64,000 nt of DNA from the NCBI GenBank assembly GCA_902776455.1, contig CACYQI010000007.1:17768-81767 (forward strand), given 5' to 3'. Below, piece by piece: positions 1 through 64,000 of this stretch. A program made the translations under genes and the position numbers. The notes under the pieces are model-generated. The model was not told the DNA's origin and ran no database searches. It saw nothing but the letters and a program-made list of their open reading frames with translations. Position 1 is the first letter of the stretch, and every line of letters begins with the position of its first letter. The DNA comes from an uncultured Bacteroidales bacterium. Its GTDB lineage: Bacteria > Bacteroidota > Bacteroidia > Bacteroidales > Bacteroidaceae.

Positions 1-108
1 TCCAAAGCTATCGTCCAGCCAGCTTGCTGGCTTAAATTCCTGCGCGAAGCGCATAACTCCCTATTTAACTTCATCTTATAACTCCCGGAACTTAAATTAA
101 CTTATGTT

Positions 109-1143
109 TTAGTCTTTCTGAAAGTTGTAGGCCAACGTGAAGGCCAACGTGGGAGCGCTGACGTGATACTTGGCGTAGGCGACGCCCAGCTTGAAGCGCT
201 TCAGGTTGACGCCACCGCCAAACGACAGGCCGGCGGCATGCGACGAACCCGCTGCCGTTATCTCGTAGCCGCGACGGAAGTTATAGCCTAATCCGACATA
301 GAACTTGCTGGAGATGAGCCACTCGGCACCCAGCACGAAGTGGTTGATGAAGATGCTGCCTCCCTTGAGCTTGTTGCCCGTGGTGAAGTAGTCCTTCGAC
401 GTCCATCGGGTGAGGTCCACCATCGTCACGGAGACGCGGATGGGAGCATGGCCGAGCGACTTGGTGATGCCTATCTCGAGGTCGGCAGGCAGAGGGTCGC
501 GCTCATTGCCGAAGCTCTTCACCTGTCCGCCCAGGTTGCGGGCCGCAATGGAGAACGAGAAGTCGATATCCTCATTGTAGTAGTTGAGTCCCAAGTCCGC
601 TGCCAAAGCACACGAAGAGTATGGGCCGTAGTGCGAATAGATGAACTTGGCCGTGACGCCACCTGCCCAGTGCGTGCTCAAGAGATGGCTGTACTGACCG
701 GCTATGCAGAGGTCAAGAGGCTTGAACGACCCTACTTCCTCGCCCGAGAGAAGCGTCTCTTTCACCGAACCATAACCTACGAAACGTGCATGCACGCCCC
801 AGTTGCCGCGCGCCCCTACTTGCTGTCCGTAAGCAGCTGCACCCGTGTTGGTGCCCTGCATGTAGGTCATAAACGAGAAGCCTATCGTCTTGTCGCTGAC
901 GCCCGAGAGCAAAGCCGGGTTCTGCAGCGCAAGCGATATGTCGTCCTCAATCAGGGAGATATTCTTTCCGCCGAGGGCTGTGGAATGCGAAGATACAGGC
1001 AAGTTCAGGAAATTGAACACGGTGCCGCTCTCCTGCGCCTTAGCCAGAAATGCAAAAGGAGAAAGGAAGAGGTAAACGAAGAGGAAAGACGACAGCCTCC
1101 ACTTCCATCGGTTCGCCACAGACGCACTGCCCTCTATCTTCAT
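109..1143 (-). CDS. porQ: Type IX secretion system protein PorQ
   Basis: This is an outer-membrane beta-barrel protein of the PorV/PorQ (FadL-like) class that works with the T9SS. It opens with a basic N-terminus, a hydrophobic run and a cleavage site near AKA-QE, followed by the family's typical mature start (FNFLNLPVSSHSTALGG) and then alternating beta-strand sequence ending in an aromatic strand (AYNFQKD). The frame is open up to 1227, but a minus-strand TAACTTTG box at 1232-1225 puts transcription start near 1218, so the first ATG is unlikely; 1185 and 1143 are the best candidates and 1143 gives the most ordinary signal peptide. It stands alone, convergent with nothing and divergent from tonB. 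Its partner sprA lies 34 kb away in this window. Confidence 0.85.
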   Translation of the reverse strand: MKIEGSASVANRWKWRLSSFLFVYLFLSPFAFLAKAQESGTVFNFLNLPVSSHSTALGGKNISLIEDDISLALQNPALLSGVSDKTIGFSFMTYMQGTNTGAAAYGQQVGARGNWGVHARFVGYGSVKETLLSGEEVGSFKPLDLCIAGQYSHLLSTHWAGGVTAKFIYSHYGPYSSCALAADLGLNYYNEDIDFSFSIAARNLGGQVKSFGNERDPLPADLEIGITKSLGHAPIRVSVTMVDLTRWTSKDYFTTGNKLKGGSIFINHFVLGAEWLISSKFYVGLGYNFRRGYEITAAGSSHAAGLSFGGGVNLKRFKLGVAYAKYHVSAPTLAFTLAYNFQKD

Positions 1144-1224
1144 CGCACTTGCCATGTATGTTCTTCCTTCTTCCTTGAGCTTCATTCTTCTTACAATAAT
1201 CCTATTCATATCATAAATCGGGGT

Positions 1225-1232
1225 CAAAGTTA
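1225..1232 (-). promoter_or_regulatory. Bacteroidetes -7 box (TAACTTTG) for porQ
   Basis: On the minus strand the bases read TAACTTTG, a match to the TAnnTTTG consensus of the Bacteroidetes sigma factor. Its position argues for a porQ start downstream of 1218. Confidence 0.55.
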
Positions 1233-1328
1233 AGGAATTTTATTACAATAACGGACACAATAGGCACAAAATTGCATCGAAAAGGAAAAAAAAGCCTCTT
1301 TCATGCATGAAGAATAAAAAAAATGCTG

Positions 1329-1336
1329 TAAATTTG
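1329..1336 (+). promoter_or_regulatory. Bacteroidetes -7 box (TAAATTTG) for tonB
   Basis: TAAATTTG matches TAnnTTTG and lies 45 bases before the tonB ATG, a normal leader length for this phylum. Confidence 0.5.
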
Positions 1337-1381
1337 TGGCACTAATAATGTGATTAGGCAATAAAAACAACAAAATAAGAC

Positions 1382-2098
1382 ATGGAAGCTAACAAAACAG
1401 TAAACGAAGAGCTGCGGAGTCAGAAATCGACCAACATGCTGATTGGTTATGTCCTGGCACTCGCTGCAATGTTCGTCGCCTTCGAGTACACACAGCGCGA
1501 AGTGAAGGTGGTGGACGAAGAGAAGATTTATGATTTCAGAATGGAAGAGGACATGATCCCCATCACGCAGCAGCAGGAAATGGTTGCTCCTCCTCCAGCA
1601 GCTGCCCCCACAGTCATGGAATTCATCAACGAGGTGGAGGACGACACCGAACTTCCCGAGGAAGAGATTGAGACCACCGAGGAAATGAACCAGGCCATCA
1701 CAGCCGTTGTGGGCACAGGCGCTCCCAGTGCAGCTGTCGTCACAGGCCCTGTAGGTCCCGTAGTCGAAGCTGACGACGATGACCGCATCTACGAAATGGT
1801 AGAGGAGAACGCACAGTTCCCCGGCGGCGACGCTGAGTGCTTCAAGTGGCTGAGCGAGCACATCAAGTACCCCAGCATCTGCGTAGAGCAGGGCGTACAG
1901 GGACGTGTCATGGTGAACTTCGTGGTCAATCGCGACGGCTCTATCGTCGATGTCAAGACCGTACGTTCCCCAGACCCCAACCTCACCAAAGAGGCAGAGC
2001 GCGTAGTGAAGATGATGCCCAAGTGGAAACCCGCACGTCAGGGCAACAAGCCCGTACGTTCACGCTTCACACTGCCTGTCATGTTCCGTCTGAACTAA
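1382..2098 (+). CDS. tonB: Energy transducer TonB
   Basis: TonB couples the inner-membrane proton-motive force, through ExbB/ExbD, to outer-membrane receptors. Visible parts are a short cytoplasmic N-terminus, one membrane helix at about residues 19-38, a Pro/Ala- and acid-rich periplasmic linker (residues 60-135, with VAPPPAAAP and many Glu/Asp), and a C-terminal TonB domain from about 141 containing the Bacteroidetes signature QFPGG and a final KWKPARQGNKPVRSRFTLP strand. The length of 238 residues is usual for Bacteroidales. It has its own TAnnTTTG promoter and is followed by a likely terminator; the ExbB/ExbD cluster follows about 2.2 kb downstream and is a plausible partner. Confidence 0.9.
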   Translation: MEANKTVNEELRSQKSTNMLIGYVLALAAMFVAFEYTQREVKVVDEEKIYDFRMEEDMIPITQQQEMVAPPPAAAPTVMEFINEVEDDTELPEEEIETTEEMNQAITAVVGTGAPSAAVVTGPVGPVVEADDDDRIYEMVEENAQFPGGDAECFKWLSEHIKYPSICVEQGVQGRVMVNFVVNRDGSIVDVKTVRSPDPNLTKEAERVVKMMPKWKPARQGNKPVRSRFTLPVMFRLN

Positions 2099-2120
2099 TC
2101 GGGAGAAACAATGGAACCAA

Positions 2121-2172
2121 GGGCGAGGGACAAGAGGCAACATAAGCCTCGCCCCTCGCTCTTTACTTTTTC
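2121..2172 (+). terminator. Probable terminator after tonB
   Basis: GGGCGAGG (2121-2128) pairs with CCTCGCCC (2147-2154), and a T-rich stretch follows. The loop is longish (18 nt), so this is a likely but not perfect intrinsic terminator. Confidence 0.5.
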
Positions 2173-2228
2173 CTGTTCTTCCCTTTATTTATATTACCAG
2201 TTCCTCCCCTCTTATATATATATAAATA

Positions 2229-3203
2229 ATGTATAATAGCAAACAACTCCTTAAGATGGTAGAAGAAACCATCGCTGCCCTGCCCCTCGAGAAGGAACCC
2301 CAGGGTCTGTACGCCCCCATTCGCTACGTCCTCTCGCTCGGAGGGAAACGCATCCGCCCTGTGCTTATGCTCATGGCCTACAACCTCTATCACGAGGACG
2401 TACGGCCTTGCCTCATGCCTGCTGCAGGACTCGAAGTGTTCCACAACTTCACGCTGCTTCACGACGACCTCATGGACCGCGCTGAAGTGCGACGTGGCAA
2501 GACATGCGTCCACCGCAAGTGGAACGACAACACCGCCATCCTTAGCGGCGACAACATGCTCGTCCTTGCGTTCAACTTCATGCAGCAATGCGACAGAGAG
2601 AAAATGCCTGCCGTCATGCAGCTATTCACTCAGACAGCCGTCGAAATTGACGAAGGACAGCAATACGACATCGAGTTCGAGACGCGAGACGACGTAACAG
2701 AAGCGGAATACATCGAGATGATACGCCTCAAGACATCTGTTCTTCTTGCTTGCGCCTTGCAAATAGGTGCCACACTGGCAGGTGCATCCGATGCCGACGC
2801 TCAAGCTCTCTACCGTTATGGCGAATGCCTCGGGCTTGCCTTCCAGCTTCAGGACGACTTTCTCGATGTCTATGGCGACCCCGCTGTGTTCGGAAAGAAG
2901 ATAGGCGGCGACATCCTTTGCGACAAGAAGACCTTCATGCTCATCAATGCCCTGCTCCATGCCTCCGACAAAGACAAGGCCGAACTGCAACGATGGATTG
3001 GATGCAAGGACTGCAACCCCGACGATAAGATAAAGGCCGTCACGGCGATTTATACAAACATCGGTGTTGACCGCATGGCCAAGGAACGCATGAACGCTTA
3101 CTATGCCGAAGCCGAGACCTACCTCGCAAAGCTTAACGTACCCGAGGAACGCAAGCAAATGCTTCGGGACATTGCACTCGAACTAATGGGGCGGCAGAAA
3201 TGA
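2229..3203 (+). CDS. Polyprenyl (isoprenyl) diphosphate synthase
   Basis: A trans-isoprenyl diphosphate synthase that condenses isopentenyl diphosphate onto allylic diphosphates, supplying quinone side chains or similar lipids. Both Asp-rich motifs that bind Mg-diphosphate are intact: DDLMD at residues 79-83 (followed by R-x-x-V-R-R-G) and DDFLD at 209-213. GGKRIRP near residue 38 is the substrate-binding loop. The 324-residue length fits farnesyl/geranylgeranyl/octaprenyl synthases; chain length cannot be read safely from sequence alone. The stop codon overlaps the next ATG (ATGA), so it is translationally coupled to tatD. Confidence 0.88.
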   Translation: MYNSKQLLKMVEETIAALPLEKEPQGLYAPIRYVLSLGGKRIRPVLMLMAYNLYHEDVRPCLMPAAGLEVFHNFTLLHDDLMDRAEVRRGKTCVHRKWNDNTAILSGDNMLVLAFNFMQQCDREKMPAVMQLFTQTAVEIDEGQQYDIEFETRDDVTEAEYIEMIRLKTSVLLACALQIGATLAGASDADAQALYRYGECLGLAFQLQDDFLDVYGDPAVFGKKIGGDILCDKKTFMLINALLHASDKDKAELQRWIGCKDCNPDDKIKAVTAIYTNIGVDRMAKERMNAYYAEAETYLAKLNVPEERKQMLRDIALELMGRQK

Positions 3204-4015
3204 TAGACACCCATAGCCATATCTACGAACCGGAATTCGCTGCTGACCGCGAAGAAGTCATTCAGCGGGCAAAGCAAGTTGGCGTTGAGCAAATCCTTTT
3301 GCCCAACATCAACGCCGAGAGCATCGGTAGCATGCTCAGCCTCTGTCGCCTTCATCCCGAATGCTGCTTCCCAATGATCGGGCTGCACCCAACTGATGTG
3401 GAGCCTGCCAACTACAAGCAGATCCTGTCCGACATGGAGAAGATGCTCGAAGAACCGGAACACCCCTTCATTGCCATCGGCGAGGTGGGACTGGACTATT
3501 ACTGGGATAAAAGCAATGCCAAAGAACAGGAAGCAGCCTTCCGCACACAGATTGAGTGGGCCATTCGGTACAGCCTTCCCCTCTCCATACATGCCCGTTC
3601 TGCCCACCGACAGCTTGTGACAGCATTAACAGAGTACCGCGGCGAAGCACTCAGCGGCGTGTTCCATTGCTTCGGAGGAACAGCTGAAGAGGCACATGAA
3701 CTGCTCGACTTCCCCGACTTTGTGCTTGGCATAGGCGGAGTTGTCACATACAAGAAAAGCACCTTACCCGGAGTCCTCGCCACAGTCCCGTTGGAGAGAA
3801 TCGTGCTCGAAACCGATTCCCCGTACCTTGCCCCCGTACCCTATCGAGGCAAACGGAACGAGAGCGCGTACATCGTCGAAGTGCTTCGGAAAATAGCAAG
3901 TATATATAATGTAGAAGAAAAACAAGCGGAATTCATCACAAACGACAATGCAAAGCGCATATTTCGACGTATGAACACGCAAATAAGCAACGAAAACAAC
4001 AAAAAATGCACTTGA
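3200..4015 (+). CDS. tatD: TatD family metal-dependent hydrolase/DNase
   Basis: A TIM-barrel metallohydrolase of the TatD family (3'-5' DNase activity in characterised members). The metal ligands of the family are visible: T-H-S-H at residues 4-7, GEVGLDYY near 94, SIHARSA, a GVFHCFGG strand and the final LETDSPYLAP with its Asp. At 271 residues it is of ordinary length. The C-terminus ends in a short polar tail (about 15 residues) beyond the usual end. The ATG lies inside the stop of the polyprenyl synthase gene, giving a two-gene operon. Confidence 0.9.
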   Translation: MIDTHSHIYEPEFAADREEVIQRAKQVGVEQILLPNINAESIGSMLSLCRLHPECCFPMIGLHPTDVEPANYKQILSDMEKMLEEPEHPFIAIGEVGLDYYWDKSNAKEQEAAFRTQIEWAIRYSLPLSIHARSAHRQLVTALTEYRGEALSGVFHCFGGTAEEAHELLDFPDFVLGIGGVVTYKKSTLPGVLATVPLERIVLETDSPYLAPVPYRGKRNESAYIVEVLRKIASIYNVEEKQAEFITNDNAKRIFRRMNTQISNENNKKCT

Positions 4016-4062
4016 AGCGAAACTTTTTGTGCAAAAGCTATTGTTGTATAAGAAAAAAAAGG

Positions 4063-4070
4063 TAACTTTG
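4063..4070 (+). promoter_or_regulatory. TAACTTTG promoter before tRNA-Ser
   Basis: TAACTTTG with an upstream TTG at 4041-4043 (19 bases between) fits the Bacteroidetes -33/-7 promoter. It probably drives the tRNA and may read into the ExbB gene 47 bases after the tRNA. Confidence 0.5.
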
Positions 4071-4122
4071 TGTCCGAAAAGCGCAAAACACATCGTAACG
4101 GAAAGAAAAGCGCACATAAAAA

Positions 4123-4210
4123 GGAGAGATGCTCGAGTGGCTGAAGAGGCACGCCTGGAAAGCGTGTGACCGGCAAAACTGGTTCGCGAGTTCGAATCTC
4201 GCTCTCTCCG
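4123..4210 (+). tRNA. tRNA-Ser(GGA)
   Basis: Acceptor arms GGAGAGA (4123-4129) and TCTCTCC (4203-4209) pair fully, with G4210 as discriminator. The anticodon stem CACGC/GCGTG encloses a loop with anticodon GGA at 4157-4159. A long variable arm (class II) and a T-arm with GTTCGAATC follow. The 3' CCA is not encoded. The length of 88 nt and the long variable arm are as expected for tRNA-Ser. Confidence 0.95.
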
Positions 4211-4256
4211 CAAAACACTAAACAATTAAAATCATAAACTCTAAACAAACAACACA

Positions 4257-4958
4257 ATGAAAAAGTTATTTGCAATTATTGCAATGGTTGCTGCCTTCTC
4301 ATTTGGAGCAACATCATCTGTAAAGGCTCAAGAAGACGTTGCCACCGAACAGGTTGACAGCGCCGCTGTGGACTCTGTCGCTGCCGACACCGTTGCCGTG
4401 GAAGAAACAGTCGAAGCAGCACCAATCGTAGAGGAAGAGAACGAAGGTGTTTTCAAGACACTTAAGACAAAGTACATCGAAGGTGGCGCAGGCTTCATGT
4501 CACTCGTTGCCATCGCCCTCGTGCTCGGTCTTGCTTTCTGTATCGAGCGCGTCGTTTACCTGACACTCGCTCAGATCAACACCCGCAAGTTCACAAAGGA
4601 ACTCGCCGACCTCGTGGCCGCTGGCAAGATTGCTGAAGCCATCGAGAAATGTAAGGGTACACGCGGACCTGTAGCTCAGGTTAGCCGCAAGGCAATGGAA
4701 TGCCTTGACAGTGCCGACCGTAACGACATCGGCACCATCGAGCGCACCATCAACATGGAAGCAGAAGTACAGGGTTCTTACCTCGAGGAGAACTGCTCAT
4801 GGATTACCCTCTTCATCGCTATGGCACCGTCACTCGGCTTCCTCGGAACTGTGATCGGTATGGTGATGGCCTTCGACGACATCCAGCGCGCTGGTGATAT
4901 CAGCCCGACAGTCGTTGCAGGCGGTATGAAGACATCCTCGCCAAGGTTGAGGCTTTGA
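4257..4958 (+). CDS. exbB: MotA/TolQ/ExbB proton channel protein, C-terminus lost by an internal deletion and frameshift
   Basis: ExbB-type subunit of the TonB motor: signal-like hydrophobic N-terminus (residues 1-24), acidic periplasmic stretch, a membrane helix near residues 77-101, a cytoplasmic part, and the TM2 region (APSLGFLGTVIGMVMAF) with the conserved ISPTVVAGGMK loop at about residue 227. There the sequence jumps: the next bases encode, in another frame, the normal ExbB tail (ILAKVEALTGNMEEAAQELL...) running to a stop at 5027-5029. The missing part corresponds to the third membrane helix; the frame change implies loss of 3n+1 bases. As written the protein ends in SSPRLRL after residue 227 and should not form a channel. 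An assembly or sequencing collapse is as likely as a real mutation, because the downstream ExbD genes look intact. Confidence 0.8.
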   Translation: MKKLFAIIAMVAAFSFGATSSVKAQEDVATEQVDSAAVDSVAADTVAVEETVEAAPIVEEENEGVFKTLKTKYIEGGAGFMSLVAIALVLGLAFCIERVVYLTLAQINTRKFTKELADLVAAGKIAEAIEKCKGTRGPVAQVSRKAMECLDSADRNDIGTIERTINMEAEVQGSYLEENCSWITLFIAMAPSLGFLGTVIGMVMAFDDIQRAGDISPTVVAGGMKTSSPRLRL

Positions 4959-5132
4959 CCGGCAACATGGAAGAGGCCGCTCAGGAACTGCTCGTTATGT
5001 GCGTCAAGAGCGACAAGTGCAAGAAGTAATATAAATAAAGATTAAAGATTAGAGATTAAAGATTAAAGATTGATTCTTTAACTTTTTAAATTCTTAACTC
5101 TTTAACTTTTCAACTCTTAATAGCGTAGAACT

Positions 5133-5618
5133 ATGAAGATAGAGAAAATATCAAGTCGCGTACTTATGTGCTGCGTCGGGCTGATAGTAGTTTGCTTCGC
5201 TGCATTCTTCTGTATTGGCTACGACAACATGGTAGGCGACCACAACGAGCCAGTGCTCACAGATATCATCATGTGGCTCATGTATGTGCTTGTCATCGCA
5301 ACGGCTGCCCTCACCGTTTGGTCGCTCGTACGCGGCATTCAGAACAGCAAAGGCACCGACTCAGCTGCCACTACAGGCGTACCTGGCGGTAAGATTACCA
5401 TGTTCACATGCTGTCTGACAGTCGCTTCCCTCGTACTGGGATGGGTAACCGGACTTGGCTCAACTGAGTTCACCGCAAGCGACGGCACCGTAACCAGCGC
5501 AGGCTGGGTAACCCTAGTCAATGTATTCATGGTCAGCATGGGCGTACTCCTCGTAGCTGCCGCCATTGCTGTTGCCGTAAGCATGACAGGTATCTTAACA
5601 AAGAACGCAAGTAAGTAA
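5133..5618 (+). CDS. Unknown four-helix membrane protein in the ExbB/ExbD cluster
   Basis: A 161-residue protein that I do not recognise by family. It has four likely membrane helices (about residues 10-28, 44-66, 88-108 and 124-150), a short soluble loop after helix 1 and a Gly/Ser/Thr-rich loop (residues 71-84) between helices 2 and 3. It sits between the ExbB gene and the two ExbD genes, only 24 bases ahead of the first ExbD, so it is probably co-transcribed with them. Proteins of this size at this spot are frequent in Bacteroidales ExbBD clusters, but no role can be read from the sequence. Confidence 0.7.
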   Translation: MKIEKISSRVLMCCVGLIVVCFAAFFCIGYDNMVGDHNEPVLTDIIMWLMYVLVIATAALTVWSLVRGIQNSKGTDSAATTGVPGGKITMFTCCLTVASLVLGWVTGLGSTEFTASDGTVTSAGWVTLVNVFMVSMGVLLVAAAIAVAVSMTGILTKNASK

Positions 5619-5642
5619 CCGACCTCTAAAAACAAGAAAGAT

Positions 5643-6245
5643 ATGGCAAAGAAGAAAAAGAAGATGCCAGGCTTGAACACCAGTTCAACAGCCGATATCT
5701 CTTTCATGTTGCTCATCTTCTTCCTGGTCACCACTTCAATGGACACCGATATGGGTCTGGCACGTCGCCTGCCCAAGCCACCAGAACCAGATCAGGAAGA
5801 TGCCACCATGGACATCAAGGCAAGAAACATCCTCTATGTCCGCCTCAATGCTGCTGGTCAGTTGTGGATTCAGGACGAGATGAACTTCGGTTATGCCGAC
5901 ATTCGCGAACTTCGTCCCCGCGTCAAAGAGTTCGTCAAGAACGAACAGAACCTGAGCAGACTGCCGGAGAAGCACGTGAAGAACATCGACCTGCTCGGTC
6001 AGTGCTTCGTTACCGACAAGCATGTAGTCAGCGTTCAGACCGACCGCGGCACGCCCTACAACATCTATTTCCAGGTGCAGAACGAATTGGTGGCTGCATA
6101 CAATGAACTGAGAAACGAACTGTCCAAGCAGAAGTTCGGTCGTGAATACCAGTACCTCAAAGACGAGGAAAAGCTTGCAATCAGGCAATACTATCCCCAG
6201 AACATCTCTGAGGCTGAACCCAAAAAGTATGGAGGAGACAAATAA
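5643..6245 (+). CDS. exbD: Biopolymer transporter ExbD (first copy)
   Basis: ExbD/TolR subunit: a Lys-rich cytoplasmic start, then one membrane helix at residues 19-37 preceded by the conserved Asp (D18, in STADISFM) that carries protons, then a periplasmic domain. With 200 residues it is longer than the usual 130-150, having an extra charged C-terminal part (residues 150-200, KDEEKLAIRQYYPQNISEAE) as seen in the longer Bacteroidetes ExbD type. Its stop overlaps the next start by one base (TAATG), so the two ExbD proteins are made together, probably as a heteromeric pair with the ExbB channel. Confidence 0.9.
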   Translation: MAKKKKKMPGLNTSSTADISFMLLIFFLVTTSMDTDMGLARRLPKPPEPDQEDATMDIKARNILYVRLNAAGQLWIQDEMNFGYADIRELRPRVKEFVKNEQNLSRLPEKHVKNIDLLGQCFVTDKHVVSVQTDRGTPYNIYFQVQNELVAAYNELRNELSKQKFGREYQYLKDEEKLAIRQYYPQNISEAEPKKYGGDK

Positions 6246-6703
6246 TGGCAGGATTTAAGAGAAAAGAAAGTCGCGAAATGCCGGAGATGAACACGTCATC
6301 TCTGCCCGACCTTATCTTCACCATCCTTTTCTTCTTCATGATGGTAACGACTATGCGCGAGGTAACACTCAAGGTTAAGTTCACCATCCCCTCGGGTACA
6401 GAACTTGAGAAACTGGAGAAGAAATCGGTAGTATCGTTCATCTATGTAGGTCCCCCGACCGACAACCTGCGTGCCCAAATGGGTAGCAGCACACGTATTC
6501 AGCTCAACGACCGTTATGCAGAACCCCGCGAAGTCATGGATTTCGTGGCAGCAGAACGCAAGGGCATGACGAATCAGGCTGAACAGGTCATCAGCATCAA
6601 AGCCGACCAAGGCACACAGATGGGCTACATCACCGACATCAAGGAAGTGTTGCGTAAATCGTGGGCACTGCGTATCAACTACTCAGCTTCCCGCAGAAAC
6701 TGA
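6245..6703 (+). CDS. exbD: Biopolymer transporter ExbD (second copy)
   Basis: Second ExbD paralogue of 152 residues, with MNTSSLPDLIFTILFFFM at residues 15-32 holding the proton-path Asp at D22 and a single helix, followed by a compact periplasmic domain ending in SWALRINYSASRRN. It differs from the first copy in length and in the helix sequence, so the pair is not a recent duplication. It is the last gene of the cluster, followed by a good terminator. Confidence 0.9.
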   Translation: MAGFKRKESREMPEMNTSSLPDLIFTILFFFMMVTTMREVTLKVKFTIPSGTELEKLEKKSVVSFIYVGPPTDNLRAQMGSSTRIQLNDRYAEPREVMDFVAAERKGMTNQAEQVISIKADQGTQMGYITDIKEVLRKSWALRINYSASRRN

Positions 6704-6730
6704 TGCCGACACGAATCGGAACAATACAGA

Positions 6731-6770
6731 AAGCGGTTCTCTCACACATGAGGGAGCCGCTTTTGTTTTG
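6731..6770 (+). terminator. Intrinsic terminator of the ExbB/ExbD operon
   Basis: AAGCGGTTCTCTC (6731-6743) pairs with GAGGGAGCCGCTT (6750-6762) with only G-U type exceptions, and is followed by TTTTGTTTTG. Confidence 0.8.
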
Positions 6771-6838
6771 ATTACCAGCACAATAAAGGACGCATTCCTA
6801 ACAGTACGTTTTAACACGTTACTGAGTATCATCCTACG

Positions 6839-6980
6839 CTCCACGGAGCATCGGCTTACACTCCACGTAGCATCGGCTTATGCTCCACGGAGCATCGGCT
6901 TACCCTCCACGGAGCATCGGCTTACGCTCCACGGAGCATCGGCTTACACTCCACGGAGCATCGGGCTACGCTCTACGGAA
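6839..6980. repeat. 22-bp tandem array, six and a half units
   Basis: Six consecutive 22-base units begin at 6839, 6861, 6883, 6905, 6927 and 6949, with a partial seventh at 6971. The core is CTCCACGGAGCATCGG followed by CTTAC plus one variable base. Units differ at one to three positions. Degenerate copies of the same core occur at about 34778-34825 and 45450-45530. There are no spacers, so this is not a CRISPR. Confidence 0.9.
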
Positions 6981-6990
6981 ATTTGGAAAA

Positions 6991-7275
6991 TATTGTTGTC
7001 CGCTAAATAAGCGCCGAAGGCGCGAAAGAACACAGACGGGGGTGAAACCCCCGGGATAAAGTAGCAGAACAATCGTAAGCCCTAAAGGGGCGACAGAAAG
7101 CCCAATTGGTTAGTGAACAGCATATTAAGAACTCTGTCGCCCCGTCAGGGCTTCTTTTGTTTTCGCAATCCTACCGGGGGTTTCACCCCCGTCTGTGGTC
7201 TTTCGTCTCTTCGAGACTTTAGCCAAGCCCACATAAGCAGCTTTTCGTCAGAAATGCCGATGGATAAAAACCAAA
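6991..7275 (+). repeat. Nested-palindrome dispersed element, copy 1
   Basis: Outer arms (CGAAAGAACACAGACGGGGG at 7023-7042 and the matching strand around 7182-7206) can pair, and inside them AAGCCCTAAAGGGGCGACAG (7078-7097) pairs with CTGTCGCCCCGTCAGGGCTT (7133-7152). The arms each carry their own short hairpin (GGGGGTGAAACCCCC and GGGGGTTTCACCCCC). The same sequence recurs inverted at 15448-15745, with partial copies near 14030-14090, 26420-26520 and 45225-45390. It encodes no protein. Confidence 0.85.
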
Positions 7276-7313
7276 ATAGAAGAAAATTAATTTTTTCATC
7301 AGGCATTAATATT

Positions 7314-7511
7314 CGGCAAACTATCCACGGACAATAGGCAAACTATCCACAGACATTTGGCAAACTATCCACGGACAATCGGCAAACTATCCACAGACAT
7401 TCGGCAAACTATCCACGGACATTTGGCAAACTATCCACAGACATTCGGCAAACTATCCATGGACATTTGGCAAACTATCCACGGACATTCGGCAAACTAT
7501 CCACGGACATT
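7314..7511. repeat. 22-bp tandem array, nine units, each with a DnaA-box-like 9-mer
   Basis: Nine 22-base units start at 7314 and repeat every 22 bases to 7511. Each holds GGCAAACTATCCAC followed by AGACA or GGACA. Units at 7336, 7380 and 7424 contain CTATCCACA, one base from the DnaA box TTATCCACA; the others have CTATCCACG. An AT-rich stretch (7277-7313) precedes the array. Confidence 0.85.
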
Positions 7512-7648
7512 CGGATTGAGGGCTGTTTTATCCTTTTGCACTCCTTTATGGTGCGGCTCAAAGTCGATACTAATAATGAAAAAAACTTAAAAGCAGTTTA
7601 TTTTTCAAAAATAAGTGACGTATTATTGCTCACATCATTATTTATTCG

Positions 7649-7656
7649 TAGATTTG
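7649..7656 (+). promoter_or_regulatory. TAGATTTG promoter of the ketosynthase cassette
   Basis: TAGATTTG with TTG at 7626-7628 (20 bases between) fits the Bacteroidetes promoter and leaves a leader of about 115 bases before the methyltransferase ATG. Confidence 0.5.
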
Positions 7657-7779
7657 CATTATGAAACAGGAACAGACTGCTTCGCAACAATGACAACGGC
7701 ACACCAACTGTCGGCAAAAGGTACGTGTAGTGTGAAGTGAAAGGCATTGTCAGACAGATAATTAAAAGTAAAAATTGAT

Positions 7780-8892
7780 ATGAACCTCTTTCGCGACTTA
7801 AAGCAAAAGTACACCGCTGACACCCTCTCGGCTCGCGAGGCTCAGCGACAGGCTGAGTTCATTGCCTGGGGGCCTATCGTCTTCCAAGCTTCGCGCCTGA
7901 TGCTCAAGTTCGGCATCCTCGACCTTCTGCGCGACAGCGACAACGGGCTTACGGTAACTGAGGTTGCCGAGAAGGTCGGACTCTCGGAGTATGCCGTCAA
8001 GTGTCTGCTCGAGGCGTCGCTCAGCATCGGCACGGTGCTCATCAACACAGAAACCGACCGCTACTCCATCTCCAAGACGGGATGGTTCCTCTTGAACGAT
8101 GCCGCAACGAAGGCGAACATTGACTTCGTACACGATGTCAACTACGTGGGTCTGTTCCGCCTCGAGGAAGCCATCAAGGAGGGAAAGCCTGCCGGACTGA
8201 AACACTTCGGCGACTGGCCGACCATCTACGAGGGGTTGTCCTCTCTGCCCCCTGATGTGCAAAGGAGTTGGTTCGCCTTCGACCACTTCTACAGCGATTC
8301 CTCTTTCCCCGAGGCCTTGCAGATAGTCTTCGGCGAACACTTTGTCCGCACGCTCTACGACGTGGGAGGCAACACGGGCCGATGGGCACTCCGATGTGTC
8401 AGCTACGACGAGAAGGCTGAAGTAACCATTCTCGACCTTCCCGGTCAAATCAAGATGATGCAGGAGAACATCTCGGGAAAGCCCGGAGCAGAGCGCATCA
8501 AAGGCTACCCTATCGACTTGCTCGACAGGTCGGCCGCCTTCCCTCAGCACAAAGGCGAACTCGATGCCATCTGGATGTCGCAGTTCCTCGACTGCTTCAG
8601 CGAAGAGGAGATTGTCAGCATTCTCTCCAGGGCAAGGGAGGTGATGACGGACGGCACGCGCCTCTTCATCATGGAAACCTTCTGGGACCGCCAGCGCTTC
8701 GAGCCTGCTGCCTTCTGCCTGACCATGACCAGCCTCTACTTCACGGCATTGGCCAACGGCAACAGCAAGATGTATCATTCCGACGACATGCGACGTCTCG
8801 TCCGTGAGGCGGGACTGGAGATAGAGAGCATACACGACGGACTAGGACAAGGGCACAGCATCATGGTGTGCAAAAGGGCCGAAAAACTCTAA
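7780..8892 (+). CDS. SAM-dependent class I methyltransferase (O-methyltransferase type) of the polyene-like cassette
   Basis: A 370-residue methyltransferase built like plant/bacterial small-molecule O-methyltransferases: an N-terminal winged-helix dimerisation domain (about residues 35-110, FGILDLLRDSDNGLTVTEVA) and a Rossmann domain with the SAM-binding loop DVGGNTG at 194-200 and the acidic strand end DLPGQ at 219-223. The substrate is unknown; methyltransferases of this kind sit in Bacteroidetes aryl-polyene/flexirubin loci, where they methylate the aryl head. It is the first gene of a five-gene same-strand run, and its last codons overlap or abut the following acyltransferase. Confidence 0.85.
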   Translation: MNLFRDLKQKYTADTLSAREAQRQAEFIAWGPIVFQASRLMLKFGILDLLRDSDNGLTVTEVAEKVGLSEYAVKCLLEASLSIGTVLINTETDRYSISKTGWFLLNDAATKANIDFVHDVNYVGLFRLEEAIKEGKPAGLKHFGDWPTIYEGLSSLPPDVQRSWFAFDHFYSDSSFPEALQIVFGEHFVRTLYDVGGNTGRWALRCVSYDEKAEVTILDLPGQIKMMQENISGKPGAERIKGYPIDLLDRSAAFPQHKGELDAIWMSQFLDCFSEEEIVSILSRAREVMTDGTRLFIMETFWDRQRFEPAAFCLTMTSLYFTALANGNSKMYHSDDMRRLVREAGLEIESIHDGLGQGHSIMVCKRAEKL

Positions 8893-8903
8893 GCTACAGA
8901 GAG

Positions 8904-9809
8904 ATGGCAGAACGAGAGTGGGCAGGAACGACATACGGCAACGAGTGGATGCACAAGTGGCTCATCCGCATGCTTCGGTACATCGACATACGGGTGCTGT
9001 ACGTCTTCGCGGCTATCTTCATCATTCCCGTCTGCCTGCTGCTGAACCCAAGCCGTGGCATTGCCTATCGCTATTTCCGCCATCGCATCGGGTTCGGACG
9101 GATGAAATCGGCCTGGATGACATACGTCAACCACTGCCTCTTCAGCCAAGTCGTCATCGACAAGTTCGCCATGTTCGCAGGAAAGAAGTTCAACGTGGAG
9201 ATAGAGAACAACGAGAGCTTCCTTGAGCTGGCGAGGCAGAAGGAAGGCTTCGTGCAGCTGAGCGCACATGTCGGCAACTACGAAATAGCGGGCTACACGC
9301 TCGAATGCAAGGAGAAACGGCTCAACGCACTCGTCTTTGGGGGCGAGAAGGCAAGCGTTATGCTCAATCGCAACACGCTCTTCAGCAGCAGAGGCATCAG
9401 GATGATAGCCGCCGGAACAGACATGAGCTACCTCTTCGAGCTGGACAAAGCGCTGACAGACGGCGAGATAGTCTGCATGTCGGCCGACCGCATCCTCCGT
9501 TCACCCAAGCACATCGAGTGCGACTTCCTCGGAGCAAAAGCAAACTTCCCGCTCGGCCCCTTCTCCCTCGCCACCATGCACGGCCTCAATGTGCTGGCAA
9601 TGAACGTGATGAAGACAGCAATGCGGAGCTACAAGATCTACGTCACTCCCCTGCCCTACGACAAGTCAGCCCCGCGGAAGGAACAGATAAATCAGCTCTC
9701 CAAAGCCTATGTCGCCGAGCTTGAGAAGCAGGTGCGCAGGTATCCGGCACAATGGTACAACTACTTTGAGTTCTGGAACACCACCCCGACACACGCTCCC
9801 GAGAAGTGA
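8904..9809 (+). CDS. Lysophospholipid/lipid A-type acyltransferase (HtrB/LpxL-like)
   Basis: An inner-membrane acyltransferase of the LpxL superfamily. A membrane helix (IRVLYVFAAIFIIPVCLLL) is near the N-terminus, the catalytic H-x4-E motif is HVGNYE (His about 122), and FGGEKASVM and the MSADR block follow. I take the ATG at 8904 (MAEREWAG); a GTG at 8868 inside the methyltransferase would add 12 residues. In aryl-polyene loci such an enzyme moves the finished polyene from its carrier protein onto a membrane lipid, which is the likely role here given the neighbouring ketosynthases and ACP. Confidence 0.83.
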   Translation: MAEREWAGTTYGNEWMHKWLIRMLRYIDIRVLYVFAAIFIIPVCLLLNPSRGIAYRYFRHRIGFGRMKSAWMTYVNHCLFSQVVIDKFAMFAGKKFNVEIENNESFLELARQKEGFVQLSAHVGNYEIAGYTLECKEKRLNALVFGGEKASVMLNRNTLFSSRGIRMIAAGTDMSYLFELDKALTDGEIVCMSADRILRSPKHIECDFLGAKANFPLGPFSLATMHGLNVLAMNVMKTAMRSYKIYVTPLPYDKSAPRKEQINQLSKAYVAELEKQVRRYPAQWYNYFEFWNTTPTHAPEK

Positions 9810-9915
9810 ACAACAAAGAATAGTGAACTTGCTAACGCCCTGTAAACAGATAAATTATGAATTCGAACATCAATCACTCATTGTGTACATTGCCCATTAG
9901 TACATTCCGAAAATT

Positions 9916-11598
9916 ATGATAAGCGTACTGTCCACCAACATCACCTCGCCTCTGGGCCTCACCACAGAGCAGAACTATCAGGCTGTCTTTTCGGGGAGCA
10001 CAGCCTTGAGGCGCTATGAGGGTATGTGGGGACTGCCAGAGCCGTTTGCCGCCTCGCTGTTCAGCGACGAGCAGAAGGCAGCACTCGCATTGGATGGATA
10101 TACGTTCTTCGAAGCACTTGCCATACGTTCCGTTCGCGAAGCCCTCTCGCATCTGCGGCTCGATGTCACGTCCGAGAGAGTTGTCTTCATACTGAGCACC
10201 ACGAAAGGCAACGTGGAAGAGATAAACACCCCTCGCTACTATCCGTCGGAATCGGCAAGCATCATCGCAAGAAACATCGGGCTGACCACAACGCCCATCG
10301 TGGTTTGCAACGCCTGCGTCTCGGGCCTTTCAGCACAACTCCTTGCCGACCATCTGCTTACGGCCAACCTCTACGACTACGCCATCGTGGTAGGAGCAGA
10401 GGTGCAAAGCAAGTTCATTGTGGCTGGTTTCCAGTCCCTTAAGGCCATATCGGAAGAGCCTTGCCGCCCATTCGACATGGAACGTAACGGCCTCAATCCA
10501 GGCGAAGCGGCTGCCACGATTGTCTTCGGCAAGCCTTCTCCAAGGCTCGGTGACGTTAGAGAGGGTCTCTATTGGAACCTCGTGGACGGAGCAGCTTGCA
10601 ACGACGCCTGCCATCTCGTCTCGCCATCGCCGCAAGGCGTGGGTCTGACCGCTGCCATCGAGACTGCGATGAAAGGTCGCGACAAGAAGCAACTCGCTAC
10701 GATTTGCGCTCACGGAACAGCCACGCTCTACAACGATCAAATGGAGTCGAAAGCCATTGAGAAGGCCCATCTGTCGGACATCCCCCTGTCTGCGCTCAAA
10801 GGCTACTACGGGCATACGATGGGGGCGGCAGGCGTGCTCGAAACCATCCTGTCCATGCGAGCCACAGACGACGGCATCGTGCTTGCCACAAAGGGTTTTA
10901 TGGAACCGGGTGTCAGCGGAAAAGTCAGCATCAATGGCGAGCCGCGACCCATCGATAAGACCGCCTTCTTGAAGGTTATGTCGGGTTTTGGCGGCTGCAA
11001 CGTAACGGCACTCTATGAAAGAGGGGCAGGAAGCATGGAGCAAGGGGCAGGAAGCATGGAGCAAGGAGCCAGAGGAAAAGTGAAGCTCGAAAAGGTGCAG
11101 ACCGTCAGATTCTCTTCTGCGGAAGGGACTTCTCCCTCCGACATCTACAAGCAGGAAATAGGGAACTATCCTAAGTTCTACAAGATGGACATCCTTTCGC
11201 GACTGGCTTTCGTGGCAGCAGAAAAGGTCCTCTCCAACTCTCCCCTGAAGGACGAAGACAAGAAGCCTGCCCTCATCCTCTTCAACCACTCGTCCTCGAT
11301 AGAAAGCGACCGCCGTTTCCTCGACACAATCAGCCGTGCCGAAGACTTCTTCCCCAGCCCTTCCGCCTTCGTTTACACCTTGCCCAACATCGCAGCTGGC
11401 GAGATAGCCATCCGACATCAGCTTCTCGGCGAGACCTCCTTCTACATCCTTCCCGAGAAAGACGAAACGTTGATGCAGCAGATACTCGAAGCCACTCTGG
11501 GCGGCACGGAAGCCCGAAGCGTCGTCAGCGGCTGGGTAGATGCCGAAAGCAACACAAGCTACGAGTGCGAACTGACAATATATTCTGTTAAAGTATAA
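9916..11598 (+). CDS. Beta-ketoacyl-ACP synthase with a C-terminal KS-like extension
   Basis: Residues 1-365 form a thiolase-fold ketosynthase with the full Cys-His-His set: C134 in VVCNACVSG, H266 in CAHGTATLYND and H300 in YYGHTMGAAG. Residues about 390-560 form a second domain (FNHSSSIESDRRFLD...SPSAFVYTLPNIAAGEIAIRH) of the type found in Bacteroidetes aryl-polyene KS proteins, which lacks a recognisable active-site Cys. Between the domains two perfect 21-base direct repeats (11022-11042 and 11043-11063) encode RGAGSMEQ-type heptads. Expected role: chain extension of an acyl chain on the ACP encoded next. Confidence 0.85.
   Translation: MISVLSTNITSPLGLTTEQNYQAVFSGSTALRRYEGMWGLPEPFAASLFSDEQKAALALDGYTFFEALAIRSVREALSHLRLDVTSERVVFILSTTKGNVEEINTPRYYPSESASIIARNIGLTTTPIVVCNACVSGLSAQLLADHLLTANLYDYAIVVGAEVQSKFIVAGFQSLKAISEEPCRPFDMERNGLNPGEAAATIVFGKPSPRLGDVREGLYWNLVDGAACNDACHLVSPSPQGVGLTAAIETAMKGRDKKQLATICAHGTATLYNDQMESKAIEKAHLSDIPLSALKGYYGHTMGAAGVLETILSMRATDDGIVLATKGFMEPGVSGKVSINGEPRPIDKTAFLKVMSGFGGCNVTALYERGAGSMEQGAGSMEQGARGKVKLEKVQTVRFSSAEGTSPSDIYKQEIGNYPKFYKMDILSRLAFVAAEKVLSNSPLKDEDKKPALILFNHSSSIESDRRFLDTISRAEDFFPSPSAFVYTLPNIAAGEIAIRHQLLGETSFYILPEKDETLMQQILEATLGGTEARSVVSGWVDAESNTSYECELTIYSVKV
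11022..11063 (+). repeat. In-frame 21-bp direct repeat inside the ketosynthase
   Basis: Two identical 21-base units, plus a degenerate third start, lie exactly at the joint of the two domains. Since 21 is divisible by three, gain or loss of a unit would keep the frame. Confidence 0.9.
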
Positions 11599-11669
11599 TG
11601 GCTAAAGATTAAAGGTTAAAGTAATGGTTAAAGTAATTCTTAATACACATATTATAAATATATACTAAG

Positions 11670-11930
11670 ATGGAACAACTTATTAACGACTTGAAACAAC
11701 AGATTAAGGAAGTCCTCAACCTGGAGGAGCTTTCTCTTGAAGACTTCGATGCTGATGCGCCTCTCTTTGCCGATGAAGGCATCGGCCTCGACTCCATCGA
11801 TGTGCTCGAAATCATCGTGCTCTTGGAGAAACAGTATGGCATTCGTCTCGCCAACCCGAAAGAAGGCAAAGCCATCTTCAAGAGCGTGCGTACAATAGCC
11901 GAATACGTGCAGGCAAACAGGAAGAAGTAA
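11670..11930 (+). CDS. Acyl carrier protein
   Basis: An 86-residue carrier protein with the phosphopantetheine attachment site GLDSIDVLEI (Ser 42) and the usual acidic four-helix pattern. The C-terminus (ANRKK) is more basic than in fatty-acid AcpP, which suits a dedicated secondary-pathway ACP. It lies between the two ketosynthase genes and should carry the growing chain for both. Confidence 0.92.
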   Translation: MEQLINDLKQQIKEVLNLEELSLEDFDADAPLFADEGIGLDSIDVLEIIVLLEKQYGIRLANPKEGKAIFKSVRTIAEYVQANRKK

Positions 11931-11944
11931 AGAGTTAAGAGTTG

Positions 11945-12040
11945 AAAAGCCCCCCTCTGACTCCCTCTTAAAGGGGAGGACTCCCTCCCTTTAAGGGAGG
12001 ATTGAGGAGAGTCTGAGAGTTGAAGTTGAAAGTTGAGAGT
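11945..12040. repeat. GC-rich palindromic repeat plus 'agttgaaag' runs
   Basis: Between the ACP and the second ketosynthase lie CTCCCTCTTAAAGGGGAGGA- and CTCCCTCCCTTTAAGGGAGG-type hairpins (about 11958-12002), flanked by AGTTGAAAG/GAGAGT runs. The same family recurs at 13313-13432, 14125-14185, 16270-16330, 18264-18385, 34478-34570, 35108-35195, 44155-44370, 46262-46310, 49600-49630 and 53535-53655. Confidence 0.8.
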
Positions 12041-12052
12041 GAACCAAATAAA

Positions 12053-13969
12053 ATGGCAAACGTAATAGTAGCAGGTTACGGCATTATCTGCGCCATTGGC
12101 AACGATGCCTCGGCTGTCCTGAAGTCCCTCAAAGAAGGGCAAACAGGGATTGGCCCAATGCGTTATCTCCAGTCGAGCCACAAGGAGTTGCCCGTTGGCG
12201 AAGTGAAACTCTCCAACGAAGAGATGAAGCAGATGCTTGGCTTGGACAAAGAAGCCATCATCAGCCGAACCGCTTTGATGGGAGCCATTGCTATCCGCCA
12301 AGCCTTAGAGCATGCCCAGCTGACACTAAAAGGCAAGCGCGTTGTCGTCATTTCCGGCACGACCGTAGGCGGAATGGATATGACGGAGCGTTACTTCAAA
12401 GGTCCTTCTGCAGAGCTGGAAGAAGCTCTCAGGAAGCACGACTGCGGCAGCTCCACGCGGCAGATGGCCAACCTTGCCGGACTTGTAGATGCCGAGGTGT
12501 GTACCGTCTCCACAGCCTGCTCGTCTGCCGTCAACGCCATCATCCTCGGCTCGGAAATGCTGAAAAGGGGCGAAGCAGACATCGTCATAGCAGGCGGCAC
12601 GGAAGCCCTGAGCATGTTCCACCTCAACGGGTTCAACTCGCTGATGATTCTCGACAAAGCCCAATGCCGACCATTCGACAAGACGCGTACTGGCCTGAAC
12701 TTGGGCGAAGGAGCTGCTTTCCTTGTGCTTACACACACTTTAGTGAAGAGTAAAGAGTTAAGAGTGAAGAATAATAGTAACAACTTAGAGCGCAAAAGTA
12801 GTTCTAATCCTTCACTCTTCACTCTTCACTCTTCTGTTTACATCCGCGGCTATGCCAACCGTTGCGATGCCTTCCACCAGACTGCTTCATCCGAAAACGG
12901 CGAGGGAGCCTTCCTTGCCATGACCGATGCCTTGAAGATGGCTGGGCTGAGACCTGAAGACATCAGCTACATCAATGCCCACGGCACGGGTACTCCCAAC
13001 AACGATGCCAGCGAAAGCGAAGCCATCCGACGAGTCTTCGCCGACAACATCCCGCCCGTCTCCAGCACGAAAGGCTTCACAGGCCACACCACCTCGGCTT
13101 CCGGCGCAATAGAAACCGTCATATGTATCCTTGCTCTTCAAAACAACTTCCTGCCTGCAAACCTCGGCTGGAAGGAACAAGACGAAGCGTGCATCACTCC
13201 CCTTGGAAATGAAGAATTAAGAATGAAGAATGAAGAATTTGCTACCGCGCGTAACATTCTTTGCAATTCCTTCGGATTTGGAGGGAACGATTCGGCAGTT
13301 GTGATAGGTAAAAGCTCCCTCCCCGACTTTTCGAGCAAGGAGCAGCCTCTCCTAAAACGCAGGGGGCAGGAAGCCTTTTCCCCTTCCCTAAACTTAAAGT
13401 CCTTCCCTTCAGGGGAGGATTTAGGAGAGGCTACCACCTGCGTCTTGGGAGAAGCCGTAATAGATGATGTTGAGCAACTAGGTGAGCTTCGCGAGTTTGT
13501 CACAGCAGGCGAAGCCCGACGGATGGGCAAGCTGATGAAGGCAGCCACCATCACCTCCATGAGAGCGTTGCGGCAGGCAGGCGTGGAACGCCCCGATGCC
13601 ATCATCACAGCCACCGCCTACGGAATGCTCGAGACGAGCGAACGCTTCCTCACAGACATGGTGGAGAACGGCGAAGAGATGCTCAGCCCTACCCTCTTCA
13701 TGCAGAGCACACACAACACCATCGGCTCAGCCCTCGCCATACGGCTCAAGTGCCACGGCTACAACATCACTTATTCGCAAGGCGCAGACTCGTTCCGTTG
13801 GGCACTTCGCGACGCCAAGCGCCTAATAGAAACGGGCAAGGCAAAGACTGTCCTTGTGGGTCAGCACGACGAAGCAACGCCTATGATGCAGCACTTCTGC
13901 CGCCTAATGGGTTGTCCCGTCCCGCCGATGCTCTACTCCCGCAGCATCGTGCTGAGCCGCAAGACCTGA
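12053..13969 (+). CDS. Beta-ketoacyl-ACP synthase fused to a C-terminal KS N-terminal-like domain through repeat-derived linkers
   Basis: The 638-residue product begins with a complete ketosynthase: C156 (STACSS), H310 (INAHGTGTPNND) and H345 (GFTGHTTSASG), ending at the usual KS terminus GFGGNDSAVVIGK (residue 420). From about 461 a second domain follows (GEARRMGKLMKAATITSMRAL ... STHNTIGSALAIRLKC) that in related loci is a separate KS-like protein without an active-site Cys, possibly a chain-length partner. Three stretches (residues about 231-261, 385-397 and 421-460) read as low-complexity sequence and match, base for base in character, the local intergenic repeats. The start is the ATG at 12053 (MANVIVAGYG). 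Confidence 0.85.
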   Translation: MANVIVAGYGIICAIGNDASAVLKSLKEGQTGIGPMRYLQSSHKELPVGEVKLSNEEMKQMLGLDKEAIISRTALMGAIAIRQALEHAQLTLKGKRVVVISGTTVGGMDMTERYFKGPSAELEEALRKHDCGSSTRQMANLAGLVDAEVCTVSTACSSAVNAIILGSEMLKRGEADIVIAGGTEALSMFHLNGFNSLMILDKAQCRPFDKTRTGLNLGEGAAFLVLTHTLVKSKELRVKNNSNNLERKSSSNPSLFTLHSSVYIRGYANRCDAFHQTASSENGEGAFLAMTDALKMAGLRPEDISYINAHGTGTPNNDASESEAIRRVFADNIPPVSSTKGFTGHTTSASGAIETVICILALQNNFLPANLGWKEQDEACITPLGNEELRMKNEEFATARNILCNSFGFGGNDSAVVIGKSSLPDFSSKEQPLLKRRGQEAFSPSLNLKSFPSGEDLGEATTCVLGEAVIDDVEQLGELREFVTAGEARRMGKLMKAATITSMRALRQAGVERPDAIITATAYGMLETSERFLTDMVENGEEMLSPTLFMQSTHNTIGSALAIRLKCHGYNITYSQGADSFRWALRDAKRLIETGKAKTVLVGQHDEATPMMQHFCRLMGCPVPPMLYSRSIVLSRKT

Positions 13970-14195
13970 ATCAATTCATAATTCTTAATTCATAATTCAT
14001 AATTATTGGCGTCCGGGGAAAGCATTTCATCTTCTATATAGGCTCTTATCCATCGGTATTTCTGACGAAAAGCTGCTTGCGTCCCGGGGGAGGAAATGTA
14101 GCACGTGGCTTCCGGACACACAGAAACCCTCTCTAACTCCTCTTTAGGGTTGAGGAACAACCCCTTGCTCCAAAAGGAAGCAAGCTTCCGAAAAG

Positions 14196-15329
14196 TTAAA
14201 GGAACTTCACCTTCGAGGCGTCGCGAGGCTTGGCGTCAGGGGCTTCGTCGGGATAACCAATGGCTATGACGTAGAGCAACTTATAGCCCTCGGGGATGTC
14301 GAGACGGTCGAGGAAGAACTTCGCCTTCTCGTTTGAGAGCAGGAAGCGGACGGGACCTGTCTGTATGCATGTGCCGAGACCTATCGACTCGGCTGCCAAC
14401 ATCATGTTCTGGCCCAAGAGACCAGCATCGAGGTCGAAGCCTCCGTCCTTCGGAGCGCAGACGCAGATGAGGTTGGGAGCACCCCGGAACATGTTTTTGA
14501 AGTTCTTGTCTTGCTGCACCATATCGGGGTTCGCCTGCTTATAGACCTCGCTCACGTCGCTGAGGAGCTTCTGGTCTTCTATCACTCTGACGGCCCAATA
14601 CTGCCAGTTTCTCGCGCTCGGAGCGTTGATGCCGGCGCGGACAATCACTTCCAGCTTCTCGCGCTCAACGGGGCGGTCGAGGTACTTACGGACGGAGCGT
14701 CGGGCCATGATGTTGCTGAGCACGGGATTCAGTTCCATGCGAATATCCGCCTCTATGTCAGAGATTTTGTCCATAGGCTCATAGCGCTTCACCACTCTTC
14801 CGTCGCGGCTGACCAGGAACTTCGTGAAGTTCCATTTGATGTCGGCATTCTTGTCGTAGTCAGCATTCTGCTTGCGGAGCATATCGTCGAGCAGTTTGCC
14901 CATCTTGTCGCCAAGGTCGAAGCCTCCGAACCCCTTCTTAGCCTTCAGGTAAGCATAGAGAGGATGAGTGCCTTCGCCGTTCACCTCGATCTTGTCGAAC
15001 TGCGGAAAGCGGATGTTATAGTTGGCTGTGCAGAACTCACGAATCTCCTTGATGGTGCCCGGAGCCTGCTGTCCGAACTGATTGCAAGGGAAGTCGAGGA
15101 TGACGAGGCCTTCGCCGGAAAGCTTGTCGTAGAGCTGTTCCAGTTCTTTGTATTGAGGCGTAAAGCCGCATCGTGTTGCCGTGTTGACGATGAGCAACAC
15201 CTTGCCCTTGTACTCAGCGAGCGAGACGTCCTGCCCGCCTTCGTTCTTCACCTTGAAATCGTAGATGCTCTGTGCCGATACCGCCAGCACGGCTGTCAAT
15301 GCCAATAGGCAGATAAAGAGTCTTTTCAT
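14196..15329 (-). CDS. Exported glutathione peroxidase-nitroreductase fusion protein
   Basis: Residues 1-19 are a clear signal peptide (cleavage near VSA-QS), so the enzyme acts in the periplasm. Residues 22-195 are a complete thiol-type glutathione peroxidase: C54 in NTATRCGFT, C82 in FPCNQFG, Q88, and the W166-N167 pair in KWNFTKFL. Residues about 205-377 are a nitroreductase-fold flavoprotein (ARRSVRKYLDRPV, INAPSARNWQYW, and a final AIGYPDE). Each domain alone has normal length, and the joint is continuous with no repeat sequence. A likely reading is a peroxide-reducing enzyme joined to an FMN-dependent reductase; whether electrons pass between them is not known. Promoter-like TACCTTTG lies upstream at 15386-15379. 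Confidence 0.88.
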   Translation of the reverse strand: MKRLFICLLALTAVLAVSAQSIYDFKVKNEGGQDVSLAEYKGKVLLIVNTATRCGFTPQYKELEQLYDKLSGEGLVILDFPCNQFGQQAPGTIKEIREFCTANYNIRFPQFDKIEVNGEGTHPLYAYLKAKKGFGGFDLGDKMGKLLDDMLRKQNADYDKNADIKWNFTKFLVSRDGRVVKRYEPMDKISDIEADIRMELNPVLSNIMARRSVRKYLDRPVEREKLEVIVRAGINAPSARNWQYWAVRVIEDQKLLSDVSEVYKQANPDMVQQDKNFKNMFRGAPNLICVCAPKDGGFDLDAGLLGQNMMLAAESIGLGTCIQTGPVRFLLSNEKAKFFLDRLDIPEGYKLLYVIAIGYPDEAPDAKPRDASKVKFL

Positions 15330-15378
15330 AGTCTTTTACCTTTATACAATTAGTCTAACAGAGGAATAAACTCGGCGA

Positions 15379-15386
15379 CAAAGGTA
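15379..15386 (-). promoter_or_regulatory. TACCTTTG promoter box of the peroxidase-nitroreductase gene
   Basis: Minus-strand TACCTTTG matches TAnnTTTG and lies 50 bases before the ATG. Confidence 0.5.
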
Positions 15387-15447
15387 CGAAGAACTGCGCG
15401 AACTACCAAATTTATTTCAGTTTATCTGTTGTCCGGTGAAACTTTGT

Positions 15448-15745
15448 CATCTTCTATTTAGGCTCTTATCCATCGGCATTTCTAACGAAAAACAACTTAT
15501 AGAGGCTTAGTAAAAGTCTCGAAGAGACGAAAGAACACAGACGGGGGCGTTAGCCTCCGGTAGGATTGCGACAACAAAACTAAGCCCCGACAGGACGACA
15601 GAGTTCTAAATATGCTGTTTCCAAACAAGTTGGACTTTCTGTCGCCCTTTTAGGGCTTCTCTTCTCCGACATATTTCTTACCGGGGGTTAAAACCCCCGT
15701 CTGTGGTCTCTCGCGCCTTCGGCGCTTATTTAGCTGACAACAATT
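15448..15745 (-). repeat. Nested-palindrome dispersed element, copy 2
   Basis: This is the inverted counterpart of the element at 6991-7275: it has the same order of outer arm (CGAAAGAACACAGACGGGGG at 15527-15546), inner pair (AAGCCCCGACAGGACGACAG and CTGTCGCCCTTTTAGGGCTT) and closing arm with GCGCCTTCGGCGCTTATTTA. The loops differ more than the stems, which suggests the paired structure is what is kept. Confidence 0.85.
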
Positions 15746-15866
15746 ATCTCGTTTTACCTGTTCTCGTAGCAGCATGGACAGGAATCTGCATGGCTGATAC
15801 GCGACGATTCAAAGGCATGGACTAAGGTTGCGAATGCCATCAGCTATGCGCTCGGCAAGCAGATGC

Positions 15867-16210
15867 TTTGTCAAGACTTTTCGCATTCCGACGCGCTCTG
15901 ACGGCATCTTTTTGCTTCTGTGGCACTTTGGTCCACCGAAGACGAGAAATGGGCTTAAATCGAATGGCAGCTGAAAATCAACGGGTTGGGAAGGGGCGTT
16001 TGGCAAGGGCGGGTTAAGAAAGTATAAGGTCGGCATGAAATGCCGACATACAAAACAAAGAATGAAGGGAAAATTGGCTAGTTGAAAGGGGGAAGTTAAC
16101 GTGGAGGAAAAGGCAACACTCCGTGGAGAGTTGGCCGACTTAACGTGGAGCTTCGAAAGACAAGGCGTGCTACGTCGGCCGATTCGGCTCGCTGCGATGC
16201 AAAATCATGT
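15867..16210. repeat. About 300-bp decayed dispersed repeat, copy A
   Basis: The segment 15867-15956 matches the reverse complement of 34972-35061 closely (blocks such as GTGGCACTTTGGTCCACCGA). Weaker similarity continues to about 16210 against 34740-34971, including a CGGCATGaaATGCCGACAT hairpin. No open frame of the expected codon character is present. The rest of 15746-16485 contains another CTCCC/GGGAG hairpin (16270-16330) and nothing else I can support. Confidence 0.7.
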
Positions 16211-16433
16211 CAAGGTTTTTCGCATATATTCCACTCGCCACGAAGGAGAGAAGGCTCCGACAATTCCTCTCTGTAAGGAAAGGGAGAAGTCTCTCCCTTT
16301 AGGGGGAGATTTAGAGGAGGCTGAGGCAATTGGGAAGACTTCAGCTCCCTGAATTCGCAGAACAAATAAGGCTGTTCGTTGAAATTATTGATTAAACTTC
16401 AATCCTTGCACCTTCATCTCAAAACTTTTTTCG

Positions 16434-16441
16434 TAACTTTG
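16434..16441 (+). promoter_or_regulatory. TAACTTTG promoter box of the beta-helix lipoprotein
   Basis: TAACTTTG matches TAnnTTTG and precedes the likely ATG (16486) by 45 bases; no well-spaced -33 TTG is evident. Confidence 0.4.
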
Positions 16442-16485
16442 CAAGCAAAACCCCTATGTTAAATGTAATTCGTACAATGGAATTG

Positions 16486-18252
16486 ATGAATATCCGCTAT
16501 TATGCAAACACGAAGAAGACTTCCTTGTTGGCACTTGCCTTCTGTGCTATGATGGCGACTGCCTGCTCGACGGACTCGCAGACTACTGTTGACGCAGACG
16601 GTCAGGTGAGCGACAATCAGAACAACAGCTCTTCCCAGACATCCGGCCAGCTGGCGACCTTCGACGTCGCTATTGACAAAGTGACTGCTGAGCCTACAGA
16701 CGTCGCGGCTGAATACTTCCCCAGCGAAGAAGATGTGCTGGAGAACAACTCCTTCACGACAGAGGTGCCGATAGACTTGTCCAACCCCGTCGGCAAGACA
16801 GAAAACGGCGTGGAAGTGACGGTGGAAGGAGGGCACGTGACGGCCAATCACGGAGAGACGAAAGGAGTGTGCTATGTCGTGAGCGGCACGACAACGAATG
16901 GTTCGCTCACCGTCTTGGGCGAAAAGAAGTACGCGGTAAGGCTCAACGGCGCAAACATCACGAATCCCGACTCTGCGGCGCTCAACCTGTTGAGCAGTAA
17001 GCGTGCTTTTGTCGTTCTTGCCGAAGGGACTTCCAACTCGCTCTCCGACGGAACGGGAGGCAGCCAGAAGGGTGCACTCTATTGCAAGGGCAAGCTACTC
17101 TTCAACGGCAGCGGCTCGCTCTCCGTCGCAGCAGCAACAAACAACGGCATTCATTCGGCCGACTACATCGTGTTCCGCACGGGCAACAACGTCTATGTCA
17201 AGTCGGCAGCCGGCCACGGCATCAAGGCCAACGACGGCATCTACATCAATGGGGGCATCCTGAACGTCGAGGTGTCGGCAGCAGCGGCAAAGGGCATCAA
17301 CTGCGAGAACGACATCATCGTGAACGGCGGACGTACCACGGTGCTGACCACCGGCAGCGGGACCTACGACACAGACGAGCTCGAAGCAAAAGGAGCGGCC
17401 TGCATCAAGGCCGACTCCATGCTGACAGTCAATGCCGGAGAGCTGTGGCTGAAGAGTTCCGGTGCAGGCGGAAAGGGCATCAATGGCGATTCCAGTCTCT
17501 GCCTGAACGGTGGCAACGTCTATGTCGTCACTACCAGCGGAGTGTATAGCTACTCGGGCGACACGTCTTCGCCCAAAGGCATCAAAGTCGATGCCGACAT
17601 CAACGTCGGCGGCGGCAGGACATGGGTACGAACCACAGGCAACAAGGGCGAAGGCATCGAGACGAAGAACACGTTCAGCATGACCGATGGCGAAGTGGCT
17701 TCCTATGCCTACGACGATGCCATCAACTCCAAGAGCACGATGACCATAAGCGGCGGCTATGTCTATGCGCACGGCAGGAACAACGACGGACTCGATGCCA
17801 ACGGCAACTGCTACGTCAAGGGAGGTACGGTCTATGCCCTTTGCTCCGGCTCGCCCGAGGTTGCCATCGATGCGAACACCGAAGGCGGTTACAAGCTCTA
17901 TGTGGAAGGCGGAACCCTTGTCGCCGTTGGCGGACTGGAACAGAATGCCAGCCTTTCGCAATCGTGCTACCAAGCATCTTCGTGGAGCACAGGCACATGG
18001 TACGCGCTCAGCAACGGTACAGACACATTCGCCTTCCTCACCCCCTCAAGCGGCAGTACAGGCCTCGTCGTGTCGGGCGGAACGCAGCCAACGCTCCTGT
18101 CGAAAGTCGGCACAAGCGGCGGCACGTTACACTTCGGCGGTCTCGCCATTAGCCAGCCATCCATCAGCGGCGGTTCAAGCGTCACACTCACGTCCTATAC
18201 CGGCGGAGGCGGCATGGGGGGCAACCCCGGAGGCGGCGGTAGGAAATGGTAG
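16486..18252 (+). CDS. Carbohydrate-binding domain-containing lipoprotein (Cthe_2159/DUF4353 beta-helix family)
   Basis: A lipoprotein: from the chosen ATG the signal peptide runs to a lipobox ending AMMATAC, with the acylated Cys at residue 27. The mature part holds a right-handed beta-helix of repeated turns with GI-x-A/C-x-x-x and VNGG-type corners (GIHSADYIVF, GIKANDGIYINGG, GINCENDIIVNGG, GINGDSSLCLNGG, GLDANGNCYVKGG), as in the Cthe_2159 family that binds acidic polysaccharide and calcium. The C-terminus is glycine-rich (GGGGMGGNPGGGG). An in-frame ATG at 16456 would only lengthen the n-region. Probably a surface-anchored polysaccharide-binding protein. Confidence 0.8.
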   Translation: MNIRYYANTKKTSLLALAFCAMMATACSTDSQTTVDADGQVSDNQNNSSSQTSGQLATFDVAIDKVTAEPTDVAAEYFPSEEDVLENNSFTTEVPIDLSNPVGKTENGVEVTVEGGHVTANHGETKGVCYVVSGTTTNGSLTVLGEKKYAVRLNGANITNPDSAALNLLSSKRAFVVLAEGTSNSLSDGTGGSQKGALYCKGKLLFNGSGSLSVAAATNNGIHSADYIVFRTGNNVYVKSAAGHGIKANDGIYINGGILNVEVSAAAAKGINCENDIIVNGGRTTVLTTGSGTYDTDELEAKGAACIKADSMLTVNAGELWLKSSGAGGKGINGDSSLCLNGGNVYVVTTSGVYSYSGDTSSPKGIKVDADINVGGGRTWVRTTGNKGEGIETKNTFSMTDGEVASYAYDDAINSKSTMTISGGYVYAHGRNNDGLDANGNCYVKGGTVYALCSGSPEVAIDANTEGGYKLYVEGGTLVAVGGLEQNASLSQSCYQASSWSTGTWYALSNGTDTFAFLTPSSGSTGLVVSGGTQPTLLSKVGTSGGTLHFGGLAISQPSISGGSSVTLTSYTGGGGMGGNPGGGGRKW

Positions 18253-18263
18253 CAGAGACAGCA

Positions 18264-18390
18264 GGAAACCCCTACCCCACACTTTAGTCTCTCCCCATCC
18301 ATCTCCCATGGGAGAGGGGGAACAGACCAACCCCAGCCCTCCCTCTCAAAGGGACTTAGGGCGTCTGAGGAGATTTGAAGGAGGCTCTAA
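18264..18390. repeat. GC-rich palindromic repeat between lipoprotein and kinase genes
   Basis: CATCTCCCATGGGAGAGGG and CCTCCCTCTCAAAGGGACTTAG-like hairpins belong to the CTCCCC/GGGGAG family listed at 11945-12040. Confidence 0.65.
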
Positions 18391-18425
18391 ATAGTAAATA
18401 TAAATGTAAAACGTAAATTAAGCAG

Positions 18426-19637
18426 ATGAAGAGAAACTGGACTAACTTGCTTCTGCGGCCGGAAAACGGATTGTACATGGCTCTTTGGGGGCTGGTCTTT
18501 GCTGCTATTCCGCTGAGTCTGTACTTGCGGACATTCAGCGACCCGTTCTTTGATTTCCAATGGAATGATGTGTTCTTCGAATGGCAGCGCTTCGTCGTCT
18601 TTTTCATCCTTTTTCTCGTCCACAACTTCCTGCTGCTTCCCCTTCTGGTGCCGGGGCATAAGCGTCTGGCTTACTTCTGCTCCGTCGTCGTGGTGGCAGC
18701 GGCTTTCACCATCTACCATTGCAGCAACAAACCCAAAGGTCCACGTGGCCGGCGCAGACCGCCCATAGAGCAACAGCACTTCAGGCACAGGGAGTTGGCT
18801 CACCATCGTCCCGGTCCATCCGATTCGTGTACAGCCCTCGCCAAGCCGTCGGCCGAAGGGAGAGACTTCGTCCATCAGCCGAAGGAGAGATGGAGAGCTG
18901 GCCATAGGGAAAAGGCCTTCGAGAAAGGCGGACCACCCTTCTTCGACGAGCGCGACATCCTAGTTGTCGGCATCCTGATACTCATGTTCGGAGCCAACCT
19001 CGGCATCAAGGTCTATTTCCGTAGCCACGAGGACCGCAAACGCCTCTCCGAGCTTGAAAAGCAGAATCTGGAGCACCAGCTGGAGTACCTCCGCTACCAG
19101 ATAAACCCGCATTTCTTCATGAACACGCTCAACAACATACATGCCCTCGTTGACATCGACCCGCAGAAGGCAAAGACTTCCATCGTAGAACTCTCGAAGA
19201 TGATGCGCTACGTGCTCTATGATGGCAACAAGCAGAGCGTCGCTCTCTCGCAGGAACTCGACTTCATCCGGCACTACGTCTTCCTCATGCAACTGCGCTA
19301 TACCGACCATGTCAGAATCGAACTCGACCTTCCGCAAGGGCTGCCCGAACGCCACATACCGCCCCTCATACTCATCACCTTCGTCGAAAACGCCTTCAAG
19401 CACAGCATCAGCTACCAGAAGGAGTCGTTTGTCCACGTGAAAGTAGCCATCGGGAAAGGCGAACTGCACTTCACCTGCCACAACTCGAAGGCAGAGAATC
19501 CCAATCAGGAAAAAGGCGGAGTAGGACTCACTAACGTGCAGGGACGGCTCGACCTGCTCTATGGCCGCCACTACACGCTGCACATCGACGAAACCTCTGA
19601 AACATATACTGCTACACTTAAAATCCCCTTGTCATGA
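18426..19637 (+). CDS. LytS/YehU-type sensor histidine kinase
   Basis: A membrane kinase of the His_kinase (PF06580) class: three N-terminal helices (about residues 17-36, 55-77, 81-98), a fourth at 178-197, a coiled linker, the phospho-acceptor His 229 in YQINPHFFMNTLNN, and an ATPase domain with the N-box FVENAFKHS and a GVGLTNVQGRL glycine motif. Residues about 100-172 are an unusual Arg/His/Pro-rich, low-complexity loop with no family counterpart that I know, placed between helices 3 and 4; its DNA resembles the local intergenic repeats. The next gene, its response regulator, overlaps by four bases (ATGA). Confidence 0.88.
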   Translation: MKRNWTNLLLRPENGLYMALWGLVFAAIPLSLYLRTFSDPFFDFQWNDVFFEWQRFVVFFILFLVHNFLLLPLLVPGHKRLAYFCSVVVVAAAFTIYHCSNKPKGPRGRRRPPIEQQHFRHRELAHHRPGPSDSCTALAKPSAEGRDFVHQPKERWRAGHREKAFEKGGPPFFDERDILVVGILILMFGANLGIKVYFRSHEDRKRLSELEKQNLEHQLEYLRYQINPHFFMNTLNNIHALVDIDPQKAKTSIVELSKMMRYVLYDGNKQSVALSQELDFIRHYVFLMQLRYTDHVRIELDLPQGLPERHIPPLILITFVENAFKHSISYQKESFVHVKVAIGKGELHFTCHNSKAENPNQEKGGVGLTNVQGRLDLLYGRHYTLHIDETSETYTATLKIPLS

Positions 19638-20356
19638 TACGTTGCCTTGCAATCGACGATGAGCCTCTGGCTCTCTGGCAAATCGCCAACTACATCGAGA
19701 AAGTGCCCTTCCTCGAACTTGCCGCCTCATGCCGCAGCGCATTGGAGGCACGCACATTCCTCGAGCACGACACCATCGACGCCATCTTCTGCGACATCAA
19801 CATGCCCGACCTCAACGGCATGGATTTCGTGAAGTCGCTCGACGTACCGCCCCTCATCATCTTCACTACCGCCTACAGCGAATATGCCGTCGATAGCTAC
19901 CGACTCGGTGCAATCGATTACCTCCTCAAACCCTTCGGACTACAGGAATTCCAAAGAGCCGCCAACCGAATCAAAGAACGGCTCGAAAGCAGGACCGACG
20001 GCCACAATCCGGCATCACAGCAAGACCCCGACCAACTCTTTATTCGCACCGACTACCGAATCGTCAGCGTACGCATCTCAAGCATACGCTACATCGAGGC
20101 CATGAGCGAGTACCTGAAGATATGGACAGAAGGCCAGCAGAAGCCCATCATCACGCTCCTCTCGATGAAGAAACTCGAGGAACGACTGCCTTCGAACTTC
20201 ATGCGCATCCACCGCTCCTACATCGTCAACCTCAACAAGATACAGGAAGTGAACAAGAACCGCATCTTCCTCGACTCACAGACAGAGCTGCCCATCGGCG
20301 ACCTCTACAAAGAAGAGTTCCAAGCTTACCTCAACGCCAACTACCTCGTCAAGTAG
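19634..20356 (+). CDS. LytTR-family response regulator
   Basis: Receiver domain with acidic pocket D8/D9, phospho-acceptor D54 (CDINMPDLNG), the FTTAYSEYAVDSY Thr/Tyr switch and Lys in YLLKPFG, followed by a LytTR DNA-binding domain at residues about 136-238 (IRYIEAMSEYLKIWT ... FMRIHRSYIVNL). The 240-residue length is standard. Translationally coupled to the kinase, so the two form one sensor-regulator pair; LytTR proteins often control exported or surface products. Confidence 0.92.
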   Translation: MIRCLAIDDEPLALWQIANYIEKVPFLELAASCRSALEARTFLEHDTIDAIFCDINMPDLNGMDFVKSLDVPPLIIFTTAYSEYAVDSYRLGAIDYLLKPFGLQEFQRAANRIKERLESRTDGHNPASQQDPDQLFIRTDYRIVSVRISSIRYIEAMSEYLKIWTEGQQKPIITLLSMKKLEERLPSNFMRIHRSYIVNLNKIQEVNKNRIFLDSQTELPIGDLYKEEFQAYLNANYLVK

Positions 20357-20567
20357 CGGGAGCGGTCGGCGCACTTCATGCACGACAAGCAACGGCTGTC
20401 CGAATACGCAAAAACGTCAAATCACTCAACCTTCGCTTAACGTCAAGTCCGTCAGAAAGGGACAAAGCAACCTGCATTCCGACGGTCCGACGAAGCCTAT
20501 GGCAAAGCGAAAGTGGGGTAATTTGACGTTTTGATTTTATAAATTTTGAATTTTGAATTAATTGTTG

Positions 20568-20575
20568 TACCTTTG
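20568..20575 (+). promoter_or_regulatory. TACCTTTG promoter of tgt
   Basis: TACCTTTG preceded by TTTG at 20545-20548 with 19 bases between: a good match to the Bacteroidetes promoter, 21 bases before the tgt ATG. Confidence 0.6.
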
Positions 20576-20596
20576 CACGCGGAAAAATCAGCCTCA

Positions 20597-21727
20597 ATGA
20601 TATTCAAGCTACAACATACAGACCCCCTCTCCAATGCCCGTGCAGGCCTCATCACGACCGACCACGGACAGATAGAAACCCCCATCTTCATGCCCGTCGG
20701 CACAGTAGGCAGCGTGAAAGGCATTACCGACCGCGACCTTCACCAGGAAGTGAAGGCTCAGATCATACTGGGCAACACCTACCACCTCTACCTCCGACCC
20801 GGCACAGAGATACTCGAGAAAGCCGGCGGCCTGCACCGCTTCAACGGTTGGGACAAGCCCATACTGACGGATAGCGGCGGCTTTCAGGTCTTTTCCCTTG
20901 CTGGCATACGCAAACTGACCGAAGAGGGATGCACCTTCCAAAGCCACATCGACGGCAGCCGACATACGTTCACGCCCGAAAGAGTGATGGACATAGAACG
21001 AAGCATCGGAGGCGACATCATCATGGCCCTCGACGAGTGTCCACCAGGCAACAGCGACTACAACTATGCCAAGAAGAGCCTCGGACTCACTCACCGCTGG
21101 CTCGACCGCTGCATCAAACGACTCAATGAGACGGAACCGCTCTACGGATACAGCCAAAGCCTCTTCCCCATCGTTCAGGGCTGCACCTTCCGCGACCTCA
21201 GAATACAAAGTGCGGAATTCGTGGCCTCGAAAGAAGCCGACGGCAACGCTATCGGCGGATTGGCCGTGGGAGAGCCTACGGAAGTGATGTACGAGATGAT
21301 AGAAGTGGTGAACGCCATTCTGCCGAAGGACAAGCCGCGATACCTGATGGGCGTCGGCACTCCTGCCAACATCCTCGAAGCCATAGAACGAGGCGTCGAT
21401 ATGTTCGACTGCGTCATGCCTACCCGAAACGGCAGAAACGCCATGCTCTTCACGAGCCAAGGCATCATGAACATGCGCAACAAGAAGTGGGAGGACGACT
21501 TCTCCCCCATCGACCCGACGGGAACAGCTTGGGTGGACGGCTTCTACACAAAAGCCTACCTCCACCACCTCTTCAAGGCACAGGAACTGCTTGCCCTGCA
21601 AATAGGCAGCATCCACAACCTCAGCTTCTACCTCTGGCTCGTAGGCGAAGCAAGGAAACACATCATCGCAGGCGACTTCTCTACATGGAAGCCGGCTATG
21701 GTCAAGCAGGTAATGCAGAGAATATGA
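20597..21727 (+). CDS. tgt: Queuine tRNA-ribosyltransferase
   Basis: Exchanges guanine-34 of GUN-anticodon tRNAs for a queuosine precursor. The catalytic acids are present: D92 (LTDSGGFQ), D145 (ALDECPP) and the nucleophile D271 (FDCVMPTRNGRN). The 376-residue length is standard from the ATG at 20597. In the C-terminal zinc site of the E. coli enzyme three Cys and one His bind Zn; here the segment is DPTGTAWVDGFYTKAYLHHL, so the three Cys are replaced by Gly, Ala and Asp while the His of SIHNL remains. This loss of the metal site may be general in Bacteroidetes. The downstream lptF/G-like gene follows after a short repeat-rich gap. Confidence 0.93.
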   Translation: MIFKLQHTDPLSNARAGLITTDHGQIETPIFMPVGTVGSVKGITDRDLHQEVKAQIILGNTYHLYLRPGTEILEKAGGLHRFNGWDKPILTDSGGFQVFSLAGIRKLTEEGCTFQSHIDGSRHTFTPERVMDIERSIGGDIIMALDECPPGNSDYNYAKKSLGLTHRWLDRCIKRLNETEPLYGYSQSLFPIVQGCTFRDLRIQSAEFVASKEADGNAIGGLAVGEPTEVMYEMIEVVNAILPKDKPRYLMGVGTPANILEAIERGVDMFDCVMPTRNGRNAMLFTSQGIMNMRNKKWEDDFSPIDPTGTAWVDGFYTKAYLHHLFKAQELLALQIGSIHNLSFYLWLVGEARKHIIAGDFSTWKPAMVKQVMQRI

Positions 21728-21795
21728 CGACATGACGAAATAACAACATGACGAAATGACGTTATTACGATATAACGACATTACGATTCGTAAAA
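21725..21795. repeat. Short degenerate ATGACGA tandem repeats
   Basis: About eight imperfect units of ATGACGA/ATAACGA type fill the gap between tgt and the permease gene. It could hold no promoter that I can recognise. Confidence 0.6.
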
Positions 21796-21803
21796 TAGTG
21801 TAA

Positions 21804-22892
21804 ATGAAGAAAATCGACCGCTACATCATCGGTAAGTTCCTCGGCACTTACTTCTTCTCCATCGTGCTTATCATAAGCATCGGTGTGGTGTTCGATTTCA
21901 ATGAGAACATCGACCGCTTCACCGAGTCGAATGCGCCGTGGCGAGCCATCGTCTTTCAGTACTACCTCAACTTCATCCCCTACTACGCCAACCTCTTCAG
22001 CGCCCTGTTCGTCTTCATCAGCGTCATCTTCTTCACCTCGAAGATGGCAGACGGCAGCGAAATCATTGCCATGATAAGTGCCGGCATCAGCTACCGACGG
22101 CTCCTGCTGCCATACATGATAAGCTCTGCCATCATTGCCTCCCTTACCTTCTATCTCGGGTCGGAGGTCATTCCGCGAAGCAGCGTGAAACGTCTCGCCT
22201 TCGAGAACACCTACAAGAAACGCAACAAGAACCCGACATATGCCGAGAAAGTACAGTTGCAGGTAGAGCCGGGTGTCATTGCCTACATGGAGCACTTCGA
22301 CGGAGTCAGCAAGACCGGCGTACACTTCTCGCTCGACATGTTCGAGAACAAGAAGCTCGTCTCGCACCTATCAGCAGGCACAGCCCAATACGACACGCTG
22401 AGCGACGTCCGCTACCAATGGCACTTGAGGGATGTCACGGTGCGCGAACTTCGCGGCATGAGGGAGAAAATCACGCATTACGACCTCGTCGATTCCATCA
22501 TTCGCATCGAGCCGCAAGACTTCCTCTTCATCCGCAACCAGCAGGAAACGATGACGAATGCCGCGCTGAAAGAGTACATAGAGAAGCAACGCAACCGCGG
22601 AAGCGGCAACCTGAGCATCTTCGAGGTGGAGTACTACAAGCGCTATGCATCGCCCTTCGCCGCCTTCATTCTCTCCTCCATCGGCATGTCGCTGTCCTCC
22701 CGCAAACGCAAAGGCGGAATGGGCTTCTCGTTGGGAATAGGTATTGCCCTGAGTGCCACCTACATCCTGCTGCAAGGCATCTCGGCAACCTTCTCTACAA
22801 ACGCAGGAATGCATCCTGCCCTCGCTGCCTGGATGCCCAACATCCTATATACATTAATCGCGATATATCTCTATCGCAAGGCACCGAGGTAA
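21804..22892 (+). CDS. LptF/LptG-family (YjgP/YjgQ) permease
   Basis: Inner-membrane subunit of the LPS transport ABC complex. The architecture is typical: helices near residues 10-30, 55-78 and 95-120, a periplasmic beta-jellyroll middle domain (residues about 130-265), and three C-terminal helices (FAAFILSSIGMSL, GFSLGIGIALSATYILLQ, NILYTLIAIYLY). The start has the family pattern KKIDRYIIGKFLGTYFFSI. At 362 residues it is normal. It follows tgt on the same strand, an arrangement common in Bacteroidales. LptF versus LptG cannot be told apart here. Confidence 0.88.
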   Translation: MKKIDRYIIGKFLGTYFFSIVLIISIGVVFDFNENIDRFTESNAPWRAIVFQYYLNFIPYYANLFSALFVFISVIFFTSKMADGSEIIAMISAGISYRRLLLPYMISSAIIASLTFYLGSEVIPRSSVKRLAFENTYKKRNKNPTYAEKVQLQVEPGVIAYMEHFDGVSKTGVHFSLDMFENKKLVSHLSAGTAQYDTLSDVRYQWHLRDVTVRELRGMREKITHYDLVDSIIRIEPQDFLFIRNQQETMTNAALKEYIEKQRNRGSGNLSIFEVEYYKRYASPFAAFILSSIGMSLSSRKRKGGMGFSLGIGIALSATYILLQGISATFSTNAGMHPALAAWMPNILYTLIAIYLYRKAPR

Positions 22893-23066
22893 ATGAAGAA
22901 TGAAGAATGAAGTATTTGCTACCGCGATTAGTAAATTAAGAATGAAGAATGAAGAATGAAGAATTTGCTACCGCGCTCAATAAATGAAGAATTAAATCCT
23001 TAAATCATAAAATCCTTAAATCATAAAATCCTTAAATCTTTAAATCCTTAAATCTTTAAATTGTAA
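22893..23066. repeat. AT-rich low-complexity tandem repeats (gaagaatgaag and aaatccttaaatc)
   Basis: Two families lie side by side: GAAGAATGAAG units with TTTGCTACCGCG ends (22893-22985) and AAATCCTTAAATC units (22985-23066). The first family reappears inside the ketosynthase gene (13205-13250) and at 35260-35340 and 54190-54220. Confidence 0.8.
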
Positions 23067-23071
23067 ATATC

Positions 23072-24337
23072 TTGGATTTCTACGACTTAGACCTCAACGA
23101 CTATGTCCTCGATGCACTCGACGACATGAACTTCACCGAAACGACTCCCATTCAGGAGCATGCCATTCCGCCTATTCTGGAGGGACGCGACATGATGGGC
23201 GTCGCACAGACGGGAACAGGCAAGACGGCAGCCTACCTTCTGCCTGTACTGAGCATGCTCGCCGACGGCGGCTATCCGAAAGATGCCATCAACTGCATCA
23301 TCATGTCGCCTACACGCGAACTTGCACAGCAGATTGATAGTGCCATGCAAGGCTTTGCATATTATCTGAATGACATCAGCAGCGTAGCCGTCTATGGCGG
23401 CAACGACGGCATCCGATACGAGCAGGAGAAGCGAGCCATGCAGAGCGGAGCGGATGTCGTCATCGCTACACCGGGCCGACTCATCAGCCATCTCAGCCTC
23501 GGCAACATCGACCTCAGCCGCGTCTCGTTCTTCATCCTCGACGAGGCAGACAGAATGCTCGACATGGGCTTCTGCGACGACATCCTCCTCATAGCTAAAG
23601 CACTCCCCAAGGAGCACCAGACAATCATGTTCAGCGCAACAATGCCCGGCGACATATTGAACTTGGCACACAGCATCTTGCAGAATCCTGTTGAAGTGAA
23701 ACTTGCGGTCAGCAAGCCTGCCGACAACATCCGGCAGAGTGCTTATGTTTGCTACGAACCGCAGAAGCTTCTCGTCGTCAAGCATCTCTTCGAGCAGGAG
23801 CCACCGCATCGCGTCATCATCTTCGTCGGCTCGAAGAAGAAGACGAAGGAACTTGCCATCAGCATCATTCGTGCCGGCTACAACGCCAGAGCCATGCACA
23901 GCGACCTCTCGCAAGCAGAACGCGACGAAGTGATGCATCTCTTCCGCAGCGGAAAGATTGACATCCTTGTAGCCACTGACATTGTGGCCCGCGGCATCGA
24001 CATCGACGACATTGCCATCGTCATCAACTTCGACGTGCCCCGCGACGAGGAAGACTACGTTCACCGCATCGGCAGAACAGCAAGAGCAGGACGTGGCGGA
24101 CGGGCAGTCACGCTTGTCGGCGAAAAGGACATGTACTTCTTCCGACAGATAGAAAGGTTTCTCGGCAAAGAGATACACAAGGAGAAAATGCCCGAAGAGT
24201 TTGGCGAAACACCTGCCTACCACTCTGCCGGCAAAAGCAAAAAGCCAAACGCAAAAGGCAGATACTACGGCAAAGGGAGAGGCAGAGGAAAAGGCAAAGG
24301 AGGAAAGAACCACTGCCATAATTGCAAATGCAAATAA
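23072..24337 (+). CDS. DEAD-box ATP-dependent RNA helicase
   Basis: RhlE/DeaD-type helicase with Q motif (TPIQEHAIP), Walker A AQTGTGKTAA, PTRELAQQ, TPGRL, DEAD box (ILDEADRMLDMGF), SAT, and C-terminal helicase motifs including ARGIDIDD and HRIGRTARAG. A basic Gly/Lys-rich tail (residues about 385-421, ending HCHNCKCK with three Cys/His pairs) would bind RNA. The family's normal N-terminus (MDFYDLDLNDYVLDAL) requires the TTG at 23072; the first ATG would remove part of the Q-motif region. Role: RNA remodelling, for instance in ribosome assembly. Confidence 0.9.
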   Translation: MDFYDLDLNDYVLDALDDMNFTETTPIQEHAIPPILEGRDMMGVAQTGTGKTAAYLLPVLSMLADGGYPKDAINCIIMSPTRELAQQIDSAMQGFAYYLNDISSVAVYGGNDGIRYEQEKRAMQSGADVVIATPGRLISHLSLGNIDLSRVSFFILDEADRMLDMGFCDDILLIAKALPKEHQTIMFSATMPGDILNLAHSILQNPVEVKLAVSKPADNIRQSAYVCYEPQKLLVVKHLFEQEPPHRVIIFVGSKKKTKELAISIIRAGYNARAMHSDLSQAERDEVMHLFRSGKIDILVATDIVARGIDIDDIAIVINFDVPRDEEDYVHRIGRTARAGRGGRAVTLVGEKDMYFFRQIERFLGKEIHKEKMPEEFGETPAYHSAGKSKKPNAKGRYYGKGRGRGKGKGGKNHCHNCKCK

Positions 24338-24431
24338 GCCACGAATGAAGGGCCTTAATTTTTAATTGTGAATTGTGAATTGTGAAGGGCGTAGCCTAAT
24401 TATGCATTATGAATTAAGAATTATGAATTAA

Positions 24432-25352
24432 ATGAAACAGCTAACCGGTGAACAATACGCCCGAAGGAAATACATAACCCTGTCTGTAAGAGAGCCAATG
24501 CCACTTATGGAATTCCTAATGAAGGAAATGAGCGGCATCAGTCGCAACCGAGTCAAAGACTTGCTTGCCGGGCACGCCATAATGGTCGATAGACAACTCG
24601 TCACGCGTTACGACTTCCCGCTTGAAGTCGGGCAGACGGTTCTCGTCAGCCGACACAAACGAAGCACGGAGCTTCGAAACAAATACGTCAAGATAATCTA
24701 CGAGGATAAGGACATCATCGTCATCGAAAAGTCGGAAGGCATTCTCAGCATGGCCTCCGCTCCCGGACAGTACTGCGTCAAGACCATCCTCGACGAGTAT
24801 TTCCGAGGGCGTCACTTCCCCTGCACGGCTCATGTGGTGCATCGGCTCGACCGCGACACCAGCGGACTGATGATCTACGCCAAAAGCCTCGAGGCAAGGA
24901 AGATACTCGAAGAGAATTGGCATAACATCGTCTTCGACCGCCGCTACGTGGCAGTACTCTGCGGCGAAATGAAGCAGGAAGGCGGCACCGTACACTCATG
25001 GCTCAAGGACAACAAGGCCTACGTCACCTACAGCAGCCCAGTCGATAACGGAGGCAAGGAAGCCATCACTCACTACCGCCGCATCGCCACGAACCGACAC
25101 TACACCCTTGCTGAAATGCGACTCGAAACGGGACGGAAGAACCAGATTCGCGTCCACATGAAAGACCTCGGCTATCCCATTGCAGGCGACGACAAGTACG
25201 GCTACGGCCCCTGCCCTCTTCATCGGCTGGCACTCCATGCCTTCCGCCTTTACTTCTATCACCCGAAGACAGGAGAGCTGATGAAGTTCGAAACTCCCTA
25301 CCCTACTGCTTTCGCAAAACTATTCGAAAACCCAAATAACCAATCATTATGA
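24432..25352 (+). CDS. RluA-family rRNA/tRNA pseudouridine synthase
   Basis: An S4 RNA-binding domain (about residues 24-75, SRNRVKDLLAGHAIMVD) is followed by the RluA catalytic domain with the invariant Asp 140 in VVHRLDRDTSGLMIYAK and the ETGRKNQIRVH motif. The 306-residue length is standard. The exact target nucleotide (RluA, RluC or RluD type) cannot be decided. Its stop overlaps the ATG of the DUF4923 gene by four bases. Confidence 0.9.
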   Translation: MKQLTGEQYARRKYITLSVREPMPLMEFLMKEMSGISRNRVKDLLAGHAIMVDRQLVTRYDFPLEVGQTVLVSRHKRSTELRNKYVKIIYEDKDIIVIEKSEGILSMASAPGQYCVKTILDEYFRGRHFPCTAHVVHRLDRDTSGLMIYAKSLEARKILEENWHNIVFDRRYVAVLCGEMKQEGGTVHSWLKDNKAYVTYSSPVDNGGKEAITHYRRIATNRHYTLAEMRLETGRKNQIRVHMKDLGYPIAGDDKYGYGPCPLHRLALHAFRLYFYHPKTGELMKFETPYPTAFAKLFENPNNQSL

Positions 25353-25984
25353 ACAAAGTAAAATCATTTGCAGCCATTGTCGCTGCAAGCCTGACACTCG
25401 CATCCTGCGGTCTCGGCACAACCGGAACTACGACAACAAACAACACCGCTGCCCAGAACACAGACATCCTGCAGGCCGGTACAGGCATCCTGGGAACTAT
25501 TCTCGGCAACATCCTTGGCGGCACAACCTCCCAGCAGACGCTTATCGGCACATGGACCTATTCGGGACCGAAGGTCGTCTTCGAGAGCGAGAACATCCTT
25601 TCGCAGATTGGCGGACAAGTGGTCAGCAGCAACCTCGAACAGAAGCTTGGCACACAGCTCGCCAAGATAGGCTTCACAGCAGGAAAGTCTGCTCTTGTCC
25701 TCAACAACGACGGCTCTTGCTCGCTGGCACTTGGCAAAAGGACTCTTCCCGGCACCTACACCTATGATGCCAGCTCCAACAAGCTGACACTTTCGGGCGT
25801 GCTTGGCGTAGGACAGATGACATGTACCGTTTCCGTACAGGGCGGACAGCTCTTCATGCTCTTCGATGCCGACAAGCTGCTTGCCGTAGCCACTTCGCTC
25901 TCCTCCAAGAGCACCAGCACCCTCGGTTCCATCCTCAACAGCTATTCAGGACTCAAGCTGGGCTGGGCAATGACGAAGCCCTAA
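25349..25984 (+). CDS. DUF4923 family lipoprotein
   Basis: A lipoprotein: residues 1-20 end in the lipobox LTLASCG. A Thr/Asn-rich linker follows, then a beta-rich lipocalin-like domain (TLIGTWTYSGPKVVFESEN ... GWAMTKP) that matches the DUF4923 family widespread in Bacteroidales. The function is unknown. It is translationally coupled to the pseudouridine synthase, which may reflect only operon packing. Length 211 residues, typical of the family. Confidence 0.85.
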   Translation: MNKVKSFAAIVAASLTLASCGLGTTGTTTTNNTAAQNTDILQAGTGILGTILGNILGGTTSQQTLIGTWTYSGPKVVFESENILSQIGGQVVSSNLEQKLGTQLAKIGFTAGKSALVLNNDGSCSLALGKRTLPGTYTYDASSNKLTLSGVLGVGQMTCTVSVQGGQLFMLFDADKLLAVATSLSSKSTSTLGSILNSYSGLKLGWAMTKP

Positions 25985-26235
25985 GCTTCAGCAATTCAAC
26001 CTGCACGCAACACACCCCAAAGAACATATAATTGATGGAAATTCGTGGGTGATTCTTCGGCTGTTAGCCTCAGGCGCAGGCGGAACATGGTAATTCGTGT
26101 GTCTTCTATTTCAACATATAATTGCCACGAATTGTCCATGAATTTTCATAATTCATAATTATTGAGGGCAATTCATAATTCTTAATTCATAATGCATAAT
26201 TAGGCTACGCCCTTAGCAATTCATAATTCATAATA
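25985..26235. other. Non-coding interval with AT-rich repeats
   Basis: Contains two ACATATAATT motifs (26027 and about 26111), several ATTCATAATT runs and no reading frame of plausible codon use. The interval continues past the MITE-like element to the degP gene with a partial copy of the nested-palindrome element (26420-26520). Confidence 0.6.
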
Positions 26236-26412
26236 GGTGGGTTCTATAAATTAGGTTTGAATTGCTCTTAGGCTATTTTCGAGCAGATTTGACTTCAAGC
26301 CCGCCGAAGCGTAGCGAGCTACGTTTCAAGGGATTGGAAGCAAAGATACCGAAAAGAGACAAGAGCAAACAAAGATAATTCATAGAGAATTTATTAATTA
26401 ATAGAACCCACC
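26236..26412. mobile_element. MITE-like element, 177 bp, with terminal inverted repeats and 4-bp target duplication
   Basis: The left end GGTGGGTTCTATAAATTA and the inverted right end GGTGGGTTCTATTAATTA match at 17 of 18 bases. AATA flanks both ends (26232-26235 and 26413-26416), fitting a target-site duplication. The interior continues as a weaker palindrome (TTTGAATTGCTCTT against TTTGTTTGCTCTT). It carries no gene, so it would need a transposase in trans. Confidence 0.7.
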
Positions 26413-26419
26413 AATAATA

Positions 26420-26520
26420 AGTGCCGAAGGCGCAAAAGACCACAGACAGCGTGTACTCCGTCTGTGGTCTTTCGTCTCTTCGAGACTTTTGGCAAGCCTA
26501 GACTTTCCCTGGGCACCAAT
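26420..26520 (+). repeat. Nested-palindrome element, partial copy 3
   Basis: GCCGAAGGCGCAAAAGACCACAGAC and its partner GTCTGTGGTCTTTCGTCTC survive as one short hairpin; the inner pair of the full element is missing. Confidence 0.7.
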
Positions 26521-26619
26521 AATTCATAATTCACAGTTCATAATCAGACTACGTCCTAAGTTTAGCGAAGGAAATAATTATGAATTATGAATTATGAATT
26601 GTGAATTGACTATCGTTGA

Positions 26620-28107
26620 TTATTCGTTCAGGTCAATCACGTAGCTTACTTTGCGGCCGCTGGGAGTGATGGCCTTTATCCAGAGCGTGCGGTCGGTTGA
26701 CTGGTTAGCGCTCTTGACGGCTTCCTCCCAATCCTCTACCGTTTGCATCTTCTGGTCGTTCACTTGCAGGATGATGGTGCCTTTGGCGGCTCCTGCCGAC
26801 TTCATCTTGCCGGCACGGATGGCCGTAATCGTCAAGCCGTAGTTGATGTCGAGAGTCTTCTGCTCCTCTTCGCTGATAGGCTTGAGAGCAACGCCCATCT
26901 GGTCGAGGTCAACTTCCTCCATCACCTTCGTTGTGCCTTGCGTGTTGCGCAACGTGACGTTTATCTTGTGTTCCTTCTTGCCGCGCTTGTAGGTGAGGCT
27001 CACCTTGTCGCCCGGACGGTGCTGTGCAATGGCTTCCTGCAACTCTGACATCTTGCTGACACGTTTTCCGTCAAATTCGGTCACAACGTCGCCCTTCTCC
27101 AGTCCTGCCTCCTCGGCTGCGCTGGCATCGGTCACTTTGTCGATATAGACGCCTTCCACCACATCGAGATCCGGCTCGTTGCCCTTAGCCTTCTCGCTGT
27201 CTATCCAAGTGGACACATCTGTGCCCTGCACGCCCAAAATGGCTCTCTGCACGGTGCCATAGACCTTGAGGTCGGCCACCACTTTGTTCATGATGCTGGT
27301 GGGAATGGCAAAGCCATAGCCGCTGTAACTTCCTGTCTGACTGTAGAGCATAGCGTTGATGCCTACCAGCTCGCCTCGCTCGTTGACCAGCGCACCGCCC
27401 GAGTTGCCGCTATTGATGGCAGCATCGGTCTGTATGAAGCTCTCGATGTTGTTTGCTCCGAGGGAACGTGCCTTTGCGCTGACGATGCCAGCTGTCACCG
27501 TGCTTGTCAGATTGAAGGGATTGCCCACGGCCAGCACCCACTGACCGAGCTTCAGTTCGTCGCTGTTGCCTATCTTGATGGCTGGCAGGTCCTTTGCGTC
27601 AATCTTGATGAGCGCAAGGTCGGTCGTGGCATCGCAACCGATGATGCGGCCCTTGAACTCGCGGTTGTCGTTGAGCTTCACCTCTATCTCGTCGGCCTCA
27701 CCCACCACATGATTGTTCGTCACGATGTAGCCGTCGGCCGAGATGATTACGCCGCTTCCGGCAGCATGGCGGTCGGGTTGCCTGAACTCGCGCTGCTGGG
27801 GCTGACGGCCGCCAAAGCCGAAGAAATCGCCGAAGAAGTCGCTGAAGGGGTCTTGCACCTGAATCCTCTGCGTCTTGCCCGTCTGCGTCACTTTGATATA
27901 TACGACCGACTCCACGGCACTTTCAGCCGCTCCAGTCAGATCTACCAGTCCCGAAGGAGCGGCCACCTGAGCGGGCATTGCAGCCGCAGGCTCCGACATG
28001 CGGGGCTGACTGCTGGACGACGTACCTTTTACCACTGCACCTGTCACTGCGCTACTGCCCAGAACCAGGGCAACAGCACCTAACCAATTTTTAGTTGTCT
28101 GTTTCAT
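26620..28107 (-). CDS. degP: Do/DegP-family periplasmic serine protease (HtrA)
   Basis: Periplasmic quality-control protease. A hydrophobic N-terminus (residues 8-25) exports it; the trypsin-like domain has the triad H133 (TNNHVVG), D163 (TTDLALIK) and S236 (INSGNSGGAL). Two PDZ domains follow at about 275-380 and 395-490. The 495-residue length is typical of DegP/DegQ. It has a minus-strand TATCTTTG box at 28228-28221 and is monocistronic. Likely controlled by envelope stress as elsewhere, but no operator is visible. Confidence 0.93.
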   Translation of the reverse strand: MKQTTKNWLGAVALVLGSSAVTGAVVKGTSSSSQPRMSEPAAAMPAQVAAPSGLVDLTGAAESAVESVVYIKVTQTGKTQRIQVQDPFSDFFGDFFGFGGRQPQQREFRQPDRHAAGSGVIISADGYIVTNNHVVGEADEIEVKLNDNREFKGRIIGCDATTDLALIKIDAKDLPAIKIGNSDELKLGQWVLAVGNPFNLTSTVTAGIVSAKARSLGANNIESFIQTDAAINSGNSGGALVNERGELVGINAMLYSQTGSYSGYGFAIPTSIMNKVVADLKVYGTVQRAILGVQGTDVSTWIDSEKAKGNEPDLDVVEGVYIDKVTDASAAEEAGLEKGDVVTEFDGKRVSKMSELQEAIAQHRPGDKVSLTYKRGKKEHKINVTLRNTQGTTKVMEEVDLDQMGVALKPISEEEQKTLDINYGLTITAIRAGKMKSAGAAKGTIILQVNDQKMQTVEDWEEAVKSANQSTDRTLWIKAITPSGRKVSYVIDLNE

Positions 28108-28220
28108 AATGCTATTTTATTTTTATTAATGTATCTGTCTTCTTTTCTTTTAATGTTCAGCCCACTTCGCATATCCCCGCTCCTATGCAAGAGGGATGGA
28201 GGAAAAGCTTTTATCTGCTG

Positions 28221-28228
28221 CAAAGATA
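28221..28228 (-). promoter_or_regulatory. TATCTTTG promoter box of the HtrA gene
   Basis: Minus-strand TATCTTTG matches TAnnTTTG; it leaves a leader of about 105 bases. Confidence 0.5.
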
Positions 28229-28700
28229 TATAGTTTTTACGTTACGATGTTCTTTTGTTCCCAATCTTTAACACTCGTTGCACTACGCTTAACTATCTTT
28301 CAGTTTTCAAAAATCGTTTTTCAACTTTATTAAACCGTACTATAATTGTCCTAACAAAAACAATGCCAAACCTGCGAAGTGAAAAGTGAGGCCTCTCCCC
28401 ATCCGGCGAAGTGAAAAGTGAAGAGTGAAAAGTGAAAAATCAAAGTTACCAGCCGCCCTGTAAATAGCTAAATTATAAAATAGTACATAAATAGTAAATC
28501 GTAAATCGTCAAATCGTAAATTAAATAGGATTACAAATAAATAGTAAATTGTAAATAGTCAAATTGTAAATTACTTAGGATTACTAAATTGTACATCAAT
28601 TGTACATTGTACATTGTTAAATTGTAAATTAACAGTTCTTCTATGCCGAATATCAAAGATATTCACATTTTATTCCTAAAAGACTTGTGTAATAGAATAA
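28229..28700. other. Non-coding interval, AT-rich repeats
   Basis: Contains GAAGTGAAAAGTGAAG units (28375-28440) and AATAGTAAATTGTAAA units (28480-28630), the second repeated near 35390-35500. No gene-like frame is visible. Confidence 0.65.
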
Positions 28701-28707
28701 ATAATCG

Positions 28708-28715
28708 TACCTTTG
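28708..28715 (+). promoter_or_regulatory. TACCTTTG promoter of the BspA-like gene
   Basis: TACCTTTG with TTG at 28685-28687 (20 bases between) is a good Bacteroidetes promoter, 43 bases before the ATG. Confidence 0.6.
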
Positions 28716-28758
28716 CAGAAACTTACACACATTATTAACCATAAAAACATCAAAAACT

Positions 28759-31700
28759 ATGAAAAGAAAGGACTTTTTGATTGCTCTCTTGCTGGCCATC
28801 TTCGGTATGCAGACAGCCTTGGCAGAGTACCATTATGTTGATTTGGGTTTGCCCAGCGGTACATTGTGGGCAACGGTAAACGTCGGAGCCAACTTACCCA
28901 CCGACCCCGGCGACTACTTCGCTTGGGGAGAAACCAGTCCGAAGAGCGACTACAGCTCGAGTACCTACAAGTGGTGTGAAGGCTCTGAAAACGCCTTAAC
29001 TAAGTATTGCGACAATAGTTCTTATGGCTACAACGGCTTTACAGACAATTGTATGGAGCTTTTGTCCCAGGACGATGCCGCAACCATGAACTGGGGCTTA
29101 GACTGGCGGATACCAACTAAGGAGCAGTGGGAAGAACTGTTAAATACAGAGTACACCACACAAGAATGGTATTCGTTGGGTGGACTCGGTGTTAATATCT
29201 ATGGGTGTGAAATTAAAAGCAAACTGAATGGGAATTCCATTTTTTTGCCTGCAGGAGGAGAATATAAAGGTTCAAGGTTGGAAGCTTCTGAAGCATGCGG
29301 TTCTTATATGTCGCGTAATCTCAAGCCCTCCTATTCCTATGATACATATATTATTTTTTTCTATTCTGATGAAAATCATGTTAAGATTAGGGTGGTTTCT
29401 GATGCTAGTCGATTTTATGGATACAACATTCGTCCGGTTCACATGCCTGAGCGCGATTATGTTGACCTGGGTTTGCCCAGCGGTACACTTTGGGCAACAA
29501 CAAACATCGGTGCCACGAACCCCGCCGACGATGGCTCTTTCTTCGCTTGGGGTGAGACGCAGTCGAAGAGTAGTTTCTCATACGGTACCTACAAGTGGAG
29601 CAAAGGCTCAACCAATACTCTCACGAAGTATTGCACTGACAGCCAATATGGATATAGTGGCTTTACCGACGGTCTGTCAAAGCTATTGCCGGAGGACGAT
29701 GCCGCGGCAGCAAACTGGGGCGATGGATGGAAGATGCCAAGCATGGAACAGTGGATGGAATTGACCGACGACAGATACACCACGCAGTTCTGGACGCAAA
29801 AGCCCACTACGTCTGGTTCTCAGAATTATGGATATCAGATTACGAGCAAGACGAACGGTAACAGCGTCTTCATCCCTGCTGCGGGTCATTTTATCGGCTC
29901 TATACATGTCAAGAACGATTCCGAAACATGGAATTATTGGACGCCCAGCCTCAGCGAGGATAACTCAGATGCTGCAAAGTTCTTCCAAGATAATCTCAAT
30001 ACTAAAGGTGTTTTCGATAACGACAAGACAACGGCGCGTTTCTTAGGATTGCCTGTCCGCCCAGTTCTCAGAAGCCCAGTTGTCTATACCGAGTTTGTCG
30101 AAGCAACTGGCAAACTGACCTACTACTACGATAATATGATGGATTACCGCTCGGGCATCACGGAACTCTACGACCCCGTCGGCACCCCGAATGCAGTACG
30201 CTTCAAGGGCTACAACGACAAGATTCTCAAAGCCGTCATCGACCCCTCGATGATGGATGCTCCGCTCACTTCGATGAGTAACATGTTCTACGGCAATTAT
30301 GATGAAGAGACAAAAGAGAATCTGTACTTGAAAAACATGACCGGCATCGAAGGATTGAGGAATCTCAATACGTCAATCGTGACAAATATGTTTGAGATGT
30401 TCGATGGATGCTCCTCGCTGAAGGCGCTCTACCTCAGCTCGTTCAACACGCAGAACGTGACAACAATGTATGGCATGTTCAGTAGATGCTCTTCGCTGCA
30501 GTCGCTCGACCTCAGCTCGTTCAATACTGAGAACGTATATCACATGAGCTATATGTTCTCCAACTGTTCTTCCCTGCAGGTGCTCGACATCTCTTCGTTC
30601 AACATACATACAGCGATAAACATTCATGACATGTTCGAGGGTTGCACATCCCTGAGAACCATTTATTGCAACGACGACTGGAGCGGCACAACGGCTAACT
30701 CCGAATACATGTTCTTTAACTGCATTTCCCTCGTTGGCGGACGGGGAACAAAATACGACCGCAACGTCGAAGACGCCACCTACGCCCGTCCCGATGGAGG
30801 ACAGAGTGCCCCGGGCTACTTCACAGTGAAGGGAGAGGTCTATACCGAGTTCGTTGCAAGCACAGGGACGCTGACTTATTACTACGACCTCAAGCGCAAA
30901 TCCCGCTCGGGCATTACGGAGCTTTACGACCCAGTCGGCAACCCCGATGCGCTCCGCTTCAATGATTACCACGACAAGGTGCTCAAAGCTGTCATCGACC
31001 CCTCGATGAAGAATGCTCCTTTGACTTCGATGAAAGGTATGTTCTTTGGTGGAATCAATGTTAGTGTCATTAATTGTTTGTCTGCAATGACCAGCATCAG
31101 AGGACTGGAGAACCTCAACACGACAGGCGTGACGAATATGGAATCCATGTTCAGGGAATGCTCTTCGCTGACAATGCTCGACCTCAGCTCGTTCAACACG
31201 CAGAACGTGACAAACATGTATGCTATGTTCAGCAGTTGCTCTTCGCTGAAGTCAATCGACGTCCGTTCGTTCAACACGCAGAACGTGACAAACATGGATA
31301 TGATGTTCTACAATTGCAGTTCCGTACAGATTCTCGTCACCCGCTCGTGGAACACGCAGAACGTGACGAATATGTACGGTATGTTCTCCGGATGCTCGTC
31401 GTTGCTTTCGGTTGACCTCGGTTCGTTCAATACAGAGAACGTGACGAATATGCAGAAAATGTTCTCCGGATGCTCATCGCTGCCTTCAATCAACCTCAGC
31501 TCGTTCAATACGCAGAACGTGACGGATATGAGTTTGATGTTCCGGGGATGCTCTTCGTTGACGAGGCTTGACCTCAGCAAGTTCAATACCCGCAGCGTGT
31601 CCGACATGTCTTTGATGTTCATGGAGTGTTCTTCGCTTACTTCGCTCGACCTCAGCATGTTCAATACAAGAAATTTGAAGAAAGCGCTATCCATGTTCTA

Positions 31701-34446
31701 CTTATGCTCAAAACTGCAGACGATTGACATGACCTCTTTCGATTTAAGCAACGTAACAGAAGCCGGTAGTATGTTCTATCTGTGTTCGCAGCTACAGACC
31801 ATCTATTGCAGTAGCGACATGAGTGGCTCGTCAGTCCAATCAGAATATATGTTTAGCGGCTGCACCTCCCTCGTTGGCGGACAGGGAACAAAATACGACA
31901 TCAACTTCACCGACAAGACCTACGCCCGTCCCGATGGCGGAACGAGCGCTCCCGGGTACTTCACCGAGAAGGGAAAGATTTATGGCGAAGTCTATACAGA
32001 GTTCGACGAAAGCACAGGCACACTGACCTACTATTTCGACACGAAGCGCGATTCCCGCTCGGGCATCACAAGTCTCTACCAACCCATTACCGCACCCACA
32101 GCACCACGCTTCAAAGGCTACCACGACAAGATTGTCAGGGCCGTCATCGACCCCTCGATGAAGAATGCGCCCCTCACTTCCTTCGCTGCCATGTTCTTCG
32201 GCGGATATGACACCAAGACTTCCGCCTTCCTCTTCTTGACTAACCTGACCAGCATCGAAGGCTTGGCGAACCTCAACACAGCCGTCGTCACCGACATGAG
32301 CTATATGTTCTGGTTCTGCTCCGCACTCACATCGCTCGACCTCAGCTCGTTCAACACAGAGAACGTGACGAACATGGAATACATGTTCTATAATTGCAGC
32401 AGCCTGCAGACGGTCAACGTCTCATCCTTCGACATCAGCAACGTGACAGACCTCGGAATCATGTTCGGCGGGTGTTCTTCGCTCACCACCATCTTCTGCA
32501 ACGACGACTGGAGCGGCTCAACGGCTGTCAACCTCGGCATGTTCGCTGGCTGCACATCGCTCGTCGGAGAAGAAGGAACCACCTACAACGAAGATGCAAA
32601 AGACATCTCCTACGCCCGTCTCGACGGCGGACCGAGCGCTCCCGGCTACTTCTCCGTAGCACCGAAAGTCTATACCGCGTTCGCCGAAGCCACAGGCACA
32701 CTCACCTACTACTACGACAACAACATCGCTTCCCGCACAGGCCTTACGGAACTCTACGACCCCGTTGGCAACCCCGATGCCGTCCGCTTCAGGGACTACA
32801 GCAAGAAGGTACTCAAAGCCGTCATCGACCCCTCGATGAAGAACGCCAATCTCGTCTCTATGAGGAATTTCTTCTTTGGCGGAATAGACAACGAGACATT
32901 CGCCTTCTATACCCTGCCCAACATGGCCAGCATCGAAGGAATGGAGAACCTCAATACAGCCAGCGCCACAGACATGAACGGCATGTTCACCTCCTGCTCG
33001 GCGCTCACCTCGCTCGACCTCTCTTCCTTCATCACCACCAACGTCACCAACATGAACGGCATGTTCATGGGATGCAGCTCCCTCCAAACCCTCGACGTCA
33101 GCTCCTTCAACATCAGCAATGCTACGAACATCGAAATGATGTTCGCCGGCTGCCCGAAACTCACCACCATCTATTGCGACGACGACTGGAGCAACACCAC
33201 AGCCCTCTCCAGCTATATGTTCTCGGGGTGCAGTAAGCTGGTCGGCTCCCAGGGAACATCCTTCGACAGCAACATCATCGATGCCACCTACGCCCGTCCC
33301 GATGGCGGACCGAGCGCACCCGGCTACTTCACCATGCGACCCCTCGTGGCCTATACCGTCAAGTACGTCGATGCAGAAGGCAACGAGCTGAGGGAAGCGC
33401 GTACAGATCAAGGAAGGCGGGGCACCACAGTCGTGCTGAAAAATTACGACAAGAGGTCGTTCTTCTCAAGAGACCGCCAGTCGAAATATGGATACGTCTC
33501 CGACAACAGCTCCGAAGTAATCCTCTCGGAAAACGAAGAGGAAAATGTCATCACCGTTACTTTCCGCAGCCTCGAAGCCTACTATGCTACGCTGAACTGC
33601 GTGGCCAACGGCAGCATGGAACGTCTCGCACAATATACCGGCATATTCTTCGAGGGCGAGGAACTCGACATCTGTCCTGCCAACGGACTTCGCGGCTCGG
33701 ACGGCAAGTACTACTTCACCTCTCCCACCGAAGATAACGTACGGATATTCACCTTCCCTGCCAACATCACCCCCGTCGTGCGCGGCGGCAAGACATACTA
33801 CAGCGCCGTCATCCTCTACAACGAAGACCCCACCGTAGCCTACTACGCAGAGTTTGAGAACCTTGCCCTCGATTCGGACGATGACAGCTACAGCTTCACC
33901 GGTCTCGGACAAGTAGAAGGCGATGCCTACATTACCCCATGGGATATATGGTACTCACAAGGCACCAGCGTTTGCCTCTGGTCCTCTTCTTACCTCTGGA
34001 CAGAACCCATAGCAGAAGCAGGAACCTATAGCGTCAGCATCTATGGCTGCAACTACTGTGATGAAGATGAGCCAAAGCCCTTCGCCCTGGGCTATCGCAC
34101 AGCAGATGGCGAAGTCTTCATCTATTCCGACCTCAACATTCCTACTTGGGGATACGGAGCAGCCGAAAAAGTCATCCAGAATGTTCCCATACCCGCAGGA
34201 GCATCGCTGGTCGTAATGAACGAATACACCGAATACGACATCGAATACACCGAACACTACTACGACTTTGAACTCGATGCCGTCAAGCTCGTCAAGACAG
34301 GCGACTACCGCGAGCCTATTGCCGATGGCATAGAAGGCATCGGCCACGAGGCGAATGCCCCCATCTACAATGTCGCAGGTCAACGCCTGCAGAAGATGCA
34401 GCGCGGCATCAACATCGTCGGCGGAAAAAAGATTCTGGTCAAGTAG
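28759..34446 (+). CDS. Giant BspA-like (DUF285) surface protein with a T9SS-type C-terminal tail
   Basis: An 1895-residue exported protein. Residues 1-23 are a signal peptide. Two related domains follow (about 24-225 and 230-440), each opening YVDLGLPSGTLWAT and containing FAWGET. Four modules then start at about residues 441, 694, 1078 and 1304 (pattern VYTEFV..TG.LTYYYD, later KAVIDPSM), each continuing into BspA/DUF285 leucine-rich repeats of 23-24 residues (DLSSFNTQNVTNM..MF.GCSSL) and closing with YARPDGG..APGYFT. A MucBP-like stretch (about 1532) and a beta-rich domain precede the C-terminal tail (IYNVAGQRLQKMQRGINIV...KKILVK), which resembles Prevotella T9SS sorting signals. BspA relatives mediate attachment; adhesion is the likely role. 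Confidence 0.88.
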   Translation: MKRKDFLIALLLAIFGMQTALAEYHYVDLGLPSGTLWATVNVGANLPTDPGDYFAWGETSPKSDYSSSTYKWCEGSENALTKYCDNSSYGYNGFTDNCMELLSQDDAATMNWGLDWRIPTKEQWEELLNTEYTTQEWYSLGGLGVNIYGCEIKSKLNGNSIFLPAGGEYKGSRLEASEACGSYMSRNLKPSYSYDTYIIFFYSDENHVKIRVVSDASRFYGYNIRPVHMPERDYVDLGLPSGTLWATTNIGATNPADDGSFFAWGETQSKSSFSYGTYKWSKGSTNTLTKYCTDSQYGYSGFTDGLSKLLPEDDAAAANWGDGWKMPSMEQWMELTDDRYTTQFWTQKPTTSGSQNYGYQITSKTNGNSVFIPAAGHFIGSIHVKNDSETWNYWTPSLSEDNSDAAKFFQDNLNTKGVFDNDKTTARFLGLPVRPVLRSPVVYTEFVEATGKLTYYYDNMMDYRSGITELYDPVGTPNAVRFKGYNDKILKAVIDPSMMDAPLTSMSNMFYGNYDEETKENLYLKNMTGIEGLRNLNTSIVTNMFEMFDGCSSLKALYLSSFNTQNVTTMYGMFSRCSSLQSLDLSSFNTENVYHMSYMFSNCSSLQVLDISSFNIHTAINIHDMFEGCTSLRTIYCNDDWSGTTANSEYMFFNCISLVGGRGTKYDRNVEDATYARPDGGQSAPGYFTVKGEVYTEFVASTGTLTYYYDLKRKSRSGITELYDPVGNPDALRFNDYHDKVLKAVIDPSMKNAPLTSMKGMFFGGINVSVINCLSAMTSIRGLENLNTTGVTNMESMFRECSSLTMLDLSSFNTQNVTNMYAMFSSCSSLKSIDVRSFNTQNVTNMDMMFYNCSSVQILVTRSWNTQNVTNMYGMFSGCSSLLSVDLGSFNTENVTNMQKMFSGCSSLPSINLSSFNTQNVTDMSLMFRGCSSLTRLDLSKFNTRSVSDMSLMFMECSSLTSLDLSMFNTRNLKKALSMFYLCSKLQTIDMTSFDLSNVTEAGSMFYLCSQLQTIYCSSDMSGSSVQSEYMFSGCTSLVGGQGTKYDINFTDKTYARPDGGTSAPGYFTEKGKIYGEVYTEFDESTGTLTYYFDTKRDSRSGITSLYQPITAPTAPRFKGYHDKIVRAVIDPSMKNAPLTSFAAMFFGGYDTKTSAFLFLTNLTSIEGLANLNTAVVTDMSYMFWFCSALTSLDLSSFNTENVTNMEYMFYNCSSLQTVNVSSFDISNVTDLGIMFGGCSSLTTIFCNDDWSGSTAVNLGMFAGCTSLVGEEGTTYNEDAKDISYARLDGGPSAPGYFSVAPKVYTAFAEATGTLTYYYDNNIASRTGLTELYDPVGNPDAVRFRDYSKKVLKAVIDPSMKNANLVSMRNFFFGGIDNETFAFYTLPNMASIEGMENLNTASATDMNGMFTSCSALTSLDLSSFITTNVTNMNGMFMGCSSLQTLDVSSFNISNATNIEMMFAGCPKLTTIYCDDDWSNTTALSSYMFSGCSKLVGSQGTSFDSNIIDATYARPDGGPSAPGYFTMRPLVAYTVKYVDAEGNELREARTDQGRRGTTVVLKNYDKRSFFSRDRQSKYGYVSDNSSEVILSENEEENVITVTFRSLEAYYATLNCVANGSMERLAQYTGIFFEGEELDICPANGLRGSDGKYYFTSPTEDNVRIFTFPANITPVVRGGKTYYSAVILYNEDPTVAYYAEFENLALDSDDDSYSFTGLGQVEGDAYITPWDIWYSQGTSVCLWSSSYLWTEPIAEAGTYSVSIYGCNYCDEDEPKPFALGYRTADGEVFIYSDLNIPTWGYGAAEKVIQNVPIPAGASLVVMNEYTEYDIEYTEHYYDFELDAVKLVKTGDYREPIADGIEGIGHEANAPIYNVAGQRLQKMQRGINIVGGKKILVK

Positions 34447-34971
34447 TCATACAGAGACTGTTTAAGGGGCAGGGGGCAAGGAAAGCCTCTCCCCAACCCT
34501 CTCCTGAAGGAGAGGGGGAAGTCCTTCCCTTTAGGGGAGGATTTAGGAGAGGCTTGCCTTGCCCCCTTGACTCCTTAGAGTTATTTTTATATTTCGGATG
34601 TACCGTTTCCTATGTACCTCGTAGGCAATGTCACCCAGTTCCGACGGGTTTCAAGACCGCCCAAACAGCGTAATCCTTTCGCAGAAGGCAAAGGCTTCGT
34701 GCCCGAAAAACCACGACACATTTTTCCTCCTCTCTATAGGGAAATCCCCTACCCTGCACGCTGTCCTTTTCGACACTCCACGTTGTGTAAGCCGATGCTC
34801 CACGTTGTATCGCCTTTCCCTCCACGTTAACTTTCCCCTCTCAACTCTCAATTTTCAACTTAAATCTTTGTTCTGTATGTCGGCATGTCATGTCGACCTG
34901 ACACTTTCTTAACTTTCCTCGACAAAACGCCCCTTTCTAACCTACTAATTCCCAGCGACAATTCAAAATAA
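34447..34971. other. Non-coding interval with repeats, part 1
   Basis: A long CTCTCC/GGAGAG palindrome cluster (34478-34570), degenerate 22-bp array units (34778-34825) and a GTCGGCATG/CATGTCGACC hairpin near 34880. Short open frames here have no plausible codon use. Confidence 0.65.
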
Positions 34972-35061
34972 GCCCATTTCCCGTCTTCGGTGGACCAAAG
35001 TGCCACAGAAGCAAAAAGATGCCGTCAGAACGCGCCTCATTGCGAAAACTTCTGACAAAAA
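34972..35061. repeat. Decayed ~300-bp dispersed repeat, copy B (best-preserved part)
   Basis: Reverse-complement match of 15867-15956, including TCGGTGGACCAAAGTGCCAC. Weaker similarity extends leftwards to about 34740. Confidence 0.75.
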
Positions 35062-35528
35062 CAATGTTATCTCACACGGAAAGCACAGAAAGCACAGAAA
35101 AGCTACACCAGCGGTTCCCCTCCCCCTAGGGGGAGGACGGGAGGGGGCTTTTCCCTTTAGGGGAAGATTTAGGAGAGGCTTGGGAGGGGTTAGGGGTGGG
35201 GTCTATCTCACACGGAAAGCACAGAAATGTCGCCTTCGGCGAAGTGAAAAGTGAAGAATTTGTTACCGCGCTTTGTAAATGAAGAATTAAGAATGAAAAG
35301 TGAAGAATATCGCCTTCGGCGAAGTGAAGAGTGAAAAGTGAAAAGTGAAAAATCAAAGTTACTACGCTCCGCCGCCTTGTAAATAGCTAAATTATTAAAT
35401 AGTACATAAATAGTAAATTGTAAATCGTCAAATCGTAAATTGATTAGGATCGTCAAATCGTAAATTATATAGGATCGTCAAATCGTAAAATAATTAGGAT
35501 TGTATTTTGAGACACAGTCTAACTGCCT
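35062..35528. other. Non-coding interval with repeats, part 2
   Basis: Holds a GC-rich palindrome cluster (35108-35195), CACACGGAAAGCACAGAAA direct repeats (35075 and 35210), GCCTTCGGCGAAGTGAA units (35228 and 35308) and AGGATCGTCAAATCGTAAA units (35435-35490). No gene is supported. Confidence 0.65.
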
Positions 35529-38500
35529 TTATCTTGTCAGCGAGAACTTCATGGTCATGCCGAAGTCTTGGGTGATGGTGGGGTAGCTGCTGCTGGAGAG
35601 GAGAGGCTCGGAGCGTTGGCGGTCGTAGAAGAGGCTCATCGTGACCATGCGGCTGAGGGTGTAGTCCATCTGGACGCTTGTCTTGAAGGCTTTGCTTCCG
35701 CTGGTGGCTTCGCAGAGGTTGGTCTGCAGGTCGCGTTTGATGGCGCTCTGGTTGCGTATGCTGAAGTCGAACCGCATGTTGAGGTCGTGCGCTATGCGCT
35801 GCTTGCCGCTGCGGTTGTTCTGGTTGTTCTGGGCGTTCTGGTTGTTCTGATTGTTCTGGGCGTTCTGATTCTTCTTCTTGCTGCCTGCATTGACTTGTTC
35901 GCTGGCTTTCTTAGAGCGCAGGAGGCCGAGGAGGTTGAAGTCGTTGATTTTGTAGCCCCAGCCGATGACGAAGTCTTTGGAACCTGTCTCGGTGAGCTGT
36001 GCGCTCGTCATGCTGAGGTTGAGTACGCGCGTGGTCTTGTACTCGACTTTGAGCGTCATGTTGTTGTTGAGGGTGGCGTTGATGCCGATGAGGGGGGAGA
36101 AGCTCTCGTTGATGCTGACCGTGCTGACGTCGAAGAGGCTGTTGGGCGAGTAGGAGCCGGTGGTGGTGTTCTGAATGAAGCCGAGTCCGCCTGTGCCCAT
36201 GCACTCTTGCCATGAGCTGAAGGAGTTGTAGGAGCCGACGGCATAGACGCTCTTGTAGGCGTGGGTGAGGTTGACGCTCTTGAAGTGGTCGCGCACCCAC
36301 GGCAGGTTGCTGAGGCCTTTGTAGTTGATGGACCAGTTGGGCAGCATCTTGAGGAGCGAGGGGAAGATGTCGAGTCCGCCGCTGCCGGTATAGGCGTTGA
36401 GGAAGGCGGGCACCATGACGTCGGCGCTGTAGCGGCCTACTGTTCCGTTGGCAGGATTGAATTTGCCCTTCATGCCTGTGCCGGCTGGGTACTGTACGCC
36501 TTCGTAGCGGGCTTCGACGCGCTGCTGATAGAGGTCGAGGTTGCGCTGGAACTTGTCGAATGCGCTGCTATGGTAGCCGTTGCTGGCAGAGCCGATGCTG
36601 GCGAATGCGGAGCCGATGCTGATGGTTGTCATGTTGAAGGAGCCGCTATGTGTGGGCGGTGCGCCGTACATGTACTGTATGCTCTTGTTGCGGTTGTCGG
36701 TGCGGCTCATGTTGAGGTCTATCTTGAGGTCGGTGAAGGGTTCGAGGGTCATCTTGACTTGCACGTCTTCGGTCTGGGCGATGGTGGCAGGGGTGGCTAC
36801 GCTGTCGCTGCCGATGAGCCATCCGCGCGACTTGGCTTTGTCGAGATAGGAGTCGTCGACGAAACCGAAGGCGAAATCGACTCCGGGGGTGAACATGCCG
36901 CCCATGCGTCGCTGTCCGAGCATGTCGCCCACTTCGGGGAGGAAGCCGGGGACGCTGAGGTTGTAGGTGTTGCGATAGCTGATGCTGACGTTGCGCAGCA
37001 TCATGAGGAAGCGGGCTGCGGTCTGAGCGACGCTGTACCACTTCTGCTCGGAGGCTTTGGGGAGGGCTACGACGTTGAGTCGGAGGGTTGTGGTATCGAC
37101 GGGCGTGCGGACGATCTTGATGCTGTTCTCATCGACCTTCTTGAACTTGATGTTGTAGGCGAATCCGCTGCTGTCGCGAGCTGTGACGCGGACGCGCTTG
37201 GACTTCTGTCCGTGGGCTATGACGAGGTCGGAATCGGGATAGAGTGTGACTTCCTGCACGAAGCCTTTGTTCTCGGGTTTCTTCTTGGAGCTGATGCCGC
37301 TGGCGTTGCTCTGCTTGGAGGCGGCGTTCTGCTGCTTGGCGAGGATGCTGTCGAGGGGTTCGCCTGTTTCCATGGCTTGCTGCTCGGCTTTCTTGCGAGC
37401 GTCCTTCTCTTTGTCCTTGGCGGCTTTTTTGGCTTTGTCCTCTTTCTCCTTCTCCATGCGCTTCTGGTTGGCTCCGGCACGTGCGTTGGAGGCCGAGAAG
37501 CGTTTGTTGGCTTCGCGGAGGAAGGGGCTGTGGTTGTAGAGTTTCTCGAGGTCGAACTTGCCGTTGACGTTAACGGTTCGCTGGGAGTTGATGTTGTTGC
37601 CGAGGGAGCGTTTGCCGGGGCGTTCCGCTCCGCGCTTCCAGGAGTAGGTGGCGTTGTAGGAGACGTCGGCCGAAGCCCAGTCGAAGACGGGTATCTTCTC
37701 TAAGGGGAGCTTGTAGCTCATCTGGGTGTTCTGGCTATAGTCGAGGGGACGTCCGAAGTGTCGGAGGCTCCACTTGACGGAATCCTTCCAAGCTTCGTAA
37801 CGGTCGGGATAGAGGTCTTTGTTGATTTGCGTGTAGGGTTCTTCTATCTCGGCGCGTGTGCCGCTCTGGAAGGAGAAGTGCAGCGCTTTGAAGATGTCCC
37901 ACTTGAGGGAGAAGTTGCGGTTCCACGTCCAGTTCTGATTGAAGGAAGCTGGGAGTGCGGAGAGGTCGCCCGGGTTGTCGAGGTCGCGCTCCTGCAGCTC
38001 GTAGTAGGTGCGGTTCATGTCGGTGGAGAAGGTGATGCTCTGCGGAGCGAAGGCGATGTTCTGTGCCTTGATGATGTCGAGCCACTTGCTTTTTCCCTTG
38101 AGGTTCTTGAAGGGTTCCCAGGCTTTCCAGTTAGGACTCCACGAATAGTTGATGTTGGCTTTCCAGTTGAGTTCCCGCTCATAGACGGTAGTCTCGCCCT
38201 CGGTGTATTGGGTGGAATGGCTGTAGCCAAAGGTGAAGTTGGCGGGGTCGTAGGGCATGGGGTGCTTGCGCGAGCTGATGTTGAGGCGTACGCCCGTGAA
38301 GGAGAGGTTCTTGCTGGTTTCGACATGTGTGGTGAGGCTGCGAAGGGAGTCGCGCTGGTGCTCGTTGGCAAGGGCGTCGAGGGCATCGCCGAGGAGCATG
38401 TCGGTGTCGAAGGGATTGTACTTGGGCGATTTCTTCTCGCGGCTATAGCTATAGTAGAAGGGGAAGGTGAGCTTGACCTTTTCGGGCAGGATGCGTCCGA

Positions 38501-41500
38501 GGTCGAAGTTGGTGGTGACGGAGTAGTTGAGGTTGTCCTCGTTCTTGCGTTGTGCCACGCTCTGCTCGATGCCGCCGAAGCCGGAGGTAATCATCTTGGC
38601 CGTGGCGTTGACGGAACCGAGGTCGCTCAGCTGCACTTGCAGATTGCCTTGTGCCGCCCAACCGCCGTTGTTGCTGAACTCCTGCAAGCGAAGTTCGTTG
38701 ACCCATACCTCGATGCTTTTCGTCTTGCCGCTGTTGTTGCGTATGCCTATCATGATGGTTTTCACTTCGCCAAGTGTGGGATTGCCCATGATGGAGATGC
38801 GGTTGCTGGGATGGTTCTCGTCGTAGGAGGAGAAGAGGCGGTTCATGGCAGCGACGCCGATGCTGGCTTGTGCGTTGCGCTGCTTCTTGATGGAGGTGAA
38901 GAGGTCGAAGTTGATATCGACCATGTTCTCGGCAGGCCAAACGGCCAGACAGCCGGCTGCGCTATAGGTGTCGTAGTTGCCTGCTGGGGTGAGCTTCAGG
39001 GGCACTTCGTATTCGTAGTAGTTGCTCTTGTAGTCGGAACCGAGGCGAATGAAGACGCTGCATTCGTCGTCGGCCGTGGCGGTGACGTTCTCGGCAAGAG
39101 CGTTGGCATGGACGTACATCTGGAGGTGCTTGTACTGCCGCATGTCGTAGTTGCAGTTCTTATAGACTGCTTTTGCCTCGCTGCCGCTGAGGTTGCGCCC
39201 GACCATGCACATGGACTGCTCGTTGGCTTCGACGAGCTGCGACTGCGAGGGGTCGGTGATGCGGGTGATGCCGGGAGGCAGTACGTAGTTGACGGGCTGC
39301 TTGTCGTTGTTCTCTTCGATGCAGACGGTGCTCACTTCCAAGGTGCCGCTACCCGAAGAGGCGATGTTGCCGTTGTAGAGGGGCTGCTGATAGGTGCGCC
39401 AATCGCCCTGAACGAGGTCGAGCGTGGCAAGGCGAAGAACGGTTGCTTCCTGGAATCCCGACATGAAGATACGCATGAAGCGGATGCTCGTGAAGTCGCG
39501 GATGTTGCCTTCTTTTTCTTCGTATTCGCGCAGAGGGATGCGGAAGAGGTACCATGTACACTCCTCGGTGTTTCCGTTTCGCAGTTTGACGCTTGCGGTA
39601 CGCTTGTCGGCGATGTGGTTGCGGCCCACTACCATGTCTTCGGGACGAATGCTGACGCGATACTGGTAGTACTTCTCGTATTCGTTGAGGGTGAAGTCCT
39701 GATTGATGTCCTCCACATCGGGTGTCACCTTCCAAGCCGTCTCGTAGGATTCGGGGCTTGTATCGTTGTCGGCACTATTGCCTTGCGGCATGTTGATGCG
39801 CTTGTAGCGGTCGAGGATGGACATGCGGAGATTGTCGAAGTCTGTGCCGCGATAGTAGTGGTAGTTGTCGTTGGCAGGGTCGTTGTAGATGCTGTCATAG
39901 ACGGCTGGCGAGACTTTGCTCTGAATCTGCTGGAGGTAGTTGGCATAAAGTCCGAACTCGCGTTCCTCTTCGTCGTTGAGGCCGTTGAGACCGATGTCCT
40001 GTCGGGCACGAGCACCTGCTTCGTTGTTGAAGGCATAGGTGACGCTACTGCTGTTGGGGATGCGTCCCCAATAGCCTTCGGTGAAGTATTGTGGATTGCC
40101 GTCAACGGGCATTCCGCTCTCGAAGTACTTCTTGCCGTCCTTGAGAATGTCCTCCGACACTTCGCCGAGGTTGAAGTAGAGGTCGCCTCCATGATTGCCG
40201 GGAAGGTCGCGCTTGTAGATGAAGGGGTCCATCATCCAGAACTCGATGTACTCGATGTTCTGCGCCTCGAAGTCGGTATTGTCGAGTTTTCGCATCATGC
40301 CGCCCCATTTCTCTTCGGGATGGTTGAGGTGGCCGTTCTGGTCAACATCGGTCGAGAGGTTGTAGGCACCTCGTTCCTGCGGATAGAAGGCAAGGTTGAG
40401 GACGTTGAGGCCGGTGGAGCTTGTATAGGTGTTCTGTGTCTTCTGTGGATAGAGTTCTCGCTCATAGACCTCGCGGACGTAGTGGCTGGAGAGCTGGTCG
40501 AGGTCGCTCTTGATGTGGCTGGGCGTAAGCGTGCTGCTGCGACGGGTGAAGATGGGGTCAACGTAGTACCATGCCAGCAAGGCGCGGTTGTAGCCATAAG
40601 CAGCATCGCCCGTGAGCTTGCTTTCGGCAAACATGCTGGGGGTGCTCGCCATGCTCCAATAGGTGGGTTGCGTCATGCTGTTCTTGATGCTGCTTGTCTC
40701 GAAGTCGTCGAGGTAGGAAGCATCGCCCTGCACGCTATGGTTCTGCCCTGCAAGCAGCTGCGCGAACTCGCCGTTGAAGGCGATGAAGCTGGGCTGTGTA
40801 CATTGGAGGAGCGGCAGCTTGTCGATGAGATTGGTGAGCCATTGGCTTTCCTTCTTCCAGCTGATGTGGAAGCCCCAAAGGGTGTTCTTCAGCGGCTCGT
40901 TGCCCATGCTGACTTTTGTGGTAAGAGGCTGTTCGCTCAGGTACATGAGTGTGCCGCCGACGGTAAAGTTCTTGTTGATTTCGTAGTCGAGGTTCAAGCC
41001 GAGCATCGTCTTTCGCTGCATGCCGTAGTTGTCGTTGCTTTCGACGGAGGCGCTGATGTTCGTACCGGCATCGATAAGACTCTGGTTGATGATGGTCACG
41101 CGGCCCATGTTGTAATCGACCGTGTAGTCGGTGTTTTCGGTAAGCGTCGTACCGCCTGCCGTGACGATGACTGATCCTCGGGCTATGTTCGTCACTCCCA
41201 AATCAATCTCGCCCGCATTCGTTCCCTTGAAGCGGCCAGTGAGCAGGAACTTGTCGTGCTCGGAGATTTGCTTGGCCACGGTCTTTGTGCTGTCGTAGAG
41301 TTCGCGGAAGCAGTACTTGTCGGCAAGGGCTGGGTCGCCTATCCATTTGGCCAGATAGTCGCCGAAGGGTTCGGCTACGGTGAAGATGATGCGGCCCTTG
41401 TTGACGGTCAAGCCTTCCACGAAGTCGAACTGTCCGTTGGGATGCGGGTTGTTCTTGGCGTCCAAGCGGTCAAGGGCCAAAGCTCTCAAGAGGGTAGTGC

Positions 41501-43352
41501 TCTTGAACTTCTCTTCGGGCAGATAGCTGAGATAGACGCCCGTGGAGTCGCTTTGGTACTTGATGTCGAGGCGGAACTTGTCGGCCATCACCTTCTGTGT
41601 GCCAAGGTAATAGACGTTCTTCATCATCAGTCGCCACGTCGGCATATTGGGACTTCCCGATGTGCCTTTCAGCATCTTTACGTAAAGAGCCTTGGTGTTG
41701 TCGGTAAGGTCGCTGGCGAACTCGCCCACCTGATAGGTGGTGCCCATATAGGTGTATTCGAAGGCAACGGCAAGGACGTCGTCCACTTGGAGCGTGCTGG
41801 AGAGGCTGACGTAGCCCAAGGCGTTGTTGACAGTATATTCGCTGCTGGAGAGCTTGCGGGCTGCCTGCAGCTTCTCGTAGTCGATGCTGCCATGGAACAT
41901 GTCGCCGCCTCCTATTCCGTCGAGGATGTTGGTAGCGAGCGAGATGTCGCGGGCATCGGGGTAGTCGTTGACGAGGCGGTCGTATTCGTTGTTCGAGCGG
42001 TTGCTGGGAACCTTGATGTCCGTGGGCGACCAAAGGCTGGTGTTGTGGATGTGGTTTGTCTCGCCAAGGTCGGCCAAGGCGATGAGGTTGCGGTTGTTCT
42101 CTGTCTTGCCGCTCTTGTTCGTGACCCAAATCTCGACGCGCTTGATGTTGATGCCACTGGAGATGGTGGGCAGCGACTCCATGTTCTTGTCGTAGCGCTC
42201 GCGGAAGAAGTGAGAGAGGAAGAAGTGGCGGTTCTCTTCGTAGTTTGTGGCGCTGAACTCGAAGTTGGTGGTCTGCGAGCCGCCTTTACTGCTGACGCTC
42301 GAACTGGCACTCTTCTTTTGGCTGATGACCGACTGAATCTTCAGTTTGCCGAACTGCACGTCGGTGCGCAAGCCGAAGAGGCTGCTGACACCCGGCACAA
42401 GGCTGATGTTGCTGGGGAACGAAACGTTGCCTGCTTCGATGAGCTTGACGATTTCGTCTTCCTTGCCGTCGTATTTGAGTTTGAGGTTCTGTGCGTCGTA
42501 GTCGAAGGTGGCTTGTGTGTTGTAGTTCAGGTTCATGTTGATTTTGTCGCCCACCTTACCGTTGAGGCTCAGATTTATCTTCTCGTCGAAATCGAAGCCT
42601 ACAGTCTTCCTTCGCGATGCGGCGAGGGCTGGGTTGTTCACCTTCTTCGAGTTGATGCCTATCTTGAGTTCGGCACTACCTTGTGTCTTGATTTGTACGC
42701 CACCGGGACCGAATATCTTCTCGGCAGGACCGAGGTCGAAGTGCATGTCGGTGAAGTCGAACTTGTTCTTGCCTTCAGCCTCGAAAGCCTCTGCGTTCTT
42801 TTGCCGCCAATACTGTTGCATGCTGTTCTGCAACGACCATTGCTGATACTCCTCGGGCGTCATGAGGACGGGAGCATTCAGGAAGCTTGTGGCAGTAGAG
42901 AGGGTGAAGCCCGACCTTCCGGGAATGATGCTGCCCGAAGAAGCGCCTGCCGCACCCGTAGAAGAAGCTTGTCCCTGCTGAGTGCTCGGCGTGGTGCGTG
43001 GAGGAGTTCGGGTGCCGCCGTCTCTTGTTCCCCCGCTTTTGCCTGTGGAGCCTGCTTCGCCCGAACCGGTCAGCGAAGTGCCGATGGTATAGGTGTTGTC
43101 CTTTTCGTCGTAGATGACTTCGGTGTTCAGGTTATCGGGGTCTCTCAGGTCGGCCGACTTCTTGCGGACAGACTTCGCGTCCTCCGCTCCAGTCTTGCGA
43201 ACCGAATATCGGGGCTTGTCGCTGTTGACAGTATCGGCAGGAGCAGTCAGTCCCTTCTCCGCAGCACTACCAATGGCACTTCCCCAAAGGGGGAGCAGGG
43301 AGGGGGCTGCCAGCAGCAGCAAAACTAATAATATATACTTACGCACGCTCAT
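35529..43352 (-). CDS. sprA: Type IX secretion translocon protein SprA (Sov)
   Basis: A 2607-residue outer-membrane protein, the translocon pore of the T9SS. Family features include the LVLLLLAAP signal segment, a beta-barrel pattern throughout (repeated aromatic-ended strands), NKKVNNPALAASRRKTVGFDFDEKINLSL near residue 230, and a final strand FGMTMKFSLTR ending in Arg as in outer-membrane barrels. Lys/Glu- and Asn/Gln-rich insertions occur (residues about 1955-2010, and a QNNQNAQNNQNN run near 2510). The SprA length in Flavobacterium is about 2400, so this copy is modestly longer. Just after the signal peptide core a PSLLPLWGSAIGSAAEKG stretch is encoded by DNA of the CTCCC/GGGAG repeat family. 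It is divergent from ruvA, a neighbour also in other Bacteroidetes. Confidence 0.93.
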   Translation of the reverse strand: MSVRKYILLVLLLLAAPSLLPLWGSAIGSAAEKGLTAPADTVNSDKPRYSVRKTGAEDAKSVRKKSADLRDPDNLNTEVIYDEKDNTYTIGTSLTGSGEAGSTGKSGGTRDGGTRTPPRTTPSTQQGQASSTGAAGASSGSIIPGRSGFTLSTATSFLNAPVLMTPEEYQQWSLQNSMQQYWRQKNAEAFEAEGKNKFDFTDMHFDLGPAEKIFGPGGVQIKTQGSAELKIGINSKKVNNPALAASRRKTVGFDFDEKINLSLNGKVGDKINMNLNYNTQATFDYDAQNLKLKYDGKEDEIVKLIEAGNVSFPSNISLVPGVSSLFGLRTDVQFGKLKIQSVISQKKSASSSVSSKGGSQTTNFEFSATNYEENRHFFLSHFFRERYDKNMESLPTISSGINIKRVEIWVTNKSGKTENNRNLIALADLGETNHIHNTSLWSPTDIKVPSNRSNNEYDRLVNDYPDARDISLATNILDGIGGGDMFHGSIDYEKLQAARKLSSSEYTVNNALGYVSLSSTLQVDDVLAVAFEYTYMGTTYQVGEFASDLTDNTKALYVKMLKGTSGSPNMPTWRLMMKNVYYLGTQKVMADKFRLDIKYQSDSTGVYLSYLPEEKFKSTTLLRALALDRLDAKNNPHPNGQFDFVEGLTVNKGRIIFTVAEPFGDYLAKWIGDPALADKYCFRELYDSTKTVAKQISEHDKFLLTGRFKGTNAGEIDLGVTNIARGSVIVTAGGTTLTENTDYTVDYNMGRVTIINQSLIDAGTNISASVESNDNYGMQRKTMLGLNLDYEINKNFTVGGTLMYLSEQPLTTKVSMGNEPLKNTLWGFHISWKKESQWLTNLIDKLPLLQCTQPSFIAFNGEFAQLLAGQNHSVQGDASYLDDFETSSIKNSMTQPTYWSMASTPSMFAESKLTGDAAYGYNRALLAWYYVDPIFTRRSSTLTPSHIKSDLDQLSSHYVREVYERELYPQKTQNTYTSSTGLNVLNLAFYPQERGAYNLSTDVDQNGHLNHPEEKWGGMMRKLDNTDFEAQNIEYIEFWMMDPFIYKRDLPGNHGGDLYFNLGEVSEDILKDGKKYFESGMPVDGNPQYFTEGYWGRIPNSSSVTYAFNNEAGARARQDIGLNGLNDEEEREFGLYANYLQQIQSKVSPAVYDSIYNDPANDNYHYYRGTDFDNLRMSILDRYKRINMPQGNSADNDTSPESYETAWKVTPDVEDINQDFTLNEYEKYYQYRVSIRPEDMVVGRNHIADKRTASVKLRNGNTEECTWYLFRIPLREYEEKEGNIRDFTSIRFMRIFMSGFQEATVLRLATLDLVQGDWRTYQQPLYNGNIASSGSGTLEVSTVCIEENNDKQPVNYVLPPGITRITDPSQSQLVEANEQSMCMVGRNLSGSEAKAVYKNCNYDMRQYKHLQMYVHANALAENVTATADDECSVFIRLGSDYKSNYYEYEVPLKLTPAGNYDTYSAAGCLAVWPAENMVDINFDLFTSIKKQRNAQASIGVAAMNRLFSSYDENHPSNRISIMGNPTLGEVKTIMIGIRNNSGKTKSIEVWVNELRLQEFSNNGGWAAQGNLQVQLSDLGSVNATAKMITSGFGGIEQSVAQRKNEDNLNYSVTTNFDLGRILPEKVKLTFPFYYSYSREKKSPKYNPFDTDMLLGDALDALANEHQRDSLRSLTTHVETSKNLSFTGVRLNISSRKHPMPYDPANFTFGYSHSTQYTEGETTVYERELNWKANINYSWSPNWKAWEPFKNLKGKSKWLDIIKAQNIAFAPQSITFSTDMNRTYYELQERDLDNPGDLSALPASFNQNWTWNRNFSLKWDIFKALHFSFQSGTRAEIEEPYTQINKDLYPDRYEAWKDSVKWSLRHFGRPLDYSQNTQMSYKLPLEKIPVFDWASADVSYNATYSWKRGAERPGKRSLGNNINSQRTVNVNGKFDLEKLYNHSPFLREANKRFSASNARAGANQKRMEKEKEDKAKKAAKDKEKDARKKAEQQAMETGEPLDSILAKQQNAASKQSNASGISSKKKPENKGFVQEVTLYPDSDLVIAHGQKSKRVRVTARDSSGFAYNIKFKKVDENSIKIVRTPVDTTTLRLNVVALPKASEQKWYSVAQTAARFLMMLRNVSISYRNTYNLSVPGFLPEVGDMLGQRRMGGMFTPGVDFAFGFVDDSYLDKAKSRGWLIGSDSVATPATIAQTEDVQVKMTLEPFTDLKIDLNMSRTDNRNKSIQYMYGAPPTHSGSFNMTTISIGSAFASIGSASNGYHSSAFDKFQRNLDLYQQRVEARYEGVQYPAGTGMKGKFNPANGTVGRYSADVMVPAFLNAYTGSGGLDIFPSLLKMLPNWSINYKGLSNLPWVRDHFKSVNLTHAYKSVYAVGSYNSFSSWQECMGTGGLGFIQNTTTGSYSPNSLFDVSTVSINESFSPLIGINATLNNNMTLKVEYKTTRVLNLSMTSAQLTETGSKDFVIGWGYKINDFNLLGLLRSKKASEQVNAGSKKKNQNAQNNQNNQNAQNNQNNRSGKQRIAHDLNMRFDFSIRNQSAIKRDLQTNLCEATSGSKAFKTSVQMDYTLSRMVTMSLFYDRQRSEPLLSSSSYPTITQDFGMTMKFSLTR

Positions 43353-43471
43353 GTTTTTATATAAACGTATGCGCGTTTCCTTTTATTGTATATTATGTTA
43401 CTTTTTTTCATAATTTCTTCATTCTAACCAAATCTTTCAATTCTCAACTTTCAACTTTCAACTTTATTTCG

Positions 43472-43479
43472 TATCTTTG
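43472..43479 (+). promoter_or_regulatory. TATCTTTG promoter of ruvA
   Basis: TATCTTTG matches TAnnTTTG and lies 45 bases before the ruvA ATG, within the sprA-ruvA divergent gap. Confidence 0.55.
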
Positions 43480-43524
43480 CGCATTCAAATTCTTAATTCC
43501 TAATTCTTAATTCTAAATTAGAAT

Positions 43525-44121
43525 ATGATTGAATACCTGAAAGGGACACTTGCCGACCTCTCTCCCGCACTTGCTATCGTGGAGTGTCACGGGGTGGGCT
43601 ATGGCGTGAACATCTCTCTGAACACCTTTTCTGCCATTCAGGGCAAACAGGAGGTGAAGCTATGGATAAGCGAGTCAATCCGCGAAGATGCCTACCAGCT
43701 ATGGGGCTTCAGCACACGTGCCGAGCGCGAACTCTTCCTGCTGCTGCTGGGCGTGAGCGGCATCGGAGCAGCCACTTGCCGCGTTATTCTCTCGTCGATG
43801 ACTGTGGCCGAATTGGCTGGCATCATCAGCGAAGGCAACGACAAGGTGCTGAAGTCGGTGAAGGGCATCGGACCGAAAGCAGCCCAACGCATCATCGTGG
43901 AACTTCGTGACAAGATTGGGTCGCTGGGCATAGACGCGGCATCGACTCCTCAGGCACAGATGCCTGCGGTCAACAAGGAAGTGATGGACGAGGCAGTTGC
44001 TGCACTTTCCATGCTCGGATTCAGTCCCGCACCAACCCACAAAGTCGTGCAGAAGATACTTCAGGACGAACCCGATGCACCCGTGGAACGCGTCATCAAA
44101 CTTGCCTTGAAAATGCTATAA
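43525..44121 (+). CDS. ruvA: Holliday junction branch migration protein RuvA
   Basis: A 198-residue RuvA: OB-fold domain I ([20 protein letters not shown], with [13 protein letters not shown]), two helix-hairpin-helix motifs in domain II ([16 protein letters not shown] and [16 protein letters not shown]), an acidic/proline linker (residues 140-155) and domain III ([19 protein letters not shown]). All parts have normal length. It binds four-way DNA junctions and recruits RuvB, whose gene is not in the window. Confidence 0.95.
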
Positions 44122-44154
44122 GAGTTGAAAGTTGAAAATTGAAAATTGAAAGTT

Positions 44155-44370
44155 GAAGACCCCTCTAACTTCCCCCGTAAAGGGGGAGAACTGAAAGTCG
44201 ACGAAGTCAACTCCCTCTCCCACGGGAGAGGGTTGGGGAGAGGCCTGAAAGTTGAAGCCCCCCCTCCATCTCCCCCGAGGGGGGAGAGGTTTTCGCGGCA
44301 GCAAGTCTCCCCTCGGGGAGATTTAGAGGGTCTGAGACCCCCTCTGACTCCCCCTCTATGGGGAGAACAA
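44155..44370. repeat. Cluster of GC-rich palindromes
   Basis: At least four CTCCCC...GGGGAG hairpins in a row between ruvA and cysQ: around 44172, 44212, 44262 and 44305. The longest match to other copies is the ATTTAGAGGGTCTGAGACCC type region. Confidence 0.75.
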
Positions 44371-44410
44371 TTAAATGGTAAATGGTAAATGATTAAATGG
44401 TAAATGCGAG

Positions 44411-45184
<774 letters not shown>

Positions 45185-45625
45185 TCCTGCCCCATTTTGT
45201 CAGAACTTTTCGCAAACGAATCGCATCCTGACGGCCATAGGAAACACAGACGGGGTGCTCTCCGCTTGTGTTTTGTTGTCTCATCGAGACTAATGATAAG
45301 CCCCCATGAGCTGCTTTTCGTCAGGAGGACCGAAAAATAGGCGCATAAGTAAAGGTGTTCTGGATTTCCCCCGGACACCAATAATATGAGATAAGAAACA
45401 GCTTGATAAGTGACAACGACGCCCTGTCCCAAGGGCTATGCAGAACACAACGTGGAGCGTGGGCCGATACTGCGTGCTGTGTGAGCCGATGCAACGTGGA
45501 GCGTGAGCCGATGCTACGTGGAGTGTTTTAACGTGTAAAGTTGACTAACTAAACGTGTAGTGTTGACTGACTTAACGTGTAAAGTTGGATGATGCCGGAA
45601 GGAAAGTGTACCTGCGCCCACACAG
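45185..45625. other. Non-coding interval with repeat fragments, part 1
   Basis: Partial nested-palindrome element (45225-45390: ACACAGACGGGGTGCTC, GAGACTAATGATAAGCCC, GAGCTGCTTTTCGTCAGGAG) and degenerate 22-bp array units with the AACGTGGAGCGTGAGCCGAT core (45450-45530). No gene is supported. Confidence 0.65.
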
Positions 45626-45629
45626 AATC

Positions 45630-45745
45630 GCCACAATCTGCCACAATCTGCCACATTTTCAACAATCTGCAACAAATCTGCCACACGCATATCCGTTTGT
45701 ACTTCAACGCGATAAAGCACATCTGTGGCAGATTGGCAGATTTTC
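45630..45745. repeat. AATCTGCCACA iterons with inverted copies
   Basis: Direct AATCTGCCACA-type 11-mers start near 45636, 45647 and, with gaps, up to 45674, and the inverted form TGTGGCAGATT follows at 45723-45733, with GGCAGATTTT at 45735. A GCGCATGCGCGC palindrome follows at 45768-45779. Confidence 0.7.
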
Positions 45746-45804
45746 TCGGGAAAAAACCATGTGTACGCGCATGCGCGCGTAACATTATTTTATTAAAGTT
45801 TTTA

Positions 45805-46262
45805 TTTCTATGGAGTACATGGAGAAGGCCCTACTTCCCTCCTTTTACTACTTGGTTCCGTAGAGTTTATTAATGTCTAAGGAGTATAGGAGTATAGGAG
45901 TCTTGGAGGCGGGGAGGGGGGCCTTCTCCTTTGACTCCTTGACTCCTTAGAGTTTTTCATTTCTACGGAGTACATGGAGTACATGGAGATGGCCCTACTT
46001 CCCTCCTTTTACTACTTGACTCCGTAGAGTTTATTAATGTCTAAGGAGTATAGGAGAAAAGGAGTTTTGGAGGCGGGGAGGGGGCTTCACTTCTCCTTTG
46101 ACTCCTTGACTCCGTAGAGTTTATTAATGTCTAAGGAGTATAGGAGAAAAGGAGTTTTGGAGGCGGGGAGGGGGGCCTTCTCCTTTGACTCCTTGACTCC
46201 TTAGAGTTTTTCATTTCTACGGAGTACATGAAGTACATGGAGAAGGCCCCGCTGATGTGGTT
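45805..46262. repeat. Long imperfect repeats rich in GGAGTA and CTCCTT
   Basis: Blocks of about 130-150 bases recur: CTACTTCCCTCCTTTTACTA at 45828 and 45996; GTTTATTAATGTCTAAGGAG at 45866, 46028 and 46119; and GGAGTTTTGGAGGCGGGGAG (or its near copy). The blocks themselves contain GGAG/CTCC inverted pairs. The first block has 3-base variations typical of slippage. Confidence 0.8.
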
Positions 46263-46357
46263 CAGCGTCCCTTTCCCTCCCTTTTGAGGGGAGGGGTTAG
46301 GGGGTGGGGTATCAATCTCACACAGAAACAGCCTCTCCCCATCGCCGCAGGCGATAT

Positions 46358-48082
46358 TCACTCCACTTCGTTGCAATAGACGACACCCATTTTGTCGTAG
46401 ATTTTCTCCAACTGCGGCAGGCGCTTCTTCCAATCCTCGAAGTCCTTCTGCTCAGGGTTGCACCATTGCACTTCGCTCATGCTGGCCAAGCGGGGCAGCA
46501 ACTGATAGAAGGCGTGCTCGGGATAAGCCACATGCTCCGTCCAAAGGTTCGCCTGCACGCCGAGGATGCAGTCGCCCTGCTCTGCTGTCAGCTCTTCGGG
46601 AACGAGGGGTTCGAAGCTGTACATCTTCGAGCAGCTGACGACGTAGCTGTCGGTGGTGCGAGGTGACTTGGCATAGTCCTTCAGCTGCGGATGGTCGATG
46701 TAGGCGAAGACGTTGGGACTCATGATGACACGGTGTTTCTGCTTGGCTGCTGCCACTCCGCCTTTGGTTCCGCGCCAAGACATCACGATAGCGTCCTCGG
46801 TCAGTCCGCCTGCAAGAATCTCGTCCCATCCGATGAGGCTCCTTCCACGAGAAGCAAGGAACTGCTCAATCTCGTGGTTGATGTAGCTCTGGAGCTTGTT
46901 CTCGGGGCTGCGACCATCCTGACTGCCTCTGTTGTCGCCACCTTCAACCGCCACCTTCGACTCGTCCGTCAAGCCCAGTTCCTTAATCTTTGCCTGACAC
47001 TTTGGGCACTTCTTCCAACGCTCCTTCGGACACTCGTCGCCGCCGATGTGGATGTAGGGAGAGGGGAACACGTCGCAAAGCTCTCCGAATACGGTCTTCA
47101 GGAAGGTCAGCGTCTCGGGATTGCCGCCACAAAGCACTTCGCGCATCACGCCCCAATTCGAAGCAACTTGGTAGGGACCGCCTGTGCAACCCAAGTTCGG
47201 GAAGACATGGAGGGCACTCTGCATGTGTCCGGGCATGTCGATTTCAGGCACGACGTTGATGTACCGCTCAGCAGCGTACTTGACCACTTCGCGACACTCT
47301 TCCTGCGTATAGTAGCCGCCATAAGGGATGTTGTCGTAGAGGCGCACTTTGCTTGGGGCGATGATGCTCTTCTCGCGCACACTACCTTTCTTAGCAAGGT
47401 CGGGCAGAGCCTTCACTTCGAAGCGCCAGCCTTGGTCTTCAGTCAGATGCCAATGGAACTGGTTGCAGCCATGCAGGGCCATCACATCGAGGAACTGCTT
47501 GATGAACTCCACAGAGAAGAAGTGGCGTCCGCAATCGAGCAGGACTCCGCGATAGGAGAAGCGAGGCTGGTCGGTAATCTCTACGAAAGGCATTATCAGT
47601 CCAAGTCCATTCTTTTCGGGAAGGCTCTTGCGAAGCGTCTGCGCGGCGCGGAAGAGGCCGACAGGCTCGAAGGCAGTCAGTTCGATGCCCTTCTCCGAAA
47701 CCTTCATCGTGTAGCTCTCTTTCTGTTGGTCGGTCAGAGTGACAGGCTTTTTGCTCTTCTTGCCTTTAGGAGCGGCAGGAGAAACGAGACGCAACTGAAT
47801 CGTGGCGTTCTTGTCATTAGGAGTCAGCTGAAGCTTCACGTCTGCTTCTTCCTTCACCCATTCCTGAAGGAATTGCGCAATGCGGGTGCATTCGGCATTG
47901 CTTGCGTCGTAGCTAATGCCATTTCCATCTTCAATGGCAAACATCTGGTCAAAACCCGTACACGTCACCTTCACCTCCTTTGGAAGAGGGATGATGTCGT
48001 ACTTGGCAGCAGTCACCTCGTCGGCCGAAACAGAAGAGAACAAGAAAAAAAGAAAATAAGAGAATAAGAAAAACTTTTTCAT
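46358..48082 (-). CDS. Beta-N-acetylhexosaminidase, glycoside hydrolase family 20
   Basis: Exported by a 20-residue signal peptide (FLFFLFSSVSA-DE). A GH20b-type domain (residues about 25-165) precedes the catalytic TIM barrel with the Asp-Glu pair D349-E350 in YIHIGGDECPKERW, FHWHLTEDQGWRFE and the substrate Trp of VMSWRGTKGG. The 574-residue length is normal. It should release terminal GlcNAc/GalNAc from glycans in the periplasm or at the surface. It is divergent from the GH30 gene, and the two promoters lie within 60 bases of each other. Confidence 0.92.
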   Translation of the reverse strand: MKKFFLFSYFLFFLFSSVSADEVTAAKYDIIPLPKEVKVTCTGFDQMFAIEDGNGISYDASNAECTRIAQFLQEWVKEEADVKLQLTPNDKNATIQLRLVSPAAPKGKKSKKPVTLTDQQKESYTMKVSEKGIELTAFEPVGLFRAAQTLRKSLPEKNGLGLIMPFVEITDQPRFSYRGVLLDCGRHFFSVEFIKQFLDVMALHGCNQFHWHLTEDQGWRFEVKALPDLAKKGSVREKSIIAPSKVRLYDNIPYGGYYTQEECREVVKYAAERYINVVPEIDMPGHMQSALHVFPNLGCTGGPYQVASNWGVMREVLCGGNPETLTFLKTVFGELCDVFPSPYIHIGGDECPKERWKKCPKCQAKIKELGLTDESKVAVEGGDNRGSQDGRSPENKLQSYINHEIEQFLASRGRSLIGWDEILAGGLTEDAIVMSWRGTKGGVAAAKQKHRVIMSPNVFAYIDHPQLKDYAKSPRTTDSYVVSCSKMYSFEPLVPEELTAEQGDCILGVQANLWTEHVAYPEHAFYQLLPRLASMSEVQWCNPEQKDFEDWKKRLPQLEKIYDKMGVVYCNEVE

Positions 48083-48117
48083 TGGTAGTTTTGGTATTTG
48101 GAGTTAATAATTTGCCA

Positions 48118-48125
48118 CAAAGATA
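48118..48125 (-). promoter_or_regulatory. TATCTTTG promoter of the GH20 gene
   Basis: Minus-strand TATCTTTG, 36 bases upstream of the ATG. Confidence 0.55.
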
Positions 48126-48169
48126 AGAAAAAGATTAGAGATTAGAGATTAAAGATTAAAGATTTTTTT

Positions 48170-48177
48170 TATCTTTG
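48170..48177 (+). promoter_or_regulatory. TATCTTTG promoter of the GH30 gene
   Basis: TATCTTTG 18 bases upstream of the GH30 ATG; the start codon would lie very near the 5' end of the transcript. Confidence 0.5.
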
Positions 48178-48195
48178 CAAAAGAAAAGCTACGAA

Positions 48196-49635
48196 ATGAG
48201 ACTCAGGAGCATAGTTATATTATTGATTTGCCTGCTAACGACTTCCTTGCAGGCTGCCAATTATTCGATTGACACTCGGCAAGTTCGTCAGCATTGGGAC
48301 GGCTGGGGAGTGTCGCTCTGCTGGTGGGCGGCACAATGCGGCAAGTGGGACGATGAGAAAATCGACGAGATTGTAGAGTGGCTGGTTAGTCCCGACGGAC
48401 TGAACTACAGCCATTTCCGCTATAACATCGGTGGCGGCGAAGACCCTCAGAACCGCCATTGCACGCTTCACCACATGGCTCAGGGCAAAGGACTTCGGGC
48501 TGAGATGGAGGGCTTCAAGGACTTCAGCGGCGACCAGTACCATTGGGAGCGCGACTCGGCACAACGGAAAATCTTGCTCAAGATACGCGAGAAGCGGCCC
48601 GATGCCGTGTTCGAGGCCTTCAGCAACTCCTGCCCCTACTACATGACTTGGAGCGGATGCGTGGCAGGCAATAAAGATGGTGGCAAAGATAACCTGCGGC
48701 CTGAATACTACGAGGAGTTTGCGCACTATCTCGTGGATGTGTGCAAGCACTACAAAGAGGCTTACGGCATAGAGTTCAAGACGCTGGAACCCTTCAACGA
48801 ATCGCTGACAAACTATTGGTATCAAGGCGGTTCGCAGGAAGGTTGCCACTTCGATGCTCAGTCGCAGATTCGCTTCCTCCGCGTGCTTGCTCCCATCTTG
48901 CAGCAGTCGGGCCTCAGCACCATCCTCTCCGCTTCCGACGAGACGAGCGTAGCCCACTCCATTCAGGCCTTCGAAGCCTATCGCGATGCGGACGTTCTGC
49001 CGCTCATAGGCCAATGGAACACCCACACCTACGAGGGCAACAACGAGCAGCGCATCCATCTGTCTTCCCTTGCAAGAGAAGCAGGCAAACCCCTGTGGAT
49101 GAGCGAGACAGGTTCTGGAGGGAAGGGCATCGAAGGCAATCTGAAAATGACACAACGTCTGCTGGACGACATCAGATACCTACGGCCAGAGGCTTGGTTC
49201 GACTGGCAGTACATGGAGGAGAGGAGCGACCAGTGGTGCACCATCCGCGGCAGCTTCACGGGGCAGACTTACGAGAAGGTGAAGAACTACTATGTACGTC
49301 AGCAAATCACACGCTTCACGGGGCGCGGCTACGACATCGTCGAATCGGACAATCCGCAATCGTTGGCTGCCGTCAATGCTACCCGCGACACGTTGGTGCT
49401 CGTACTCCTTGGAGGCGAAACAGAGACGAAACATGACATCCTGATACAAGGCTCGAAAATCAAAGTCAAAAAGGCTTACCGCACGTCAGCAACCGAAGAC
49501 ATGGCCAAAATCAAGAAAGGCATCCGCGTCAAAGGCCACACCCTCAGCGTCGTCTTGCCCAAACAGTCAATCACGACAATAATCAGCATAACAAGACCCC
49601 CTCTAACTTCCCCCATAAAGGGGGAGCAAAATTGA
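48196..49635 (+). CDS. Glycoside hydrolase family 30 enzyme (endo-beta-1,6-galactanase/glucanase type)
   Basis: From the ATG at 48196 the protein has 479 residues with a signal peptide (IVILLICLLTTSLQA). GH30 catalytic residues are visible: the acid/base Glu 202 in TLEPFNES and the nucleophile Glu 303 in LWMSETGSGG; further signatures are HWDGWGVSLCWWA and FRYNIGGG at the N-terminal half and a C-terminal beta domain. Members cleave beta-1,6-linked galactan or glucan; the exact substrate is unclear. The last dozen residues (TRPPLTSPIKGEQN) derive from a CTAACTTCCCCCATAAAGGG-type repeat, so the natural end is probably replaced. Confidence 0.87.
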   Translation: MRLRSIVILLICLLTTSLQAANYSIDTRQVRQHWDGWGVSLCWWAAQCGKWDDEKIDEIVEWLVSPDGLNYSHFRYNIGGGEDPQNRHCTLHHMAQGKGLRAEMEGFKDFSGDQYHWERDSAQRKILLKIREKRPDAVFEAFSNSCPYYMTWSGCVAGNKDGGKDNLRPEYYEEFAHYLVDVCKHYKEAYGIEFKTLEPFNESLTNYWYQGGSQEGCHFDAQSQIRFLRVLAPILQQSGLSTILSASDETSVAHSIQAFEAYRDADVLPLIGQWNTHTYEGNNEQRIHLSSLAREAGKPLWMSETGSGGKGIEGNLKMTQRLLDDIRYLRPEAWFDWQYMEERSDQWCTIRGSFTGQTYEKVKNYYVRQQITRFTGRGYDIVESDNPQSLAAVNATRDTLVLVLLGGETETKHDILIQGSKIKVKKAYRTSATEDMAKIKKGIRVKGHTLSVVLPKQSITTIISITRPPLTSPIKGEQN

Positions 49636-49747
49636 AAATTGAAAGTTGAAAATTGAAAGTTAGGGCGGCAGCTAACTCTTCACTTCGCCAAAGGCGACTA
49701 CTCTTCACTTTTCACTTCGCCCAAGGCGATGAAATAAACATACCGAC

Positions 49748-52700
49748 ATGAAAAAACACACTATTGCACCTCTTCTTCTGCTCCTTTCCGTTTCCGCAGT
49801 CATGGCACAGGAAACAGCAGATACGGTTCTGATTGTCAACGAAGTACAGTCAGCCAATATCGACCAATACCTCGATAATGCGAATTGCTACGGCGGATGG
49901 ATAGAACTCTACAACCCGATGGCAGAGGACATCAGCTTGCAGGGCTTCATCCTGACCGACGGCACGCAGTACCGACGCTTGATGAGCATGCATGGCATCG
50001 TACCTGCAGGCGGATTCAAGACGCTCTGGTTCGACCACAATCAATCGATGGGAAGCTACGGCACAGGTTCCAACAGGCAGATCCCCTTCAAGCTCGAAAG
50101 CGAGGGCGGAACCATCAGTCTGCTTGCTTCCGACTCAACGGTCATCTCTTCCGTCACCTACCCCCAATCGATTGCCCGCTGTTCGTGGGCACGTACCTCC
50201 GATGGCGGCGAGGAATGGGGAATGACTGCCGAACCGACACCCGAAGCAAGCAACGCCACCAGCCACTTCAGCCAAAAGCGATTGCCCTCTCCTGTTGTGA
50301 GCGCCAACAGCCGCGTCTTCACCGAAAGCTTCAACATTCAGGTCAAGATACCCGCTGGAAGAACGCTCCGCTACACCACCGACGGCAGCACGCCTACTCT
50401 CACCAACGGCGAGACGAGCACCAACGGCCGCTTCAACATCAAGGAAACCACCGTTCTGCGCTTCTGCTTCTTCCAAGAAGGCTTCCTGCCAAGTGCGGTC
50501 GTCACACGAACCTACATCTATGCCAACCACCCCTACTATCTGCCCATCCTCTCCGTCGTCTCGGAGCCGAAGAACTTCTTCGACGACAAGGTCGGCGTGT
50601 TCGTCAAGGGAACCAATGGCGTTACAGGAAACGGACAGACCACGCCATGCAACTGGAACATGGATTGGGAACGACCCGTGAACATGGAGTACCTCGTTCC
50701 CGAAAAGGATGCCGACGGCAATCTCAGCTATTCCATGAAGCTGAATCAGGAGATGGACTTGGAGATATGTGGCGGATGGACAAGAGCCTACGGCAACGCT
50801 ACCGTGGATGGCAGGTATTGGGAAGCACGCAGCTCCTTCCGACTCAAGACGGACAAGAAGTACGAAGGTGTGGCTTCCATCGACTATCCTGTCTTCCCCT
50901 TCAAGCCCTACAACAAGTATCGCAGCTGGCAAGTCCGTAACGGCGGCAACGACACCTACGCCCGCATCAAAGACCCTGCGATTCAGACGATAGTCCTCAA
51001 GAGCGGCTTCTATGTCGATTGCCAAGACTATCAGCCCGCCCACGTCTTCCTCAACGGCATGTACTACGGCATGCTCAACATCCGCGAAAGCAACAACAAG
51101 CACTTTGCCTACAGCAACTACGGCATCGACTTCGACGACATGGACCAGTTCGACCTGAGCAACGCTACCTACAACCAAAAGATGGGCGACAGGAAAGCCT
51201 GGACGCAACTTCAGTCGCTTGCCTCGCGTCTCGCCATATTGCGAAGAGAGGAAATCTTCATGCAAGTATGCGACCTCCTCGACATCGACGAGTACATCAA
51301 CTACATGGCGCTCGAATGCTACATGGGGCCTAACGATTGGCTGACGAACACCAACAACATCAAAGCCTTCCGCAGCCGCACGGACGGCAAGTTCCACTTC
51401 GTCCTCTTCGACACCGACTCAGCCTTCGGAACGAGCACCATGCTCACCGATGTCCTCAACACGGGTGCTGGAGCCAACGTCGACGACCTCTTCCGCAACC
51501 TGATGAAGTACGAACCTTTCCTCCGACGCTTCATCGATGCCTATTGCATCGTAGATGGAAGTGTGTTCGAACCCAAGCGATGCGAGGAGATAATCAGAAC
51601 GATTCAGCAGAACATCAACCCAGCTTTAGCTTTCGAGAACGGAAACGCGGAAACGAACCTCACAGCAGCCATCCGCTCGGCATCTGGCGGAGCGCGCATC
51701 AACACCCTGTCCAACCACTACAAGCTCACCTACAAGCTCTATTCCAAGCTGTCGGCAAACATTCCCGAAGCAAAGCTTTCGGTGAACGGGCAAGAGATAC
51801 CGACGGGCAAGTTCAGCGGCTACCTCTTCTCCTACAAGGACCAGCCCATCCTGCTCTCCGCCAAAGCGCCTGCAGGGTACAACTTCGTCGGATGGAAGAA
51901 AGACCATTTCGTCGATTCCGTACTGATTCCTTCTGGTGCGGAATGGAAGTACTTCGACCGCGGTTCGATGGACGGACACAACTGGAAGGACATTTCCTTC
52001 AACGAGGAAGCCAACGGCTGGCAGACAGGCATGGCTCCCTTCGGCTACGGAAGAGGCGAGGGCTACCTCATGGAAGACTATACCACCACGAAGCTCGACC
52101 GAGGCTCCGATGCCGCCAAACGCCCGACCTACTACTTCCGCAACACCTTCCGCCTCGACTTCCCTCTTTCCGATGACGACATCATCACCTTCAACTATCA
52201 GATAGACGACGGACTGATGGTTTACGTCAACGGGCACGAAGTGGGCGGATACTGCGTCAACAGCGGAGCTAAGTACGACGACTTCACCACCGACGGACAC
52301 TTCGAGGGAGACATACCCTATATGGGGACCATCGTCATACCTCGCGAATACCTCCTCGTCGGCGACAATCAGATAACGGTAGAGGCAAAGAACTGCCCTG
52401 CCACGAGTTCCGACATGTGGTTCGACGCCAGCCTTTCCATGAGCGCCAACTTCGGAGACATGCTGACCGAAAGTCAGACTATCGACCTCCACGAGATGTT
52501 CGACACCAATAGCAAGACTGAGCTGCGAGCCGTCTTCCAGCCCGTCATCGACGAACAGGAGCGATGGGCAGCAGGAGCCGCGCCACTACGCATCAACGAG
52601 GTGAGCTCTGGCAACGACATCTACATCAACGACCATGGCAAGAAGTCCGATTGGGTGGAGCTTTACAACACCACCGACCACGACATCCCACTTGCTGGAC

Positions 52701-54160
52701 TCTACCTGAGCGACAACCACAACAAGCCGCAGAAGTTCCAGATGCAGGAAGGCCTCGTGCCCGCTCACGGCACATGCGTGATATGGTGCGACGACTACCA
52801 AGCCAACGGCCAGCTCCATGCCCCCTTCAAGCTGTCGAATGCCGACGGAGCTTACGTCAGCATTCAGGCTGCCGACGGCTCGTGGGCCGACGGCATCGAG
52901 TATCCCAAACAAGGCAAATGGCAGACCTACGGACGCTATCCCGATGGCGGAAACATGCTGACCATCCTCAACCAACCCACCATCGGCAAAAGCAACCACT
53001 TGGGTATGTCCGACTTCATCCTCCTCTCCGATAGCGACTGGCTCGGCCCCGACCGAACCATCACCCTCGAACTGGCAGAAGGATGGAACTGGACTTCGCA
53101 CAACATGGCACGTCGCATCGACGTCAGCCGCTTCTACGCCAATGCCCTTTGCTTCTACGGGCAGACCGACAGCCTCATGTTCAGCGAAGAAGAAGGCTGG
53201 CAAGGAAACCTGCAATCCTTGCGCGAAACGAGAGGCTACAAAATAAAGATGAGTGCTGCCACAAGCGTCACCCTGCGCGGCGAACCGTACAACACAGAAG
53301 TACCCGTCACCTTGCGGAAAGGATGGAACTGGATAGGCTGTCCCCTACCCTATGCCACCGCGCTCGAAGACGCCCTTGCCGACTACCTGCCGCAAGAAGG
53401 CGACAAACTGACAGGCTTCGATGCCTTTGCCACATACGAAAACGGCAAGTGGCACGGCTCCCTCACCATCTTGCAGCCCGGCCAAGCCTACCTCTTCTAT
53501 ACTTCAGAGGACAAAGAGTTCTGCTGGGGTCTCAGACCCCTCGACCCCCTCCAAACCTCCCCGAGGGGAGGCTTTCTGCCGCGAAAACTCTCCCCCTCGG
53601 GGGAGATGGAGAGGGATCTGAGGGGCCTGAGGGGGTCGAGGGGCCTGGGGGGCTTCTCCTACCCCGACGTTATGACCTTGATTGCCAGCGTGGAAGCCGA
53701 CGAAGAGATCTCCCTCGAAGAGCCTTATTGCGTAGGAGCTTTCTGCGGCGACGAATGCCGAGGCATAGGCATCCTCTGCGACGGCCTGCTCTACATGAAC
53801 ATCCACGGAGAAGGAACAGCCCGCATCGACTTCCGACTGCTAACGGCAGACGGCGAGGTCTATAACGCGCTGGGGGTCAAGGAAAGCAATACGGATTTGG
53901 CCGAAGGAGCTATGTACTACGACTTCAAGGCCTGTCAGCAGCTCGGAACCGTGCAGAAGCCCCTGGTGCTCCGATTCTTGACCAAGAACATCATCGACGA
54001 GATTAAGCCCGCCTTTGCTTCGGCAAACAAGATGAAAGCCGTGCGCTACTTCAACCTCTCGGGGCAGACCTTGGACGGAAAACCAGAAGCAGGGCAAATC
54101 TACATCAAGAAGGAGATATTCGAAGACGGCAGAACACGCGTCACAAAGATAATGCATTAA
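49748..54160 (+). CDS. CotH-kinase/lamin-tail-domain surface protein with a repeat insertion and T9SS-like tail
   Basis: A 1470-residue exported protein. After the signal peptide (residues 1-20) come: a lamin-tail domain (about 26-135), a chitobiase/hexosaminidase C-terminal-like domain (193-260, FTESFNIQVKIPAGRTLRYT), a CotH-kinase-like domain (265-620, with LEICGGWTRAYG, RLKTDKKYEG and the GMLNIRESNNKH strand), a beta-sandwich region, and a second lamin-tail domain (945-1060, RINEVSSGNDIYINDH). Residues about 1260-1301 (PLDPLQTSPRGGFLPRKLSP...) are an in-frame copy of the CTCCCC/GGGGAG repeat. The C-terminus (RYFNLSGQTLDGKPEAGQIY) resembles a T9SS sorting signal. CotH proteins phosphorylate surface proteins in spores; here the role is unknown. 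Confidence 0.83.
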   Translation: MKKHTIAPLLLLLSVSAVMAQETADTVLIVNEVQSANIDQYLDNANCYGGWIELYNPMAEDISLQGFILTDGTQYRRLMSMHGIVPAGGFKTLWFDHNQSMGSYGTGSNRQIPFKLESEGGTISLLASDSTVISSVTYPQSIARCSWARTSDGGEEWGMTAEPTPEASNATSHFSQKRLPSPVVSANSRVFTESFNIQVKIPAGRTLRYTTDGSTPTLTNGETSTNGRFNIKETTVLRFCFFQEGFLPSAVVTRTYIYANHPYYLPILSVVSEPKNFFDDKVGVFVKGTNGVTGNGQTTPCNWNMDWERPVNMEYLVPEKDADGNLSYSMKLNQEMDLEICGGWTRAYGNATVDGRYWEARSSFRLKTDKKYEGVASIDYPVFPFKPYNKYRSWQVRNGGNDTYARIKDPAIQTIVLKSGFYVDCQDYQPAHVFLNGMYYGMLNIRESNNKHFAYSNYGIDFDDMDQFDLSNATYNQKMGDRKAWTQLQSLASRLAILRREEIFMQVCDLLDIDEYINYMALECYMGPNDWLTNTNNIKAFRSRTDGKFHFVLFDTDSAFGTSTMLTDVLNTGAGANVDDLFRNLMKYEPFLRRFIDAYCIVDGSVFEPKRCEEIIRTIQQNINPALAFENGNAETNLTAAIRSASGGARINTLSNHYKLTYKLYSKLSANIPEAKLSVNGQEIPTGKFSGYLFSYKDQPILLSAKAPAGYNFVGWKKDHFVDSVLIPSGAEWKYFDRGSMDGHNWKDISFNEEANGWQTGMAPFGYGRGEGYLMEDYTTTKLDRGSDAAKRPTYYFRNTFRLDFPLSDDDIITFNYQIDDGLMVYVNGHEVGGYCVNSGAKYDDFTTDGHFEGDIPYMGTIVIPREYLLVGDNQITVEAKNCPATSSDMWFDASLSMSANFGDMLTESQTIDLHEMFDTNSKTELRAVFQPVIDEQERWAAGAAPLRINEVSSGNDIYINDHGKKSDWVELYNTTDHDIPLAGLYLSDNHNKPQKFQMQEGLVPAHGTCVIWCDDYQANGQLHAPFKLSNADGAYVSIQAADGSWADGIEYPKQGKWQTYGRYPDGGNMLTILNQPTIGKSNHLGMSDFILLSDSDWLGPDRTITLELAEGWNWTSHNMARRIDVSRFYANALCFYGQTDSLMFSEEEGWQGNLQSLRETRGYKIKMSAATSVTLRGEPYNTEVPVTLRKGWNWIGCPLPYATALEDALADYLPQEGDKLTGFDAFATYENGKWHGSLTILQPGQAYLFYTSEDKEFCWGLRPLDPLQTSPRGGFLPRKLSPSGEMERDLRGLRGSRGLGGFSYPDVMTLIASVEADEEISLEEPYCVGAFCGDECRGIGILCDGLLYMNIHGEGTARIDFRLLTADGEVYNALGVKESNTDLAEGAMYYDFKACQQLGTVQKPLVLRFLTKNIIDEIKPAFASANKMKAVRYFNLSGQTLDGKPEAGQIYIKKEIFEDGRTRVTKIMH

Positions 54161-54274
54161 AGTGGAAAGCCTCTCCCCATCGCCTTCGGCGAAGTGAAAA
54201 GTGAAGAGTGAAGAATTTGCTGCCGCTCTGTAAATAGCTAAATTATTTCAGATTGTTGAGGTGTTTAATGCAAT

Positions 54275-54307
54275 GAGGGTCAACTTTCAGATTGACCCTC
54301 ATTTTTC
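54275..54307 (+). terminator. Intrinsic terminator after the CotH gene
   Basis: GAGGGTCAA (54275-54283) and TTGACCCTC (54292-54300) pair perfectly around an 8-base loop, followed by ATTTTTC. Confidence 0.85.
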
Positions 54308-54877
54308 TGTACTAAAGTGATCCGGATGGCAGGAATAATTTGAGAAGATTAGGTTCAAGCTATCCGTTAATAGGACAAACTAATTCGCAGAGAATGACCA
54401 CCTTAAAGGCTTTATCTCTTTTTATCAATTTCAACTGTTAAAAGGAGCGGGAACAAATTAGGAACAAATCTGAACTGGATGATAATCCGTCCGTCTTGAT
54501 TGCGTGAAACGGTAAATTAAGATTCGGCTTCTTTTGTTACCTTCCTTTTTAATTCTAGGGAAATAGATTTTTTTGTTTGCTATTACCCTGGCTTTTCGCA
54601 GCTTTTCACTAAAAACTGCCAGTATTCAAATGGGCAAAAGTTAAATCTTGTTAATTTTTACAACTTTTTTCATGTCTGTACCATGTGAAGGTACAGAGTC
54701 ACTATCACCTTTGCCGAACCATTTGCAAGTTCCTATGGAAATACTTACATTTGCTGTAGCTCGATTCCTCGGAAACTGCGCAGGGTTACATTTGAATGAC
54801 AACGCAAAGTTACAAATAAAATTTGAATTATACTCAGCAAAACTAAATAAATTTTACGTAAAGTCAAGAATTTAACT
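54308..54877. other. Non-coding junction between host genes and prophage
   Basis: AT-richer than the left flank. It contains TGTACC-N7-GGTACA (54677-54695), a TACATTTG promoter box at 54787-54794 reading right, and a minus-strand TAACTTTG box at 54812-54805 reading left. No integrase or repressor of usual size is present; a leftward frame of about 50 codons (around 54790 to 54640) lacks a good start. The att site was not identified. Confidence 0.55.
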
Positions 54878-55447
54878 ATGGCAACAAGAAAACTGACATC
54901 CGAACAGGAAAACTGGCTGTTTGACCACTACCCTGACATGACCAACAAAGAAATCGCTAAGGAATTGACGATGATGGTACAGAAGGACATTGACAGACAG
55001 CTCAAAAGGTTCCGACAGCTGCTGGAAGAAGACTTCAACGGTTGTACCAAGAAAATGATCTTACGAAAGATTCAGGCTCTGGAGAAGTTCTCGGGCATAT
55101 CGGAGGCATTGGTCAAAAGGTATGCACGTGAATTGCACTGCCCTGGGAAATCAAGGGAACACCTGATTTCCTGCAACCAGGAGAAGGCGAAGGCTACCAA
55201 CATCAAGAGATGGCTGAAGAAAGCCGAAAAGGTGGAACACGTCGTGGAATGGCTGCGCTCCTTCAAGGAAAAGGACATTCGCTTCTGCATCATCGAGGGC
55301 GACGGACATCTGAAGAGCATGAGAGTTTCAATTAACAAGTTCAACCGATACGAGGGATACAATAGGCGTATCTACCTGACTTCACAGTTCATCCCTGAAG
55401 TCTGCCTGCTGCGCGTCAATGCTTCTCTCTTTAGAACAACGCAATGA
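54878..55447 (+). CDS. Unknown prophage protein with a basic helical N-terminus
   Basis: 189 residues of no recognised family. The first 60 residues (EQENWLFDHYPDMTNKEIAKEL) look like a homeodomain/Myb- or HTH-like helix-turn-helix (NKEIAKEL is a typical recognition pattern), so DNA binding is plausible. The rest is Lys/Arg-rich and helical. Its stop overlaps the next start by four bases (ATGA). This is the first gene in the prophage-like region, whose base composition drops compared with the left flank. Confidence 0.6.
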   Translation: MATRKLTSEQENWLFDHYPDMTNKEIAKELTMMVQKDIDRQLKRFRQLLEEDFNGCTKKMILRKIQALEKFSGISEALVKRYARELHCPGKSREHLISCNQEKAKATNIKRWLKKAEKVEHVVEWLRSFKEKDIRFCIIEGDGHLKSMRVSINKFNRYEGYNRRIYLTSQFIPEVCLLRVNASLFRTTQ

Positions 55448-55791
55448 CTATGGGTGTACACAAGAAAGCTAGTACGCAGGAATACGACAGACGTATCCTG
55501 AAAGCACAGATTAAAGAGGAAATCAAGGCGGAAATGAAGGACTACATCGATGAATTCATCTCTGGTAGAGTGAATGCTGTGGTGGGTCCTGTCATCGTTG
55601 AAATGCTGGGAAAATTCATGGACTTCCCGCTTAACATCAGACAACTGGCCGCCTTGATGGGAAGAACGGAAGAGAATGTATATAAGATGTGTCAACGCTA
55701 TAAGATTCCCTACACTAAAACGAGGGGGGTGATACATGTCAATCTGAAAGATATAAACCGCCAGCTGCTGGACTTGAGGGGTTCAGAGTAG
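55444..55791 (+). CDS. Small HTH-type prophage protein
   Basis: 115 residues, with an acidic/basic helical start (KAQIKEEIKAEMKDY) and a C-terminal helix-turn-helix (NIRQLAALMGRTEENVYKM) followed by a wing-like strand (TKTRGVIHVNLKDINRQLL). This resembles small excisionase/DNA-binding proteins of Bacteroidetes elements. Translationally coupled to the upstream gene. Confidence 0.6.
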   Translation: MTMGVHKKASTQEYDRRILKAQIKEEIKAEMKDYIDEFISGRVNAVVGPVIVEMLGKFMDFPLNIRQLAALMGRTEENVYKMCQRYKIPYTKTRGVIHVNLKDINRQLLDLRGSE

Positions 55792-55874
55792 CGGCGTTCT
55801 GATTCTCCAAGTCCATCCCTGGCCGTCCGGGAGGATCGTCATGGATGGCAATTTTATTCTTAATAATTACTGTT

Positions 55875-56108
55875 ATGGAAAAAAAGGAATATTATGTGCA
55901 GCCAAAGATAGCTGACAAAATCGTCGAGCTGAGTCAGGAGCACAATCTGCCTGTGAATATCATCGTAGGCGTATTGGTGGATGGGATGAAGCCCGTTACA
56001 TTCGAGTATGAACTGATTGATTACAATCTCGTGGCATGGCTCGTGAATAAGGGTACACAGTTTTACACTCAGCTGCCGGCTGAGGAAATAGTGAATGACT
56101 ATGATTAA
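55875..56108 (+). CDS. Small unknown prophage protein
   Basis: 77 residues from the ATG at 55875 (MEKKEYYVQPK). It begins with an SAV-like pattern (IADKIVELSQEHNLPVNIIVGVLVDGM), which suggests a ribbon-helix-helix or accessory replication protein; no family is assigned. Overlaps the primase start by 14 bases. Confidence 0.55.
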   Translation: MEKKEYYVQPKIADKIVELSQEHNLPVNIIVGVLVDGMKPVTFEYELIDYNLVAWLVNKGTQFYTQLPAEEIVNDYD

Positions 56109-59100
56109 ACAATCAGACATTGAAAGAGTCCTGGATGCCAGTAACATCTACGACGTGGTGAACAGCCTCGTTCCACTAAAGAAAAGTGGAGCTTATTATA
56201 AGGCGTGCTGCCCTTTCCATACGGAGAAGACTCCTTCTTTCACTGTCTTCAGTGACAAAGGTACTTTCAAGTGCTTTGGGTGCGGGGAATATGGGAATTC
56301 CATTTCTTTCTTGATGAAGCATGAGGGGTTCACTTTCAAAGAGGCTGTCAAGGAACTGGGCAAGAAGTACGGCATCCCCATCGAGGAAAAGATTCCAACT
56401 GCCGAGGAAATGAATGAGTACAAACTGAAGGAGTCGATGTGGATTGCCAATGATGAAATATGTAAGGAATATCATCAGCAACTGCTGGCTAACAAGGAGG
56501 CTCTGAACTATGCCTACAAAAGATGGGGAAAGGAATACTGTGAGGAGGTAAGTGTCGGATACTGCCCTTTGAATGCTCATCTTGTAGATAAGGTCGGTAT
56601 CAATGAGGAGATTGCCGAGAAGCTGCACCTGAAGAACAAGGGTGGCTACGACTTCTTCGGTGGACGTATCACCATCCCCATCCGAAATCGTGAGGGGCAT
56701 ATCATTGGATTTACTGCCAGGCTTTTCGACGAGTTCAAATACAAAGACGGGGAGCCGCCTAAGTATATGAACAGCTATGAAAGTCTCATATACAACAAGG
56801 CTAACTCTATGTTCGGGGTCAACACGGCATGGAGAGAAGCTATGAGGACGGAAAAGTTCTATCTCGTGGAAGGGGCGCCTGACTGCATAAGGCTTCATAT
56901 CATCGGCATCCTGAATGCTGTCGCTCCGCTTGGCACGGCATGGACGGAAGGACAGTTTAATACACTGAGGAAAGCTGCTTCTCATCTGTGTTTCATCCCT
57001 GATGCCGACCCGCCTAAGCACAATGAGCGGTTCGGACCTGGCATCAAGGCTGTGATGAAGTCTGGTGAAGCTGCTATGAGATTGGGATTCAGCGTTACTG
57101 TCAAGCAGATTCCAATCACCGAAAAGAAGGAGGATCCGGATACTTATTTCAAGAACAAAACCATATTCGCCGGTGTGGAGGAAGAGGATTTCATCCTTTG
57201 GATGGCTGACCTCTTGTTTGAGAGTGGGATGACTACCGCTGAGCAAGGCAAGATCATTGAACAGCTTGCTTCTCTCATGGCGCTTGTGGATAGCAATACG
57301 ACGGTTGAAATGTATATCGGTCAGCTGACCAAATATGCTGGAAACAGGTCGATGTGGAAGAAGGAGGTGGATAAGCAGCGCAAGCTGGCGATGGAAGAAG
57401 AGGAAAAGACAAAAGCACAGAAAGATTCGGAGCTTTACAAACAGTTCGGCTTCAATGTCGAGAAAGAGAAGTACTACTCTATTTCTGAAAATGGAAGCTA
57501 CTATGAATGGTCGAATTTTATCATGGTTCCTCTTTTCCACATCAAAGACAGTATATCACCGAAGCGTATTTACAAACTCATCAATATTTTTGGACACGAA
57601 GATTTAATTGAAATGAAACAGGAAGATTTGGTTTCGCTGTCTAAGTTTAAGCAGCGAATTGAAGGCCTCGGTAATTATATATGGAAGGCCTCCGAGAGAG
57701 AATTAACTAAGTTGAAGTCGTTCCTCTATGAGAAGACGGAATCGGCTGTGATGATTTCACAGCTGGGATGGCAGAAACATGGCTTTTATGCCTTTGGTAA
57801 TGGCATATTCCATGAGGGTAAATTTTATGAGGTGGATGATTTCGGCATCGTGAGAATTAAAGGGAAGGGTAATTTCTACCTTCCTGCCAATTCTAAGATC
57901 TACCGCGATGAACCGAAATTGTACCAGTTTGAACGTCGATTCATTCACTTGAAACACTCGGCTGTTACGCTTACTGAGTTTTCAGAACAGATATTCAAGG
58001 TGTTCGGGGACAATGGACGTATGGGGTTCTTATTCTTGCTCGCCACTTTGTTCCGGGATATTGTGACACGCTCAACACGCTCCTTCCCAATCCTGAACCT
58101 CTTCGGACCGAAGGGCTCGGGTAAGTCGGAACTGGGACACACGCTGATGTCATTCTTCATCATCGAGAACGTGCCACCTAATATCCAGAACTCTACACTG
58201 CCTGCGCTGAATGATGCGGTGGCTTCTGTGGCGAATGCTTTGGTGCATATAGATGAATATAAGAACAGTCTCGACTTCGCTAAGATTGAATTTCTGAAGG
58301 GTGTCTGGGATGGTACCGGACGCACTCGCATTAACTTGGACGACAAGAAGAAAGAGACAACTTCTGTGGATTCGGGCATCATCCTTTCGGGACAGGAGAT
58401 GCCGACTGTTGACATTGCTCTCTTCTCGCGTCTCATTTTCTTATCATTCGAGAAAAGTTCTTTCTCTGACGAAGAGAGAAAAGAATACCAGGCTTTGAGA
58501 AGAATGCGTGTGCAAGGGATGACTCACCTCACCCTTGAAATACTGAAGCTGCGCAAGTTCGTGGAAGATGATTTCCCTATTAACTACAATAAGACCATGA
58601 ATGAAGTGATTACGGCACTTGATGATGATTCTATCGAGGACCGAATCCTCTTGAACTGGGTGACACCACTGGCTGTGTTCCGATGCCTGGAGTCTTATCT
58701 TAAAACATCTATCTCTTACCTGCAGATGATGAACATCTGTGTGGAGGGCATCAAGTTCCAAAATGCACAGTGCAAACAGAACAATGAACTGGCCAACTTC
58801 TGGAACATGGTGCAGTACCTTGTAAGCGAGGGTGAGATTATTGAAGGCGGTGATTTCCGTATCGTCTATCTGAAACGCATAAAGACGAATACACGAGAAC
58901 AGATATGGCTGGTGTCAAAGCCTGTTCTCTATATCCAGAAGACGCGTTTGTTCATGCTCTATAAAAAGCATGGCAAAGCCGTTGGGGATACGCTGCTTCC
59001 GGAAGGCACTCTGAAGTACTACCTTGAACATAGCCGAGAATACCTGGGTGAGAAAAATGGTATCCGCTTCCAAGTCTATCACCGTGGCGTGCAGCAGTTC

Positions 59101-59283
59101 AAGAAAGGTGGCAATCCTGGCACTGAGGCTTCAATGGTGCAACGCTCCTACTGCTTTGACTATAAAGAACTTGTCAATAAGTTTAATATCAATCTGGAAC
59201 AGGCTAATGATAGCGATGAAGATACTGCTCGGATTGAAGACTATAATGCTGAACATCCGAAACAGCAGGTGCTTAATATATAA
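56095..59283 (+). CDS. Primase-helicase with CHC2 zinc finger, Toprim and C-terminal ATPase
   Basis: A 1062-residue replication protein. The zinc finger has C39-x2-H42 and C60-x2-C63 (CPFHTEKTPSF ... KCFGCGEYG). A Toprim-type catalytic region follows at about residues 250-310 (FYLVEGAPDCIRL, then CFIPDADPP). A P-loop ATPase has Walker A LFGPKGSGKSELG at about 670-682 and downstream acidic residues (HIDEYKNS). The order primase-helicase resembles phage/plasmid replication proteins. It overlaps the upstream gene by 14 bases and is followed by a terminator, so 54878-59283 is one early operon. Confidence 0.85.
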   Translation: MTMIKQSDIERVLDASNIYDVVNSLVPLKKSGAYYKACCPFHTEKTPSFTVFSDKGTFKCFGCGEYGNSISFLMKHEGFTFKEAVKELGKKYGIPIEEKIPTAEEMNEYKLKESMWIANDEICKEYHQQLLANKEALNYAYKRWGKEYCEEVSVGYCPLNAHLVDKVGINEEIAEKLHLKNKGGYDFFGGRITIPIRNREGHIIGFTARLFDEFKYKDGEPPKYMNSYESLIYNKANSMFGVNTAWREAMRTEKFYLVEGAPDCIRLHIIGILNAVAPLGTAWTEGQFNTLRKAASHLCFIPDADPPKHNERFGPGIKAVMKSGEAAMRLGFSVTVKQIPITEKKEDPDTYFKNKTIFAGVEEEDFILWMADLLFESGMTTAEQGKIIEQLASLMALVDSNTTVEMYIGQLTKYAGNRSMWKKEVDKQRKLAMEEEEKTKAQKDSELYKQFGFNVEKEKYYSISENGSYYEWSNFIMVPLFHIKDSISPKRIYKLINIFGHEDLIEMKQEDLVSLSKFKQRIEGLGNYIWKASERELTKLKSFLYEKTESAVMISQLGWQKHGFYAFGNGIFHEGKFYEVDDFGIVRIKGKGNFYLPANSKIYRDEPKLYQFERRFIHLKHSAVTLTEFSEQIFKVFGDNGRMGFLFLLATLFRDIVTRSTRSFPILNLFGPKGSGKSELGHTLMSFFIIENVPPNIQNSTLPALNDAVASVANALVHIDEYKNSLDFAKIEFLKGVWDGTGRTRINLDDKKKETTSVDSGIILSGQEMPTVDIALFSRLIFLSFEKSSFSDEERKEYQALRRMRVQGMTHLTLEILKLRKFVEDDFPINYNKTMNEVITALDDDSIEDRILLNWVTPLAVFRCLESYLKTSISYLQMMNICVEGIKFQNAQCKQNNELANFWNMVQYLVSEGEIIEGGDFRIVYLKRIKTNTREQIWLVSKPVLYIQKTRLFMLYKKHGKAVGDTLLPEGTLKYYLEHSREYLGEKNGIRFQVYHRGVQQFKKGGNPGTEASMVQRSYCFDYKELVNKFNINLEQANDSDEDTARIEDYNAEHPKQQVLNI

Positions 59284-59319
59284 TGCTTAGAAACTCCCTC
59301 TTCTTTTTCAATTGTATCT

Positions 59320-59360
59320 GGCAGCCATTTGTCGTGATGATAAGTGGCTGCTTCCTTTTT
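59320..59360 (+). terminator. Intrinsic terminator after the primase gene
   Basis: GCAGCCA (59321-59327) pairs with TGGCTGC (59345-59351), followed by TTCCTTTTT. A second hairpin AGGGAC/GTCCCT lies at 59381-59411. Confidence 0.7.
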
Positions 59361-59432
59361 GGCCGCTTGATCTTAGAAAAAGGGACCTGCCCTGAGCGGA
59401 CAAGTCCCTATTAAAGTGAGAGGCATTAATAG

Positions 59433-59971
59433 CTATTTTTTGACATCGAATTTTGAAGTGTCATAAGAACCATTCTTGGTTGTTTTTTTCCCTGTTTTCG
59501 TTACATACCTATCCTTTGGAGGGTTCCAATTGCCTTTGATACTAGCATCGTAAAAACACAATCCATCATGTGTATCTGTTCCGGTCTTACCCAATGAACG
59601 ATAAGTTTGTGCAGGCTTTATTTCTTGCTTACCTGATACCTCTATCAACTTAGGCATTTCCCCATTCTTGCATGCATTCAAAATTTCATCCTTACAGTTC
59701 AGAGGACCTGCTATTATCTTGTCTCCATCTTTTATCGTCCGAATAAGAATGCCACCAAATCTTCCAGATTCCTCATTATATTGGCTGTCAAAGCAAATAT
59801 CTATTCCGCTAAGATGATAGAACAGCTCACCTCCTTTCGGAAAATCTTGTTGTTACATTTAATACCATAGTTATTAAATAGTTTACTTGCAATGTCTCTA
59901 CATTTAGCTTTGAAACTCTCGTAATTTGATATTCCATCAAACGGATTCTTCAGATCTAATTCATTTTCCAT
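59433..59971 (-). pseudogene. Unknown prophage gene broken by a single frameshift
   Basis: A minus-strand gene starting at the ATG 59971-59969 (MENELDLKNPFDGISNYESF) and continuing after a shift near 59840-59855 into the frame FPKGGELFYHLSGIDICF...GRFGGILIRTIKDGDKI, to a stop at 59433. The frame change equals loss of one base in an AACAACAAG stretch. About 179 residues would result if repaired. No family recognised. It has its own promoter-like TATATTTG at 60004-59997. The break may be a sequencing error, a decay or a switch. Confidence 0.6.
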
Positions 59972-60043
59972 GATTCAATTCTTTTGATTTGTTTTGCAAA
60001 TATACAAAGAATCGGGCATTGACCCTATTCTTGATAGTAAAAT

Positions 60044-61069
60044 TTATTTTGAACAAGTGAGTTTAAGCTTGTCCATAATCTCTTTTTTGATATCACCTTT
60101 CTTTAAGTCTTCATAATCTACAATGGGAATGCGTGCGCCTTTTGCTAATATTTTCAGATAATCCTGATAGATTGTCCATGTTAGACAATTCAACGCACCT
60201 CCATTCTCTGCTATGAAATCACGCATTTGCACTTGATAGATGTCATCTTCATACTCGGGGTATAATTCCTTGTATTGGGCCAAAACTTCAGCATCTGTGA
60301 CTTCATCTCCAAGACCTGGAATGATAATGAAGTCGCATGTTTGTATACTGTTGATATATGCCCAACTCAATTCATCGTACTTGCTTAGTTTGAGCTCGAT
60401 AACTTCAAAATGCTGTTTGAGGGATGAATACATCTTTTGGGCTATCTTGTCATCGTACAGCTGCAGATTTGCCAACACACGAGGCTTGCCGGATTTATTT
60501 ATTCCGACATACCTTACTATTCCATCAGTATGTCCAAAGATATCTTCCTTATCCCATGGTAGCCAAACAATTGTCAAGTCTGGTGACATGAACGCACATT
60601 TAAGAAGACACTCTATTTGTTCTTTACAGAAATTCGGATTTTCTTTGAAAACTTTTTCTGTCATTATTACATATTCCGTTTCTTTACCCTTTTTCCTTCC
60701 TTTGCAGAATACCATATTACCTCCATCAACGACGAGCGGAATATCAATAATCTCGTATTCTTGTGCAAATGGACATTTTTTTATGACCTTATCAACATCT
60801 GTAATGTACTTCTTCTTTTCTTGAAGATAATCTGGATTATAAACGAACTTAATGAATACATACTCATCCATCTGTATTGGCATAAAATCTCTTACCCAAT
60901 AATCTTTAGTGTGAAAGACTGCTCCAATCCCTTTGTGATAAGAGAACATTATGTCAACAAGTTCTGCTTCTAGTTTCGGGTAATGTAGTAGTAAAAGACT
61001 TGAAAAGACGACAAGGCTTTTTTCATTTTCTGTTACTATCATAACGCATTTTTTTTTGAGGTTAAACAT
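60044..61069 (-). CDS. Agmatine/peptidylarginine deiminase-family enzyme carried by the prophage
   Basis: A guanidino-modifying enzyme of the PAD_porph (agmatine deiminase) family. The family's sequence landmarks are present: YWVRDFMP near residue 77, VVDGGNMVFC, the active-site His-Asp in IFGHTDGIVRYVG, and the catalytic Cys in NGGALNCLTW near the C-terminus. With 341 residues from the ATG at 61069 it is of normal length. The frame is open up to 61126, but a minus-strand TACCTTTG box at 61102-61095 makes 61069 (or 61042) the likely start. It lies on the strand opposite to the prophage replication and structural operons, in AT-rich DNA, as accessory cargo genes often do. Substrate and role are unknown. 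Confidence 0.8.
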   Translation of the reverse strand: MFNLKKKCVMIVTENEKSLVVFSSLLLLHYPKLEAELVDIMFSYHKGIGAVFHTKDYWVRDFMPIQMDEYVFIKFVYNPDYLQEKKKYITDVDKVIKKCPFAQEYEIIDIPLVVDGGNMVFCKGRKKGKETEYVIMTEKVFKENPNFCKEQIECLLKCAFMSPDLTIVWLPWDKEDIFGHTDGIVRYVGINKSGKPRVLANLQLYDDKIAQKMYSSLKQHFEVIELKLSKYDELSWAYINSIQTCDFIIIPGLGDEVTDAEVLAQYKELYPEYEDDIYQVQMRDFIAENGGALNCLTWTIYQDYLKILAKGARIPIVDYEDLKKGDIKKEIMDKLKLTCSK

Positions 61070-61094
61070 AGTGATCCGTCGACTAATCACGCTG

Positions 61095-61102
61095 CAAAGG
61101 TA
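61095..61102 (-). promoter_or_regulatory. TACCTTTG promoter of the deiminase gene
   Basis: Minus-strand TACCTTTG with a TTTG (61127-61124 on the minus strand) 21 bases upstream; leader about 20 bases. Confidence 0.55.
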
Positions 61103-61129
61103 AGACATGTTTGACTCATGAACCAAACT

Positions 61130-61740
61130 TTTTCTGCAAATTTTTGTTAAAGTTTTCGAAATAGTTATTTATTGATTTTCAATATATTATATATAAATTT
61201 ATAAATAATTTTTTATATTAAATATAATATCCCGAAATGTCTATCTGTCAATAAATTAAAGCGACAATTCATCAACGAGTTTCATATTTTGAGTTGTATC
61301 CTTCCTAAAAGTACACTGGAACTGACTGGAGAATCTTTTTTACGATTTTTTCAGGGGGGATAGGTCACTACACTCACAACTTTTGCAACTTATTATATAT
61401 TAATAAGATATGATATAAAATCATTCACTACATTTCACAACATTTTGTTAGCATACTTCTGACTTGTTACTTTTTGGGCCTTTTTGTAGCAAGTTTTGAA
61501 GATTGTAACAATGATATGATTTTATTATTATATTATATTTCAACTACTTAGAAACATAATAACATCCGTTGTGGCTGTTGTGCCCCCAGGTATGTCATTC
61601 GTGTGAGATTATTTTTTCATTTTTCTCACTCTGATGAACGTTTGAAGGACTGTTCTTTTAGACATAGTTCTACAAAATAATTACTTATTTTGTGTCCTTT
61701 ACATTTTTGCCTCAAACTATTGCTGGAAAGCGATTTTTGG
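61130..61740. other. AT-rich intergenic region in the prophage
   Basis: About 600 bases, very AT-rich, between divergent promoters. Contains ACTACA/CACAAC repeats near 61360-61440 but no open frame of note. Confidence 0.6.
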
Positions 61741-61742
61741 GG

Positions 61743-61750
61743 TATCTTTG
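61743..61750 (+). promoter_or_regulatory. TATCTTTG promoter of the late/morphogenesis genes
   Basis: TATCTTTG with TTG at 61720-61722 (20 bases between) is a strong Bacteroidetes promoter, 18 bases before the next ATG. Confidence 0.6.
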
Positions 61751-61767
61751 CATAGCAATTCCAAATT

Positions 61768-62313
61768 ATGAGGTACTCAGTATTCATCACTCTCGAACCT
61801 TACCTGGCTCAATGGCTCATCCATGAGAGCGAAGGTAAGAACCCGATTCCTGTCAGAAGGGGGTCGGCTGAGTCTGATGTGCTGCAGATGCACCTCAAAA
61901 AGCAACCGAACTCCCCGGACTACAAGCCGCAGCTGAAACCGCTGCCTGGACAGGTGGAAATACTGCTGCCTGCCTTTAAACACAAGGATACACGCATCTA
62001 TAACTACTTGCCGCCTGTCGGGGAGGCTTGTCTGCATCAGTGCATTCGCAATCGCTTCAAGGTGGCACTCTGGAAGGATCTGCATACGGTGGGAAATGTG
62101 GTCATGCGGACGAAGGAGTCTATTGAGCACTGGATGGAGGCACATGGCATTGAGGTGGATGATAAGAACTGGAATACCATCGCTAAAATCCTGCAGAGGA
62201 ATCGCGCTGTTTATTGCCCAAATCAACGCCTTACTAACCACAAATCTTCAAAACACCTCGAAAATACGTGTTTTTCTTCACAACCTCAGAATGATTTTGT
62301 CCACCTGCAATGA
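61768..62313 (+). CDS. Unknown prophage protein
   Basis: 181 residues, first gene after the promoter at 61743. Basic, with several aromatic and Pro residues (ITLEPYLAQWLIHESEGK at the start) and a helical second half with KESIEHWMEAHGIEVDDKN. It has no recognised domain. The stop overlaps the next ATG (ATGA), so it is co-translated with the following gene and belongs to the same operon as the prohead protease. Confidence 0.65.
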   Translation: MRYSVFITLEPYLAQWLIHESEGKNPIPVRRGSAESDVLQMHLKKQPNSPDYKPQLKPLPGQVEILLPAFKHKDTRIYNYLPPVGEACLHQCIRNRFKVALWKDLHTVGNVVMRTKESIEHWMEAHGIEVDDKNWNTIAKILQRNRAVYCPNQRLTNHKSSKHLENTCFSSQPQNDFVHLQ

Positions 62314-62717
62314 AGCAGTCTCTTCCTAATATCACTGCCATCTTTTATGTGCCTTGCGCTTCGCTCATTCCCAACATCACTGAGAAGTATCTTGCGGGGC
62401 TTCCTGTTGCCATATTCCCACTCCCCTCTGCCATCGAGCATTATGGTAATGCGTCATGTGAGGCGGAGCAGGAATATGATAATGGTGGGTACTCAGAGAA
62501 AACTGTGCTGCAGTTTACCACTACAGACGAGTTAAGCCACTACCCTGCTCTGGCATTCGTGGTAACAGATGCTGGTGGGAAATCTTATATCATCGGCACT
62601 AAAGAAGCGCCATACCCTATCATGGAAATCACCCGGACGATTGACAAGGAGGTGCATGTGAATACTGTCAAGGTGACTTTCACACGCAGGAAGTCTCTCG
62701 TTCCCTGTGTGATTTAG
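62310..62717 (+). CDS. Unknown prophage protein
   Basis: 135 residues, beta-rich, starting with KQSLPNITAIFYVPC. A central acidic stretch and a basic end (KVTFTRRKSLVPC) give no family signal. Position just before the prohead protease suggests a structural or assembly role; this is only inferred from context. Confidence 0.6.
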   Translation: MKQSLPNITAIFYVPCASLIPNITEKYLAGLPVAIFPLPSAIEHYGNASCEAEQEYDNGGYSEKTVLQFTTTDELSHYPALAFVVTDAGGKSYIIGTKEAPYPIMEITRTIDKEVHVNTVKVTFTRRKSLVPCVI

Positions 62718-62754
62718 CCTTTTTTGCGTCTTTCCTTATATATATATTATAGCG

Positions 62755-62762
62755 TACTTTTG
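62755..62762 (+). promoter_or_regulatory. TACTTTTG box before the prohead protease
   Basis: TACTTTTG matches TAnnTTTG and follows a TATA-rich stretch. It lies only 30 bases before the protease ATG at 62792 and rules out the GTG at 62762 as the start. Confidence 0.45.
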
Positions 62763-62791
62763 TGCCAGAAAAACATCAGTACACTATCATT

Positions 62792-63862
62792 ATGGCTCAT
62801 TCTAAATACCATCTTCACCTGAAAGGGTATGTCGGAGGCTACGACTTCGACAGGGACTATGTCGATTACGTGCTCTCAAAGAATTCGGATACGGAGGTGC
62901 ATGTGCTCATTGACTCTCTCGGAGGGTCACTGGCCACTGCACTCTCTATCGTGGCTGCTTTCCGTGAACATCAGAATGTGCATGTTCACTATGTAGGCAT
63001 GAATGCTTCAGCAGCTACGATTGTATCTCTCGGTGCTAAGCATGTTTCTATTGATGCTTCTGCTATGTACCTTGTTCATAAGTGCTCGGTGGAGTTCTTC
63101 CGCTGGGCTTCGGCGAACAGCGACAAGCTGGCAGACATCATCAAGGAAGCTAAGCAGATGAAGTCCGATCTGGAGAAGATGGATGCGAATGTCGCTCAAA
63201 TGTACGCCTCTAAGTGTCAGAAGTCCCCCGAGGATCTTCTCGCACTGATGAAGAAAGGTGGATGGCTGACTGCTAAGGAAGCACTGGAATGGGGCTTTGT
63301 CGATGAGATTACCGATTACGAAGAAGATGCAGCTCCTGTCATTACGGATTCTATCGCCGCTGACATGGCTTCTTCGGGTATTCCCGTCCCATCCTGCTAT
63401 TCTGGGCAGCAGCCTAACATCTTCGCGCGTTTTATCGAAGCTCTTACTAACCTTTTCTCTAACTCTAATACATTATCTAAAATGGAACAAGCTAACACTA
63501 CTACTCAGCAGGAGCAGGTGCAGACTCAGCTGCCGGCTCCTCAGGCTTCAGTACAGCAGCCTGCAGCAGGTACGCAAGTACAGACGCAGCAGGAGCAGCC
63601 TGCAGCAGATGCTCAGGCACAGGCTTTGGAGCAACAGCGTCAGACGCTGGAAGCTCAGCATAACACGGCTATCGCTGCCAAAGACCAGGAGATTGCTCAA
63701 CTGCGTGCAGAACTGGATGCGCTCAAAAAGGCTCCAGGGGCTTCTACCTCGCAGGTGGTAGAGACAGAAAAGAAGGATAATCCTCAGGACAAGCATTCTG
63801 CTGTCGAGGACTTCTTCGCTACTCGTCAGCGTGCCACAGAGCTGTACAATCTCGTGCCGTAA
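62792..63862 (+). CDS. ClpP-like prohead protease with a scaffold-like C-terminal half
   Basis: A phage head-maturation protease of the Clp/S49 class. Residues 1-210 are the ClpP-like domain: IDSLGGSLATALSIV (oxyanion region), NASAATIVSLGA (catalytic Ser) and MYLVHKCS (His). From residue about 231 the sequence becomes Gln/Ala-rich and coiled-coil (QAQALEQQRQTLEAQHN..., residues about 260-325), as in scaffold proteins. An ATG at 63482-63484 (MEQANTTTQQE) opens the scaffold part and could be used as an internal start, like lambda gpC/Nu3. Length 356 residues. Confidence 0.82.
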   Translation: MAHSKYHLHLKGYVGGYDFDRDYVDYVLSKNSDTEVHVLIDSLGGSLATALSIVAAFREHQNVHVHYVGMNASAATIVSLGAKHVSIDASAMYLVHKCSVEFFRWASANSDKLADIIKEAKQMKSDLEKMDANVAQMYASKCQKSPEDLLALMKKGGWLTAKEALEWGFVDEITDYEEDAAPVITDSIAADMASSGIPVPSCYSGQQPNIFARFIEALTNLFSNSNTLSKMEQANTTTQQEQVQTQLPAPQASVQQPAAGTQVQTQQEQPAADAQAQALEQQRQTLEAQHNTAIAAKDQEIAQLRAELDALKKAPGASTSQVVETEKKDNPQDKHSAVEDFFATRQRATELYNLVP

Positions 63863-63905
63863 TCACTAACATTCAATTTTCAATCATCAATTTTCAATTT
63901 CTATT

Positions 63906-64000
63906 ATGGCTGGAAAACTTAACTTTACTCTGCAGGAATATCAGGAAGCGGCTACCAAGTGGCGCTCCGACCTGCTCATGCTCCCTATCATAGGCTGTCA
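63906..64000 (+). CDS. Start of the next prophage gene, probably major capsid (cut by the window edge)
   Basis: The ATG at 63906 opens MAGKLNFTLQEYQEAATKWR and runs off the edge after 31 residues. The place right after a protease/scaffold gene is where the major capsid gene usually sits; the short sequence alone gives no family match. Confidence 0.45.
   Translation, partial: MAGKLNFTLQEYQEAATKWRSDLLMLPIIGC

Follow-up and report, generated by a model that had tools for sequence, protein, structure and literature searches.

Gene content of the ketosynthase locus

The window, by which we mean the whole 64-kb stretch of DNA analyzed, carries a ketosynthase (KS) fused to a Ketoacyl-synt_2 domain resembling a chain-length factor (CLF). 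The gene and its neighborhood comprise the following features:

7780–8892, + strand: FlxJ-family methyltransferase of a flexirubin-type cluster (NF053543, 601.6 bits, cut-off 560)
9916–11598, + strand: upstream KS-like gene; two of its loops hold stretches that derive from repeats and differ from species to species (Pfam, alignment)
11022–11072, + strand: heptamer insert of the GGAGCAAGG type (GAGSMEQGAGSMEQGAR) inside the upstream KS-like gene (TRF, heptamer arrays, alignment of 20 relatives)
11670–11930, + strand: acyl carrier protein (ACP), flanked by both KS genes (PF00550; PRK09184 above cut-off)
12053–13969, + strand: KS-CLF fusion, 638 aa (Pfam PF00109/PF02801 and PF13723; AF2; Foldseek)

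The AF2 model of KS-CLF had a pLDDT of 87.3 and a pTM of 0.90, and its Foldseek matches included FabF enzymes, the ishigamide KS/CLF (6kxd) and the PfaC KS-CLF (6riw), the last in a match spanning 802 alignment columns. Against NCBIfam PRK09185 the KS scored 299 bits, under the cut-off of 407. Residues C156, H310, K340 and H345, which we take to be the catalytic residues of the KS, were invariant in 55 sequences, in agreement with the original prediction that the catalytic residues are intact. The features sought as marks of a flexirubin or aryl-polyene KS-CLF were found (an intact Cys-His-His, a CLF partner, an ACP and a cluster methyltransferase), and by gene content the locus is a predicted flexirubin/aryl-polyene-type cluster. 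Elsewhere in the window we observed a tRNA-Ser (GGA) at 4123–4211 (+), a single 377-aa ORF with glutathione peroxidase and nitroreductase domains at 14196–15329 (−), and tandem repeats of 78 nt at 30378–31664, the 26-aa units of which seem to us reminiscent of BspA-type leucine-rich repeats.

Three blocks within KS-CLF derive from DNA repeats

The original prediction placed three blocks within the ketosynthase that match repeats found between genes. All three are present and in frame, two in loops of the KS and one in the linker between KS and CLF. The blocks, with related repeats in the window, are:

12742–12834, + strand: block 1, an H1 palindromic element, peptide VKSKELRVKNNSNNLERKSSSNPSLFTLHSS (palindrome arms, H1 consensus peptide, AF2)
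13208–13248, + strand: block 2, an AATGAAG heptamer arm plus TTTGCTACCGCG, peptide NEELRMKNEEFATA (29 genome copies, control 0)
13333–13432, + strand: block 3, a GAGCAAGGAGC heptamer piece plus the inverted-repeat-bounded element AGCCTCTCCTAAA...TTTAGGAGAGGCT, in the KS-CLF linker (repeat matches, AF2)
11955–12014, + strand: intergenic hairpin repeat of the block 3 family, directly upstream of the KS-CLF gene (hairpin at 11967–11995; 85% identity to 13400–13432)
22892–22992, + strand: intergenic tandem copies of the block 2 repeat (TRF period 49; C7:40676, C7:40725)
34484–34554, no single strand: another facing pair of block 3 end sequences (34484–34499 on the − strand with three mismatches, 34539–34554 on the + strand with none)

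H1, a name coined in this analysis, is a palindrome of about 95 bp with arms made of heptamer repeats, and block 1 is one diverged copy of it that does not pass the 3-mismatch H1 pattern. Its arms (12745–12772 and 12807–12834) are 28 nt long and 89% complementary. Its peptide agrees with the H1 consensus at 24 of 31 residues and with ten H1 copies at 17–22 of 31, and in each of these comparisons it scored above all 500 shuffles. Block 2 is a run of AATGAAG heptamers with TTTGCTACCGCG at its end. The repeat-like portion of block 3 is 13333–13432, within a predicted 13313–13432; it is flanked by inverted repeats, and its last 33 nt (13400–13432) are 85% identical to intergenic 11982–12014.

Cover by repeats was scored against 12-mers occurring at least five times in a 462-kb genome sample from which the KS-CLF gene was excluded. 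Repeat 12-mers covered 38/93, 28/42 and 59/120 nt of blocks 1, 2 and 3, against means of 0.7, 1.2 and 1.3 nt, and maxima of 28, 20 and 26 nt, in 3000 synonymous recodings of each peptide. Genome-wide, GAAGAATTTGCTACCGCG gave 29 matches with one mismatch allowed (control 0) and AGTGAAGAGTKAAGAGT gave 166 (control 2; overlapping matches within arrays are counted), whilst GGATTTAGGAGAGGCT, with three mismatches allowed, was found seven times in the 64-kb window against 0.63 expected. The three blocks therefore derive from DNA repeats and not from chance low complexity. Compared with 300 synonymous recodings, hairpin z-scores of blocks 1, 2 and 3 were −4.0, +2.4 and −2.8, so block 2 alone among the three is not a hairpin.

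In the AF2 model pLDDT was below 50 at residues 246–257 (block 1) and 428–456 (block 3), and 71–79 in block 2. The peptide frame of block 2 recurs in two further coding loci (L207 and L217), and only 3 of 24 copies of its repeat lay in coding sequence (24 of the 29 loci were listed). At gathering score the sole Rfam match in the window was a tRNA, with no known RNA family at the repeats, and comparison with plasmid records gave no match reaching 60% identity.

The KS-CLF fusion is older than its repeat

Block 3 had also been proposed to have removed a stop codon and so fused KS to CLF, a proposal that did not survive comparison with relatives. Across 137 loci with KS homologs, KS and CLF shared one frame in 81 and had separate frames in 48, and no CLF was found in 8. 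Every locus with at least 57% KS identity was already fused (29/29, a count that includes the window's own locus and four named duplicates of genomes already counted). In a quick 128-row tree, given a midpoint root merely so that it could be drawn, the window's gene fell inside an all-fused clade of 46 rows with SH-aLRT support of 97. Between the end of KS and the start of CLF lie 43–50 aa in 21 of 22 close orthologs and 72 aa in the window, with a range from 43 to 91 among deeper orthologs; some fused relatives have linkers without any repeat. On the strength of the 29 fused close loci and the all-fused clade we reject block 3 as the cause of the fusion. As the fusion is older and widespread among relatives, block 3 lengthened an old linker, and the KS-CLF fusion appears to be decorated by repeats, not caused by them.

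Different repeats occupy the same KS loops in orthologs

We compared 22 close KS orthologs (62–100% identity), in which the window's genome is G000, with 28 deeper ones, after removal of seven whose ORFs did not exceed 540 aa. Site 1 holds an AGTGAAG palindrome in G000, G079 and G137 (MAG RUG14526), a trimmed version of it in G013, a C-rich hairpin in G027, a GGGCAAG palindrome joined to a C-rich hairpin in G119 and G020, and a short GGAGCAAGGGGCCCCTTGCCCC form in G065. Site 2 holds AATGAAG in G000 and G027 and AATTCAA-type or C-rich repeats elsewhere. In some close orthologs, G035 for example, at least one of the sites has a native look. The original prediction had counted relatives with the same linker against itself; such relatives were found for block 1, where G079 and G137 share the element, and other relatives have different repeats there.

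The site 1 loop was exactly 17 aa long in 11 of the 22 close orthologs, with sequences of several unrelated types, and 18 aa long in 27 of the 28 deeper ones. Repeat 12-mers covered 24%, 15% and 4.2% of sites 1, 2 and 3 in the close set and 0%, 0% and 0.5% in the deeper set, in a search biased against the deeper orthologs because the repeat library was built from G000 alone. Site 2 was located in 21/22 close and 26/28 deeper orthologs and site 3 in 22/22 and 25/28. A repeat cover of 14 nt was reached at site 1 in 10/22, at site 2 in 9/22 and at site 3 in 3/22 close orthologs.

On the KS tree G013 and G065 fall within the group of G000, G079 and G137, so that H1 would have come first and then been trimmed (G013, which keeps the left arm only) or overwritten (G065). 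By this order of events, we infer, the site 1 loops of both went back to native length after H1 was trimmed or overwritten. Alignment of the upstream KS-like gene with 20 relatives likewise showed differing repeats at two loops.

H1 is dispersed in genes of the window's genome

The H1 family was reached from the right arm of the orthologs of block 1. A genome-wide count gave 34 copies of the H1 arm (control 0), and at 15 of 30 loci examined there is coding sequence on both sides. These 15 copies lie in 14 genes, as L281 and L282 are two copies within one gene. Fourteen of the 15 are read on the + strand of the element in one shared codon phase, as are two borderline copies; the remaining copy, L279, is read on the opposite strand. 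The H1 consensus has a single open frame out of six, reading VKSEELRVKN..NSDSSLFTLHSS. This open-frame bias is partly one of ascertainment, because the ORF caller cannot see copies that break a gene.

Nineteen of the 30 loci retain both arms and, sorted by eye, 14 of these are coding, 2 borderline and 3 non-coding; copies with the right arm only were coding in 1/11 cases, against 14/19 for two-armed copies (p = 0.0017, also sorted by eye). Because 14/19 is near the 82% coding share of the 462-kb sample, two-armed H1 shows no strong avoidance of genes, although the numbers are small. A perfect AGTGAAG array must give a TGA every 21 nt. The codon at this position in the 15 listed in-frame copies is TTA, CGA, CTA or CAA; some sense codon is to be expected there because open frames were chosen, and the use of four different ones suggests more than one escape. 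The right arms of 16 coding copies showed 22 nonsynonymous and 16 synonymous changes (possible 82:31), which hints only weakly that the H1 peptide is under constraint.

Carriers of H1 identified by Pfam include an HMGL/LeuA-like protein, IspH (LytB), a 7TM-HD protein, an acyl-CoA dehydrogenase, UvrA, PrmC, B12-dependent methionine synthase (MetH), an aspartokinase-homoserine dehydrogenase, two class I tRNA synthetases (one of the Glu/Gln type, one of the Ile/Leu/Met/Val type) and a DUF4922 glycosyltransferase, the gene for which holds two copies. Two of the 13 H1 genes scanned (L287 and L297) had no Pfam match; L279 lay outside the scan. At five loci not classed as coding (L295, L296, L303, L307 and L308) the H1 right arm is joined to a different left half (...GTAACTTTGATTTTTCACTC...) with C-rich hairpins nearby, and there repeat halves appear to have recombined in a modular way.

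A REP/RAYT (Y1) transposase was considered as the mover and rejected, as H1 counts across genomes do not track it. The genomes with the strongest Y1 matches (G093, G127, G076 and G162) have no H1, and G000 has only weak and partial Y1_Tnp matches (best 2.3e-5), notwithstanding H1-rich G119 (27 matches), which has a strong one at 1.9e-20. As to the features of a MITE, inverted repeats are present at the elements; alignments of IspH and of alanyl-tRNA synthetase (AlaRS) gave no clean empty-site junction for a target-site duplication.

Other repeat families and the genome-wide load

A further family, G1 (GGGGCAAGAGAATACCAACAG), has 27 copies (control 0) and is open in all six frames. Coding sequence lies on both sides of 15 of the 27, and carriers include BipA/TypA, RsmF and GH127. 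The overall load was scanned in genes of at least 300 nt in the 462-kb sample (13.6% of the genome), and a 12-mer had to occur at least six times to count. Of 276 genes, 56 held 20 nt or more of such repeats, against 2–9 in five synonymous recodings, a score to which repeats internal to a gene may add; a count made without randomization found them at least 30 codons from both ends in 36 of the 276.

Heptamer arrays in genes (n = 35) were open in both orientations in 21 cases, only in the one used in 8, only in the other in 6 and in neither in none. Intergenic arrays (n = 124) were open in both in 12, in one in 74 and in none in 38. Genic and intergenic arrays thus differ (p = 3e-9 for both open, 2e-5 for both closed), a bias that is partly one of ascertainment because arrays with stops end an ORF. 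The 12-mer CTCCACGGAGCA lay outside called genes in 33/33 sample copies and CTTGCTCCTTGC in 9/32. Families of 22-nt repeats were seen at 6835–6979, 7311–7514 and 45450–45523, and a histidine kinase gene (18426–19637, +) has, ahead of the His_kinase domain, a basic low-complexity stretch in which a further repeat may have been captured.

Presence and absence across relatives

Of the genus genomes, which are drafts with genes called by a codon-usage caller made for this analysis, 35 of 139 contain H1, with up to 28 matches per genome. Among 393 genomes drawn from the order G000 alone was positive, leaving none of the other 392, so that H1 is not a repeat common to the order at large. Outside G000, 15 of 29 H1 loci were coding, 11 of them in the same frame, three on the other strand and one in another frame. 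The closest named relatives are Bacteroidales, Prevotellaceae and Bacteroidaceae MAGs, and the host does not belong to the Rickettsiales.

IspH was matched in 59 of 61 genomes, and 30 of the 59 were aligned. At its loop H1 is present in one (G000), short different repeats in G027 and G013, and a short loop in the remaining 27. The IspH of G000, whose loop is 31 residues longer than in relatives, has H1 beside an older GAAAAGGTGAAAGG repeat common to G027, which suggests that repeats land in repeat-derived loops. In AlaRS, 28 of 30 loci were readable (L254 and L255 were left out). Its loop holds a CATTGACC palindrome in three orthologs (G000, G005 and G065), an AGTTGAA palindrome in G014 and a C-rich hairpin in G141; the insert is missing from the 93–94%-identical orthologs of G126, G027 and G008.

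Interpretation and alternative explanations

Taken at the level of sequence, blocks 1–3 are likely copies or remnants of short repetitive elements that moved into genes of one uncultured gut Bacteroidales genus and are predicted to be translated. We envisage that heptamer-armed palindromes and C-rich hairpins move into protein-coding genes, and that an element would be retained if the frame is kept, no stop falls in frame and a surface loop or linker is hit. A retained element would be translated as an excursion of 10–50 aa. Later the loop could shrink, grow or have a different repeat written over it, and in this way related proteins would come to hold different repeats at one loop. As the inserts keep the reading frame, their sequence is predicted to form part of the enzymes, in the mature protein as well, where it would be tolerated rather than functional. 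The most likely account is a selfish, presumably mobile element filtered by selection, with in-frame, stop-free, loop-sited copies staying. It is possible, and we put this forward tentatively, that the genus hosts active, coding-adapted mobile palindromes, mostly of fixed frame, which pass from one gene to the next and keep replacing surface loops and linkers of enzymes, essential ones included, by cycles of insertion, trimming and overwriting.

The repeats might instead be functional nucleic-acid signals, such as mRNA hairpins for pausing or stability or sites of DNA-protein binding, which the cell needs and which loops can accommodate, with the peptide as a by-product. Blocks 1 and 3 do fold better than their synonymous recodings, and both arms are retained at 19 of the 30 H1 loci sorted by eye; however, presence varies among close relatives, non-homologous repeats replace one another at one loop and block 2 is not a hairpin. 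The last point excludes a conserved hairpin as the only explanation. We consider a signaling role unlikely, and it would be compatible with selfish insertion. A different possibility is that the inserts are never translated, being cut from the RNA or bypassed by the ribosome. Hairpin bypassing elements occur in some yeast mitochondria, and the hairpin form and the conserved enzymes that serve as insertion sites would suit such a process, but bypass would need neither a kept frame nor stop avoidance, and the inserts recovered by stop-tolerant protein searches (IspH of G000; AlaRS of G000, G005, G065, G014 and G141) were in frame and stop-free. One-frame use of H1 is weaker evidence here, because open frames were chosen. 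We therefore think bypass very unlikely.

Loss of the KS stop codon to a repeat as the origin of the fusion, as in the original prediction, seems highly improbable: the position of block 3 exactly in the linker, with its family also directly upstream of the gene, would fit, but 81 of 137 loci are fused and some relatives have repeat-free linkers. Misplacement of repeats into genes by assembly or binning would be conceivable in draft metagenome assemblies, where repeats are classic misassembly points, yet separate species share in-frame inserts at the same place (KS of G000, G079 and G137; AlaRS of G000, G005 and G065), and we give an artefact scarcely any credence. Chance convergence on similar codons in disordered linkers has a negligible probability. 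Although the peptides are of low complexity and the AF2 model shows disorder in two of the three loops, none of the 3000 recodings per block matched the real repeat cover, and control patterns yielded 0–2 matches.

If the genus does host such active palindromes, it would offer an ongoing natural experiment on how loops evolve outside the Rickettsiales. A case of this kind would make testable selfish DNA as a source of protein segments, repeated hits on the same loops and the insertion tolerance of folds. It would also be a warning that what is taken for a loop or linker in these genomes may be repeat DNA of recent origin.

Comparison with known systems

The KS + CLF pairing itself is known: ApeC and ApeO form a heterocomplex of an aryl-polyene KS and its chain-length-factor partner (PMC8253772). 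The window's protein shares this pairing with ApeO/ApeC and with the PfaC KS-CLF, and differs in that it is a single chain, has a short domain resembling CLF and contains loops that derive from repeats.

Among repeats of the wider phylum, TAACTGA heptamer direct repeats are described from Beggiatoaceae, Cyanobacteria and five Bacteroidetes, mostly intergenic near start codons (PMC4679880). They are tandem heptamers scattered over the genome as here, whereas the present genus has many heptamer types, in inverted pairs and also inside genes. BrickBuilt of Porphyromonas gingivalis, a Bacteroidales MITE with an internal tandem repeat of a 23-nt unit, is described as always intergenic (PMC4596501); host order and internal tandem repeat are alike, but our elements are also intragenic. 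Fusions of MITE ORFs with genes in frame have been called not unusual (PMC10969869), and intragenic MITEs (BOX, ERIC, QMITE1 and others) form them likewise, although the density here is nearer that of the Rickettsia palindromic elements (RPE), which the same review presents as an unusually frequent case among MITEs (PMC10969869). In the literature searched, which excludes most subscription journals, we found no paper describing in-frame palindromes from Bacteroidales.

RPE are short palindromic repeats that encode peptides in frame in many unrelated genes (PMC10969869, PMC3733652). The likeness is one of behavior, namely palindromic in-frame insertion into unrelated genes; RPE measure about 150 bp against about 95 bp for H1 and live in a host of different phylum and lifestyle, and the elements here have tandem-heptamer arms, with several unrelated families at the same loops. 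The in-frame palindromic regions resembling Wolbachia palindromic elements (WPE) in addA, addB and priA are mostly stop-free (PMC4224334). They too are alike by behavior; WPE hosts are alphaproteobacterial endosymbionts, and the portions of the WPE description cited here do not mention heptamer arms (PMC4224334). A 2024 MITE review considers a similar mechanism of protein evolution conceivable in other prokaryotes (PMC10969869). The present genus would provide an instance from a different phylum, one in which many species can be compared, the elements belong to several families and conserved enzymes host them. What stands out is the frequency, the heptamer-built arms and the turnover of unrelated families at fixed loops. 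With a dispersed palindromic family, in-frame copies in unrelated genes and orthologs without the insert all found, we class these elements, by analogy of behavior, as probable protein-coding palindromes of the Rickettsia/Wolbachia kind which, judged by their host, are not of the RPE or WPE families.
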